This document shows, in pieces, positions 1-51,638 of a stretch of DNA of 51,638 bases. The notes beneath the pieces are model-generated. The model saw nothing but the letters and a program-made list of their open reading frames with translations, did no database searches and was not told the origin of the DNA. The stretch comes from Streptacidiphilus anmyonensis (GTDB lineage: Bacteria > Actinomycetota > Actinomycetes > Streptomycetales > Streptomycetaceae). Location: contig NZ_BBPQ01000042.1 of assembly GCF_000787855.1 (NCBI RefSeq), forward strand, positions 1 to 51,638. The letters run 5' to 3'. Position numbers and translations under genes: made by a program. Each line of letters starts with the position of its first letter. Position 1 is the first letter of the stretch.

Positions 1-1668
<1,668 letters not shown>

Positions 1669-1690
1669 TCTCACCTTTTCCGGTGAATGA

Positions 1691-1732
1691 ACGTGTGGCC
1701 CCGGGCTTTCTGCCCGGGGTTTCACGTTTTTC
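1691..1732 (+). terminator. Intrinsic terminator downstream of rho
   Basis: CCCCGGGC (1699-1706) pairs with GCCCGGGG (1712-1719) around a 5-nt loop. CGTG and CACG can extend the stem at the base, and a run of five T follows. A GC-rich hairpin with a U-tract is the textbook factor-independent form, which is rare in such GC-rich genomes. Confidence 0.85.
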
Positions 1733-1771
1733 TGAGAAGGGTTTTAAGGCGCATCCCGTACCTTCGAGGAC

Positions 1772-2809
1772 ATGTCCGACAAGTGGGCGAAGCTGCGCGG
1801 AACGCGGTCGCGCCGTGCCATGCGCATCCTGGCGCTGTGCACGGCCGTGGTGGTCCTGCTCTGCGGGGCCGGAGCAGGCTGGGTGTACTGGAAGCTCAGC
1901 CACAATCTCAAGACGGTCGACTTGAGCGGTGAGCTGACCCCGCCCGCTCAGGACGCCTCCGGCGCGATGAACATCCTCGTCCTGGGCTCCGACTCCCGTG
2001 CGGGAGCGAACGGGAAGCTGGCGGGCGGCACCACCGACGGCACGGCCCGCTCGGACACGGCGATGGTGGTGCACGTCAACGAGGCGCACACGGCCGCCAC
2101 GGTGGTCTCCGTCCCCCGCGACACCCTGGTGGACCGCCCGGCCTGCGGGGCCACCCCCGCGGCGTCCGGCGCCATGTTCAACACCGCCTTCGAGGTCGGT
2201 GGCGCGAGCTGCGCGGTCAGGACCGTCGAGGCGATGACGGGCCTGCGGATGAACCACTACCTCGAGCTCGACTTCGCCGGCTTCGCCAAGCTGATCGACG
2301 CACTCGGCGGCGTGGACGTCACCACGACGATTCCCATCGACGACGCCCTGAGCGGCCTCCACCTCCCCGCGGGCACCCACCACCTCGGCGGCGACCAGGC
2401 CCTGGCCTTCGTGCGCACCCGGCACGGGGTGGGGGACGGCAGCGATCTCGGCCGCATACAGCTCCAGCAGGAGATGGTGAAGTCGGTGCTGAAGCAGATC
2501 GAGAACCTGGACCTGTTCAGCAGCCCGACGAAGCTCTTCTCGATCGCGGACTCCGCGACGGGCTCGGTCACCACGGACTCCACGCTCGGCTCGGTCCACT
2601 CCCTGCTCGGCTTCGCCGAGGGCCTGCAGCACGTGAAGTCCACCGACATCACGGGCGTGACGATGCCGACCACGACGGCCCCCGGCGACCCGAACCGGCT
2701 GGTGACCCTCCAGCCGCAGGCGGACGAGCTCTGGGCGGCCCTGAAGGCCGACCGGCCGGTCCCGTCCTCGGTCATGGAGCTCCAGCCGAAGAACCCGGCC
2801 GAGAGCTGA
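1772..2809 (+). CDS. LytR-CpsA-Psr (LCP) family cell-wall glycopolymer ligase
   Basis: LCP proteins move undecaprenyl-linked glycopolymers such as teichoic-acid-type polymers onto peptidoglycan outside the membrane. Residues ~17-40 form one membrane anchor after an Arg/Lys-rich cytoplasmic start, so the catalytic domain is extracellular. Visible LCP motifs are NILVLGSDSRAG, RSDTAMVVHV, SVPRDTLV and the C-terminal FVRTRHGVGDGSDLGRIQRQ-like block (here GRIQLQQEMV), which supply the conserved Asp and Arg residues that bind pyrophosphate. The 345-aa length is normal for a single-domain LCP. It stands between rho and rpmE. TACCTT (1759-1764) ends 7 nt before the ATG, which suggests a leaderless transcript. 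The exact polymer substrate cannot be read from sequence. Confidence 0.92.
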   Translation: MSDKWAKLRGTRSRRAMRILALCTAVVVLLCGAGAGWVYWKLSHNLKTVDLSGELTPPAQDASGAMNILVLGSDSRAGANGKLAGGTTDGTARSDTAMVVHVNEAHTAATVVSVPRDTLVDRPACGATPAASGAMFNTAFEVGGASCAVRTVEAMTGLRMNHYLELDFAGFAKLIDALGGVDVTTTIPIDDALSGLHLPAGTHHLGGDQALAFVRTRHGVGDGSDLGRIQLQQEMVKSVLKQIENLDLFSSPTKLFSIADSATGSVTTDSTLGSVHSLLGFAEGLQHVKSTDITGVTMPTTTAPGDPNRLVTLQPQADELWAALKADRPVPSSVMELQPKNPAES

Positions 2810-2842
2810 GGCGGCCGGAATATCCGCCCGCGCAAGGTCGTT

Positions 2843-2871
2843 TTGGAGCACGGCGCCAGTCCTGGCAGACT
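2843..2871 (+). promoter_or_regulatory. Candidate rpmE promoter
   Basis: TTGGAG (2843-2848), a 17-bp spacer and CAGACT (2866-2871) resemble the main vegetative sigma-factor promoter. It lies in the 137-bp gap before rpmE and would leave a ~70-nt leader. Motif only. Confidence 0.45.
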
Positions 2872-2946
2872 GGTACGTCGGTCCCGGTTCACGGACAGCG
2901 TCCGCTCCTCCGACCCGGAACCCTCCCGCAAACCTAGGAGCATCCC

Positions 2947-3165
2947 TTGAAGCGCGACATCCACCCGACCTACGTGGTCACCCAGGTCACCTGCACCTGC
3001 GGCAACGAGTTCACCACCCGCAGCACCGAGAACTCCGGCGTCATCCGCGCCGAGGTGTGCTCGGCCTGCCACCCCTTCTACACCGGCAAGCAGAAGATCA
3101 TGGACACCGGTGGCCGCGTGGCCCGCTTCGAGGCCCGCTTCGGCAAGAAGCACGCCAAGGCCTAA
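2947..3165 (+). CDS. rpmE: 50S ribosomal protein L31 (zinc-binding type)
   Basis: Small protein of the large ribosomal subunit at the central protuberance bridge. The 72-aa product starts [10 protein letters not shown] and carries CTCG near residue 16 and [12 protein letters not shown] near residues 37-48. It therefore belongs to the Cys-containing, zinc-binding form rather than the zinc-free paralog that replaces it under zinc limitation. The start is a TTG at 2947, set by AGGAG at 2936-2940 six bases upstream. It lies directly upstream of prfA, as in many actinobacteria. Confidence 0.95.
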
Positions 3166-3301
3166 CCGCCTTGCGGCGCCGGCCGGGCGTACCCGTGGTT
3201 TCCGCGGGTGCGTTCCGGTCGGCGCCGTTCGCGTTGGCCCCCTTGCCCCTCTCGGCCGAGCCCCGCTCGGTCGAATCGGTTCGAAAGAAGGCTCAGCTCC
3301 C

Positions 3302-4375
<1,074 letters not shown>

Positions 4376-4434
4376 CCCAGCCGTACCGGCCCGAGCCCTG
4401 CCGGTCCGCTCAAGTCCGCTAAGAGAGGCGCGAC

Positions 4435-5301
4435 GTGAACCTCCTCCTCGCCGAGGTGGCCCGAGCCACCCAGCGGTTGGCCGATGCCGGTGTGCCCTCG
4501 CCGCGGTTCGACGCGGAGGAGCTCGCAGCGTACGTCCACGACGTCAAGCGCGGCGAGCTGCACGGCGTCAAGGACGCCGACTTCGACGCCCGCTACTGGG
4601 AGGTCATCTCCCGGCGCGAGGCGCGTGAGCCGCTCCAGCACATCACCGGCCGGGCCTTCTTCCGCTACCTGGAGCTCCAGGTCGGTCCGGGCGTCTTCGT
4701 GCCCCGGCCGGAGACGGAGTCGGTGGTCGGCTGGGCGATAGACGCGCTGCGCGACATGGACGTCGCCGAGCCGATGGTGGTCGACCTGTGCACCGGCTCC
4801 GGCGCCATCGCGCTGGCGCTGGCGCAGGAGGTGCCGCGCAGCCGCGTGCACGCCGTGGAGCTCTCCGACGACGCCCACGCCTGGGCCCGCCGCAACATCG
4901 ACGCCAGCCCGGACGCCGCCCGGATCGAGCTGATCCAGGGCGACGCCACCCGCGCCTTCGAGGACCGCCCCGAGCTGAGCGGCCAGTTCGACCTGGTCAT
5001 CAGCAACCCGCCGTACATCCCGCTGACCGAGTGGGAATACGTCGCTCCGGAGGCTCGCGACCACGACCCGGAGATGGCACTCTTCTCCGGCGAGGACGGA
5101 CTCCACACCATCCGCGGCATCGAGCGCGTCGCGGCGCGCCTGCTGCGGCCCGGGGGAGTGGTCGTCGTCGAGCACGCGGACACCCAGGGCGGGGTCGTCC
5201 CCTGGATCTTCCGCGAGGAGGCCGGCTGGACCGACGCCGCCGACCACCGCGACCTGAACAACCGCCCCCGCTTCGCCACCGCGCGCCGCGCCGTCCTGTA
5301 G
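4435..5301 (+). CDS. prmC: Release factor glutamine methyltransferase
   Basis: SAM-dependent enzyme that methylates the Gln side chain of the GGQ motif in release factors. The 288-aa product starts at GTG 4435 (MNLLLAEVARATQRL) with AAGAGAGG upstream. An N-terminal helical substrate-binding part is followed by the Rossmann fold with VVDLCTGSGAIALALAQ (SAM loop) and VISNPPYIPLTEWE (NPPY motif, amide-methyltransferase signature). It lies between prfA and tsaC with short gaps, probably in one transcript. Confidence 0.96.
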   Translation: MNLLLAEVARATQRLADAGVPSPRFDAEELAAYVHDVKRGELHGVKDADFDARYWEVISRREAREPLQHITGRAFFRYLELQVGPGVFVPRPETESVVGWAIDALRDMDVAEPMVVDLCTGSGAIALALAQEVPRSRVHAVELSDDAHAWARRNIDASPDAARIELIQGDATRAFEDRPELSGQFDLVISNPPYIPLTEWEYVAPEARDHDPEMALFSGEDGLHTIRGIERVAARLLRPGGVVVVEHADTQGGVVPWIFREEAGWTDAADHRDLNNRPRFATARRAVL

Positions 5302-5316
5302 GGAAGGGATCCACCG

Positions 5317-5964
5317 ATGAGTCGTCGCTACGACTGCTCCGACGCGACCGAGCGCGCCGCCGGTCTGCGTGAGGCCGCCTCCGCGATCCGCCGGGGCGAG
5401 CTGGTGGTCATCCCCACCGACACCGTCTACGGCCTGGCCGCCGACGCGTTCTCCGCCGAGGCCGTCGCCGAGCTGCTCGCGGCCAAGGGCCGCGGCCGCA
5501 ACATGCCCACCCCCGTGCTGGTCGGCTCGCCGACCACGCTGCACGGTCTGGTCACGGACTTCTCCGAGTCCGCGTGGGAGCTCGTCGACGCGTTCTGGCC
5601 GGGCGGCCTGACCCTGGTCACCCGTCACCAGCCGTCGCTGCGGTGGGACCTGGGCGACACCCGCGGCACCGTGGCCGTCCGCATGCCGCTGCACCCCGTC
5701 GCGATCGAGCTGCTGAACACCACCGGCCCGCTCGCCGTCTCCAGCGCGAACCTGACCGGCGGCCCGTCCCCGGCCACCTGCGACGAGGCCGAGGAGCAGC
5801 TCGGCCAGTCCGTCTCGGTCTACCTCGACGGCGGTCGCGCCGACCACGCGGTGCCGTCCACGATCGTCGACGTCACCGGCAAGATCCCCGTTCTGCGCCG
5901 CGCGGGTGCGGTCTCACTGGAGCAGCTCCGTGAGGTCGTACCAGACGTGGAGGCCGGCAGTTGA
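5317..5964 (+). CDS. tsaC: L-threonylcarbamoyladenylate synthase (Sua5/YciO/YrdC family)
   Basis: Makes threonylcarbamoyl-AMP from threonine, bicarbonate and ATP for the t6A37 modification of ANN-decoding tRNAs. The 215-aa protein has the YrdC core: GELVVIPTDTVYGLAADAF near residue 30, FWPGGLTLV, GTVAVRMPLHP, and LAVSSANLTGG near residue 145. It lacks the extra C-terminal Sua5 domain, so it is close to the short TsaC form. AAGGGATCC precedes the ATG. Its stop codon overlaps the TTG proposed as start of the next gene. Confidence 0.94.
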   Translation: MSRRYDCSDATERAAGLREAASAIRRGELVVIPTDTVYGLAADAFSAEAVAELLAAKGRGRNMPTPVLVGSPTTLHGLVTDFSESAWELVDAFWPGGLTLVTRHQPSLRWDLGDTRGTVAVRMPLHPVAIELLNTTGPLAVSSANLTGGPSPATCDEAEEQLGQSVSVYLDGGRADHAVPSTIVDVTGKIPVLRRAGAVSLEQLREVVPDVEAGS

Positions 5965-6647
5965 CCGGGCGCCATCGCCTCCGGCCGCCGATACGTCCTC
6001 TCCCGCGCCTCCACCACGAGGTCGTGAGCCATCGCTTCGGCGCGTTCCGCATCCTCTACGTCTGCACCGGCGGCGTCTGCCGCTCGCCCATGGCCGAGCG
6101 GCTGACCCGTCATGAGCTGACGCTCCGTCTGGGCGAGGACGCGAAGACCGAGATATCGGTCGAGAGCGCGGGCACCTGGGGTCACGAGGGCGCCCCGATG
6201 GAGTCCCACGCGGCGGAGATCCTCGCCGAGTTCGGCGCGGACTCCACCGGCTTCGTCGGCCGCGAGCTGCTTGACGACCACGTCATCGAGGCGGACCTGG
6301 TCCTGACGGCCACCCGCGACCACCGGGCCCAGGTGATCTCCATGGGCCACGACGCGGGCCTGCGGACCTTCACCCTGAAGGAGTTCACCCGCCTCGTCCG
6401 CGCCATCGACCCGGCGACCCTGCCGGACTCCGTCGGCCCCGGCGCCCTGGCCGAGCGCGCCCGCGTCCTGGTCCGCGCCGCGGCCGCGCTGCGGGGCTGG
6501 CTGCTGGCCGCCTCCCCGGAGGCGGACGAGGTCGACGACCCGTACGGCGCACCTCTCGGCATGTTCCGCAACTGCGGCGAGGAGATCTTCGACGCCCTGG
6601 ACCCGATCGTCACCGCGTTGACGGGCGTCAGCCGGGTGCGCGTCTGA
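5961..6647 (+). CDS. Low-molecular-weight protein-tyrosine phosphatase family protein
   Basis: The phosphatase loop CTGGVCRSP (CX5R-S type) follows ILYVC, as in low-molecular-weight tyrosine phosphatases and arsenate reductases. A Cys-Arg pair forms the phosphate-binding loop. The C-terminal acid motif is less typical: VDDPYGAP can supply the Asp-Pro general acid. The 228-aa product is longer than the ~150-165 aa usual in the family because of extra N-terminal residues and insertions. TTG 5961 overlaps the previous stop (TTGA) and has GGAGG 7 nt upstream. GTG 6024 is an alternative start giving 207 aa. Likely substrates are phosphotyrosine proteins of envelope polymer synthesis, but none can be named from sequence. 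Confidence 0.85.
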   Translation: MTGRHRLRPPIRPLPRLHHEVVSHRFGAFRILYVCTGGVCRSPMAERLTRHELTLRLGEDAKTEISVESAGTWGHEGAPMESHAAEILAEFGADSTGFVGRELLDDHVIEADLVLTATRDHRAQVISMGHDAGLRTFTLKEFTRLVRAIDPATLPDSVGPGALAERARVLVRAAAALRGWLLAASPEADEVDDPYGAPLGMFRNCGEEIFDALDPIVTALTGVSRVRV

Positions 6648-6672
6648 GCTCGTCCGAGCTCGCGCCGACCCC

Positions 6673-6745
6673 CGGGACACGGGGGGCGCCCGCTCCGGGG
6701 ACCTGCCGCGCCCAAGCCGAGGTCGGCGGCGCGTCCCGTGTCCCG
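6673..6745. terminator. Long inverted repeat after the phosphatase gene
   Basis: CGGGACACGGG (6673-6683) and CCCGTGTCCCG (6735-6745) are perfect 11-bp arms around ~51 nt that are themselves GC-rich. There is no U-tract. It probably ends the rho-side gene group before glyA. No gene is seen in this gap. Confidence 0.5.
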
Positions 6746-6808
6746 CCTCCTTGGGCGTGCTGGCGCCACCGGCTCGGCGTACCGTGACCACCGGAGGTGC
6801 ATGCGGCC

Positions 6809-8098
6809 ATGGCGACCCTTGCGACCAGTGACGAATCCACGCAGGCGGCGCTCGCCGATGTGCCCGACGACGCGCTGACGGCGCTGCTCGCACGCGAGGA
6901 CGACCGCCGCCGCCGGCAGGTCAACCTCCTGGCCGGGGAGAACCTCGAGTCGCCCGGCGTGCTCGCGCTGCTGGGGAGCGCGTTCGCGGACAAGTACGCC
7001 GAGGGGTACCCCGAGCGGCGGCACCACACCGGGTGCGGGCCCGCCGACGACGTGGAGACCCTGGCCGTGGCCCGTGCGAAGAAGCTGTTCGGGGCCGACC
7101 ACGCGAACGTGCAGCCGTACTCCGGCTCCATCGCCATGCTCGCCGCCGCCGCGGCGCTGCTGCGGCCCGGGGACGCCGTCCTGGCGATGTCCCTCGCGCA
7201 CGGCGGCCACCTGACCCACGGCTCCTCCGCGAACTTCTCCGGACGCTGGTTCTCCGTCTCCGCGTACGGGGTCCGCCGCAGCGACGGGCTGATCGACCTC
7301 GACCAGGTGCGGGACCAGGCGCGGGCCCGGCGGCCCAAGGTGATCGTCGCGGGGGCGATCTCGTATCCGCGGGTGATCGACTGGGAGGGCTTCCGGGAGA
7401 TCGCCGACGAGGTGGGCGCGTACCTGGTCGCGGGCGCCGCCCAGACGCTCGGGCTCTCCGCCGCCGGGGTGATCCCGTCTCCCGTGCCGTACGCGGACGT
7501 CGTCTGCGGGGTCACCCACAAGGTGCTGGGCGGGCCGCGCGGCGGGCTGATCCTGTGCACGCGGGACCTGGCCGAGCGGGTGGACCGGGCGGTGTTCCCC
7601 TTCGTCCAGGGCGGGCCGATGGTCAACCAGCTCGCCGCCAAGGCGTACGCGCTCGGCCGGGCGGCCGCCCCGGCCTTCCGGGAGTACGCGGCGCTGACGG
7701 TCGCGAACGCGCGGCACCTCGCGGCCGAACTGGAGGGCCGTGGCCTGCGTCCGCTCACCGGGGGCACCGACACGCACCTGGTGACCGTGGACGCCCGGGG
7801 CCTGGGCCTCACGGGCCGCGAGATCGAGCGGCGCTGCGAGAGCGCGGGGCTGCTGCTGGGCCACTGCGCGGTGCCCTACGAGGACGTGCCGCCCGCGTCG
7901 GCCTCCGGGCTGCGGATGGGGACGCTGAGCGCGACCACCGTGGGCATGGGGAAACCGGAGATGACCGAGGTCGCCGACCTGATCCAGGCGGCCGCAGGGA
8001 ATCCCGATGATTCGGTCACGCAGCGCGTCCAATCGCTCGCGCAGCGTTTTCCCAGTCTGTCGACAAAACCGCAATGCGGGAAGTCGGCGTCCTCATGA
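6809..8098 (+). CDS. glyA: Divergent serine hydroxymethyltransferase (GlyA-family paralog)
   Basis: Fold-type I PLP enzyme family that interconverts serine and glycine with tetrahydrofolate. The 429-aa product keeps the frame of SHMT: LLAGENLESPGV, KYAEGYP, LFGADHANVQPYSGS, AHGGHLTHGS, the PLP-lysine in VTHKVLGGPRGG (Lys238) and SGLRMGT with the carboxylate-binding Arg. However, the canonical VDMAH cofactor segment reads VAGAAQ: the Asp that binds the pyridine nitrogen is Gly209 and the His is Gln212. The canonical ASEN is AGEN, and the tyrosines after GYP are His-His. Spacing to Lys238 matches E. coli exactly, so the alignment is secure. ATG 6809 is chosen because GGAGG (6793-6797) precedes it; GTG 6797 overlaps that site. 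Enzyme activity is uncertain. Confidence 0.85.
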   Translation: MATLATSDESTQAALADVPDDALTALLAREDDRRRRQVNLLAGENLESPGVLALLGSAFADKYAEGYPERRHHTGCGPADDVETLAVARAKKLFGADHANVQPYSGSIAMLAAAAALLRPGDAVLAMSLAHGGHLTHGSSANFSGRWFSVSAYGVRRSDGLIDLDQVRDQARARRPKVIVAGAISYPRVIDWEGFREIADEVGAYLVAGAAQTLGLSAAGVIPSPVPYADVVCGVTHKVLGGPRGGLILCTRDLAERVDRAVFPFVQGGPMVNQLAAKAYALGRAAAPAFREYAALTVANARHLAAELEGRGLRPLTGGTDTHLVTVDARGLGLTGREIERRCESAGLLLGHCAVPYEDVPPASASGLRMGTLSATTVGMGKPEMTEVADLIQAAAGNPDDSVTQRVQSLAQRFPSLSTKPQCGKSASS

Positions 8099-8107
8099 AT
8101 AGGGTGT

Positions 8108-8120
8108 GTGCGTGACGCAC
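8108..8120. promoter_or_regulatory. 13-bp palindrome between glyA paralog and the WecA-type gene
   Basis: GTGCGT-G-ACGCAC is a perfect dyad in the 119-bp gap. TATGCT at 8168-8173 could be the -10 box of the downstream gene, placing the dyad ~50 bp upstream of it. Possible operator; no regulator can be assigned. Confidence 0.3.
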
Positions 8121-8217
8121 CTCCATTCCCGAGCGCAGAGCCACCTCGCGCCCAAGGCAAGGCGGCTATGCTCTGCCGTTGTCACGGGGGTGTCCAGCGC
8201 AGCAATGGAGGACTCTG

Positions 8218-9594
8218 GTGCGTGAGTTCCTGCTGACGCTCTGTGTGACCGCGGCAGTGACCTACCTGCTGACCGGTCCGGCACGGAAGTTCGCCATCAT
8301 CGCGGGCGCCATGCCGGCTGTTCGCGACCGCGACGTGCACAAGGAGCCGACGCCACGACTCGGCGGCATCGCCATGTTCGGCGGTCTGTGCGCCGGCCTG
8401 CTCACCGCCGACCACCTGTCGGCCCTGCACGCCGTCTTCCAGAACTCCAGCGACGTGCCGGCCCTGCTGTCCGGCGCGACCATCATGTGGGTGCTGGGCG
8501 TGCTGGACGACAAGTGGGGCGTGGACGCCCTGGTGAAGCTCGGCGGGCAGATGGTCGCCGCGGGCGTCATGGTCTACCAGGGCCTCACCGTGCTGTGGTT
8601 GCCGATCCCGGGGGTCGGCACCGTGGCGGTGACGGACACCTGGGGTTCCTTCATCACCGTCGCGCTGGTGGTCATAAGCGTGAACGCGGTGAACTTCATC
8701 GACGGCCTGGACGGTCTGGCGGCCGGCATGGTCTGCATCGCGGCCGGGGCGTTCTTCGTCTACGCCTACCGGCTCTGGTACGGCTTCTCGGTGCCGGACG
8801 CGGCGCCGGCCGCGCTGTTCAGCGTGATCCTGGTCGGCATGGTGCTGGGCTTCCTGCCGCACAACTTCCATCCCGCGCGGATCTTCATGGGGGACTCGGG
8901 GGCGCTGCTGCTCGGCCTCGTGCTCTCGGTCTGCATGATCTCGGTGACCGGCCGGGTCGACCCCGACGTCATCACCGCGCAGAGCGGCGGCAGCCAGACC
9001 ACCGCGGTGCACGCGATGGTGCCGATCTACATCGTGCTGCTGCTTCCGCTGACGGTGATCGCCATTCCGCTCGCGGATCTCATTCTCGCGGTGGTGCGCC
9101 GCACTTGGGCGGGAAAGTCCCCTTTCGCGGCGGACAAGCAGCATCTTCATCACCGACTGCTGCAACTCGGGCATTCCCACAGCCGCGCAGTATTGATCAT
9201 GTATTTCTGGGCCGCGCTGCTCGCCTTCGGCACCGTCGCCTTCTCGGTGGACCGCACCGAGCGTCTCGCTCTCAACGTCCTGCTCGGGTTGCTGGTCCTC
9301 GGCATCCTGATGCTGCTCTTCCCGCGGTTCCGGCCGCACGCGCCGCGCATGGTGGAGCGCTTCGTTCCGCCCCGGTATCGCCGGACCGTAAAGGTAAGGG
9401 ATGTTCTTACCGAAGAGGCGGTAAAGGAGATCACGGACGAGCCCATTCCGGCAGGTGCGGCCCTCTCCGTCGCAGATGAGGACCTGTTGGACAAGATCGG
9501 AACAGGCTCGCACGCGATGCGTCGCCATTCGGGCACATCGGGACGATCCGGTGCTGGTGCAGAGCGTGTGTCAAGGAGCACACCAAGAAAGTAA
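8218..9594 (+). CDS. Undecaprenyl-phosphate GlcNAc-1-phosphate transferase (WecA/MraY-like, GT4)
   Basis: Polytopic membrane enzyme that moves a sugar-1-phosphate from a UDP-sugar to undecaprenyl phosphate, the first step of secondary cell-wall polymers. The 458-aa protein has about ten or eleven hydrophobic segments. Family motifs in order are VRDRDVHKEPTPRLGG near residue 33, VLDDKWGVDA (the DD pair binding Mg), NAVNFIDGLDGLAAG, HPARIFMGDSGALLLG, and the HLHHRLLQLGHSHSR loop. The polar C-terminal ~80 residues are cytoplasmic. The start is GTG 8218, preceded by GGAGG 6-7 nt upstream. In actinobacteria this gene lies just before the atp operon. It could feed the LCP ligase at 1772. Confidence 0.92.
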   Translation: MREFLLTLCVTAAVTYLLTGPARKFAIIAGAMPAVRDRDVHKEPTPRLGGIAMFGGLCAGLLTADHLSALHAVFQNSSDVPALLSGATIMWVLGVLDDKWGVDALVKLGGQMVAAGVMVYQGLTVLWLPIPGVGTVAVTDTWGSFITVALVVISVNAVNFIDGLDGLAAGMVCIAAGAFFVYAYRLWYGFSVPDAAPAALFSVILVGMVLGFLPHNFHPARIFMGDSGALLLGLVLSVCMISVTGRVDPDVITAQSGGSQTTAVHAMVPIYIVLLLPLTVIAIPLADLILAVVRRTWAGKSPFAADKQHLHHRLLQLGHSHSRAVLIMYFWAALLAFGTVAFSVDRTERLALNVLLGLLVLGILMLLFPRFRPHAPRMVERFVPPRYRRTVKVRDVLTEEAVKEITDEPIPAGAALSVADEDLLDKIGTGSHAMRRHSGTSGRSGAGAERVSRSTPRK

Positions 9595-9642
9595 AGACTG
9601 CACCAAATAGCTTGTGATATCGTTCACGACATCAGGAGAGCT

Positions 9643-9675
9643 GCCGAAGGACCTTATGGGAGAAGGTCGTTCGGC
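9643..9675 (+). promoter_or_regulatory. Stem-loop in the leader before atpI
   Basis: GCCGAAGGACCTT (9643-9655) pairs with AAGGTCGTTCGGC (9663-9675) with one mismatch around a 7-nt loop. No U-tract follows. It sits between the WecA-type gene and atpI, so it may end the first or lie in the atp leader. Confidence 0.45.
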
Positions 9676-9727
9676 CCAGGTCTCCTCCTGATCGTCCGCA
9701 CGACCCCCACCCCCCGGAGCTTTGACG

Positions 9728-10150
9728 ATGCTGTCCAACGACGCCCGGATCCTGCGCGGCTGCGCCCTTGTGGCGGCGCCGGTGTGGGTCCTCGCCGTGG
9801 TTCTCAGCACCGTGCTGGCCGGCTCCAAGGGACTGATCGGCGCCTTGGTGGCGCTCGCCGTGGTCGTGGTGGTGTTCGCGGGCGGATTCGCCGCACTGAT
9901 GAGACTCACCCGGGACAAGCCGCAGCTGGTCCTGACCGGTGGACTGCTGGTCTACGCGGTGCAGATGCTGCTCGCAGGCGTCTTCATCGTGGTCTTCAAG
10001 CACGCTTCGTTCTTCAACGGCAAGGCCTTCGGGTTCTCCCTGCTGGCGACTCTGCTCGCCTGGGTGGGCGGGCAGGTCTGGTTCACCTTGAAGAGCAAAA
10101 CCCTCTACGTCGATCCCTCGGCCGGTTCGAAGCCCGACGGCAAGGACTGA
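9728..10150 (+). CDS. atpI: ATP synthase operon protein AtpI
   Basis: Small membrane protein at the head of the atp operon. AtpI is thought to help assemble the c-ring and/or move Mg2+, and is not an enzyme subunit. The 140-aa product starts MLSNDARILRGC and has four hydrophobic segments, followed by a short polar tail ending PDGKD. ATG 9728 is preferred over TTG 9722 because GGAG lies at 9716-9719. The sequence is weakly conserved, so the name rests on four membrane segments, size and position directly upstream of atpB. Confidence 0.82.
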   Translation: MLSNDARILRGCALVAAPVWVLAVVLSTVLAGSKGLIGALVALAVVVVVFAGGFAALMRLTRDKPQLVLTGGLLVYAVQMLLAGVFIVVFKHASFFNGKAFGFSLLATLLAWVGGQVWFTLKSKTLYVDPSAGSKPDGKD

Positions 10151-10164
10151 ACGTAAGGCCCGCG

Positions 10165-10194
10165 TAAAGGTAGTACCAAGACATCTGCTATCGT
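10165..10194 (+). promoter_or_regulatory. Candidate promoter inside the atp operon, before atpB
   Basis: TGCTATCGT gives an extended -10 box (TATCGT at 10189-10194) in the 190-bp atpI-atpB gap. The -35 region is weak. It could add transcripts of the structural genes without atpI. Confidence 0.3.
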
Positions 10195-10340
10195 CCGGAT
10201 TCCGGAGCCCCCTGCGCGACCACGAGCGTCAAGCGGCGTGTGCGGCTCCGGTCAACCCGATCACGGTGCCAACGCGGCGGTCGCTGTCGCGCCGACACAC
10301 AAGGTTGCAGTTCTGATGCTTCACGACGAAGGAGTCAAGG

Positions 10341-11153
10341 GTGAGTAGCCCCTCCACGACGCTCTTGGCGAGCGGGTGTCACATCACCCCCTCTGGATGC
10401 GGTTTCCCGGCCCCCGGGCTGGACTCCTTCAACTTCAAGCCGATCTTCAGCATCGGGAGCTTCCACTTCACGAAGCCGATGCTGCTGGCGCTCATCTGCA
10501 TGGTGCTGGTGGTCGGCTTCTTCTGGACCGCGTTCCGCAAGCCGAAGCTGGTCCCGGGCAAGCTGCAGCTGGTCGGCGAGATCGGCTACAACTTCATCGC
10601 CCGGAACATCGCGCGTGAGGTCATCGGCAAGAAGGGCGACAAGTTCGTCCCGTTCCTGACGTCGATCTTCTTCTTCGTCTGGCTGATGAACATCATGTCC
10701 ATCATCCCGCTCGCCCAGTTCCCCGTGGCCTCGCGTTTCGCGTACCCGGTGGCCCTGGCCGCGCTGGTGTGGATCACGTACATGTACCTCACCTTCAAGA
10801 CCCACGGGTTCGTCGGCGGCTGGAAGCACCTGACGATCATCGAGGGTCTGCCCAAGCCGCTGGTCCCGCTCATCGTCGTCCTGGAGTTCCTCCAGAACGT
10901 CATCACCCGCCCGTTCACCCTCGCGGTGCGACTGTGGGCCAACATGTTCGCGGGCCACATGCTGATCGTGATGTTCAGCGCGGCGACCTGGTACCTGCTG
11001 ACGCCGTCGGTGTACGCCCTCTTCTCGGGCGGCTCCTTCGTGCTCGCGATCGGTATGACCGCCTTCGAGGTCCTGATCCAGTTCCTGCAGGCCTACATCT
11101 TCACCCTGCTTGCTTCGCTCTACATCAGCGGAGCGCTCGAAGAGGGTCACTGA
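10341..11153 (+). CDS. atpB: F0F1 ATP synthase subunit a
   Basis: Membrane stator subunit with the proton half-channels. The 270-aa protein starts at GTG 10341 with AAGGAGTCAAGG just upstream. The N-terminal ~25 residues are polar and contain two cysteines; several membrane helices follow. The essential arginine is in FTLAVRLWANMFAGHML, and the last helix carries FLQAYIFTLLASLYISGALEEGH, typical of actinobacteria. It is the second gene of the complete operon, followed by atpE after an 86-bp gap. Confidence 0.96.
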   Translation: MSSPSTTLLASGCHITPSGCGFPAPGLDSFNFKPIFSIGSFHFTKPMLLALICMVLVVGFFWTAFRKPKLVPGKLQLVGEIGYNFIARNIAREVIGKKGDKFVPFLTSIFFFVWLMNIMSIIPLAQFPVASRFAYPVALAALVWITYMYLTFKTHGFVGGWKHLTIIEGLPKPLVPLIVVLEFLQNVITRPFTLAVRLWANMFAGHMLIVMFSAATWYLLTPSVYALFSGGSFVLAIGMTAFEVLIQFLQAYIFTLLASLYISGALEEGH

Positions 11154-11167
11154 TCCTCGCGCGTTAG

Positions 11168-11491
<324 letters not shown>

Positions 11492-11530
11492 GTCGAAACC
11501 CAGTAGCCACACTCGACGAAAGGTTCAGAC

Positions 11531-12085
11531 ATGCTGACGCTGACGCAGCTGGCTGCGGAGGGGCCTCAGAACCCGCTGATCCCCGCCACGTCGGAACTCA
11601 TCATCGGCCTGATCGCGTTCTTCATCGTGTTCGGCGTCCTCGGCAAGAAGCTCCTGCCCAACATCCAGAAGACTCTGGAGGAGCGGCGCGACGCGATCGA
11701 GGGTGGCCTGGAGCGGGCAGCTGAGGCGCAGGCCGAGGCCACCCGGACGCTGGAGGAGTACAAGGCCCAGCTCGCGGAGGCCCGTCACGAGGCCGCTCGG
11801 ATCACCGAGCACGCCCGTGAGCAGGGTTCCATGATCATCGCCGAGGCCCGCGAGGAGGCGCAGCGTCAGGCTGCGATCACCGTCGCCCACGCCCAGGCGG
11901 AGATCGAGCGCACCCGTGGTCAGGTGACCACCGCGCTGCGGCACGACATCGGCCGCATCTCGCTCGAACTGGCCGGCAAGGTCGTCGGCGAGTCCCTCGA
12001 GGACTCCGCCCGCCAGAGCCGCACCATCGACCGCTTCCTTGACGAGCTCGAAGCCAAGGCAGCGGAGTCGGCGGGTGCCAAGTGA
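11531..12085 (+). CDS. atpF: F0F1 ATP synthase subunit b
   Basis: Peripheral-stalk subunit that anchors F1 to the membrane. The 184-aa protein has one N-terminal membrane helix (LIIGLIAFFIVFGVLGKKLLP). A long charged helix follows, rich in Ala, Glu and Arg, which dimerises as a coiled coil; the C-terminus binds subunit delta. AAAGG precedes the ATG. Its stop overlaps the GTG of atpH by four bases (GTGA), so the two are translationally coupled. Confidence 0.95.
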   Translation: MLTLTQLAAEGPQNPLIPATSELIIGLIAFFIVFGVLGKKLLPNIQKTLEERRDAIEGGLERAAEAQAEATRTLEEYKAQLAEARHEAARITEHAREQGSMIIAEAREEAQRQAAITVAHAQAEIERTRGQVTTALRHDIGRISLELAGKVVGESLEDSARQSRTIDRFLDELEAKAAESAGAK

Positions 12086-12897
12086 GCGGCTCCACCCGGC
12101 AGTCCACCGCGGCCGCCCGTGAGCGTCTCGAGGCGCTGACGGACAACACGTCCGTCGACCTCGCCGCGCTGTCGAGCGACCTGCTGGACGTGACCCGGGT
12201 GCTGGACCGCGAGGTCTCGCTGCGCCGCATCCTGACGGACCCGGCCGCCCCCGGTCAGGCCAAGGCCGACCTGGTCGCCGGCCTGCTCCAGGGCAAGGTC
12301 GGGGCCGAGACGGTCGACCTGCTCTCGGGCATGGTCCGCTCCCGCTGGAGCGCCGGCCGCGACCTGTCGGACGCGACCGAGCAGCTGGCCGCCCTGGCGC
12401 TGATCATCGGCGCCGACAAGGCGGGCGAGCTGGACGACGTCGAGGACGAGCTGTTCCGCTTCGGCCGTGTCGTCGCCGGCAACCTGGAGCTGCGCTCCGC
12501 GCTGACCGACGGCGCCGCCACCACCTCCGCCAAGGCGGAGCTGGTCCGGAGCCTGCTCGGCGGCAAGGCCAAGGCCGCGACCGTCGCGCTGGTCACCGCC
12601 CTGGTGACGCAGCCGCGTGGTCGTAGCCTGGAGAGTGGCCTGGACGAGTACGCCCGTCTGGCCGCCGGCCGTCGCGGTCGCGTGGTCGCCCTGGTGACCA
12701 CCGCGGTGCCGGTGTCCGACACCCAGAAGGAGCGCCTCGCCGCCTCCCTGGCGACCCTGGTGGGCCGCCCGGTGCACCTGAACCTCGACGTGGACCCCGC
12801 GGTCCTCGGCGGAGTCCGGGTCCAGATCGGCGACGAGATCATCGAGGGCACGATCGCGGGTCGTCTCGACTCCGCGGACCGGAGCCTGGCCGGCTGA
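12082..12897 (+). CDS. atpH: F0F1 ATP synthase subunit delta
   Basis: Connects the b stalk to the top of F1. The 271-aa product is much longer than the ~177 aa E. coli subunit, as is normal in actinobacteria. The N-terminal ~90 residues are extra, and the conserved C-terminal signature is VHLNLDVDPAVLGGVRVQIGD. The start is GTG 12082 overlapping the atpF stop. A 138-bp gap with two hairpins separates it from atpA. Confidence 0.95.
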   Translation: MSGSTRQSTAAARERLEALTDNTSVDLAALSSDLLDVTRVLDREVSLRRILTDPAAPGQAKADLVAGLLQGKVGAETVDLLSGMVRSRWSAGRDLSDATEQLAALALIIGADKAGELDDVEDELFRFGRVVAGNLELRSALTDGAATTSAKAELVRSLLGGKAKAATVALVTALVTQPRGRSLESGLDEYARLAAGRRGRVVALVTTAVPVSDTQKERLAASLATLVGRPVHLNLDVDPAVLGGVRVQIGDEIIEGTIAGRLDSADRSLAG

Positions 12898-12909
12898 GAA
12901 AGCCGCATC

Positions 12910-12969
12910 CCGACCCTCGGTCGGTACACAACAGAGGACGGTCAGAGCCTCGTTCGCAGGACCTGACCG
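12910..12969 (+). promoter_or_regulatory. Two hairpins in the atpH-atpA junction
   Basis: CCGACC/GGTCGG (12910-12924, 3-nt loop) and CGGTCAG/CTGACCG (12939-12969, 17-nt loop) are both perfect. Neither has a U-tract. They may be mRNA processing or stability elements rather than terminators, because atpA lies in the same operon. Confidence 0.45.
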
Positions 12970-13035
12970 AGAGTCGAATACTTGCGGCCCTCCACGGGCG
13001 GGCCGAGGACGCAACTAGGAGAGCAGGGAACCCAG

Positions 13036-14610
13036 ATGGCGGAGCTCACGATCCGGCCGGAGGAGATCCGGAACGCGCTGGACAACTTCGTCCAGTCGTA
13101 CCAGCCGGACGCCGCCTCGCGTGAAGAGGTCGGCACCGTCACCTTCACGGCTGACGGCATCGCCAAGGTCGAGGGTCTTCCCTCGGTCATGGCCAACGAG
13201 CTGCTGAAGTTCGAGGACGGCACCCTCGGCCTCGCGCTCAACCTCGACACCCGCGAGATCGGTGTCGTCGTCCTCGGTGAGTTCGGTGCGATCGAGGAGG
13301 GCCAGACGGTCCGCCGCACCGGCGAGGTGCTGTCCGTTCCGGTCGGCGAGGGCTACCTCGGCCGCGTGGTGGACCCCCTCGGCAACCCGATCGACGGCCT
13401 CGGCGAGATCGAGACCCACGGCCGCCGCGCGCTGGAGCTCCAGGCTCCGGGCGTCATGGTCCGCAAGTCGGTGCACGAGCCGATGCAGACCGGCATCAAG
13501 GCCATCGACGCGATGACCCCGATCGGCCGCGGCCAGCGCCAGCTGATCATCGGCGACCGCCAGACCGGCAAGACCGCGGTGGCGATCGACACCATCATCA
13601 ACCAGCGCGACAACTGGCGCTCGGGCGACCCGAAGAAGCAGGTCCGCTGCATCTACGTCGCCGTCGGCCAGAAGGGCTCCACCATCGCCTCCGTTCGCGG
13701 TGCGCTGGAGGAGGCCGGTGCGCTCGAGTACACCACCATCGTCGCCGCCCCGGCGTCGGACCCGGCGGGCTTCAAGTACCTGGCCCCCTACACCGGCTCC
13801 GCCATCGGCCAGGAGTGGATGTACGACGGCAAGCACGTCCTGATCATCTTCGACGACCTGTCGAAGCAGGCCGAGGCCTACCGCGCCGTGTCGCTGCTGC
13901 TGCGCCGTCCGCCGGGCCGCGAGGCCTACCCGGGTGACGTCTTCTACCTGCACTCCCGCCTGCTGGAGCGCTGCGCGAAGCTCTCCGACGAGCTGGGCGC
14001 CGGCTCGATGACCGGTCTGCCGATCATCGAGACCAAGGCCAACGACGTCTCGGCGTACATCCCGACCAACGTCATCTCCATCACCGACGGCCAGTGCTTC
14101 CTGGAGTCCGACCTGTTCAACGCCGGCATCCGCCCGGCCGTGAACGTCGGTATCTCGGTCTCCCGCGTCGGTGGCTCCGCCCAGATCAAGGCCATGAAGT
14201 CGGTGGCCGGCCGTCTGCGTCTGGACCTGGCCCAGTACCGCGAGCTGGAGGCGTTCGCCGCCTTCTCCTCCGACCTGGACTCGGCCTCCAAGGCCCAGCT
14301 GGAGCGTGGCGCCCGCCTGGTCGAGCTGCTGAAGCAGGGCCAGTACCAGCCGTTCCCGGTCGAGGAGCAGGTCGTCTCGATCTGGGCCGGCACCACCGGT
14401 CGCCTGGACGACGTCCCGGTCGCGGACGTGCGCAAGTTCGAGCGTGAGTTCCTGGACTACCTGCGCCGCGAGCACAAGGGCGTCCTGACCACCATCGTCG
14501 AGACGCAGAAGCTCGAGGACGGCACGATCGAGTCCCTCACCGAGGCGATCAACGCCTTCAAGCGCGAGTTCACCACCCACACCGGTGCGCTGCTCGGCGA
14601 AGACGCCTGA
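13036..14610 (+). CDS. atpA: F0F1 ATP synthase subunit alpha
   Basis: Non-catalytic nucleotide-binding subunit of the F1 hexamer. The 524-aa protein starts [30 protein letters not shown] precedes the ATG. The P-loop is GDRQTGKT, with the family signature [17 protein letters not shown] near residues 365-381. The length is usual for actinobacteria. The frame is open upstream of 13036 but carries no conserved residues. Confidence 0.97.
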
Positions 14611-14635
14611 CGAGACGGAAAGGACGTAACGACCC

Positions 14636-16997
<2,362 letters not shown>

Positions 16998-17007
16998 TCC
17001 GCTGCGG

Positions 17008-17047
17008 AAAAGGGGCGGTTCCGACCGCTGGTTGGGACCGCCCCTTT
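17008..17047 (+). terminator. Hairpin between atpD and atpC
   Basis: AAAGGGGCGGTTCC pairs with GGGACCGCCCCTTT with one mismatch around a 12-nt loop. It lies inside the operon, so it may act as a partial terminator or as a 3' stability element that lowers atpC expression. Confidence 0.6.
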
Positions 17048-17111
17048 CCCACCCGTTATTCTTTTCCCCACCCCCGCTTCACGGCGGGGGGTCGAGACCG
17101 AGGAGCCCACG

Positions 17112-17483
17112 GTGGCTGAGCTGCACGTCGAGCTGGTCGCGGCCGACCGAAAGGTCTGGTCGGGCGAGGCCACGATCGTCCTTGCCCGTACCAAGTCCGG
17201 TGACATCGGCATCCAGCCGAACCACACCCCGGTCCTGGGTGCCATGGACCCCCAGCCGGTGACCATCCGCCAGGCGGACGGCACCACGGTGATCGCGGCG
17301 GTGCACGGCGGCTTCCTGTCCTTCGCGGACAACAAGCTGTCGATCCTGGCCGAGGTCGCGGAGCTGGCCGACGAGATCGACGTCGACCGCGCCGAGCGGG
17401 CCCTGGCCTCCGCCAAGGCTGACTCCGAGGCCGTGGCCCAGCGCCGCGCCGAGGTTCGGCTCCTTGCGGCGACCGGCCGCTGA
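17112..17483 (+). CDS. atpC: F0F1 ATP synthase subunit epsilon
   Basis: Part of the central stalk and an inhibitor of ATP hydrolysis. The 123-aa protein starts at GTG 17112 (VAELHVELVAADRKVWSGEA) with GAGGAG upstream. The N-terminal beta-sandwich (GDIGIQPNHTPVLGAM) is followed by a helical tail (VDRAERALASAKAD). The tail is shorter than in E. coli, as in other actinobacteria. It is last in the operon, separated from atpD by 114 bp and a hairpin. Confidence 0.95.
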   Translation: MAELHVELVAADRKVWSGEATIVLARTKSGDIGIQPNHTPVLGAMDPQPVTIRQADGTTVIAAVHGGFLSFADNKLSILAEVAELADEIDVDRAERALASAKADSEAVAQRRAEVRLLAATGR

Positions 17484-17523
17484 GACGCTCGAAGGAGCGT
17501 TTCGGCGACACGAGCTTCACCGG

Positions 17524-17558
17524 CAGTCCCGGGGCACCTACGGGTGACCCCGGGACTG
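17524..17558 (+). terminator. Terminator of the atp operon
   Basis: CAGTCCCGGGG (17524-17534) and CCCCGGGACTG (17548-17558) pair perfectly. CACC and GGTG extend the stem inward to a TACG loop with a single bulged A. No U-tract, but a very stable hairpin right after atpC. Confidence 0.8.
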
Positions 17559-17634
17559 CTGTATCAGTTGACAGCAGTAACGGTTGAGCTACAGCAGGAC
17601 GTCGGCTCGGGGGCCGACGAGGAGGGAGCCGGGC

Positions 17635-18102
17635 ATGGTGCTCGCGGTGGGCGTCGTCCTCGCGGTGCTGCTGGTCTGCCTGCTCGGGCTGGGGGCCTTC
17701 GCGGTACGGCGGCGTCTGATCCAGAGACCTGGCGGCACCTTCGACTGTTCGGCGCGCCTGCACGTGCCGCCGCCCCCCGCACCGGGGGAGTCCGCCGACG
17801 AGGCGGGCGGCAAGGGCTGGATCTTCGGGATCGCCCGCTACAACAACGACTCGGTCGAGTGGTTCCGCGTCTTCAGCTGGGCCCCGCGTCCGCGCCGGGT
17901 GCTGGAGCGCTCGCAGATCGAGGTGATCGAGCGCCGCACGCCCGAGGGGCAGGAGGAGCTGGCGCTCCTGTCCGGTGCGGTGGTCCTGGTCTGCACCCAC
18001 GCGGGCGAGCCGCTGGAGCTCGCGATGAGCGAGGACGCGCTCACCGGGTTCCTGGCCTGGCTCGAGGCCGCGCCTCCCGGCCAGCGCGTGAACGTGGCCT
18101 GA
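17635..18102 (+). CDS. DUF2550 domain protein, one membrane anchor
   Basis: Conserved actinobacterial protein of unknown function, regularly found just after atpC. The 155-aa product begins with a membrane helix (residues ~1-23, VLAVGVVLAVLLVCLLGLG) followed by RRR, so the rest faces the cytoplasm. Recognisable features are GGTFDCSARL near residue 32 and GIARYNNDSVEWFRVFSW near residue 63, which resemble a small beta domain. The ATG is chosen because GGAGGGAG lies at 17621-17628. Its link with ATP synthase is positional only. Confidence 0.82.
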   Translation: MVLAVGVVLAVLLVCLLGLGAFAVRRRLIQRPGGTFDCSARLHVPPPPAPGESADEAGGKGWIFGIARYNNDSVEWFRVFSWAPRPRRVLERSQIEVIERRTPEGQEELALLSGAVVLVCTHAGEPLELAMSEDALTGFLAWLEAAPPGQRVNVA

Positions 18103-18112
18103 GCGCCCCGGC

Positions 18113-18568
18113 ATGGACGAGCTCGTCGAGCACGAAGGCGTGGTCCTCTGGGGCCTGATGGGCAACGTGTACCGGCTGATCAACGACCGGCTGCGGCACG
18201 ACATCGCCGACGCCACCGGCCTGGACGGCTCCGAGTTCGAGTTCCTGCTGCGCCTGGCCCGCTTTCCCGGGGCCCGGGGGATGGCCACCCGCGTCGGCGA
18301 GACCATGGGCTTCACCTCCGCCGGCACCACCAAGCTGGTCGCCCGGCTGGAGCGCAAGGGCCTGATCGGGCGCTCGCGCGACCCCGAGGACGGACGCGCG
18401 TACCTGGTCCGGATGACCGAGGCCGGCGCGGAGGCGCTGCGGCTGGGCCTGGAGGCCCATGTCCCGCGCCTGGACGAGGAGGTCCTCGGCCACCTCAGCG
18501 CGGCGGAGCGGAGCTCCCTGCGCACCCTGCTGACCCGTCTGGACCCCACCCTGCGCCCCGGACGCTGA
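18113..18568 (+). CDS. MarR-family transcriptional regulator
   Basis: A 151-aa winged-helix protein. The recognition part is TRVGETMGFTSAGTTKLVARLERKGL followed by the wing RSRDPEDGRAYLVRMTEAG, and helical dimer arms lie at both ends. It starts 10 bp after the DUF2550 gene, so it may be co-transcribed with it. No ligand or target can be inferred. No clear Shine-Dalgarno site is seen before the ATG, in keeping with coupling to the previous gene. Confidence 0.88.
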   Translation: MDELVEHEGVVLWGLMGNVYRLINDRLRHDIADATGLDGSEFEFLLRLARFPGARGMATRVGETMGFTSAGTTKLVARLERKGLIGRSRDPEDGRAYLVRMTEAGAEALRLGLEAHVPRLDEEVLGHLSAAERSSLRTLLTRLDPTLRPGR

Positions 18569-18584
18569 GCGCTACGCTGCGGGC

Positions 18585-19157
18585 ATGGTCAACCTCACGC
18601 GCATCTACACCCGGACCGGCGACGACGGCAGCACCGCGCTGGGCGACATGAGCCGCACCCGCAAGACGGACACCCGGCTCGCCGCCTACGCCGACAGCAA
18701 CGAGGCCAACGCCGCCCTCGGCGTCGCCCTGGCCTGCGGAGGGCTGGACCCGGAGGTCGCCGCCGTGCTGACCCGCGTCCAGAACGACCTCTTCGACGTG
18801 GGCGCGGACCTGGCCACGCCGGTGGTCGAGGATCCGAAGTACCCGCCGCTGCGGGTGCTCCAGTCCTACATCGACCGCCTGGAGGCGGACTGCGACCGGT
18901 TCAACGCCGAGCTTACGAAGCTGCGCAGCTTCATCCTCCCCGGCGGCACCCCGGGCGCGGCCTACCTGCACGTCGCCTGCACCGTGGTGCGGCGCGCGGA
19001 GCGGAGCACCTGGGCGGCGATCGAGGAGTACGGCGACGGGATCAACCCGCTGACGGCGAAGTACCTGAACCGGCTCTCGGACCTGCTGTTCATCCTGGCG
19101 CGCTCGGCGAACAAGTCGGTGGGCGACGTGCTGTGGGTGCCGGGGGAGAACCGCTAG
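18585..19157 (+). CDS. Cob(I)alamin adenosyltransferase, PduO type
   Basis: Transfers the adenosyl group of ATP to reduced cobalamin to make coenzyme B12. The 190-aa product starts MVNLTRIYTRTGDDGSTALGD, the PduO-type N-terminal ATP site, with DSNEANAALG near residue 42. The trimer-helix motif RRAERSTWA lies near residue 138, and NRLSDLLFILAR is near the C-terminus. TACGCT (18573-18578) ends 6 nt before the ATG and no ribosome site is seen, so it is probably leaderless. It can supply cofactor for the mutase IcmA at 46530. Confidence 0.94.
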   Translation: MVNLTRIYTRTGDDGSTALGDMSRTRKTDTRLAAYADSNEANAALGVALACGGLDPEVAAVLTRVQNDLFDVGADLATPVVEDPKYPPLRVLQSYIDRLEADCDRFNAELTKLRSFILPGGTPGAAYLHVACTVVRRAERSTWAAIEEYGDGINPLTAKYLNRLSDLLFILARSANKSVGDVLWVPGENR

Positions 19158-19271
19158 GCGGTTGTCCGTCCGTCCGCGACCGCGACCGGCGCGGCCCCGA
19201 CGCGACCCCGACGCGGCCTCAGGCCGTCGGTCGGACGGGAAGCCGGTGAACGCAACGTACGATGCCTGACC

Positions 19272-20552
19272 ATGGAACGGTTCCGGGTGGTCGGCGGGGC
19301 GCGGCTCGCGGGGCGGGTGCGCGTGCCCGGCGCGAAGAACAGCGCACTGAAGCTGATGGCGGCGACGCTGCTGGCAGAGGGCGAGTTCAGGATCGGCAAC
19401 CTGCCGCGGATCCTGGACGTCGAGATCATGGCGGAGCTGCTGCGCCGGATGGGTTGCGAGGTCCGGCTGGAGTGGACGGACGAGTCCGCCGGCACCGCGT
19501 TCGTCACCGTGCCGGGTGAGATCGGCCACGAGGCCGACTACGACCTGGTGCGGAGGTTCCGCGCCTCCATCGCCGTCCTCGGCCCGCTGCTGGCCCGCTG
19601 CGGGCGGGTGCGCGTGGCCCGGCCCGGCGGGGACGCGATCGGCTCGCGCGGGCTGGACATGCACATCGACGGCCTGACCCGGCTGGGTGCGCGGATCACC
19701 ACCGAGCACGGCTTCCTCGTCGCGGAGGCCCGTTCCGGTGGTCTGATCGGCGCGCCGGTGGAGCTGGAGTTCCCGAGCGTCGGCGCGACGGAGAACATCC
19801 TGATGGCCTCGGTCCTGGCCAAGGGCGAGACCGTCATCGACAACGCGGCGCGCGAGCCCGAGATCGTCGACCTGTGCGAGATGCTCGTCGCGATGGGCGC
19901 GAAGCTCGACGGCGCGGGCACGTCGACCATCGCCGTCCAGGGCGTCGACCGGCTGCTGCCGGTCTCCTACGACACCGTCCCCGACCGGATCGTCGCCGGG
20001 ACCTTCGGCGTGGCCGCGGCGATGACCATGGGCGACGTGCGCGTGGACCACGCGCGCGCCGAGCACCTGCGCATCGCCCTCGACAAGCTCGTCGCGGCGG
20101 GCGCGCAGGTCAGCGCGGACCCGGAGGGCTTCCGCGTGGTGATGGAGCGTCGCCCGCGCGCGGTGGACGTGGTGACGCTGCCCTATCCGGGCTTCGCGAC
20201 GGACCTCCAGCCCCAGTTCGCGGCGATGAACGCGGTCGCGGAGGGGACGGCGATGATCACGGAGAACATCTTCGAGGCCCGGTTCGTCTTCCTCCAGGAG
20301 CTCGCCCGCCTCGGTGCGGACGTTCGCACCGACGGCCACCACGCGGTCCTGCGGGGCGTCCCGCGGCTCTCCGGCGCGCCGGTGGTCTCCTCCGACGTCC
20401 GCGCCGGGGCGGGCCTCGTCCTGGCGGGCCTGGTCGCTGACGGCACGACACTGGTCTCGGAGATCCACCACATCGACCGCGGCTACGCGGGCTTCGAACA
20501 GCAGCTGCGGGCGCTGGGCGCCCGGATCACCCGCGAGAAGGAGTTGCAGTAG
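19272..20552 (+). CDS. murA: UDP-N-acetylglucosamine 1-carboxyvinyltransferase, Asp-type
   Basis: First committed step of peptidoglycan synthesis: adds enolpyruvate from PEP to UDP-GlcNAc in the cytoplasm. The 426-aa protein has the catalytic Lys22-Asn23 (GAKNSALK) and the loop [16 protein letters not shown]. In that loop the usual active-site Cys is Asp121. The same change is known in mycobacterial MurA and makes the enzyme insensitive to fosfomycin. TACGAT (19258-19263) lies 8 nt before the ATG without a ribosome site, suggesting a leaderless transcript. Confidence 0.95.
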
Positions 20553-20559
20553 CCCTCGG

Positions 20560-20590
20560 CGGCGCGGCTCCCCGCGCCCTCGGGCAGTGC
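20560..20590. repeat. Fragment of the dispersed palindromic element (copy 3)
   Basis: CTCCCCGCGCCCTCGGGCAG followed by TGCAAC matches the outer end of the element at 40086-40192. It lies between murA and a convergent gene and would be a terminator remnant. Confidence 0.45.
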
Positions 20591-20597
20591 AACCGAC

Positions 20598-20900
20598 TCA
20601 GCGCAGCAAGGCCCGTGCCCGGTCCGCGTCGTCCAAGAAGACCATGACGCGTGGTCCCGCCTTGGTGTCCGCCAGGGTGGAGCGGATGCCCGCCTGCTCC
20701 AGGAGGGCGCCGATCGCCAGCGCCTGTGCGCTGTCCGCCGGGGCGGCGACGGGGACCAGCAGGCCGTACTCGTTCGGCGCGCCCGGCGCGGGACTCCGCG
20801 GGACGACCGAATGGCCCTTGCTCCACGTCCAGCGCAGGAGCAGGACCAGGACCCCCATCACCAGGAACGGTGCCAGCACCCGCAGGGTGAGCGCGATCAC
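20598..20900 (-). CDS. Small membrane-anchored protein of unknown function
   Basis: A 100-aa product beginning at GTG 20900 with a membrane helix (LRVLAPFLVMGVLVLLLRW). It is followed by Trp-Ser-Lys and a soluble part with the pattern YGLLVPVA...ALAIGALLEQAGIRSTLAD and VMVFLDDADRARALL. That layout resembles the DUF2007-like putative signal-transducing fold, in which short alpha-beta units follow a helix, but I cannot confirm this. CAGAAT on the minus strand ends 6 nt before the GTG, so a leaderless start fits. It converges with murA. Confidence 0.7.
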   Translation of the reverse strand: MIALTLRVLAPFLVMGVLVLLLRWTWSKGHSVVPRSPAPGAPNEYGLLVPVAAPADSAQALAIGALLEQAGIRSTLADTKAGPRVMVFLDDADRARALLR

Positions 20901-20948
20901 GCTCCCATTCTGCTTCGGACGGCCGCGAAGTGTGTAGATTCCTCGCAG

Positions 20949-20982
20949 GCACGACGCCGTGCGCGGGTGATCCTCGTCGTGC
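20949..20982 (+). promoter_or_regulatory. Hairpin and promoter region before the 3-hydroxyacyl-CoA dehydrogenase gene
   Basis: GCACGACG (20949-20956) and CGTCGTGC (20975-20982) are perfect arms. TGTAGATT just upstream (near 20932-20939) looks like an extended -10 box, so the hairpin would lie in the early leader. Confidence 0.35.
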
Positions 20983-21030
20983 GGCGGGCCACCGGGCCAC
21001 ACCACACGACACGACACGGAGGACACCACC

Positions 21031-21885
21031 GTGACCAGCAGCATCGCCGTCGTCGGAGCCGGCCTCATGGGTTCCGGCATCGCCCAGGTCTCGGCCGCAG
21101 CCGGCCACGACGTGGTGCTGCGCGACGTGACCGACGCCGCCCTGACCCGCGGTCTGAACGGCATCCGCGACAGCTACGCCCGTTTCGTCGCCAAGGGGAA
21201 GATGACCCAGGACGAGATGGACGCCGCCCTCGCGCGGATCACCACCACGACCGACCTGGGCGCCGCCTCCGGCGCGGACATCATCGTCGAGGCGGTCTTC
21301 GAGCAGCTGGAGATCAAGGAACGCGTCTTCCGCGAGCTCGACAAGATCGCCAAGCCGGGCGCCGTGCTGGCGACCAACACCTCCGCGATCCCGATCACCC
21401 GCATCGCCGCCGTGACGGAGCGTCCGGAGGACGTCGTCGGCGTGCACTTCTTCTCGCCGGTGCCGATGATGCAGCTGGTCGAGCTGGTCCGCGGCTACAA
21501 GACCAGCGACGCCGCGCTCGCGACCGCCCGCGAGTTCGCCGAGAGCGTCGGCAAGACCTGCGTCGTCGTCAACCGGGACGTCGCGGGCTTCGTGACGACC
21601 CGCCTGATCACCGCCCTGGTCGTCGAGGCCGTCAAGCTCTACGAGTCGGGCGTGGCCACCGCCGAGGACATCGACACCGCCTGCCGCCTCGGCTTCGGCC
21701 ACGCGATGGGCCCGCTGGCCACCGCGGACCTGACCGGCGTCGACATCCTGCTGCACGCCGCGCACAACATCTACTCCGAGACGCAGGACACCAAGTTCGC
21801 CGCGCCGGAGATCATGGCCCGCATGGTGACCGCCGGCGACCTCGGTCGCAAGAGCGGCCAGGGCTTCTACGGCTACCAGAAGTAG
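21031..21885 (+). CDS. 3-hydroxybutyryl-CoA dehydrogenase
   Basis: NAD(P)-dependent oxidation/reduction of 3-hydroxyacyl-CoA to 3-oxoacyl-CoA. The 284-aa protein has the dinucleotide loop VVGAGLMGSGIAQVSA near residue 6 and the catalytic His in VGVHFFSPVPMMQLVELV with the following Glu. VNRDVAGFVTTRL opens the C-terminal dimer domain. It starts at GTG 21031 with ACGGAGGAC upstream. Together with the thiolase at 38871 it could serve the butyryl/hydroxybutyryl-CoA route that supplies isobutyryl-CoA mutase. Confidence 0.94.
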   Translation: MTSSIAVVGAGLMGSGIAQVSAAAGHDVVLRDVTDAALTRGLNGIRDSYARFVAKGKMTQDEMDAALARITTTTDLGAASGADIIVEAVFEQLEIKERVFRELDKIAKPGAVLATNTSAIPITRIAAVTERPEDVVGVHFFSPVPMMQLVELVRGYKTSDAALATAREFAESVGKTCVVVNRDVAGFVTTRLITALVVEAVKLYESGVATAEDIDTACRLGFGHAMGPLATADLTGVDILLHAAHNIYSETQDTKFAAPEIMARMVTAGDLGRKSGQGFYGYQK

Positions 21886-21897
21886 CCCCGATGTGAC

Positions 21898-21934
21898 GTG
21901 GGCCCCAGGTGAGTTGGCTCACCCAGGGGCCCAC
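21898..21934 (+). terminator. Terminator after the dehydrogenase gene
   Basis: GTGGGCCCC pairs with GGGGCCCAC and GGTGAG with CTCACC, separated by a small internal mismatch and a short loop. It lies directly after the stop codon. Confidence 0.75.
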
Positions 21935-22121
21935 GGCCCGTCGGATGTCCCCGATAATCAAACGAACATCCGCGCGGCCGGCCACCGGCAAAACGATTCT
22001 TCCTTCACCTACACGGGTGATTTCCTTTCAGATCTCGCCGTGGCCAGCAACGTACCCGCCTGTCGTTGCGTCAGATGAGAGAAGTAACGCGGGAGAAGCA
22101 ACGCGAGCGAGGGGAGCCCGC

Positions 22122-22454
22122 ATGTTCATTCGCGGTGACCACCGTCACCTCGCCGTGGAGGGCGAGCTCGACGTCCGCTCCGCGGCGGACGCGCGCACCG
22201 CGCTGCACCGGGCCGTCGACGACGGCGTCGGTGACCTCGTGCTGGAACTGAGCGGACTGTCCTCCTGGGACGCGACCGGCCTCGGCGTCATCATGGGCAC
22301 GCACCGGCGCGCCGGGCGGGCCGGACGGCGGCTCGTGCTGCGCGGCGTCCCGCTCCAGCTCCAGCGCCTGCTGGTGGCCACCAAGCTGCACCGCATCCTG
22401 GCCATCGAGAGCTACTACCCCGAGGCCGACCCGATGCCGGTCTCCATCCCGTAA
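22122..22454 (+). CDS. STAS-domain protein (anti-sigma factor antagonist-like)
   Basis: A 110-aa single STAS domain: ELDVRSAADARTAL, LVLELSGLSSWDATGLG and RRAGRAGRRLVLRGVP. In anti-anti-sigma factors the phosphorylated residue is the Ser in D-S-S-G; here the segment reads DATG with Thr52. Phosphorylation on Thr is possible, but regulation may also differ. No anti-sigma kinase gene is next to it. GAGGGGAG precedes the ATG, and the preceding 200 bp hold only the terminator above and AT-richer promoter-like sequence. Confidence 0.87.
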   Translation: MFIRGDHRHLAVEGELDVRSAADARTALHRAVDDGVGDLVLELSGLSSWDATGLGVIMGTHRRAGRAGRRLVLRGVPLQLQRLLVATKLHRILAIESYYPEADPMPVSIP

Positions 22455-22585
22455 CGGTCCGGTCCCGTCGTAACGGTCTGGTCTCGACCACTCCCCACCA
22501 GTAACTTCCGTGCCGCAGAATGACCCCCGCATCGTGCCCTTCCGAGGCACGGTCGTACGGGCCGGAAGACGGGCTGGAAGAAGAC

Positions 22586-24877
22586 GTGGGCGAAGCCACA
22601 GGCCATCACTCCGCTCACACCCCCAGTGGCGGCGAGCTGGTACTCAGGAACAATACGAGCGGCACGGTCGTCAGCACCGTCCCCGAGCAGAGCCATGCCC
22701 AGGCGAACGGCGGCGAGCGCCGTCCCGACGGCAGCGCCCGCAGCGGTGAGCTCGTCGTCGGCCACCTGCTGCTGACCGTCAACGGCCCCGAGGGCTCCAC
22801 CCCGGAACGGCTGCCGGACGAACGCCACCCCGCCGCGCCCGCCGTGCCGGCCGCCCCGACGGGCACCGCCCGCTACGTCCTGTCCGGTCTGCTGGAGCGC
22901 GAGGAGCAGTGCGCGCGACTGCGCGAGCTGCTCGGCCAGGGCCGCTCGGTACGGCTCACCGGCCCGCACGGCTCCGGCCGCACGGCCGTGCTGGACGCCG
23001 TGGCCGCCTCCTGCGCCGCGCTGACGCCCGGCGGCGTCGTCCGGCTGAGCGCCCACCGCAAGCCCCTCGGAGACGTGCTCCAGGCCCTCTACGAGGCCCT
23101 CGGCGGCGCTCCCGGGCACCGGCCCTCCCGCCGTGAACTGCCCGGCCTGCTGGCGGGGGTGCGGGCCATCGTCCTCGTCGACGACGTCGACTTCGGCGGC
23201 GAGGCTCTCGACGACCTGCTCGGCGCCGCGCCCGACTGCTCCTACCTGATCGCCGCCACACCGGAGACGCAGGCGCCCTCCGTCGGCGCGCCGATCGAGG
23301 AGTCGCGCCTGGGCGGGCTCACCCGGGCCGGCAGCCTCGCGCTGCTCGCCAAGCTGGCCGGCCGCTCGCTCGACGAGAGCGAGCGTGCCTGGGCGGTGGA
23401 CCTCTGGTTCGAGTCCGAGGGCCTGCCGCTGCGCTTCGTCCAGGCGGCGGCGCTGCTGCGCCACCGCGAGGTGGCGATCGACGCCCTCGCGGGCGGCCTG
23501 GTCGAGCCGGACGAGGACCCGGTGCCGCTGCCGACCGTCGCCGAGAGCGCCGCCCCGGCCGTCCGCATCGCCCGCGGCCTCGGCGAGCCGGCACGGCGCG
23601 TCCTCGAACTCGCCTCGGCGCTGGGCGGGGAGATCCCCACCCCGCCGCACCTGCCCGCGCTCGTCGACGTCGGCCACGGCGAGGCCGCGCTGGAGGAGTT
23701 GGTCGAGGCGGGCCTCGCCGAGCCGACCCCCGGGAGCACGCACCGCCTCGTCGAGGGCGCCGCGCTGCTGCTCGCCGAGGAGTGGCCGGCGGTCGGCCTC
23801 GCCGACGCCGGACAGCACTTCACCTGGTGGACCGGCCACGCCTCGGTCACGGAGGCTCAGATAGCGGCCGAGGCCGAGGTCCTGCTGGCCGTCCTGCGGA
23901 CCGACCAGGAGGCCGGTCGGCACGAGCAGGTCGTCCTCCTCGCCCGCGCCTGCGCGCCCTCGTTCGCGCTCGCGCTGCGCTGGGGCGCCTGGGAGCGCGC
24001 CCTGCGGTACGGGCTGGAGTCCGCGCGGGCGACCGAGTCCGTCGCCCAGGAGGCGTGGTTCCACCACGAGCTCGGGGTGCTCACCTTCTGCGCGGGAGCG
24101 TACGACCGCTCGCGCGCCGAACTGGAGGCCTCCGTCGCGCTGCGGGGCGCCCTCGCCGACACGCGCGGCACCGCCAACGGCCGCCACGTGCTGGAACTGC
24201 TGGACCAGGCCTTGGTGCTCTCCGGTGCGACCGCGCTCACCGCGGCCCGCGGCCGCGACGAGCGTCTGCGGCGCTTCGCGCCGTTCGCGACGCTGCGCAA
24301 CGCCTCCCGCTCCGCGGTCGCCTCCGCGCGCCCCACGGCGCGACCGGTGGGCCGGCACGCGCTCGACATCCGCAGCCAGCCCGCCACCCGACGCCAACTG
24401 GCGCTGGCCGCAGGCGCGGTGGTCCTCATGGGCGTCCTCGGCGCGGGCGTCGCCGTCGCGGTCACCTCGTTGGGCGACTCCACTCCGCCCTCCGGCACCC
24501 CGGTCGTCCCGGCCGACACCCCGGCCGCGACCGATCCCGCCTTCCCGTCCACGACGGACGCCCCGACGGACTCCGCCTCCCCGTCCGCGTCCGCCTCCGG
24601 CAGCCCGTCGGCCTCGCCGAGCGGCTCCGGCACGACCTCGGGCGCGGGCGGTCAGGCCGGCGGACAGCCGAATCCTGGCACCTCGTCGACGCCTCCGACG
24701 GCGACTCCCTCGCAGCCGGGCCGGACGACCACCCCGACGAGTACCCCGAGCGCGTCGAAGTCTCCTTCGGCGCCGCCGACCACCCCGACCCCGACGGACA
24801 CGGCCACCGCGTCCCCGACGGACTCCCCGACCTCCGCCGCGGGCGGACAGGACGCGACGACCGGTCCGCTCGGCTGA
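22586..24877 (+). CDS. Membrane-anchored P-loop ATPase-like protein with Ser/Thr/Pro-rich tail
   Basis: I do not recognise a named function. The ~763-aa product has a polar N-terminus and a STAND/AAA-like NTPase region with P-loop GPHGSGRT near residue 126 (Arg where Lys is usual) and Walker B IVLVDDVD near residue 195. A helical winged-helix-like region follows, with possible TPR-like helices (AWFHHELGVLTFCAGAYDRS near residue 495). Then come a basic stretch, one membrane helix near residues 604-628, and a ~130-residue tail of Pro, Thr, Ser and Gly. The topology suggests a cytoplasmic ATPase and an external, probably glycosylated tail. GTG 22586 has GGAAG five bases upstream; ATG 22520 is an alternative without a ribosome site. 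The STAS gene is 131 bp upstream. Confidence 0.8.
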   Translation: MGEATGHHSAHTPSGGELVLRNNTSGTVVSTVPEQSHAQANGGERRPDGSARSGELVVGHLLLTVNGPEGSTPERLPDERHPAAPAVPAAPTGTARYVLSGLLEREEQCARLRELLGQGRSVRLTGPHGSGRTAVLDAVAASCAALTPGGVVRLSAHRKPLGDVLQALYEALGGAPGHRPSRRELPGLLAGVRAIVLVDDVDFGGEALDDLLGAAPDCSYLIAATPETQAPSVGAPIEESRLGGLTRAGSLALLAKLAGRSLDESERAWAVDLWFESEGLPLRFVQAAALLRHREVAIDALAGGLVEPDEDPVPLPTVAESAAPAVRIARGLGEPARRVLELASALGGEIPTPPHLPALVDVGHGEAALEELVEAGLAEPTPGSTHRLVEGAALLLAEEWPAVGLADAGQHFTWWTGHASVTEAQIAAEAEVLLAVLRTDQEAGRHEQVVLLARACAPSFALALRWGAWERALRYGLESARATESVAQEAWFHHELGVLTFCAGAYDRSRAELEASVALRGALADTRGTANGRHVLELLDQALVLSGATALTAARGRDERLRRFAPFATLRNASRSAVASARPTARPVGRHALDIRSQPATRRQLALAAGAVVLMGVLGAGVAVAVTSLGDSTPPSGTPVVPADTPAATDPAFPSTTDAPTDSASPSASASGSPSASPSGSGTTSGAGGQAGGQPNPGTSSTPPTATPSQPGRTTTPTSTPSASKSPSAPPTTPTPTDTATASPTDSPTSAAGGQDATTGPLG

Positions 24878-24915
24878 CTGAGGCAGTTCCTCGGGCCGCT
24901 GAGGTGAGCCCTCGG

Positions 24916-25575
24916 CTAGAACAGCTTGAGCTTGTCGTCCTCGATGCCGCGGAGGCCGTCGTAGTCGAGGATCACGCAGTCGATGCCGCGGTCGGCGGCC
25001 AGGACCCGGGCCTGGGGCTTGATCTGCTGGGCGGCGAAGACGCCCTTCACGGGCGCCAGCAGGGGGTCGCGGTTGAGCAGCTCCAGGTAGCGGGTCAGCT
25101 GCTCGACGCCGTCGATCTCGCCGCGGCGCTTGATCTCGACCGCGACCGTCGTGCCGTCCGCGTCGCGGCAGAGGATGTCGACGGGGCCGATGGCCGTCAT
25201 GTACTCGCGGCGGATCAGGCTCCAGCCCGCGCCGAGGACCTCCATGCGGTCCGCCAGCAGCTCCTGGAGGTGTGCCTCGACCCCGTCCTTGATCAGACCG
25301 GGGTCGACACCGAGTTCGTGGGTGGAATCGAGCATCACTTCTTCGAGCGTGATGATCAACTTCTCGCCAGCCTTGTTCTCCACTGTCCAGCGTCCGTCCT
25401 CCTCTTTGAGGGAGCACGGCGGTGACATCCAGTTGAGCGGCTTGTAGGCGCGGTCGTCGGAGTGCACGGCGACACTCCCGTCCGACTTCACCAGGATGAG
25501 CCGAGGGGCGGACGGCAGGTGGGCGGTGAGCCGGCCTGCGTAGTCGACGGAACAGCGGGCAATGACGAGACGCAC
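24916..25575 (-). CDS. nucS: Mismatch-specific endonuclease NucS (EndoMS)
   Basis: Cuts both strands at mismatches and is the core of MutS/MutL-independent mismatch repair in actinobacteria. The 219-aa protein has the N-terminal DNA-binding/dimer domain ([10 protein letters not shown] near residue 45). The restriction-like nuclease core shows IGPVDILC (Asp133) and VAVEIKRRG (Glu147, Lys149). It ends in DDKLKLF, a sliding-clamp-binding type tail. It starts at GTG 25575. TAGCGT on the minus strand ends 8 nt before the start, so it is probably leaderless. It converges with the ATPase gene, with 38 bp between the stop codons. Confidence 0.96.
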
Positions 25576-25938
25576 GGCCGACCACGCTAGCCCACGGAGG
25601 CCATTCGAAGCGATTCCGCGGGAAGACGGGCTTTCCAGTGGTAAGCGGAAACCGGATGCCGCACGGTGGCGTTGTCATCACTCAGAGGAACCGCCGACCA
25701 CGCAGCGCAGTGTAATGGTGACTGTCAGATCATCTTCGACTCTGGCTTGATCCATTCGTTGTGCTCTGGTGCCGCTGCTTACAGGGGCTTACGGTGTGTC
25801 ACGGCCACTCAGGGTAGGGAGATTGCCACATTCCGCTCCCTGTCCGGCCGTTCCCTGGGACGCTGGTAGCGGTGCCACCGTCCGCTCAGCACCACCCCCC
25901 GGGGGAGCCGCCCCGGGGGCCCTGCGAGAGGAGAACCC
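25576..25938. other. Non-coding gap with lower GC between nucS and the next gene
   Basis: This divergent gap of 363 bp has visibly more A/T than the flanking genes between about 25600 and 25840, as expected for promoters in both directions. The only certain structure is the hairpin at its 3' end. I see no convincing gene in it. Confidence 0.6.
25896..25919 (+). promoter_or_regulatory. GC hairpin in the leader before 25939
   Basis: CCCCCGGGG and CCCCGGGGG are perfect 9-bp arms around a 6-nt loop. It ends shortly before the ribosome site GAGAGGAG. It could attenuate transcription or hide the leader. Confidence 0.5.
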
Positions 25939-26331
25939 ATGTCGCTCGACGTCTCACCGGCCCTGCTTGAGATGGCCGAACGAGGCGAGGTCGACGAGCG
26001 GGAATTCGTCGACTGCGTCCGCACCTCCCTGCCCTATGCCTGGGACCTGATCAGCTCGCTGGTGCTCCAGCGGGAGGTCGACGGCGGTGAGTTCGCCGAC
26101 AACCAGGTCCCCCCGCCGTCCGAGACGGAGCGCGGACAACTGCTGCGCGCCCTGGCGAGCGACGCCATCAGGGGTTCACTGGAACGGCACTTCGGGGTGC
26201 GTCTCGCTTTCCAGAACTGCCATCGGGTCGCGGTGTTTTCGCCAGGGCCCGAGTCCGAGGCCCGCTACGCCGCGTTCACCTCGGTGCGGGCCCAGCTGCT
26301 CAACCAGTCACCCGAGCTCCGCGACTGCTGA
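25939..26331 (+). CDS. Conserved streptomycete hypothetical protein (SCO5389-like)
   Basis: A 130-aa soluble, mostly helical protein with no catalytic motif that I recognise. It starts MSLDVSPALLEMAERGEVDE with GAGAGGAG upstream. The middle has LPYAWDLISSLVLQ, and the C-terminal half has the pattern FGVRLAFQNCHRVAVF...RYAAFTSVRAQLLNQSPEL. In position and look it matches a family that I recall as SCO5389-like proteins, conserved across Streptomyces. Function unknown. Confidence 0.78.
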   Translation: MSLDVSPALLEMAERGEVDEREFVDCVRTSLPYAWDLISSLVLQREVDGGEFADNQVPPPSETERGQLLRALASDAIRGSLERHFGVRLAFQNCHRVAVFSPGPESEARYAAFTSVRAQLLNQSPELRDC

Positions 26332-26381
26332 TCGGCTCGGACCCGGCTCGGACCTGACTCGAACCCGACTCGGACGCGGGC

Positions 26382-27635
26382 TCAGTCCTGCGGCAGCTGG
26401 GGGAGGACTTCCGCACCCAGCCGAGCGATGTTGGCCACCGTCTCGGCCCGGTCGCCGGAGCCCTCCACCAGCAGGGCGAAGCGCCGGATGCCCGTGCGTT
26501 CGTGCGTGGCGAGCAGCCGGTCGGCGCAGAGCCGGGGGGTGCCCACGGCGTGCAGGTCGCACAGCAGCTCGGTGTACTGCTCCGGATCGCGCATCCGGCG
26601 CTCGCGCCCGTCCACCGTGCGGTGCGCGCCGAGCCCGAAGCGGAAGAAGTCCGGCATGGCCCGCAGCAGGCGGGACCTCGCGTCGGCCGTACGGTCGGCG
26701 ACCTGGGCCACACCGGCGGCGACGTGCTCGGCCTCGATCCGGGCCACCTGGTCCGGCGTGCGGCCGGCCTCCAGCGCGGCGGCGCGGTAGGCGGCCACCA
26801 TCTCGGCCTTGTCCTCGTCACCCGAGTGCATGCCGAGCAGCATCGGCAGGCCCTGCTGCGCGGCCAGCCGCACGGTGCCGAGCGACGTGCAGGCGACCAC
26901 CACGGGCGGCCCCCCGGCCGTCCGTGCGCCGCTCCCGGCCGCCGCCGGGGAGGGCGCGGAGGCCTCCGCGAAGGCGTGCTGGGCCGGGCCCGCCTGACGG
27001 TCCGCCCGTGTCGCCGCTGCCGCCTGGCGCCCGGTGTGGTGCGGCAGGAAGGGCCGTTCCGTCGCCCGCGGGACGACCGTGACCTCCGGGAACTGGTAGC
27101 GGGGCCCGGAGGCGCCGACGCGGGAGGAGCGCAGCCAGCGCAGCAGCAGATCCAGCGATTCGGGGAAGCCCCGCTCGTACGCCTCCGCGCCACCCCCGAA
27201 GACGGCGAGATCCACCCACGGCCCGCCACGCCCCACGCCCAGCGTGAACCGCCCGCCGGAGGTGAGGTGCAGCAGCGCGGCCTGCTCGCCGAGGCGCACC
27301 GGGTGGTGCGTCGGCAGCACGCTCACCGCCGTACCGATGCGCACCCGCCGGGTGCGGCCGAGCAGCAGCCCCGCGAGCGTCGCGGCGTCCGGGCAGACGC
27401 CGTACGGCACGAAGTGGTGCTCGGCCAGCCAGACGCTGTCCAGGCCCGCCTGCTCGGCGGCCACGGCGGCGGAGACGGTGCGCTCCAAGGCCTCGGCGTG
27501 GCCCTGCCCGGGAAACTGGGCGGAGAGCAGGAAGACTCCGGTGCTGAGCCCGCCCGGTACCCGCCGCGCGCTGCGCTGCCGGGGCAGCTTGTACGGCGCG
27601 AGGGTGGGTACGGCGCTGGCGTGCACGGCGGACAT
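26382..27635 (-). CDS. LLM-class (luciferase-like) flavin-dependent oxidoreductase
   Basis: Bacterial-luciferase-like TIM-barrel monooxygenase using F420 or FMN. The 417-aa protein shows FGxF-type start STGVFLLSAQFPGQGH, WLAEHHFVPYGVCPDAATLAG near residue 70 and GTAVSVLPTHHPVRLGEQAALL. LTSGGRFTLGVGRGGPWVD and the C-terminal VGTPRLCADRLLATHERTGIRRFALL complete the fold. An Ala/Arg/Gly-rich insert of ~45 residues (about 195-240) interrupts the barrel and looks like a flexible loop. The substrate cannot be named. It stands alone on this strand. Confidence 0.9.
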   Translation of the reverse strand: MSAVHASAVPTLAPYKLPRQRSARRVPGGLSTGVFLLSAQFPGQGHAEALERTVSAAVAAEQAGLDSVWLAEHHFVPYGVCPDAATLAGLLLGRTRRVRIGTAVSVLPTHHPVRLGEQAALLHLTSGGRFTLGVGRGGPWVDLAVFGGGAEAYERGFPESLDLLLRWLRSSRVGASGPRYQFPEVTVVPRATERPFLPHHTGRQAAAATRADRQAGPAQHAFAEASAPSPAAAGSGARTAGGPPVVVACTSLGTVRLAAQQGLPMLLGMHSGDEDKAEMVAAYRAAALEAGRTPDQVARIEAEHVAAGVAQVADRTADARSRLLRAMPDFFRFGLGAHRTVDGRERRMRDPEQYTELLCDLHAVGTPRLCADRLLATHERTGIRRFALLVEGSGDRAETVANIARLGAEVLPQLPQD

Positions 27636-27876
27636 GGAATCAACTCCTTGGCCCCGCGGGGAACTTCGATCCCGCGACTACCACAGGAGTAACTCACGTC
27701 ATGTGCCACGGGCACAGCGGAATCCGGGCATCGACGTGATAACGGGTGGATTTGCCCTTGCGCCCTGGCAGGATCCCGGCCCCTGTGGTAAAAGCCACCC
27801 CCGGCGCGTTCGGGGGCCCGCGCGACGCGCTCCACTACCCTTGTCAGACCAGCATGCCGCCCACCTAGGGGGAACG

Positions 27877-28206
27877 ATGTCTCCTCGCCGAAGTCGCCCC
27901 CACGGGGACGAACCCAGGAACGCCCGTGCGGTTGGCGGCGGCACCTGGCTGGAGCGGACCGAGACCTACGGCGACGAGGAGTGGAAGGTCCGCGCGGTCG
28001 CCGGCGACAGCGGCAAGTCCTACCGCTGCCCCGGCTGCGACCAGGAGATCCCGCGCGGCGTCGGCCACGTCGTGGCGTGGCCCGCGCTGTCGATGGGCTC
28101 GTCCGGGGGAGTGGACGACCGCCGCCACTGGCACCGCGCCTGCTGGTCCAACCGCGAACGCCGCGGCCCCAACGTGCTGCGGGGACGCGGCGCTCCGAGG
28201 TACTGA
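27877..28206 (+). CDS. Small Cys/His protein, probable zinc binding
   Basis: The 109-aa product starts MSPRRSRPHGDEPRNARAVG with AGGGGGAACG upstream. It contains SYRCPGCDQEIPRGVGHVV and HWHRACWSNRERRG, a CxxC...HxxC pattern suggesting one treble-clef-like zinc site. The termini are rich in Arg and Pro. Related proteins in Streptomyces often carry the automatic label ATP/GTP-binding protein, but I see no P-loop. Its role is unknown; nucleic-acid binding is possible. TACCCT near 27837 may be its -10 box. Confidence 0.75.
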   Translation: MSPRRSRPHGDEPRNARAVGGGTWLERTETYGDEEWKVRAVAGDSGKSYRCPGCDQEIPRGVGHVVAWPALSMGSSGGVDDRRHWHRACWSNRERRGPNVLRGRGAPRY

Positions 28207-28220
28207 CGGGCTGCCGGGGA

Positions 28221-28979
28221 CTACGCGTCCCGACGTGCGAAGAGCAGGTAGCCGATCACCACGCAGCCCACGGACCAGGCGAGCACGATGAAGAAGCCCG
28301 CCGTCGGCCCGTAGGGGACGTCCGTGTTCCCGTGCACCGAGTACAGCTGCCGGCCGGCCACGTCGGGGAAGAAGTGCGCGACGTTCTTCACCTTCGGGAC
28401 CGCGTTGAGGATCGGCGAGACCAGGAAGAAGAACGGCATCAGGATCGCCAGCGCCGGGATCGGGCGGCGCACGATGAAGGCGACGCCCACGGACAGCAGG
28501 GCCAGCAGCGTCATGTAGACGGCCATGCCGAACACCGCCCGGGTCACCCCGGGGTCCGAGAGGGACGTGCGGTGGCTGCCGAGCAGGGCCTGGCCCAGGA
28601 AGAAGCTGATGAACGCGGTCAGCACCGAGACGACGCCGACCAGGCCCACCACGGTCAGGACCTTGGCCAGCATCAGGGTCAGGCGCTGCGGCACGGCGCC
28701 GAGCGTCGCGCGGATCATGCCGCTGCTGTACTCGCTGGTGACGACGAGCACCGCGAAGACGATCAGCGCGAGCTGGCCCAGGGCGATACCGCTGAAGCTG
28801 GCCCCTGTCGCGTCGAAGTCGGCACGTTCGGACGCGGGCTGGGTGTTCCAGGTCGAGGCGAGCACGGCGCACACGACCGCGCCCAGGCCCACCGTGACCA
28901 CGAACGTGAGCAGCAGCGTGATGAAGGTGGACCGGACCGTTCTGACCTTGATCCACTCGGAGAGCAGCACCGGGAACAT
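28221..28979 (-). CDS. ABC-2 type transporter permease
   Basis: The 252-aa integral membrane protein has six hydrophobic segments and starts MFPVLLSEWIKVRTVRSTFITLLL, the typical amphipathic N-terminus of ABC-2 permeases. EYSSGMIRATLGAVPQR near residue 85 is the conserved coupling-loop motif. The ATG lies 2 bp after the stop of the ATPase gene, so both are co-transcribed and coupled. The exported substrate is unknown; this class often acts in drug or peptide resistance. Confidence 0.92.
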   Translation of the reverse strand: MFPVLLSEWIKVRTVRSTFITLLLTFVVTVGLGAVVCAVLASTWNTQPASERADFDATGASFSGIALGQLALIVFAVLVVTSEYSSGMIRATLGAVPQRLTLMLAKVLTVVGLVGVVSVLTAFISFFLGQALLGSHRTSLSDPGVTRAVFGMAVYMTLLALLSVGVAFIVRRPIPALAILMPFFFLVSPILNAVPKVKNVAHFFPDVAGRQLYSVHGNTDVPYGPTAGFFIVLAWSVGCVVIGYLLFARRDA

Positions 28980-28981
28980 CG

Positions 28982-29968
28982 TCAGCTCTCCTTCTTCCAG
29001 TTCGCGCCCCAGGCGGCCGCGGGCTCGGGCTTGGGGTCCTGCTGCGCGGGCGCGCCGGTGCCGGACCCGCCGGTGTGGTACTCGACGGACTCCGCCGTCA
29101 TCCGCATGAACGCCTCCTCCAGCGAGGCGCGCTGCGGGCTCAGCTCGTGGAGCGTCACGCGGTGTTCGGCCGCGAGGTCGCCGATGCGGGCCATGTCGCC
29201 GTTCTCCACCTCCCACCCGCCGTCTCTGTCCTGCAGGGCGGTCATGCCGTTGCGGGAGAGCATGTCCAGCAGCTGCTCGGGCTGCGGGGTGCGCAGCCGC
29301 ACGAAGGAGCGGGAGTTCTGGTCGATGAACTGGTTCATCGGCATGTCCGCGAGGAGCCGGCCGCGGCCGATCACGATGAGGTGCTCGGCGGTCAGCGCCA
29401 TCTCGCTCATCAGGTGCGAGGAGACGAAGACCGTGCGTCCCTCGGCGGCCAGGGACTTCATCAGGTTGCGGACCCAGAGGATGCCCTCCGGGTCCAGGCC
29501 GTTGACCGGCTCGTCGAACATCAGGATCTTCGGATCTCCGAGCAGCGCCGCGGCGATCCCGAGCCGCTGCCCCATGCCGAGCGAGAACCCGCCGGAACGC
29601 TTCTTGGCGACGGCGGTCAGCCCGACCAGGGCGAGCACCTCGTCCACCCGCCGGGTCGGAATGCGGTTGCTGGCCGCGAGCCAGAGCAGGTGGTTGTAGG
29701 CGGTGCGCCCCGGGTGCACGGCCTTGGCCTCCAGCAGGGCGCCGATGTACTTCAGCGGTTCGCGGAGCTGGCCGTAGTGCTTGCCGTCGATCCGGACCGA
29801 TCCCGAGGTCGGCCGGTCGAGATCGAGCAGCATGCGCATGGTCGTCGACTTGCCGGCGCCGTTCGGGCCGAGGAAGCCCGTCACCACGCCCTGCGGGATG
29901 GTGAAGCTGAGATGGTCGACGGCGAGTTTGTCGCCGTACCGCTTGGTCAGCTCGTTGACCTCGATCAT
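28982..29968 (-). CDS. ABC transporter ATP-binding protein
   Basis: The 328-aa drug-exporter type ATPase (CcmA/DrrA-like). The Walker A is GPNGAGKSTT (residues ~34-43), the signature is FSLGMGQRLGIA, the Walker B is ILMFDEPVNGLDPEG, and the switch His is in VFVSSHLM. A C-terminal extension of ~100 residues follows the ATPase core, as in multidrug types, and ends in an Ala/Pro/Gly-rich part. It is first of two genes with the permease. The divergent hydrolase gene starts 69 bp away across a palindrome. Confidence 0.94.
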   Translation of the reverse strand: MIEVNELTKRYGDKLAVDHLSFTIPQGVVTGFLGPNGAGKSTTMRMLLDLDRPTSGSVRIDGKHYGQLREPLKYIGALLEAKAVHPGRTAYNHLLWLAASNRIPTRRVDEVLALVGLTAVAKKRSGGFSLGMGQRLGIAAALLGDPKILMFDEPVNGLDPEGILWVRNLMKSLAAEGRTVFVSSHLMSEMALTAEHLIVIGRGRLLADMPMNQFIDQNSRSFVRLRTPQPEQLLDMLSRNGMTALQDRDGGWEVENGDMARIGDLAAEHRVTLHELSPQRASLEEAFMRMTAESVEYHTGGSGTGAPAQQDPKPEPAAAWGANWKKES

Positions 29969-30010
29969 GAGTTCACCCTAGGGCAGGATCGCCGTGGATG
30001 GGGGCTCGGA

Positions 30011-30024
30011 GCACCGATCGGTGC
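30011..30024. promoter_or_regulatory. 14-bp perfect palindrome between divergent genes
   Basis: GCACCGATCGGTGC is perfectly symmetrical. It lies just upstream of the TACGCT -10 candidate of the hydrolase gene (30026-30031) and 43 bp from the start of the ABC ATPase gene, a good place for an operator. Confidence 0.45.
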
Positions 30025-30037
30025 ATACGCTGTCCCC

Positions 30038-30832
30038 ATGACCGAACGACTCTCCGTGCGTGAGGCGGGCTCCGGCACGCCGTTGGTCCTGCTGCACGCG
30101 TTCCCGCTCTCCGCACGGATGTGGGAGTCCCAGCTCGACGAGCTCCCCGGCCCCGACGGAACGGACGCCCGTGTCCTCGCGGTCGACCTGCGCGGCTTCG
30201 GCGGCACGGCGCTCGGGGCCGACGCCCCCTCGCTGGACCTCCTCGCGGACGACATCGCGCTGCTGCTCGATGCCGCGGGCATCGAGCAGGCGGTCCTCGG
30301 CGGTCTCTCCATGGGCGGCTACGTCGCGATGGCCTTCGCACGCCGCCACCCGGGCCGCCTCTCCGGCCTCCTGCTCGCCGACACCAAGGGCGCCGCCGAC
30401 ACCGAGACCGCGCGCACCAACCGCGAACGCATCGCGAAGGCGGTCCTCGCCCGCGACAGCGTCCGCCTCCTGGTGGACGAGCAACTGCCCGCGCCGCTGC
30501 TCGGCGGGACGACGGCGAAGCGCTGCCCGAAGCTGGTCGACTACGTCGCGGAACTCATCGGGGAGGCGTCCCCGGCCGCGGTCGCCTGGGCCCAGCGCGC
30601 GATGGCCGCGCGCCCGGACTCCCTGCAGTCCCTCCGCGCCGTCGACGTCCCGGCCCTGGTCGTCGTCGGCGACGAGGACGCGCTCACCCCGGTCCCGGAC
30701 GCTGAGGCCCTGGCTTCCGCCCTGCCCCAGGCCGAACTGACGATCCTTCCGGGCGCGGGCCACCTCTCGGCACTGGAGGTCCCGGAGGCGTTCAACACCG
30801 CCGTCCGCGGCCTGCTCGCGCGCATCGACTAG
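30038..30832 (+). CDS. Alpha/beta hydrolase
   Basis: The 264-aa protein has a complete catalytic triad: nucleophile Ser91 in GGLSMGGY, Asp in VVGDEDALTPV and His in LPGAGHLSALEVPEAF. The oxyanion part is LLHAFPLSARMW. Its size and motifs resemble 3-oxoadipate enol-lactonase and related small-molecule hydrolases, but no pathway genes are nearby. TACGCT (30026-30031) ends 6 nt before the ATG with no ribosome site, so translation is probably leaderless. Frame-open sequence upstream overlaps the ABC gene on the other strand and is not coding. Confidence 0.9.
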   Translation: MTERLSVREAGSGTPLVLLHAFPLSARMWESQLDELPGPDGTDARVLAVDLRGFGGTALGADAPSLDLLADDIALLLDAAGIEQAVLGGLSMGGYVAMAFARRHPGRLSGLLLADTKGAADTETARTNRERIAKAVLARDSVRLLVDEQLPAPLLGGTTAKRCPKLVDYVAELIGEASPAAVAWAQRAMAARPDSLQSLRAVDVPALVVVGDEDALTPVPDAEALASALPQAELTILPGAGHLSALEVPEAFNTAVRGLLARID

Positions 30833-31059
30833 CGCCCCACGGAAATCCATCGAAAAAGTCCCTCCGGCCCCGCCCGGGACGGCCCCTTCCCGGCCCCGGA
30901 CGGGCGCTCGGTCGGCCCCGGGGCCGCGGGCCCGACCGGGATCCCGGCTCCCGCCGACGGGCGCGGCAGCAACCCGCCCAAGCCGTCGCCGTATGTGGCC
31001 TGACCTGGCCTTTCGTCCCGATCGTTTCTAGGATCGATCAGGGTCGAAAGGGGGGCCGG
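30833..31059. other. Intergenic region with hairpin
   Basis: CGGTCGG (30909-30915) and CCGACCG (about 30932-30938) flank a very GC-rich loop and may form the terminator of the hydrolase gene. TAGGAT at about 31030 may be the -10 box of the methyltransferase gene. No gene seen. Confidence 0.4.
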
Positions 31060-31809
31060 ATGGACCGGACCGTACGTACGGTCGAGGATGTTCTCGCGCT
31101 GCTGGACGGGCTCTTCGCATCCGAATCCGAGGGGGCGGACGGTCGTTTGGCGACCGGCGACGGGAAGGACTTCTGGGACCGCTTCTACACCGACAGAACG
31201 AGGCCGGTCCCTTTCTTCGTGGCGAAGCCGGACGAGAACCTCGCCGCCTACCTCGACCAGGGCCTGATCGCTCCCGGTCGGGCCCTGGACCTGGGGTGCG
31301 GTGCGGGCCGCAACGCCTTGTACCTTGCGGCGCGGGGCTTCGAGGTGGACGCCGTCGACCTCTCTCCCGTCGCCGTCGCGTGGGCCGAGGACCGGGCCCG
31401 TGAGGCCGGGGTCGGGATCCGCTTCCGCTGGGGTGACGCTTTCGCGCTTCCCGCCGCCGAGTTGACCGGCCCGTACGACCTCGTCGTCGACTCGGGCTGC
31501 TTCCACCACCTGCCGCCGCACCGCCGCGTCAGCTACCTGGCTCTCCTCGACCGCGTCCTGGCCCGGGGCGGCCATCTCGCCCTCACCAGCTTTGCCGCCG
31601 GCGAGGGCGGGATGGGTTCGCAGCGCTCGGACGCGGACCTCTACCGCGAACGGGACCTCGAAGGCGGCCTCGCCTACACCCCTGACTCGCTGCGCTCGAT
31701 CTTCTCCGACCTGATCGAGGTCGAACTGCGCCGCATGCGGGCGATGCCGCCGGAATCCGCGCTCTTCGGCGTGACGTTCCTGTGGACAGCCCTGTTCCGG
31801 GCGGGATGA
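31060..31809 (+). CDS. SAM-dependent class I methyltransferase
   Basis: The 249-aa protein has the SAM loop ALDLGCGAGRNALYLAARGFEVDAVD near residue 77 and the acidic motif II, followed by YDLVVDSGCFHHLPPHRR. This pattern, with FWDRFYTDR near the N-terminus and the HHLPP loop, is like TehB/thiopurine-type small-molecule methyltransferases. The substrate is unknown. AAAGGGGGG precedes the ATG. The gene ends beside a copy of the palindromic element that separates it from filP. Confidence 0.88.
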   Translation: MDRTVRTVEDVLALLDGLFASESEGADGRLATGDGKDFWDRFYTDRTRPVPFFVAKPDENLAAYLDQGLIAPGRALDLGCGAGRNALYLAARGFEVDAVDLSPVAVAWAEDRAREAGVGIRFRWGDAFALPAAELTGPYDLVVDSGCFHHLPPHRRVSYLALLDRVLARGGHLALTSFAAGEGGMGSQRSDADLYRERDLEGGLAYTPDSLRSIFSDLIEVELRRMRAMPPESALFGVTFLWTALFRAG

Positions 31810-31821
31810 GTGGCCAAGCGT

Positions 31822-31926
31822 CAGGGGCGCGGGGAACGGGGCGACAAGCCACCCGAAGTGGTGTGTCGCCGGGCGAGCAGGGCCATCCGCACGGGGTGGT
31901 TGCTCGCGCCGTTCCTCGCGCCCCTG
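31822..31926. repeat. Dispersed palindromic element, copy 1
   Basis: About 105 bp bounded by CAGGGGCGC and GCGCCCCTG, with most of the interior also self-complementary. Its reverse complement aligns along its whole length with copy 2 at 40086-40192 (roughly four bases in five). It sits between the convergent methyltransferase and filP genes and could act as a two-way terminator. Confidence 0.75.
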
Positions 31927-31956
31927 AAGGGCTCGAGCGCTGAAGCGCCGGCGCGC

Positions 31957-32892
31957 TTAGCGGCTCTGCTGGGCCGGCACGCCGCGGCCGATGACGTCGT
32001 CGTCGGGGGCGGCGGCCGCCGCGACCGCCGCGCCCGTGAGGGTGGCGAGCATCTCGCGGACGTTGGTGAGCTGGGCGTTGATGCTGTCACGACGGTTCGT
32101 CAGCGCGGCGAGCTCGCGCTCGCTCTCGCTGCGGACGCGGTCCGCCTTCGCGTTGGCGTCGGCGACGATGTCCTCGGCCTGGCGCTGGGCGGTCTCGACG
32201 GTCTGGCGCGCGCGACGCTCGGCGTCGGTGCGGAGCTTCTCCGCCTCCAGGCGGAGCTGCTCGGCGCGGTGCTCGATCTCGGCGAGGCGCTTCTCGGCCT
32301 TGGCCTGACGCGCCGCCAGGTCACGCTCGGACTGCTCGCGGCGCTTGGCCAGGTTGGTCTCGAAGTCGGCCGCGGCCTGGGCGGCCTTGGCGCGGGTCTC
32401 CTCGAAGAGGGCGTCCGCCTCCTCGCGCTTGTTCTGCGCGTCCTTCGCGGCCTCGGCCCGCAGCTGCGCGGAGTCGCTCTTCGCCTTCTCGACGATACGA
32501 GCGCCCTCCTCCTCGGACTTGGCCTTGCGGTCCTTGGCGAAGCCGTCGGCCTCGCTGCGGACCTGCTGGGCCGCGGCCTCGGCGAGCTCACGGTGCTGCT
32601 CGGCGGCCCGACGGGCCTCCTCGCGCAGGTCCTTGGCCTCCTCCTCGGCCAGACGCAGGATCTTCTCGACCCGGGCGCCCAGGCCCGCGTAGGACGGCTC
32701 GGCGTCCGTGATCTGTGCCTGTGCGGTCTGCGTCTCGAGGTGCAGCTCCTCGATGCGCTTCTCCAGCGCGCCGATCCGGTTGAGGGCGCCGTCGCGGTCC
32801 GTGACCAGCTTGCTGATGCGCTCGTCGACCTGAGCCCGCTCGTACCCGCGGCGCACAACGTCGAAGCCGTGCGGAGAGTGTGTGTCGCTCAT
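31957..32892 (-). CDS. filP: FilP, intermediate-filament-like coiled-coil protein
   Basis: Forms a filament network behind growing hyphal tips and supports stiffness and polar growth together with Scy and DivIVA. The 311-aa protein (S. coelicolor FilP is about the same size) starts MSDTHSPHGFDVVRRGYERAQ, a short conserved DivIVA-like head. It continues as nearly uninterrupted Ala/Glu/Arg/Lys coiled coil to about residue 290 and ends in a short Ala-rich tail. The start is ATG 32892; frame-open sequence further upstream is not conserved. It was once called cellulose-binding protein. It follows scy on the same strand, with two hairpins in the 123-bp gap. Confidence 0.93.
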   Translation of the reverse strand: MSDTHSPHGFDVVRRGYERAQVDERISKLVTDRDGALNRIGALEKRIEELHLETQTAQAQITDAEPSYAGLGARVEKILRLAEEEAKDLREEARRAAEQHRELAEAAAQQVRSEADGFAKDRKAKSEEEGARIVEKAKSDSAQLRAEAAKDAQNKREEADALFEETRAKAAQAAADFETNLAKRREQSERDLAARQAKAEKRLAEIEHRAEQLRLEAEKLRTDAERRARQTVETAQRQAEDIVADANAKADRVRSESERELAALTNRRDSINAQLTNVREMLATLTGAAVAAAAAPDDDVIGRGVPAQQSR

Positions 32893-32952
32893 AGGGGTGG
32901 AGTTCCTGTCGTATGCCCGGAGAGTCGGATGGTTGAGGTGAGGTGATAGGGC

Positions 32953-32997
32953 GAATCCTGACACGGATTCGGTGTGTCATCGGCGGAAAGCCGATGA
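32953..32997 (-). terminator. Two hairpins between scy and filP
   Basis: GAATCC/GGATTC (32953-32970, 6-nt loop) and TCATCGGC/GCCGATGA (32977-32997, 5-nt loop) are both perfect. On the transcript they follow the scy stop and precede filP, so they may end scy or set the scy/filP ratio. Confidence 0.6.
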
Positions 32998-33015
32998 AGA
33001 GTGGAGAATGTCCGC

Positions 33016-36000
33016 TCAATCGGGTGGTTGCGTACCGGCACGTTTGCCACCCGGACGGGTAGCCCCCGCTCCGACGCCCGCCGGGGCGCCGCCGCGGCCG
33101 CCACCCGATCTGTTGGTGCTGTCCCCGTTGGCCCTGCTCGCCCCTCCGGCCGCGCCGTTGCCGGCACCGCCCGATCCCCCGCTGGGCTTGCCCGCGCCGG
33201 AGGGCGCCTCGAAGGCCTCGAGGGCCTGGAGGACGTCCTGCACGCGGGCGATCTCGGTGTTGATGTCCTTGCGCCGGCCCACCAGTTCGTCGAGCTCCCG
33301 GCGTCCCTCGTCGGTGATCCGCTTGGCCTCGGACCTCGCCTCCTCGACGGTTTGCTCGGCCTCGGCCCGTGCCCGGGCCAGCTCCGCCTCGCTCGCCTCG
33401 ACGGCGTCCTGACGGGTCTTCTCCGCGGCCTCGGCCGCCTCGGCGCGCTGCCGCTCGGCCTCCTCGCGGGCGGCCTCGAGCCCCGCGTCGGCGTCGGCCT
33501 TGCGGGCCTCCGCCTCCTTGAGCAGGCTCTCGGCCTTCCTGACCGCCTGGATGCGCACCTTGCTGGCCTCGGCGGACGCCTCGGCCTGGAGTTCGGCGGC
33601 CTTCTCCTTGGCCACGGCGAGCTCGCGCGCGGCCTCGGCCCGGGTGGCGTCGAGCTGCTCGCCGGTGTCGGCGATCAGCTTGTCGACACGCTCGCCGGCC
33701 GCGCGCATCGCCTCCGCGGACTCCTTGCGGGCCCGCTCGTGCAGCGCCTCGATCTCGGCGTGGGTGCGCTCGCGCAGCTCCTCGGCGCGCTCGCGGATCG
33801 AGGTGGCGTCGCCGCGGGCCTCGACCAGCATCTGGTCGGCGTCGCGGCGGGCCTGCTCGACGAGCGCGCTGCCCTCGGCCGCGCCCTCGCCGGTGATCCG
33901 CTCGGCCTCCTTGCGGGCGGCCGACACCATGGCGTCGGCCTGCTCCTCCGCGGCGGCCGTGGTGGCCAGCGCGGCGGTCTCGGCGTCGGCGGCGACCGAC
34001 TCGGCCAGCTCCTGCGCCTCGGCCAGAGCCCGGGTGGACTCCTCCGCGGCGCGGGCGCGCAGCTCCTCGGCCTCGGCGCGCAGGCGCTGGGACTCCTGCT
34101 CGGCCTGCTCGCGGACCTGCTCGGCCTCGGCGCGCAGCCGGGCGGCCTCGGCGGTGGCCAGCTCGCGGATCTGCGCGGCCTCGCGCTCGGCGTCGGCGCG
34201 GGTCTGCGTGGTCTGCGCCTCGGCCTGCTCGTAGAGGCCGGCGACGGACTGGCGGACCTCGGCGGCCTCGTCCTCGGCGGCGGCGATGCGGCTCGCGGCG
34301 TCGCGCTCGTGCCGTTCGCGCTCGGCCTCGACGGCCGCCCGCTCCTCGGCGAAGGCCTCGGCGGCCTCCGCACGCAGCGCGGCCAGCTCGGAGGTGACCC
34401 GCTCGCGGTCCTCCGCGGCCTCGGCCCGCAGCCGGGCCGCCTCGGTGGTGGCCAGCTGGCGGACCTGCGCGGCCTCGCGCTCGGCGGAGTCCCGGGTCTC
34501 GCCCGCGGCCAGGTCGGCGGCGGTGCGCTGCTCGGCGAGCTCGGCGTCGAAGAGCGCGCGGTCGGCGGCGGCCTTGGCCTCGGCGTCGGCGAGGGTCTTG
34601 GCGGCCTCCTCGCGCAGTTCGGCGACGGCGGTCTCGGTGTCGGTGAGGGCCTTGGCGGCGGACTCGCGGGAGTTCTTGGCGTCCGCGAGGTCGACGGCGG
34701 CGGCCTCGCGGGCCTCGGCGCGGACCCGGTCGGCCTCGCCGTGCGCCTCGGCCAGTACGGCGTCGCGGCGGTCGGCGAGCTCGTGCTCGGTCTCCGCGCG
34801 GAGCGCGGCCAGGTCGGCGGCGTGCTGGGCGGCGTCCTGCTCGGCCTGGGCGATGATCTCCGCGGTGCGGGCGTCGGCGGCGCCGCGCTGCTCGATCATC
34901 GCCGCACGCTCGGACTCGATCGCCGCGTCCGCCTCGGCGCGGATCCTCGCCAGCTCGACGCCGGCCTCGTCGTAGTCGCGGCGGGCGCGCGCGTGGATCT
35001 CGTCGGCGGCGGCCTGCGCGGCCTCGCGGATGCCGGCGGCGGCGCGATCGGCCTCGGCGCGCAGCTCGGCGAACTCCGCCTCCAGTGCCTCCCGGTCGGC
35101 GGCGGCCTTGGCCTCGGCGTCGGCGAGGGTCTTGGCGGCCTCCTCGCGCAGTTCGGCGACGGCGGTCTCGGTGTCGGTGAGGGCCTTGGCGGCGGACTCG
35201 CGGGAGTTCTTGGCGTCCGCGAGGTCGACGGCGGCAGCCTCGCGGGCCTCGGCGCGGACCCGGTCGGCCTCGCCGTGCGCGTCGGCGAGGACCGCCTCGC
35301 GCTGCTCGGCGTGCTCGAGCTCGGCCTTGGCCCGCAGGTCGGCGAGGTCGGCCGCGTGCTGGACGCGCGCCTGCTCGGTCTGCTCCACCGCGGTCCGGGC
35401 CTCGGCGTGCAGGGCCTCGCGCCGGGCGGTGGCGTCCGCCTCGTGCTGGTCCATCGTCAGCCGCAGCTGCTCGGCGGCGGCCTGGGCCTCGGCGGTCAGC
35501 CGCTCGGCCTCCACCTGCGCGGCGACGAGCAGGGTCTCGCGCTGCTGCGCGGCCTCGGCGAGCTGCTGCGCGCGCTCCTGGTCGGCCTGCTCGGCGGCCT
35601 CCTGGGCGCGGCCGCGGATCATGTCGGCGTCGGCCTTGGCGGTGGCCAGCATGGTGACGCGGCGCTCGGCGAGCTCGTTCGCCTGCTGCTCGGCGGCCTG
35701 GCGGGCCTCCTCGGCCAGGCGCTCGGCCTCGGCCTCGGCGGCCTCCCGGCGGCTGACCAGGTCTGCCTCCAGGTCGCGGGCGGCCTCGCGGATCCGCTCG
35801 GCCTCCGCCTCCGCCTCCGCGACGGACGCGGCGGCCTGCTCGCGCAGGGTCCTGGCGTCCTCGATGTCCTGGGCGGCGGCGTCGCGGGCCTCGGCACGGA
35901 TCTGCTCGGCGTCGGCCTCGGCCGAGTCGGTCTTGGCCTTGGCGGCGGCCAGGTCCCGCTCGAGGTGCTCCTGGGCCTCGGCGCGCAGGCGCTCGATCTC

Positions 36001-37953
36001 GGAGTCCAGGTCGGCGCGCATCCGGGCGAGCTCGTTCTCGGCCTGGGCGCGGGACTCGGCGACCTCCGCGGCGGTCCGCTCGCGCAGTTCGGCGGCGGCG
36101 CGGGCGTCCTCGGCGGCCTGGTCGGCGTCGGCGGCGGCCTGCTGGGCACGCTCTCCGGCCAGCTGCTCGGTGGCGGCGAGGATCTCGTCGCGCTCCTGCC
36201 GCGCCTCGGCCCGCAGGCGCTCGGCCTCGGCGGCGGCCTGGGCCCGCAGCTCGTCGGCGGCGGTCGCGGCGGTCTGGTGGGTCTCCTCGGCGGCGGCCTG
36301 GGCGGCGGCGCGGATCTCCTCGGCCTTGGCGGCGCCCTTGGCGGCCTCGGTGTCGCGGACGCCCTCGGCCTCGCCGCGGATGCGGTCGCCCTCGGCCTTG
36401 GCGCGGGTCAGCACCTGCTCGGCGCGGGCCTGCATCTCGCGGGCCTCCTCGGCGGCGCGCGCCCTGGCGGCGGCGACCTCCTCGGCGGCCCCGCCGCGCA
36501 GTTCGTCCGCGTCGGCCTTGGCCTTGACCAGGAGCTCCTCGGCGGAGCGGGCCGACTCCTCGATCTGCGCTATGGCCTGACGACGGGCCTCGCCGAGGGT
36601 CCGCTCGACCTCGACGGCGCTCTCGGCGCGCAGCTGCTCGGCCTCGGCCCGCAGCTGGGCGGCGGCGTCCTGGTGCGCGGCGATCTCGTCCAGCGCCATG
36701 CCCTGGGCCTGCTCGACGCCGGCCTTGGCCTGCTCGCGCAGCAGCTGCACCTCGGACTTGGCCTCGGCGCGGACCCGCTCCGCCTCGTCGGCGGCGTTCT
36801 GCCGGACCGTCTCCGCGTCCGCGGTGGCGCGGGCGACGACCTCCTCGGCGGTGCGGGCCGCCTTGGCGAGGTGGACGGTGGCGCTGGCGGCGCCCTCGGT
36901 GCGGGCGGACTCCAGGGCCTCGGCCTTGAGCCGCTCGATCTCCGCGCGGGCCTCCTCCAGCAGACGCTGGGCCTCGGCCTTGAGCTCGTCGGCCTCCCTG
37001 GTCGCGACGGCGACCATGCGGGCGACCTCGGCCTTGGCGGTGTCGGCGCGCTGCTGACCGGCGGCTTCGGCGGTGGCCAGGCGGGCCTCGGCCTCGTGGC
37101 TGAGCTGCTCGGCCTCGCCGCGCAGGGCGGCGGCCTCGTCGCGGAGCCGCTGGATCTCGGCCTGGGCGCCGGCCAGCCGCTCGTCGGCCTCGACCCCGGC
37201 GTCGGCGCGGACGCGCTCGGCGCGCTCGGTGGCGTCCTGGGCCTGCGCGGCGGCGGCGTTCAGCAGCCGCTCGGCCTCGGTGCGGGCACGGTGCAGCACC
37301 GAGTCGGCCTCGGCGCGGGTGGACTCGACGTCGGCGGCGACCTGGGAGGTGGCGGCCTCGGAGACGGCCATGGCCTCGGCGCGGGCGACGCTCAGCAGGC
37401 GCTCGGCCTCGGCGCGGGCCTCGTCCATGATCTGACGGGCCTGCGCCTCGGTGCCGGCGCGGGCCTGCTCGGCCCAGGAGACGTTCTCGTTGACGTGCTG
37501 CTCGGCGTTGCGGCGCAGCTCGGCGAGCTCGGCCTCCAGGTGGCGGCGCCGGGCCTCGGCCTCGGCCTGCCACTCGGCCTGGAGCCGGGCGGAGCGGTCC
37601 GCGGCCTCCTGCATCAGCCGGGCGGTGGCGTTCTGCGCCTCCATCCGGGTGCGCTCGGCCTCCTGCCGCAGCTGCTCGGCCTGGGCCTCGGCGTTGCGCA
37701 GGATCTGCTCGGCCTGCCCGGCCACGGAGTCGAAAGCGCGTGGCTGCGCGAGCTGCCGACGTGCCTCGTGCAGCTTGGCGCGGAGGACTTCGACCTGGTA
37801 GGCGAGGTCCTCGGCGTGTGTGACGGCCTTCTCGCGCTCCTTGCGAAGCCGCTCCATGTCGGCCTCGAACTTGGCGAGGTGATCGTCAACCTCGTAGCCG
37901 TCGTTGCCCCGCACTCCGCGGTCCCATCCGTCTCCATGATCGCGTCGCCGCAC
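33016..37953 (-). CDS. scy: Scy, giant polarity-determining coiled-coil protein
   Basis: Scaffold of the tip-organising centre; binds DivIVA, FilP and ParA and sets the number of growing tips. The product is up to 1645 aa, longer than the ~1326 aa that I recall for S. coelicolor Scy. The head is YEVDDHLAKFEADMERLRKERE. Almost the whole length is Ala/Glu/Arg coiled coil with irregular heptad/hendecad periodicity, broken near the C-terminus by ELVGRRKDINTEIARVQDVL, and followed by a Gly/Ser/Arg-rich tail. Two near-identical DNA segments (34559-34746 and 35093-35280) lie inside it. GTG 37953 is the outermost start; GTG 37914 (VRGNDGYEVDDH) fits better with homologs as I remember them. Confidence 0.92.
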   Translation of the reverse strand: MRRRDHGDGWDRGVRGNDGYEVDDHLAKFEADMERLRKEREKAVTHAEDLAYQVEVLRAKLHEARRQLAQPRAFDSVAGQAEQILRNAEAQAEQLRQEAERTRMEAQNATARLMQEAADRSARLQAEWQAEAEARRRHLEAELAELRRNAEQHVNENVSWAEQARAGTEAQARQIMDEARAEAERLLSVARAEAMAVSEAATSQVAADVESTRAEADSVLHRARTEAERLLNAAAAQAQDATERAERVRADAGVEADERLAGAQAEIQRLRDEAAALRGEAEQLSHEAEARLATAEAAGQQRADTAKAEVARMVAVATREADELKAEAQRLLEEARAEIERLKAEALESARTEGAASATVHLAKAARTAEEVVARATADAETVRQNAADEAERVRAEAKSEVQLLREQAKAGVEQAQGMALDEIAAHQDAAAQLRAEAEQLRAESAVEVERTLGEARRQAIAQIEESARSAEELLVKAKADADELRGGAAEEVAAARARAAEEAREMQARAEQVLTRAKAEGDRIRGEAEGVRDTEAAKGAAKAEEIRAAAQAAAEETHQTAATAADELRAQAAAEAERLRAEARQERDEILAATEQLAGERAQQAAADADQAAEDARAAAELRERTAAEVAESRAQAENELARMRADLDSEIERLRAEAQEHLERDLAAAKAKTDSAEADAEQIRAEARDAAAQDIEDARTLREQAAASVAEAEAEAERIREAARDLEADLVSRREAAEAEAERLAEEARQAAEQQANELAERRVTMLATAKADADMIRGRAQEAAEQADQERAQQLAEAAQQRETLLVAAQVEAERLTAEAQAAAEQLRLTMDQHEADATARREALHAEARTAVEQTEQARVQHAADLADLRAKAELEHAEQREAVLADAHGEADRVRAEAREAAAVDLADAKNSRESAAKALTDTETAVAELREEAAKTLADAEAKAAADREALEAEFAELRAEADRAAAGIREAAQAAADEIHARARRDYDEAGVELARIRAEADAAIESERAAMIEQRGAADARTAEIIAQAEQDAAQHAADLAALRAETEHELADRRDAVLAEAHGEADRVRAEAREAAAVDLADAKNSRESAAKALTDTETAVAELREEAAKTLADAEAKAAADRALFDAELAEQRTAADLAAGETRDSAEREAAQVRQLATTEAARLRAEAAEDRERVTSELAALRAEAAEAFAEERAAVEAERERHERDAASRIAAAEDEAAEVRQSVAGLYEQAEAQTTQTRADAEREAAQIRELATAEAARLRAEAEQVREQAEQESQRLRAEAEELRARAAEESTRALAEAQELAESVAADAETAALATTAAAEEQADAMVSAARKEAERITGEGAAEGSALVEQARRDADQMLVEARGDATSIRERAEELRERTHAEIEALHERARKESAEAMRAAGERVDKLIADTGEQLDATRAEAARELAVAKEKAAELQAEASAEASKVRIQAVRKAESLLKEAEARKADADAGLEAAREEAERQRAEAAEAAEKTRQDAVEASEAELARARAEAEQTVEEARSEAKRITDEGRRELDELVGRRKDINTEIARVQDVLQALEAFEAPSGAGKPSGGSGGAGNGAAGGASRANGDSTNRSGGGRGGAPAGVGAGATRPGGKRAGTQPPD
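34559..34746. repeat. Intragenic direct repeat in scy, unit A
   Basis: 188 bp that recur at 35093-35280 with a single base difference. They encode the same stretch around VDLADAKNSRESAAKALTDT. Confidence 0.9.
35093..35280. repeat. Intragenic direct repeat in scy, unit B
   Basis: Second copy, offset by 534 bp (178 codons, frame kept). The sequence outside the unit diverges sharply, which indicates recent duplication or gene conversion. Confidence 0.9.
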
Positions 37954-38189
37954 CGTGCGCGGATCGGGTGTATCCCGCTCCGCCGTCCGGGTGAGCTCCT
38001 TGGTGAACCCTATGCCTTACGGAGAATGGTGGCAGATCGTGGGAGAGGGTGGGCCACTCGGTGTCCCGCCTGCCCCGCCCGCACCCCCCGCTTACCGGGC
38101 CCGTGGCACCGGCGCATTTTCTCACGTCATCGGGGGTGAGCGCAGGGGGGTCGGCCGGATTTTCTTGGCAGTGCGTGCTCAGATGTTTG

Positions 38190-38627
38190 CTACTCGTGAG
38201 TTTCGTGAGAGGCGGAGGTCACCAGCTCGGTGAGCACGCCGTGGCAGTCCTTGGGGTGCAGGAAGGTGATTCGGGAGCCCATGGAGCCGATACGCGGCTC
38301 GTCGTAGAGGACCCGGACGCCCTTGCCACGGATGTCCGCCGAGTCGCCGTCGACGTCCGCCGTGCCGAAGGCGATGTGGTGCACGCCCTCGCCGTTCTTG
38401 GCCAGCCACTTGCCGACCGCGGAGTCCTCACGGGTGGGCTCCAGCAGCTGCAGGTAGCTCGTGCCGCCGTCGGAGGTCTCGTTGATCTTCAGCATGGCCT
38501 CGCGGACGCCCTGCTCCTCGTTGACCTCGGTGTGGAAGACCTCGAAGCCGTAGGTCGCGCGGTAGAACTCGACCGTCTTGTCCAGGTCGAAGCAGGCGAT
38601 GCCGATGTGGTCGATGCGCGTCAGCAC
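38190..38627 (-). CDS. mce: Methylmalonyl-CoA epimerase
   Basis: Converts (2S)- and (2R)-methylmalonyl-CoA, linking propionyl-CoA carboxylation and the B12-dependent mutase. The 145-aa vicinal-oxygen-chelate protein has LTRIDHIGIACFDLDKTVEFY with the first metal His, TSYLQLLEP with the Glu-containing strand, GVHHIAFGTADVD with the next His, and ITFLHPKDCHGVLTELV at the end. It starts at GTG 38627 with AGGAGG 8 nt upstream. It is divergent from the thiolase gene across 243 bp. Confidence 0.94.
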   Translation of the reverse strand: MLTRIDHIGIACFDLDKTVEFYRATYGFEVFHTEVNEEQGVREAMLKINETSDGGTSYLQLLEPTREDSAVGKWLAKNGEGVHHIAFGTADVDGDSADIRGKGVRVLYDEPRIGSMGSRITFLHPKDCHGVLTELVTSASHETHE

Positions 38628-38758
38628 GGGGAGGTCCTCCTGGGACTGTGCTCGTCTGGGAATGGCGGGCGACGACAGGTCGCTTCACTCCAATAGAGCG
38701 CAACTCGCGTTCGGACGAAACCCGCGCCGACCGTGCCCGTGATCACACCGTTCGCCGG

Positions 38759-38787
38759 GTGACGGTGTCCCGGCCGGTCGATACATT
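38759..38787 (+). promoter_or_regulatory. Candidate thiolase promoter
   Basis: GTGACG (38759-38764), 17-bp spacer, TACATT (38782-38787). Placed ~80 bp before the thiolase ATG in the gap shared with mce. Confidence 0.4.
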
Positions 38788-38870
38788 GGCGGAAAACTCC
38801 CAACTGGCACTCGGTGCCGTGGCACACCGTCGCCCGCCAGTTCCCGTCGCAGCAAAGGGGCTCGACCACC

Positions 38871-40079
38871 ATGAGCAACACGGCAAGCCGCGCCACCACG
38901 TCCGTGATCGTCGCGGGCGCCCGCACTCCCATGGGCCGCCTGCTCGGCTCGCTCAAGGGGTTCTCCGGCGCCGACCTCGGCGGCGTCGCGATCAAGGCCG
39001 CGCTGGAGCGCGCGGGTGTCTCCGGGGACCAGGTCCAGTACGTGATCATGGGCCAGGTGCTGCAGGCCGGCGCCGGCCAGATCCCCGCCCGCCAGGCCGC
39101 GGTCAAGGCCGGCATCCCGATGAGCGTCCCGGCGCTGACCATCAACAAGGTCTGCCTCTCCGGCCTGGACGCCATCGCGCTGGCCGACCAGCTGATCCGC
39201 GCGGGTGAGTTCGACATCGTCGTGGCCGGCGGCCAGGAGTCGATGACCAACGCCCCGCACCTGCTGCCCAAGTCCCGCGAGGGCTTCAAGTACGGCGCGA
39301 TCGGGATGCTCGACGCGATGGCCTACGACGGCCTGACCGACGCGTTCGACGGCATCCCGATGGGCGAGTCCACCGAGATCCACAACACCCGTCTCGGCAT
39401 CGCCCGCCCCGAGCAGGACGAGATCGCCGCCCGTTCGCACCAGCTGGCCGCGGCCGCGCAGAAGAACGGCGTCTTCGAGGCCGAGATCGTCCCGGTGGAG
39501 ATCCCGCAGCGCAAGGGCGAGCCGGTGCTGTTCTCCGTGGACGAGGGCGTCCGCGCCGACACCACGGTCGAGTCGCTCGGCAAGCTGCGTCCGGCCTTCA
39601 CCAAGGACGGCACCATCACCGCCGGTTCCGCCTCGCAGATCTCCGACGGCGCCGCCGCGGTGGTCGTGATGAGCAAGGCCAAGGCCGAGGAGCTGGGCCT
39701 GACCTGGATCGCCGAGATCGGCGCCCACGGCAACGTGGCCGGCCCGGACAACTCGCTCCAGTCGCAGCCGTCCAACGCGATCAAGCACGCCCTCGACAAG
39801 GAGGGCATCGGCGTCGAGGACCTCGACCTGGTCGAGATCAACGAGGCGTTCGCGGCCGTCGCCGTGCAGTCCGTGAAGGACCTGGGGATTTCCCTCGACA
39901 AGGTGAACGTCAACGGCGGCGCGATCGCCCTGGGTCACCCGATCGGGATGTCCGGCGCCCGCCTGGTGCTGTCCCTGGCGCTGGAGCTGCAGCGTCGCGG
40001 CGGCGGCGTCGGCGCGGCCGCGCTGTGCGGCGGCGGCGGCCAGGGCGACGCGCTGATCGTGCGCGTGCCGAAGGCGTAG
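38871..40079 (+). CDS. Acetyl-CoA C-acetyltransferase (thiolase)
   Basis: Condenses or cleaves acetyl-CoA and acetoacetyl-CoA. The 402-aa protein has all thiolase residues: nucleophile Cys95 in [18 protein letters not shown], the catalytic His in [16 protein letters not shown] and the final Cys in [13 protein letters not shown] 38871 begins [22 protein letters not shown]; an AAAGGGG ribosome site lies upstream. With the dehydrogenase at 21031 it covers the first steps from acetyl-CoA to hydroxybutyryl-CoA. A palindromic element follows before meaB. Confidence 0.94.
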
Positions 40080-40085
40080 CCACTC

Positions 40086-40192
40086 CGGGGGCGCGAGGAA
40101 CTGCGCGGGCAACCACCGGTACGCGGGTGGCCCTGCTCGCTGAGCGACGCACCACCTGCGGTGGCTTGTCGCGCAGTTCCCCGCGCCCCTGG
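40086..40192. repeat. Dispersed palindromic element, copy 2
   Basis: About 107 bp from CCGGGGGCGCGAGGAACTGC to GCAGTTCCCCGCGCCCCTG, largely self-complementary. It is inverted relative to copy 1. It lies between two genes on the same strand, so it would separate thiolase from meaB transcripts. Confidence 0.75.
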
Positions 40193-40236
40193 GTAGTGCA
40201 ACTGGTCCGTCCGACGCATCTCTGGAGCTCCGCACG

Positions 40237-41190
40237 ATGATCGACGTCCCCACCCTCGTCGCACAGGCCCGAGAAGGGCGACCCCGGGCGGTCGCCCGGC
40301 TGATCTCGCTGGTCGAGGGCGCGAGCCCGCAGCTGCGGGAGGTCATGGCCGCGCTCGCGCCGCTGACCGGCAACGCCTACGTCGTGGGCCTGACCGGCTC
40401 CCCGGGCGTGGGCAAGTCGACGTCGACGTCCGCGCTGGTCACGGCGTACCGGCGGCTCGGGAAGCGGGTGGGGGTGCTCGCCGTCGACCCGTCCTCGCCC
40501 TTCTCCGGAGGCGCGCTGCTGGGCGACCGCGTCCGCATGCAGGAGCACGCGACGGACCCGGAGGTCTTCATCCGCTCCATGGCCACCCGTGGCCACCTGG
40601 GCGGTCTGGCCTGGTCCGCGCCGCAGGCGATCCGCGTGCTGGACGCGGCAGGCTGCGACGTGATCCTGGTGGAGACGGTCGGCGTGGGCCAGTCCGAGGT
40701 GGAGATCGCCGCGCAGGCGGACACCACGATCGTGCTGCTCGCCCCCGGCATGGGCGACGGCATCCAGGCCGCGAAGGCGGGCATCCTGGAGATCGGTGAC
40801 GTCTACGTCGTCAACAAGGCCGACCGCGACGGCGCGGACGCCACCGCGCGCGAGCTCAACCACATGCTGGGCCTCGGCGAGGCCCGCGGCGCGGGGGACT
40901 GGCGTCCGCCGATCGTGAAGACGGTCGCGGCGAAGCAGGAGGGTGTCGGCGAGGTCGTCGAGGCCCTGGAGAAGCACTACGCCTGGATGGCCAACAACGG
41001 CGAGCTCGCCGCCCGGCGGCTGCGCCGCGCCGCGCAGGAGATCGAGGCCATCGCCCTCACCGCGCTGCGCGAGCGCTTCGGCAGCCTGCACGGGGACCGT
41101 CACCTGGACGCGCTGGCCGAGAAGGTCGCGCAGGGCGAGCTGGACTCGTACGCCGCCGCGGACGACCTGATCGCCTCGGTCACCGGCTGA
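40237..41190 (+). CDS. meaB: MeaB, G3E-family GTPase chaperone of a B12-dependent acyl-CoA mutase
   Basis: Protects and reloads adenosylcobalamin-dependent acyl-CoA mutases. The 317-aa protein has the P-loop GSPGVGKS (residues 54-61), LAVDPSSPFSGGALLGDRVRM, the switch segment VILVETVGVGQSEVEI and the base-recognition NKAD. The C-terminal dimer arm is present. It lies about 5.3 kb upstream of icmA rather than next to it. CTCTGGAG upstream of the ATG may be the ribosome site. Confidence 0.95.
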   Translation: MIDVPTLVAQAREGRPRAVARLISLVEGASPQLREVMAALAPLTGNAYVVGLTGSPGVGKSTSTSALVTAYRRLGKRVGVLAVDPSSPFSGGALLGDRVRMQEHATDPEVFIRSMATRGHLGGLAWSAPQAIRVLDAAGCDVILVETVGVGQSEVEIAAQADTTIVLLAPGMGDGIQAAKAGILEIGDVYVVNKADRDGADATARELNHMLGLGEARGAGDWRPPIVKTVAAKQEGVGEVVEALEKHYAWMANNGELAARRLRRAAQEIEAIALTALRERFGSLHGDRHLDALAEKVAQGELDSYAAADDLIASVTG

Positions 41191-41358
41191 CCGCTGCGGC
41201 AGAACGGAAGCCCGGAGCCGGCGGGCGGCAGCCCGGACCGTCGCGCGCTCCGTCGGCTGGTGCCGCCCGCCTCCGCGACCCGAGCGGACCAGGGCGGGCC
41301 CGGGTGGGCCACACTGATGCCGATGCCGGACACAGGGGAACAGGAGCTGGGGAGCGCG

Positions 41359-42270
41359 ATGACCGACCGTTCGCTCGACGTCGCGTGGATCCACGGCGCT
41401 CCCGGGGAGCCCGCGATCCAGGTGCACCGGTACGACGACGCGACGGTGATCCTGCGGCAGAGCAAGCGGATCAACTACGAGGCGCCGTTCCTGTTCCTGC
41501 TCTTCGGGGCGGATCGCGCGCTGCTGCTGGACACCGGGGCCACCGAGGACCCGGCTGCGTTCCCGCTGCGGGAGACCGTCGACGGCCTGGTCGCCCAGTG
41601 GCTGGAGCGGCACCCCCGCGAGGGCTACGAGCTCGTCGTCGCGCACACCCACGGCCACGGCGACCACGTGGCCGGCGACGCCCAGTTCGCCGGCCGCCCG
41701 CACACCACCGTGGTGGCGCGCGAGGCCGAGGCGGTGCGGGAGTTCTTCGGCTTCGGCGCGGACTGGCCCACCGGGACTGTCCGTTTCGAGCTGGGCGGAC
41801 GCGAGTTGACGCTGATCGGCTCGCCCGGCCACCACGCCGCCGCGGTCACGTACTACGACCCGGCGACGGGTTTCCTGCTGACCGGCGACACCGTCTACCC
41901 CGGCCGCCTCTACGCGTTCGACTTCCCCGCCTTCGTCGCGACCCTGGACCGGCTCGTGGCCTTCACCGCGGAGCACCCGGTGACGCACGTCCTCGGCTGC
42001 CACATCGAGATGACCAGGACCCCGGGCCGGGACTACCCGATCGGCGCGCAGTACCAGCCGGACGAGCCGGCGCCGCAGATGACGCCCGCCCAACTGACCG
42101 CCGTGCGCGACGCGGCCGCGTCCGTCGCGGACCGGCGCGGGGTGCACCGGTTCGACGACTTCCTCGTCTACAACGAGCCGCGCAAGCGGGACATGCTGCG
42201 CCTGACGGCCCGCGGCCTGGCGCACAAGACCCTCGCCCGCCTCAGGCCGGCGGCAGCGGCTGGACGGTGA
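41359..42270 (+). CDS. Metallo-beta-lactamase-fold hydrolase
   Basis: The 303-aa protein has the zinc motif THGHGDHVAGD near residue 97, then SPGHHAAAVTYYD and LTGDTVYPGRLYAF, the usual binuclear-site ligands (His-x-His-x-Asp-His, a later His, an Asp). A last His lies in LGCHIEMT. Position 41359 is chosen because GGGGAG lies just before it; ATGs at 41317 and 41323 lack such a site. The substrate is unknown (lactonase or thioesterase types are possible). Its last 29 bases overlap the convergent next gene. Confidence 0.88.
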   Translation: MTDRSLDVAWIHGAPGEPAIQVHRYDDATVILRQSKRINYEAPFLFLLFGADRALLLDTGATEDPAAFPLRETVDGLVAQWLERHPREGYELVVAHTHGHGDHVAGDAQFAGRPHTTVVAREAEAVREFFGFGADWPTGTVRFELGGRELTLIGSPGHHAAAVTYYDPATGFLLTGDTVYPGRLYAFDFPAFVATLDRLVAFTAEHPVTHVLGCHIEMTRTPGRDYPIGAQYQPDEPAPQMTPAQLTAVRDAAASVADRRGVHRFDDFLVYNEPRKRDMLRLTARGLAHKTLARLRPAAAAGR

Positions 42271-42613
42271 GGTGGTAGTCCTCGCGGATCCGGCCGCCGT
42301 CCTCGGTCAGCACCAGGAAGGCCCGCGCCGCCCAGGCGGTGGACCCGTCCGGGCGGGCCAGCCGGAGCGTGAGAACGACGACGTCCCCGTGCCGGGTGAA
42401 GGTCCCGTCGTGGTCCACCCGGTACTCGCCGGTGGCCACGAACTGCTCGTACGCTCCGGCGATCCGCTCCACCAGGCCTTCGTGGCCACGGAACTGCGCT
42501 CCCTCGACGTACTCGACACCGTCCTCGGTCCACAGCGCGCAGACGGTCTTCCGGCGGGCCTCCGGGTCCGGCTCGCTCCAGACGGCGACGTAACGGTCGA
42601 CGATCGACGACAT
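42242..42613 (-). CDS. SnoaL-like / NTF2-fold protein
   Basis: The 123-aa product has the small cone-shaped fold pattern: MSSIVDRYVAVWSEPDPEARRKTV, LWTEDGVEYVEG, FRGHEGLVERIAGAYEQF and VVVLTLRLARPDG. This matches nuclear-transport-factor-2/SnoaL proteins that act as small isomerases, hydrolases or binding proteins. The function is open. GAAGGAGTCGAG upstream on the minus strand is its ribosome site. It is divergent from the MerR gene and overlaps the metallo-beta-lactamase gene end by 29 bp. Confidence 0.82.
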   Translation of the reverse strand: MSSIVDRYVAVWSEPDPEARRKTVCALWTEDGVEYVEGAQFRGHEGLVERIAGAYEQFVATGEYRVDHDGTFTRHGDVVVLTLRLARPDGSTAWAARAFLVLTEDGGRIREDYHLTVQPLPPA

Positions 42614-42702
42614 CTTCTCGACTCCTTCTTCCGAACCTGTCTCTCAGGTGGTCCCCACGATCGCGGCGACCGTCGCGGGAGGGTCAAGAGGAGTGGGAAT
42701 GC

Positions 42703-42733
42703 GGGACTCTCCCCCTACCGGAGGGGTGAGAAT
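42703..42733 (+). promoter_or_regulatory. MerR-type promoter/operator
   Basis: The dyad CTCtCCCCCT-ACC-GGAGGGGtGAG (42707-42730) fills a long 19-bp spacer between GGGACT and GAGAAT. A long spacer with a dyad between the boxes is characteristic of MerR-activated promoters. GAGAAT ends 7 nt before GTG 42741. Confidence 0.55.
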
Positions 42734-42740
42734 CGAGGAC

Positions 42741-43561
42741 GTGACGAGCCGGCTTTCCATCGGGGACTTCTCCCGCGCCACCCACATGACCGTCAAGACA
42801 CTGCGGCACTACCACGACATCGGACTGCTGGAGCCCGCCGAGGTCGATCCGTCGACCGGGTACCGCCGGTACGGCGTCGAGCAGATTCCGACCGCACAGG
42901 TCGTCCGCCGGTTCCGGGATCTCGGGATGCCGCTGGAGGAGATCAAGGCGGTGCTGGCCGCGCCCGACGCGGAGGCGCGAGACCGGCACCTCGGCGCCCA
43001 CCTGAACCGGCTGGAGGAGGAGCTCGGGCGGACCCGGCGAGCCGTGGCCTCGCTGCGGGACCTGCTGGTGGGGCCGCCCGCGGACGGGCCGGCGGTCGAA
43101 CTGCGCGAGGTGCCCGCGGTGCGGGCCGCGGCGGTGTCGGCGGTGGTGGACGCGCAGGACTGCGCCGCCTGGTGCCAGGGCGCTCTGGGGAGCTGGACGC
43201 GACGCTCGGCGGGCAGGGGCTGCGGGGGACCGGACCGACCGGCGGGGTCTTCGACGACGAGCTGTTCACCCGTCACCGGGGCCTGGCCACGGTGTTCGTG
43301 CCCTGCGACGGCCCGGTCCGGCCCATCGGCCGGGTCGGGCCGTCGGTGATCCCCGCCGCCCGGCTGGCCGTGCTGGTGCACCGGGGCCCGCCGATCGAGG
43401 CCGACCGCAGCTACGGCGCGCTCGCCTCGTACGTGGCACGCCACTCCCTCGCCGTGGCCGGGCCGGTGAGGGAGTACTACCTCACCGGCCGTCGCGACAC
43501 GGAGGACGGGAGCCGCTGGCGCACCGAGATCTGCTGGCCGGTCTTCCGCACCGGCGCGTGA
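42741..43561 (+). pseudogene. MerR-family regulator with GyrI-like effector domain, frameshifted
   Basis: The first part encodes a MerR DNA-binding domain (LSIGDFSRATHMTVKTLRHYHDIGLLEP, TGYRRYG) and a coiled-coil linker up to AAWCQGAL. After bases 43187-43190 (a run of four G) the continuation is in the -1 frame: ELDATLGGQGLRG, then FDDELFTRHRGLATVFVPC and VREYYLTGRRDTEDGSRWRTEICWPV. This second part is a typical GyrI/AraC-effector-binding end. One missing G would explain it. It may be a true pseudogene, a sequencing error in the G run or, less likely, programmed frameshifting. GTG 42741 follows its own MerR-type promoter. Confidence 0.8.
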
Positions 43562-43564
43562 GTG

Positions 43565-44086
43565 CTAGCCCCGGCCGCGCAGTTCGCGCAGGTGTTCCGC
43601 GACGGGGGCGAGCGCCTCGTACATGGAGGCGATCTGGTCCTCGTCGAAGCGGTCTATGAAGTGCTCGCGGACCTTGCGGACGTGGTGCGGGGCCACGTGC
43701 CGCATGGTCTGCCAGCCCTGCTCGGTCAGCACCGCGAACAGGCCGCGCCGGTCACCGGGGCAGGTGTCGCGGGCGACCAGCCCGGCGGCCTCCATGCGGG
43801 TGATCTGGTGGGAGAGGCGGCTCTTCGACTGGAGCGTGGCGACGGCGAGGTCGGTCATCCGCATGCGCCGTTGCGGCGCCTCGGACAGCTCCACCAGGAT
43901 GGTGTAGTCGTTGATCGAGAGCCCGTAGGGTTGCAGCTCGCGCTCCAGTTGGTACATCAGGAGCCGGCTCACCTCCAGGTGGGCTCGCCACAGACGCTGC
44001 TCCTCCGCGGTGAGCCACGGTGCGTCCTCGTCGGTGTCCTGGTGGGACTCGTCGGGGAGGACCGCTGGGGCTGTGGTGGTGTCCAT
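43565..44086 (-). CDS. MarR-family transcriptional regulator
   Basis: The 173-aa winged-helix protein: an acidic, flexible N-terminus, helix WRAHLEVSRLLMYQLERELQPYGLS, the recognition part MTDLAVATLQSKSRLSHQITRMEAAGL and the wing RDTCPGDRRGLFAVLTEQG. TATCAT on the minus strand ends 7 nt before the ATG, and a GTTGAA-N10-TTCAAC dyad covers the -35 region, which suggests autoregulation. It converges with the frameshifted MerR gene, with 3 bp between the ends. Confidence 0.9.
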   Translation of the reverse strand: MDTTTAPAVLPDESHQDTDEDAPWLTAEEQRLWRAHLEVSRLLMYQLERELQPYGLSINDYTILVELSEAPQRRMRMTDLAVATLQSKSRLSHQITRMEAAGLVARDTCPGDRRGLFAVLTEQGWQTMRHVAPHHVRKVREHFIDRFDEDQIASMYEALAPVAEHLRELRGRG

Positions 44087-44108
44087 GACCTCGATGATAC
44101 GTCGTTTA

Positions 44109-44130
44109 GTTGAAAAGTGTACTATTCAAC
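44109..44130. promoter_or_regulatory. Probable MarR operator
   Basis: GTTGAA (44109-44114) and TTCAAC (44125-44130) are separated by 10 bp. It is AT-rich in a GC-rich context and lies at the -35 position of the MarR promoter. It also overlaps the end of the DUF2127 gene. Confidence 0.6.
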
Positions 44131-45006
44131 GATCGTCGAAGGCCCGCCCACGGCTTCGTCCGGCTGTGCTGCCACCCGATCGAGTGGCAGCGTCCGGTGG
44201 ACGCCCGCCAGCGCCTCGGCCACGCTGGCCTCGCGGGCCTTGAGCGAGGCCTGCTGGGCCGCGGCCTCGACCTCCAGCAGCGAGGCGCCGTGCCGCTCCG
44301 CCTCGAAGGCCTTCGCCCCGCCGCGCAGCCCGAAGAGGCGCTTGGCCAGCAGGATGTAGAGGACGGCCAGCACGTTCAGCGCCAGCGTGCCGATCTTGAA
44401 CCCGCTGACCTTGTGCGTCAGCTCCATGATCTCCAGCGGCAGGAACGCCGCCGTCGCCACGACCGTCAGGTACTCCGCCCAGCGCTTGGCCGCCCACAGG
44501 CCGAACGCCTCGACGATCTCGATCAGCGCGTAGGCGAGCAGCGCGGCCGCGGTGATCAGCAGCGTGTTGTGCTTGTACTGGAAGGTCTTCTGGATCGTGT
44601 CGACGATCGGGGAGTGGTCGAGGTCGTAGTGGAAGTGCTGGGCGATCGGGCGGAAGAGCGTCAGGTTGTCGTCGAACAGCTGCTGGACCGAGGTCTGGCT
44701 GTTGCTGAACTTCCAGACCGCCCACGCCACCAGCACGATGAAGACGCCGCGCACCAGCCGCTCCGCGGCCAGGAGGCGCAGGATGAACAGGTCGCGCAGC
44801 GCCTTGCCGCGCGGGACGTAGGGGGCGTCGGCGGCGGCGCCCTCGCCGTGCGGGGCGCCGACGGCGAAGTCCCCGCAGCGCAGGCAGCGCCAGGCCTCGC
44901 CGACCGCCGCCTGGACGTGAAGCCGGTCACGCAGTTCCGGCTCGGTCGGCGCGTAGGTGGTGTGCCCCTTGCGGGCGCAGTGTCGGCGGTCCCAGTCCCT
45001 CGTCAT
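44122..45006 (-). CDS. DUF2127-type membrane protein with N-terminal Cys pairs
   Basis: The 294-aa protein begins with a short soluble part containing HCARKGH and CLRCGDF, which may bind a metal. Membrane helices follow: one near residues 75-100, then ALLAYALIEIVEAFGLWAAKRWAEYLTVVATAAFLPLEI and LALNVLAVLYILLAKRLFGLR, the DUF2127 pattern. The ~60 C-terminal residues are polar and helical. TATTCT on the minus strand ends 7 nt before the ATG, so it is probably leaderless. Function unknown. Confidence 0.85.
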   Translation of the reverse strand: MTRDWDRRHCARKGHTTYAPTEPELRDRLHVQAAVGEAWRCLRCGDFAVGAPHGEGAAADAPYVPRGKALRDLFILRLLAAERLVRGVFIVLVAWAVWKFSNSQTSVQQLFDDNLTLFRPIAQHFHYDLDHSPIVDTIQKTFQYKHNTLLITAAALLAYALIEIVEAFGLWAAKRWAEYLTVVATAAFLPLEIMELTHKVSGFKIGTLALNVLAVLYILLAKRLFGLRGGAKAFEAERHGASLLEVEAAAQQASLKAREASVAEALAGVHRTLPLDRVAAQPDEAVGGPSTIVE

Positions 45007-45103
45007 GCGCGGGAGAATAGCCGGATACGGGCGGGAAAGGTCGGTCGGTCATACTGAACCGGCGCCCTTGGCGCACGATTGCGACATTTCCGAGAGGTTC
45101 CAA

Positions 45104-45412
45104 GTGAAGACCACCGCCGTCCACCGCCTGCGTCTGGTGTCCATGCCGGAGGGCGTCTCGTTCGTGCTCCTGCTCATCTGCACGTACCTGAAGTACAACT
45201 CCGGCTTCAACGCCGTCCCGGTGCTCGGCCCGCTGCACGGGTGCCTCTTCATCGCCTACGTGATCTTCGCGATGCTGGCCTGGCGCGAGCAGGGCTGGAG
45301 CTTCGGCCGTTTCGTGTGGGTGATGGCGCTCTCCGTCATCCCCTTCGGCGGCCTGTACGCCGAGCGCTTGCTGGCCCGCGAGGAGCGGGAGACCGCGCCC
45401 TCCATGGCGTGA
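45104..45412 (+). CDS. DUF3817 membrane protein (first copy)
   Basis: The 102-aa integral membrane protein has three hydrophobic segments: VSMPEGVSFVLLLICTYLKY, LGPLHGCLFIAYVIFAMLAWR and FVWVMALSVIPFGGLYAER. The GPLHGxLF and PFGxxxxER motifs are typical of DUF3817, whose function is unknown. It starts at GTG 45104 with GAGAGG upstream. A MarR gene and a second DUF3817 gene follow. Confidence 0.87.
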   Translation: MKTTAVHRLRLVSMPEGVSFVLLLICTYLKYNSGFNAVPVLGPLHGCLFIAYVIFAMLAWREQGWSFGRFVWVMALSVIPFGGLYAERLLAREERETAPSMA

Positions 45413-45455
45413 GACGGCCGGTCACCGTTCGTCGACCAAGCGGTACGGTGTCAGC

Positions 45456-45983
45456 GTGCCGAAGCCGCTGAGCCTCTCCTTCGACCCCATCGAACGCGCC
45501 GACGAACTGTGGGCGCGGCGCTGGGGCGCGGTGCCGTCCATGGCGGCGATCACCTCGGTGATGCGGGCACAGCAGATCCTGCTGGCGCAGGTCGACGCGG
45601 TGGTCAAGCCGTACAAGCTGACCTTCGCCCGCTACGAGGCGCTGGTGCTGCTCACCTTCAGTCAGGCCGGCGAGCTGCCGCTGTCCAAGATCGGCCAGCG
45701 GCTGATGGTCCACCCGACCAGTGTCACCAACACCGTCGACCGCCTGGAGGCGGCCGGGCTGGTCGCGCGTCGCCCGAACCCGCTGGACGGCCGCGGCGTC
45801 CTGGCGGCCATCACGCCCAAGGGCCGCGACGTCGTCGAGGCCGCCACCCGGGACCTGATGGCCATGGACTTCGGCCTGACCGGCTACGACGCGGAGGGCT
45901 GCAAGCAGCTCTTCGAAATGCTGCGGCCGCTGCGGATAGCCGCCGGCGACTTCGAGGACGCGGAAGAGTCCGGGGCGGTGTGA
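45456..45983 (+). CDS. MarR-family transcriptional regulator
   Basis: The 175-aa winged-helix protein has KPYKLTFARYEALVLLTFSQAGELPLSKIGQRLMVHPTSVTNTVDRLEAAGLV with the wing RRPNPLDGRGVLAAITPKG. The dimer helices are at both ends. TACGGT (45444-45449) ends 6 nt before GTG 45456, a leaderless arrangement. It lies between two DUF3817 genes and may control them. Ligand unknown. Confidence 0.9.
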   Translation: MPKPLSLSFDPIERADELWARRWGAVPSMAAITSVMRAQQILLAQVDAVVKPYKLTFARYEALVLLTFSQAGELPLSKIGQRLMVHPTSVTNTVDRLEAAGLVARRPNPLDGRGVLAAITPKGRDVVEAATRDLMAMDFGLTGYDAEGCKQLFEMLRPLRIAAGDFEDAEESGAV

Positions 45984-46017
45984 GAGATCGACTTTTGTCG
46001 GTCTACTCTCGATGACT

Positions 46018-46365
46018 ATGAACAAGTCCAACCCCACCTCCCTGCTCACGGCCTACCGTGCACTGGCGTACGTGACCGGCGTGGGCCTGGTCCTGCTCTG
46101 CGTCGCCTGCATCGCCCACTACGGTTTCGGCGCGTCGGCGACGCCCGTGATGATCGTGGGCACCCTGCACGGCTGGCTGTACATGGCCTACGTCGTGGTC
46201 GCCTTCGTCCTCGGCATGAAGCTCGAATGGCCGATGGGCAAGATCATCTGGACGGTCCTCGCCGGGACCATCCCCACCGCCGTCTTCTTCGTCGAGCGCC
46301 GCGTCGTGCGGGAGATGAAGGAGCAGATCGCCGCCCAGGAGCAGGAGCAACTGGTCGGCGCCTGA
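46018..46365 (+). CDS. DUF3817 membrane protein (second copy)
   Basis: The 115-aa protein has three hydrophobic segments: ALAYVTGVGLVLLCVACIAHYGF, MIVGTLHGWLYMAYVVVAFVLG and IIWTVLAGTIPTAVFFVERRV. It shares the GTLHGWLY and PxxxFxxER motifs with the copy at 45104 but differs strongly elsewhere. TACTCT (46004-46009) ends 8 nt before ATG 46018; ATG 46012 in the same frame is an alternative. The upstream GATCGAC/GTCGGTC half-sites could be an operator of the neighbouring MarR. Confidence 0.86.
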   Translation: MNKSNPTSLLTAYRALAYVTGVGLVLLCVACIAHYGFGASATPVMIVGTLHGWLYMAYVVVAFVLGMKLEWPMGKIIWTVLAGTIPTAVFFVERRVVREMKEQIAAQEQEQLVGA

Positions 46366-46385
46366 TCTTTCGCGACCTCCGCCCG

Positions 46386-46414
46386 CGCCCCACGGTTCAC
46401 CGGACCGTGGGGCG
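46386..46414 (+). terminator. Terminator after the second DUF3817 gene
   Basis: CGCCCCACGGT and ACCGTGGGGCG are perfect 11-bp arms around a 7-nt loop, followed by TTGT. Confidence 0.8.
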
Positions 46415-46438
46415 TTGTGCGTCATGTCTCCATCGACA

Positions 46439-46488
46439 GGTAGTAGGACGTCCGAGTAAATTGAGGTACTAGGACGTCCGAATATCTT
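46439..46488 (+). promoter_or_regulatory. icmA promoter with two 20-bp direct repeats
   Basis: GGTAgTAGGACGTCCGAgTA (46439-46458) and GGTAcTAGGACGTCCGAaTA (46465-46484) differ at two bases, and each contains the palindrome GGACGTCC. TTGAGG (46461-46466) and TATCTT (46483-46488) with a 16-bp spacer frame the second copy. This is a typical repressor arrangement. Confidence 0.7.
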
Positions 46489-46529
46489 CTGTATCTGCAG
46501 ATTCTGCCGAAGGGCCAGGGCCACCACCG

Positions 46530-48233
46530 ATGGACGCACAGCAGACCGACGCCGCCCGGGAGCGGTGGCAGCAGCGCTACGACCGCGCCCGCAAGCGCGA
46601 CGCCGACTTCACCACGCTCTCCGGTGACGAGGTCGAGCCCGCGTACGGCCCGCCGGCCGGCACGACCTACCCCGGATTCGAGGACATCGGCTGGCCCGGT
46701 GAGTTCCCGTTCACCCGCGGCCTCTACCCGACCGGCTACCGCGGCCGCACCTGGACCATCCGCCAGTTCGCCGGCTTCGGCAACGCCGAGCAGACCAACG
46801 AGCGCTACCGGATGATCCTGGACGCGGGCGGCGGCGGCCTCTCCGTCGCCTTCGACATGCCGACGCTGATGGGCCGCGACTCCGACGATCCGCGCTCGCT
46901 CGGCGAGGTCGGCCACTGCGGCGTCGCGATCGACTCCGCCGCCGACATGGAGGTGCTCTTCCGCGGCCTGCCGCTGGCGGACGTCACCACCTCGATGACC
47001 ATCTCCGGCCCGGCCGTCCCGGTCTTCTGCATGTACCTCGTCGCCGCCGAGCGCCAGGGCGTCGACCCGGGCGTGCTCAACGGCACGCTCCAGACGGACA
47101 TCTTCAAGGAGTACATCGCGCAGAAGGAGTGGCTCTTCGCCCCCGAGCCGCACCTGCGCCTGATCGGCGACCTGATGGAGTACTGCGCCGCCAACATCCC
47201 GGCGTACAAGCCCCTTTCGGTCTCCGGCTACCACATCCGCGAGGCCGGTGCGACGGCCGCGCAGGAGCTGGCCTTCACCCTCGCCGACGGCTTCGCCTAC
47301 GTCGAGCTCGGCCTCTCGCGCGGGCTGGACGTGGACGTCTTCGCGCCGGGCCTCTCCTTCTTCTTCGACGCCCACCTGGACTTCTTCGAGGAGATCGCCA
47401 AGTTCCGCGCCGCGCGCCGGATCTGGGCCAAGCGCCTGCGCGACGTCTACGGCGCCAAGACCGAGAAGGCGCAGTGGCTGCGCTTCCACACCCAGACGGC
47501 GGGCGTCTCGCTGACCGCGCAGCAGCCCTACAACAACGTGGTGCGCACCGCGGTCGAGGCCCTGTCGGCCGTGCTGGGCGGCACCAACTCCCTGCACACC
47601 AACGCCCTCGACGAGACCCTCGCGCTGCCCAGCGAGCAGGCGGCGGAGATCGCGCTGCGCACGCAGCAGGTGCTGATGGAGGAGACGGGCGTCGCCAACG
47701 TCGCCGACCCGCTGGGCGGCTCCTGGTACGTCGAAGCGCTGACCGACCGGATCGAGGCCCAGGCCGAGGCGATCTTCAGCAAGATCCTGGACATGGGCGC
47801 GGTGGCCGTCGGCGCGGGCAAGCAGCACCCGATCGGCCCGATGACCTCCGGCATCCTGCGCGGCATCGAGAACGGCTGGTTCACCGGCGAGACCGCGGAG
47901 GCGGCCTTCCAGTACCAGACCGCGCTGGAGAAGGACGAGAAGCGCGTCGTCGGCGTCAACTGCCACACCGGCTCGGTCACCCCGCCGCTGGAGATCCTCC
48001 GGGTCAGCCACGAGGTCGAGCGGGAGCAGGTCCGCGTCCTGGCCGGCCGCAAGGCGGCCCGTGACGAGGCCGCGGTCAAGGCCGGCCTCGACGCGATGCT
48101 CGCCGCCGCGCGTGCGGGCGAGAACATGGTCCCCCCGATGCTCGACGCGGTCCGCGCGGAGGCCACCCTCGGCGAGATCTGCGACGCGCTGCGCGACGAG
48201 TGGGGCGTCTACGTGGAGCCGGCCGGCTTCTGA
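46530..48233 (+). CDS. icmA: Isobutyryl-CoA mutase large subunit
   Basis: Adenosylcobalamin-dependent rearrangement between isobutyryl-CoA and n-butyryl-CoA. The 567-aa protein is the TIM-barrel half only; the B12-binding domain is absent, so it needs a separate small subunit (IcmB), which is not in this window. Substrate choice can be read directly: Phe80 in [16 protein letters not shown] and Gln198 in [10 protein letters not shown]. Methylmalonyl-CoA mutases have Tyr and Arg at these places. [17 protein letters not shown] and [16 protein letters not shown] complete the family motifs. A paired repeat lies in its promoter and a strong hairpin follows. Confidence 0.95.
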
Positions 48234-48259
48234 GCCGCCCTCACTTCCCCTTCTCCGGG

Positions 48260-48288
48260 CCGACGGCGTCGACCATCGACGCCGTCGG
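48260..48288 (+). terminator. Terminator after icmA
   Basis: CCGACGGCGTCGA (48260-48272) and TCGACGCCGTCGG (48276-48288) are perfect 13-bp arms with a 3-nt loop. It could work in both directions. Confidence 0.8.
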
Positions 48289-48289
48289 T

Positions 48290-48323
48290 CCGTTCGCGCC
48301 TACGAGCCGTTCGCGCCTACGGG
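48290..48323. repeat. Tandem 17-bp direct repeat
   Basis: CCGTTCGCGCCTACG followed by AG, then the same 15 bases followed by GG. Two copies with one difference, in the gap between icmA and the TetR gene. Confidence 0.8.
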
Positions 48324-48490
48324 CCGGCAGGCCTGAGGGCCGGGGGACCCCCGCGCTGCGTTGGCGGCACGCCCAAGTACGCCCAGTACGAGGGCGCCCC
48401 TCCGCCGTGCATCTGGCCGCGCCGTGGGGCACCCCCGGCCGGAGGCCGGGGGAGACCCGGGCTGATCCGGCGCGAGTCCGAAGACAGGCC
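48324..48490. other. Palindrome-rich intergenic stretch
   Basis: Contains CCCCCGGCC-GGA-GGCCGGGGG (48432-48452, perfect) and a block with two TACGCCCAGTAC/AAGTACGCCC-like parts. No gene is seen. The look is that of a dispersed non-coding element or a compound terminator for the convergent icmA and TetR genes. Confidence 0.5.
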
Positions 48491-49111
48491 CTAGCCTGCG
48501 GCGATCTCCGTCAGCGGGGCGAGCAGCAGGGTGGTGAAGGCGCTGATCCACTCCGCCGTGGCGGGCTCGCCGCTGACCAGCATGCGGTGGACGACCGTGC
48601 CCGCCACGGTGTCGAAGATGATGTCGACCGCTGCCGAGGCCATCTCCTCGCAGGAGTCCATGGGCAGTTCGCCGCGGGTCTGCGCGGCCGCGCGGCCGGC
48701 GATGACGAGACGTTTCTGCGGCTCGATGATGGACTCGCGCACGCGCTTGCGCAGCAGCGGGTCGCGGGTCGCCTCGGCGAAGAGCGCGAGCAGCGCGGCC
48801 TGGGTCTCCGGCGCGGACAGCAGCGCGGCGAACTGGGCGACCACGGCCTCGATGTCGGCGCGGAGGCTGCCGAGATCCGCCATCTCCAGCTCGTCCAGCT
48901 GTTCCGCGACCGCCGCGACGACGAGTTCGTTCTTCGAGGGCCAGCGCCGGTAGAGCGTCGTCTTGGCGACGCCCGCGCGCGCGGCGACGTCGCCCATGGT
49001 GAGGCCGCCCCAGCCCAGCTCCGCCAGTGCCTCGCGGGTGGCCGCGAGGATCGCGCCGTCCGCGTCGGCGTTGCGCGGGCGGCCCTTGCGGGGGCCGGAC
49101 GGTGCGGTCAC
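48491..49111 (-). CDS. TetR-family transcriptional regulator
   Basis: The 206-aa protein has the helix-turn-helix AILAATREALAELGWGGLTMGDVAARAGVAKTTLYRRWPSKNELV (residues ~20-65), preceded by a basic start PRKGRPRN. The C-terminal ligand domain is all-helical (TetR C-terminal type seen in AcrR-like proteins). It starts at GTG 49111 with AAGGAG upstream. The divergent gap to the next gene holds a TetR-like palindrome. Ligand unknown. Confidence 0.92.
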   Translation of the reverse strand: MTAPSGPRKGRPRNADADGAILAATREALAELGWGGLTMGDVAARAGVAKTTLYRRWPSKNELVVAAVAEQLDELEMADLGSLRADIEAVVAQFAALLSAPETQAALLALFAEATRDPLLRKRVRESIIEPQKRLVIAGRAAAQTRGELPMDSCEEMASAAVDIIFDTVAGTVVHRMLVSGEPATAEWISAFTTLLLAPLTEIAAG

Positions 49112-49238
49112 GTCGGCTCCTTGTGTGACGACTGGGTTAACGAAGGCTACTCGTCGGTACTCCTGTCGCCGAGACGCCGTCCGGAAGAGTGGCGCAGCTC
49201 ACCCGAATCCTGCTGCGCGGCGTCCCGGGCTCGATATA

Positions 49239-49255
49239 CGCTACGACTCGTAGCG
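49239..49255. promoter_or_regulatory. TetR-type operator candidate
   Basis: CGCTACGA-C-TCGTAGCG is a perfect 17-bp dyad with one central base, the usual layout of TetR operators. It lies in the 298-bp gap between the TetR gene and the divergent thioredoxin-like gene; the rest of the gap shows no gene. Confidence 0.55.
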
Positions 49256-49409
49256 AAAGAGCGACAACCACGCTGTCGCGCGGATGGGGATCCGCGCTCG
49301 CTGAACAGTACGACCTTGTCACGCGCGTCACAGCCCCCGTGGTCCTGCATCCGGCAGCACAGCGGGGGTATTGGTGCGAACGGACCGGCCGACGGGGGAG
49401 GATAGGCCC

Positions 49410-50387
49410 ATGCAGCCACGGAACAACATGTCCCTGCGCGGCGCGGTCGACCTCGCCGCGGTCAAGGCGGCCGCCGACGCCGCCGCCAAGGCGGAGCAGA
49501 TGCGCGCCGAGCGCGCCAGAAAGGCCGAAGCGAGCGGAGCGGACGCAGCGGCCGAGCCTCTGATCTTCTCCGTCAACGAGGCCGACTTCGAGGCCCAGAT
49601 CGTCCCCCTCTCGGCCGAGGTCCCGGTGCTGCTGCTGTTCTGGGCCGAGGGCTACGGCCCGGCCGAGCAGCAGGTCCCGGTGATGGAGGCGCTGGCCGAG
49701 GAGTACGACGGCCGCTTCGTGCTGGCCGAGGTGGACGTCCGCGAGAACCAGCGTCTGGCCCAGCAGCTCCAGCTGCGCGACCTGCCGACGGTGCTGGTCG
49801 TCGTCGCCGGCCAGCTGATCCCGCTGTTCGAGGGCCCGGCCCTGGCGGAGGAGATCCGTCCGCTGCTGGACCAGCTGATCAAGGAGGCCGCCGAGCGCTT
49901 CGGCATCGCCGGCGAGCCCGGCGCCCGCAGCGGCAAGGGCGAGCCGAGCCCGGCCGAGGACGTCGAGCTCCCGCAGGATCCCGCGCTCGCGCTGGCGCAC
50001 CAGGCGCTCGACGCCGGTGACCTGGGCGGCGCCGTCCAGGCCTACCGCAACGTGCTGGCCGAGCAGCCGGGCAACGAGGAGGCCAAGCTGGGCCTGGCTC
50101 AGGCGGAGCTGCTCCAGCGGGTGCAGGGCCTGGACCCGGCGGCCGTGCGGGCCGCCGCCGCGGAGAAGCCGAACGACGCCGAGGCTCAGATCGCCGCGGC
50201 CGACCTCGATCTGGTGGGCGGTCATGTGGACGACGCCTTCGGGCGCCTGGTCGACACCGTGGGCCGCACCTTCGGCGAGGAGCGCGACAAGGTGCGTCTC
50301 CACCTGCTCTCGCTCTTCGAGGTGATCGGCGCCGAGGACCCCCGGGTTGTGAAGGCCCGGGGGGCACTGGCACGCAAGCTCTTCTGA
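49410..50387 (+). CDS. Thioredoxin-like TPR protein (YbbN/CnoX type) without active cysteines
   Basis: The 325-aa protein starts MQPRNNMSLRGAVDLAAVKAAADA; GGGGGAGGA precedes ATG 49410. An Ala/Lys-rich helix is followed by a thioredoxin fold (residues ~55-165) in which the CGPC site reads YGPA, so it cannot do disulphide exchange. TPR-like helices follow (LALAHQALDAGDLGGAVQAYRNVLAEQPGNEEAKLGLAQAELL-type pattern), and the protein ends ARGALARKLF. YbbN/CnoX relatives act as chaperones or holdases. The gene lies close to a TetR operator candidate but its regulation is not shown. Confidence 0.9.
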   Translation: MQPRNNMSLRGAVDLAAVKAAADAAAKAEQMRAERARKAEASGADAAAEPLIFSVNEADFEAQIVPLSAEVPVLLLFWAEGYGPAEQQVPVMEALAEEYDGRFVLAEVDVRENQRLAQQLQLRDLPTVLVVVAGQLIPLFEGPALAEEIRPLLDQLIKEAAERFGIAGEPGARSGKGEPSPAEDVELPQDPALALAHQALDAGDLGGAVQAYRNVLAEQPGNEEAKLGLAQAELLQRVQGLDPAAVRAAAAEKPNDAEAQIAAADLDLVGGHVDDAFGRLVDTVGRTFGEERDKVRLHLLSLFEVIGAEDPRVVKARGALARKLF

Positions 50388-50936
50388 CGGGTGTCACCTT
50401 TGTGAGCGTGTTGCGGGGATGTGTCGACACGGTGATTAGGTTTATCAAATCTTGACATTCCGGCGAGACGGTCACGCAAAGTGGCCGTCTTCGCCTGTTG
50501 TGCCCACCTTTCCTGCGGGTTGGCCCTGAGTGCCTGTCAGTCGCGCTCACGGAGCGTCATGTCGGGCGCACCGCGAAGTGGAGCCCGGTTCACGTGTTCC
50601 TTACTCATCGGTAATGAACCACTTGTGCAGAGGCTCCGCATGGACCACGATCAGCACGCTCGGTCCATCACTCATATCCCCGGCAGCCGGTCGGGGGCGG
50701 GGGACGGAATCCCCACCGAGCGGGGTGTCGGTTCGCCGGCATCTGAGTTGAGGACAGGGGGGTCTCCGTCCAGCGGATGGAGCCTGTACTCGCAACGGGC
50801 GTGCCCCTCGGCACGCTCGAGTGGTTGTCGCTCGGGGGTGCTCTCACCTCCCGAGGACGTAGCTCTTCTCCCCATCTCCGGCCGGGCCCCCACACCTCGC
50901 CGGGAGATGTACGTCCGAGAAGGAGGATCTCGACTC
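50388..50936 (+). promoter_or_regulatory. Long intergenic/leader region before the DUF6230-type gene
   Basis: 549 bp without a convincing gene. TTGACA (50452-50457) with CAAAGT 19 bp later (50477-50482) is a promoter candidate; GTGTCGACAC (50421-50430) is a perfect palindrome upstream. TTAC-TCATCG-GTAA (50601-50614) is a possible operator. A large stem-loop (50855-50916) sits next to the ribosome site. Confidence 0.5.
50855..50916 (+). promoter_or_regulatory. Large stem-loop just upstream of the ribosome site
   Basis: GGACGTA (50855-50861) pairs with TACGTCC (50910-50916). Inside it, CATCTCCGGC (50873-50882) pairs with GCCGGGAGATG (50899-50909), leaving an 11-nt bulge on the 5' side. The Shine-Dalgarno AGGAGG begins at 50921. 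Confidence 0.55.
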
Positions 50937-51569
50937 ATGTCCCAGACCTTCGGCAAGACCCGCTGGAAGCGGTTCGCCGTCGTCATGGTCCCGACGCTGG
51001 CCGCGACCGCCGCCGTCGGTGTCAGCATCGCCCAGGGCGCGCTCGCCGCGTCCTTCGCGCTCTCCGGCGCGTCGTTCAAGGTCGAAGCCGGCCAGCTGCA
51101 CGGCGACGGGTTCTCGCAGTACGGCACCGTCGACGCGGTGGTGGACAGCAAGGGCGCCAAGACCAACCTGCCGGTGGCGGTCTCGGGCTTCAACAGCGCG
51201 AGCATCACCAACCTGTGCCAGTCGGTCGACGTGCCGATGCCGTGGGGTGACTACACCCTGCGCATCACCGCCGGTGACGCGGGCACCCCGGTCCAGGCGT
51301 CGAAGCTGTTCATCGACATGACGGACCTGAAGGCCGACACCGCGACCTTCAACAACATCAACATCGGTGTCGCCGGCGGCGCCATCAGCAAGGGCCCGGT
51401 GGACTCCACCTCCGCCGGCCAGCCGGGCTTCGCGGGCAGCTTCGGCCAGGAGGCGGACTCCGCCGACCTGACCAACGTCAAGCAGACGGCGTGGGCCACC
51501 TCGGCCGGCACCTTCGCTCTGGCGAACATGCACCTCAACCTCTCGTCCGGCAGCAACCCCTGCTTCTGA
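50937..51569 (+). CDS. DUF6230-type secreted or membrane protein
   Basis: The 210-aa protein starts MSQTFGKTRWKRFAVVMVPTLAATAAVGVSIAQGALAAS-like: a basic start, one hydrophobic segment and an Ala-x-Ala site, so it is exported or membrane-held. The rest is beta-rich with many small residues (FALSGASFKVEAGQLHGDGF, MTDLKADTATFNNINIGVAGG) and two cysteines, one in ITNLCQSV and one in the C-terminal SNPCF. It resembles the streptomycete DUF6230 family, usually followed by a DUF6114 gene outside this window. Function unknown. AGGAGG lies 10 nt before the ATG. Confidence 0.8.
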   Translation: MSQTFGKTRWKRFAVVMVPTLAATAAVGVSIAQGALAASFALSGASFKVEAGQLHGDGFSQYGTVDAVVDSKGAKTNLPVAVSGFNSASITNLCQSVDVPMPWGDYTLRITAGDAGTPVQASKLFIDMTDLKADTATFNNINIGVAGGAISKGPVDSTSAGQPGFAGSFGQEADSADLTNVKQTAWATSAGTFALANMHLNLSSGSNPCF

Positions 51570-51597
51570 CGTAACCGAGGTACCGGGGTCTTTCGGC

Positions 51598-51619
51598 GGG
51601 GAGGGCCTGTCCCCTCCCC
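51598..51619 (+). terminator. Terminator after the DUF6230-type gene
   Basis: GGGGAGGG (51598-51605) and CCCTCCCC (51612-51619) form a stem with a 6-nt loop; a C-run follows. It may be only partial termination if a partner gene follows. Confidence 0.55.
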
Positions 51620-51638
51620 CCCCCCTTCGCTGCCCTCC

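Follow-up and report, generated by a model that had tools for sequence, protein, structure and literature searches.

A palindromic operator-like element upstream of icmA in Streptacidiphilus anmyonensis and a MarR-family candidate for its regulator

Two copies of a 20-bp sequence lie just upstream of icmA in Streptacidiphilus anmyonensis, raising the questions of whether they form a regulatory element, which genes share it, and which protein might read it. We analyzed the whole 51,638-nucleotide stretch of contig NZ_BBPQ01000042.1 (hereafter the window) together with related genomes. The identical 20-mer GGTANTAGGACGTCCGANTA matched exactly on the forward strand at 46439–46458 and 46465–46484, confirming the two copies 26 bp apart described in the first-pass annotation; this start-to-start distance amounts to about 2.5 turns. 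In 100 dinucleotide-preserving shuffles of the window, matches with up to three mismatches averaged 0.01, the largest number being 1. The 18-bp palindrome TAnTnGGACGTCCnAnTA lies inside each 20-mer. The symmetric core proposed earlier was thus present but longer than claimed, with symmetry extending over 18 bp in each window copy and 24 bp in many relatives. We refer to the two copies as O1 and O2 (Table 1). Downstream of them lies the gene that we take to be icmA, a name resting on the first-pass annotation and on ICM signature residues.

Table 1 Features of the icmA locus and of related loci.
Feature	Position	Strand	Evidence or remark
MarR-family regulator, Sco5413 orthologue, proposed owner of the operators, 1 kb upstream	45456..45983	+	PF01047, PDB 4b8x, co-occurrence, linkage
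Membrane-type DUF3817 protein, encoded between marR and icmA	46012..46365	+	PF12823; Streptomyces-type loci
-35 element TCGACA, conserved icmA promoter	46433..46438	+	TCGACA in 49/66 icmA loci with site
O1, 18-bp palindrome TAGTAGGACGTCCGAGTA in the -35/-10 spacer	46441..46458	.	24-bp frame 46438–46461
-10 element TAAATT, conserved icmA promoter	46457..46462	+	TAAATT in 52/66 icmA loci with site
O2, 18-bp palindrome TACTAGGACGTCCGAATA covering the predicted transcription start	46467..46484	.	24-bp frame 46464–46487
icmA, isobutyryl-CoA mutase large subunit (methylmalonyl-CoA mutase family), regulated gene	46530..48233	+	TIGR00641, 649.7 bits
TetR-family gene, convergent with icmA, rival regulator	48491..49111	-	PF00440 + PF16859
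Loci with CTTAGCGATCGTTCAG upstream of icmA	L088, L089, L093–L096, L100, L103, L106–L108, L110

We built a weight matrix from 48 Streptomyces-type icmA sites (16 of them distinct). The two window copies scored 33.4 and 25.3 bits, with the next window position at 3.6. A background of 154,560 positions, taken from most of the window and 25 site-less loci, gave no score as high as 6 bits. Counting as a site any score of at least 6 bits in the 250 bp upstream, we examined the best 80 of 589 icmA relatives, all from named genomes. Sixty-six of these 80 loci carried a site, and 25 of the 80 contained the perfect 24-bp palindrome ATTTACTAGGACGTCCTAGTAAAT. The exact motif was found in 71 of the 81 genomes of the window's family, compared with one of 81 for the reversed control. 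On comparative sequence grounds, these results indicate that the repeats are a real, regulatory, operator-like element upstream of icmA. Separately, we observed the near-palindrome CTTAGCGATCGTTCAG (up to four mismatches) 36–77 nt upstream of icmA in 12 of the 14 site-less loci and in none of the 66 loci with a site, suggesting that another regulator acts there.

We then considered how the copies sit on the promoter. The spacing TCGACA-18-TAAATT (46433–46462) was the sole promoter-like match on either strand between 46300 and 46700; its spacer is occupied by O1, and the start predicted from its -10 element falls within O2. Of the 66 icmA loci with a site, 48 had it within a TCGACA-18-TAAATT spacer. 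The -10 element stopped 6 or 7 nt short of the start codon in 44 of them, so that a leaderless transcript would be expected. The first-pass annotation had instead placed the second copy within a TTGAGG/TATCTT promoter. That pair does exist, at 46461 and 46483, 16 bp apart with O2 between; relatives, however, share TCGACA-18-TAAATT with the first copy in its spacer, and we therefore rejected TTGAGG/TATCTT as the conserved promoter. It may be a weak second promoter.

Two further suggestions, cooperative binding and sensing of the B12 state, found no support. Most icmA relatives have a single strong site, and where sites occur in tandem the spacing is mostly 21 or 26 bp, with 15, 27 and, in one weak pair, 33 bp also seen. 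Helical phase is therefore not fixed, which leaves a fixed cooperative geometry unsupported. We rejected a B12 riboswitch at icmA, as the window gave two Rfam matches at the gathering score, neither of them RF00174; they were a che1 sRNA (RF02935, 50751–50847) and an actinobacterial L31 ribosomal protein leader (RF03158, 2878–2922). A cobalamin riboswitch (RF00174) does occur at mmsA, where it starts at or within about 30 nt after the operator in five of five family loci, suggesting that B12 acts on this one target through a separate device. Such mmsA leaders (L162:4027–4233 and L287–L291) carry two signals each. A cobalamin riboswitch has already been noted for mmsA of S. griseus (PMC8914203).

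Next, we asked which other genes carry the site. Within the window's family, sites also lay before icmF and mmsA and between serA and leuB-ilvE. In a class-wide sample, a slightly relaxed pattern matched 116 of 296 genomes, with 11 for the control. From the matches listed, we examined the 63 sites that lay outside the window's family and had not been covered before; the matches of family f68 and most of those of the window's own family are among those standing outside this list. The motif was not randomly distributed: exact copies of the 12-mer TAGGACGTCCGA and of the 18-bp palindrome TANTNGGACGTCCNANTA occurred in the S. anmyonensis genome (9.39 Mb in 153 contigs) at O1 and O2 only, and 61 of the 63 listed non-family sites stood directly upstream of a few gene types, namely icmA (28), icmF (17), mmsA (12), acyl-CoA dehydrogenase (3) and ilvE (1). 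Each gene start was extrapolated from a known protein, and the 61 sites preceded it by -10 to 121 nt. The other two were at an HpcH/HpaI-type lyase (L376) and between Crp-like and endonuclease-III-like frames, named by eye (L378). In a phylum-wide sample, a more relaxed pattern matched 23 of 198 genomes against 10 of 198 for the reversed control, which places this pattern near the noise level.

As a test of prediction, the icmA-trained matrix was run on the 600 bp upstream of bkdA and mmsA. All 27 best-match family loci of bkdA scored at least 5.5 bits, the copies being weaker ones (two of 29 genomes had no bkdA match), and so did all five loci of true mmsA (at least 81% identity). None of 25 mmsA paralogues reached 0 bits, nor did either of two second bkdA copies, and in 200 trials of symmetric column permutation at most seven of the 27 bkdA loci reached 0. 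A matrix trained on icmA alone thus predicts bkdA and true mmsA and not the paralogues, indicating that the motif marks genes of branched-chain amino acid breakdown. The NCBIfam name for the bkdA product is pyruvate dehydrogenase E1 alpha; we took it to be of the branched-chain type, a name not settled, because its operon adjoins a response regulator gene, as in the S. coelicolor SCO3815–3818 cluster. Judged from these genes, the set of sites is a predicted regulon for the catabolism of branched-chain amino acids (valine and related) in many actinobacteria. The earlier proposal that the repeats serve a regulator of short-chain acyl-CoA metabolism as its operator is likewise supported by the conservation and by the genes that carry the site. 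At serA-leuB, the site lies, by eye, upstream of a promoter-like pair and not inside it; control there may therefore differ, and pure repression fails to explain it. After the serA-leuB site, a conserved small frame (about 30–55 amino acids, core RALDRRD, mostly ALQRALDRRDNGG) was seen in 19 of 20 family loci examined (G000:C106 after 47350, in L226 and L254), and it keeps its place where leuB is 7 kb away.

The gene 1 kb upstream of icmA encodes a candidate for the protein that reads the site. Its product belongs to the MarR family (PF01047, 48 bits vs a cut-off of 24.6) and matches the fold of PDB 4b8x, with an E-value of 2.4e-73 over 144 residues and 78% identity in the structural match. 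We consider it the orthologue of Sco5413 on the basis of this high identity and of a shared MarR–DUF3817–icmA neighbourhood in Streptomyces-type loci; the DUF3817 gene was absent from loci outside these. Operators of MarR proteins are palindromes of about 16–20 bp that lie close to the genes they control and often overlap the promoter. An 18–24-bp palindrome in the -35/-10 spacer fits an operator of this type, and its ownership by the MarR protein is what we infer from the following counts and linkage.

The MarR gene was in the locus in 63 of the 66 icmA loci with a site, compared with none of the 14 without. Of the three exceptions, one is a contig cut (L058), and Jiangella and Phytoactinopolyspora carry the MarR gene elsewhere, unlinked to icmA. 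In a genome-wide count over 21 chosen genomes outside Streptomycetaceae, the gene was present in all nine with an icmA site and in none of the 12 without, the site-less L094 and L095 lying outside this count. In the phylum sample it occurred in 34 of 198 genomes, including every one of the 12 that carried the exact motif. Of the 23 genomes matching the relaxed motif, 16 had the gene; in the seven that lacked it, the matches were rich in A and T, and none lay close to any of 13 panel genes. All these co-occurrence counts come from related genomes, which are not independent trials and whose relatedness inflates the counts. The stronger evidence for a MarR link is its spread over several families with changing neighbour genes: in several families the MarR gene adjoins icmA, icmF or the mmsA operon, and in seven loci the site lies between divergent marR and icmF. 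We covered 17 wide MarR regions outside the family, with seven further MarR genomes left aside; six of the 17 had no site of at least 6 bits, including one in which the mmsA promoter is cut off (L224). No autoregulatory site was seen at the MarR gene in the window, where the scores above 0 bits were O1, O2 and one at 16704. In four loci of family f3 (L209, L210, L224 and L225), a small cluster that includes an aminotransferase gene lies next to the MarR gene, near the mmsA operon; by eye, this cluster also holds ketosynthase-III-like and thiamine-diphosphate-enzyme-like genes.

We also compared the MarR candidate with known systems. Regulators of the MftR/PecS group (UrtR/PecS type) respond to urate and are marked by an extra N-terminal helix and by their ligand residues; BkdR is an Lrp-type regulator; and in proteobacteria the branched-chain amino acid catabolism regulons of LiuR and LiuQ are governed by MerR and TetR proteins, not MarR proteins. 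MftR and PecS with operator DNA (PDB 8ylg, 8yli) were the closest DNA-bound folds to the window protein, at 21–28% identity, and the structure model of the window protein has a helix ahead of the core ones. The 4b8x crystal chain aligns from residue 25 of the window protein, so that the N-terminal stretch bearing the invariant residues F9, D10, P11, I12, R14, A15 and W19 (12 sequences), modelled as a helix over residues 11–23, is missing from it. The conserved N-terminal segment lies at 45456–45530 in the window, and the SCO5413 start has possibly been annotated too late. The MarR protein SCO3205 binds a pseudopalindrome as a dimer, with the consensus TTnAAnnnTCAA (PMC3737563). The most diverged site that we found, TACTTTGATGTCAAACTA (L221), has TTGA/TCAA halves like those of the SCO3205 operators. 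The half-site (GGA/TCC) and the gene set are different. In its proposed role, the MarR candidate resembles BkdR (SCO3832), which controls branched-chain amino acid breakdown in Streptomyces (PMC8176718). For Sco5413 itself, the 4b8x paper describes the protein in its title as 'of unknown function', and NdgR, a protein that binds genes for the synthesis of branched-chain amino acids, has a ChIP-seq peak at SCO5413 (PMC4340878). In the open-access literature searched, we found no operator, regulon or ligand for Sco5413, no regulator of icmA or valine degradation, and no match to the motif letters (RegPrecise and most subscription papers lay outside the search).

Other owners of the motif were weighed against the MarR protein. 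An unlinked regulator, such as ScfR, Lrp/BkdR or another factor, might bind the motif, with the MarR gene linked through the shared pathway only. Two loci (L159 and L162) have an ScfR-type gene next to mmsA, and the Streptomyces branched-chain dehydrogenase complex is under BkdR control (PMC8176718). ScfR lies beside the site in those two loci only, however, for which reason we rejected it as the owner; the valine-degradation genes of S. albus responded little to a bkdR deletion (PMC8176718); and it is the MarR gene that tracks the site through neighbour changes among icmA, icmF and mmsA. We regard an unlinked owner as unlikely. It is still less probable that the sites belong to the convergent TetR-family protein as a repressor of icmA. 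Its gene is adjacent, occurs in the 3-kb flanks of 47 of the 66 icmA loci with a site, and has a counterpart at 47% identity beside icmA in G164. Yet the 3 kb on either side of icmA lacked it in seven site loci outside Streptomycetaceae (L098, L102, L104, L105, L109, L111 and L112) and in twelve Streptomyces loci, some on short contigs, and it was not beside icmF or mmsA in the MarR regions. On these counts in the flanks of icmA, it was rejected as owner of the motif. The acyl-CoA TetR regulators AccR, PccD and PaaR, which govern short-chain acyl-CoA supply for antibiotics and so share related physiology, belong to another protein family and were rejected as owners, an origin we give almost no weight, since the window sites do not fit their different published motifs (GTTAA-N6-TTAAC, T/ATGACGG/CTGT/CTGT/A and AACGA-N4-TCGGT, respectively; review PMC10933834). 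A chance or functionless mobile repeat is contradicted by the shuffles, the conservation, the gene set and the paralogue controls, and is extremely improbable.

Together, the conserved sites, the genes that carry them, the way they sit on the promoter, and the co-occurrence and linkage with the MarR gene make it probable that O1 and O2 are operators of the upstream MarR-family regulator, the Sco5413 orthologue, which would repress icmA until a pathway ligand releases it. A MarR dimer on O1, between the -35 and -10 elements, would block RNA polymerase at the icmA promoter, and O2 over the predicted start would provide a second, added block. Breakdown of branched-chain amino acids would then yield an intermediate that releases the MarR protein and opens the promoter; this ligand might be a short branched acyl-CoA, such as isobutyryl-CoA, or a keto acid with a branched chain. 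A broader reading seems to us possible, though we would not yet favour it. The operator may have changed little across classes while the genes carrying it changed (icmA, icmF, mmsA, acyl-CoA dehydrogenase, bkdA and ilvE); a branched acyl-CoA may be sensed through the N-terminal helix absent from the crystal chain; the serA-leuB microprotein may also be controlled and may link breakdown to synthesis; and CTTAGCGATCGTTCAG at icmA in another lineage may reflect a change of regulator.

Isobutyryl-CoA mutase and the valine pathway supply acyl-CoA precursors for polyketide antibiotics. If the MarR assignment is true, Sco5413, whose structure is solved, would gain an exact operator and a testable gene set, and the assignment would explain why bkdR deletion alters valine-degradation genes so little (PMC8176718). 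The motif yields regulon predictions across many actinobacteria, and the regulator, if correctly assigned, would offer a single handle on precursor supply, through its deletion or through the 24-bp operator.
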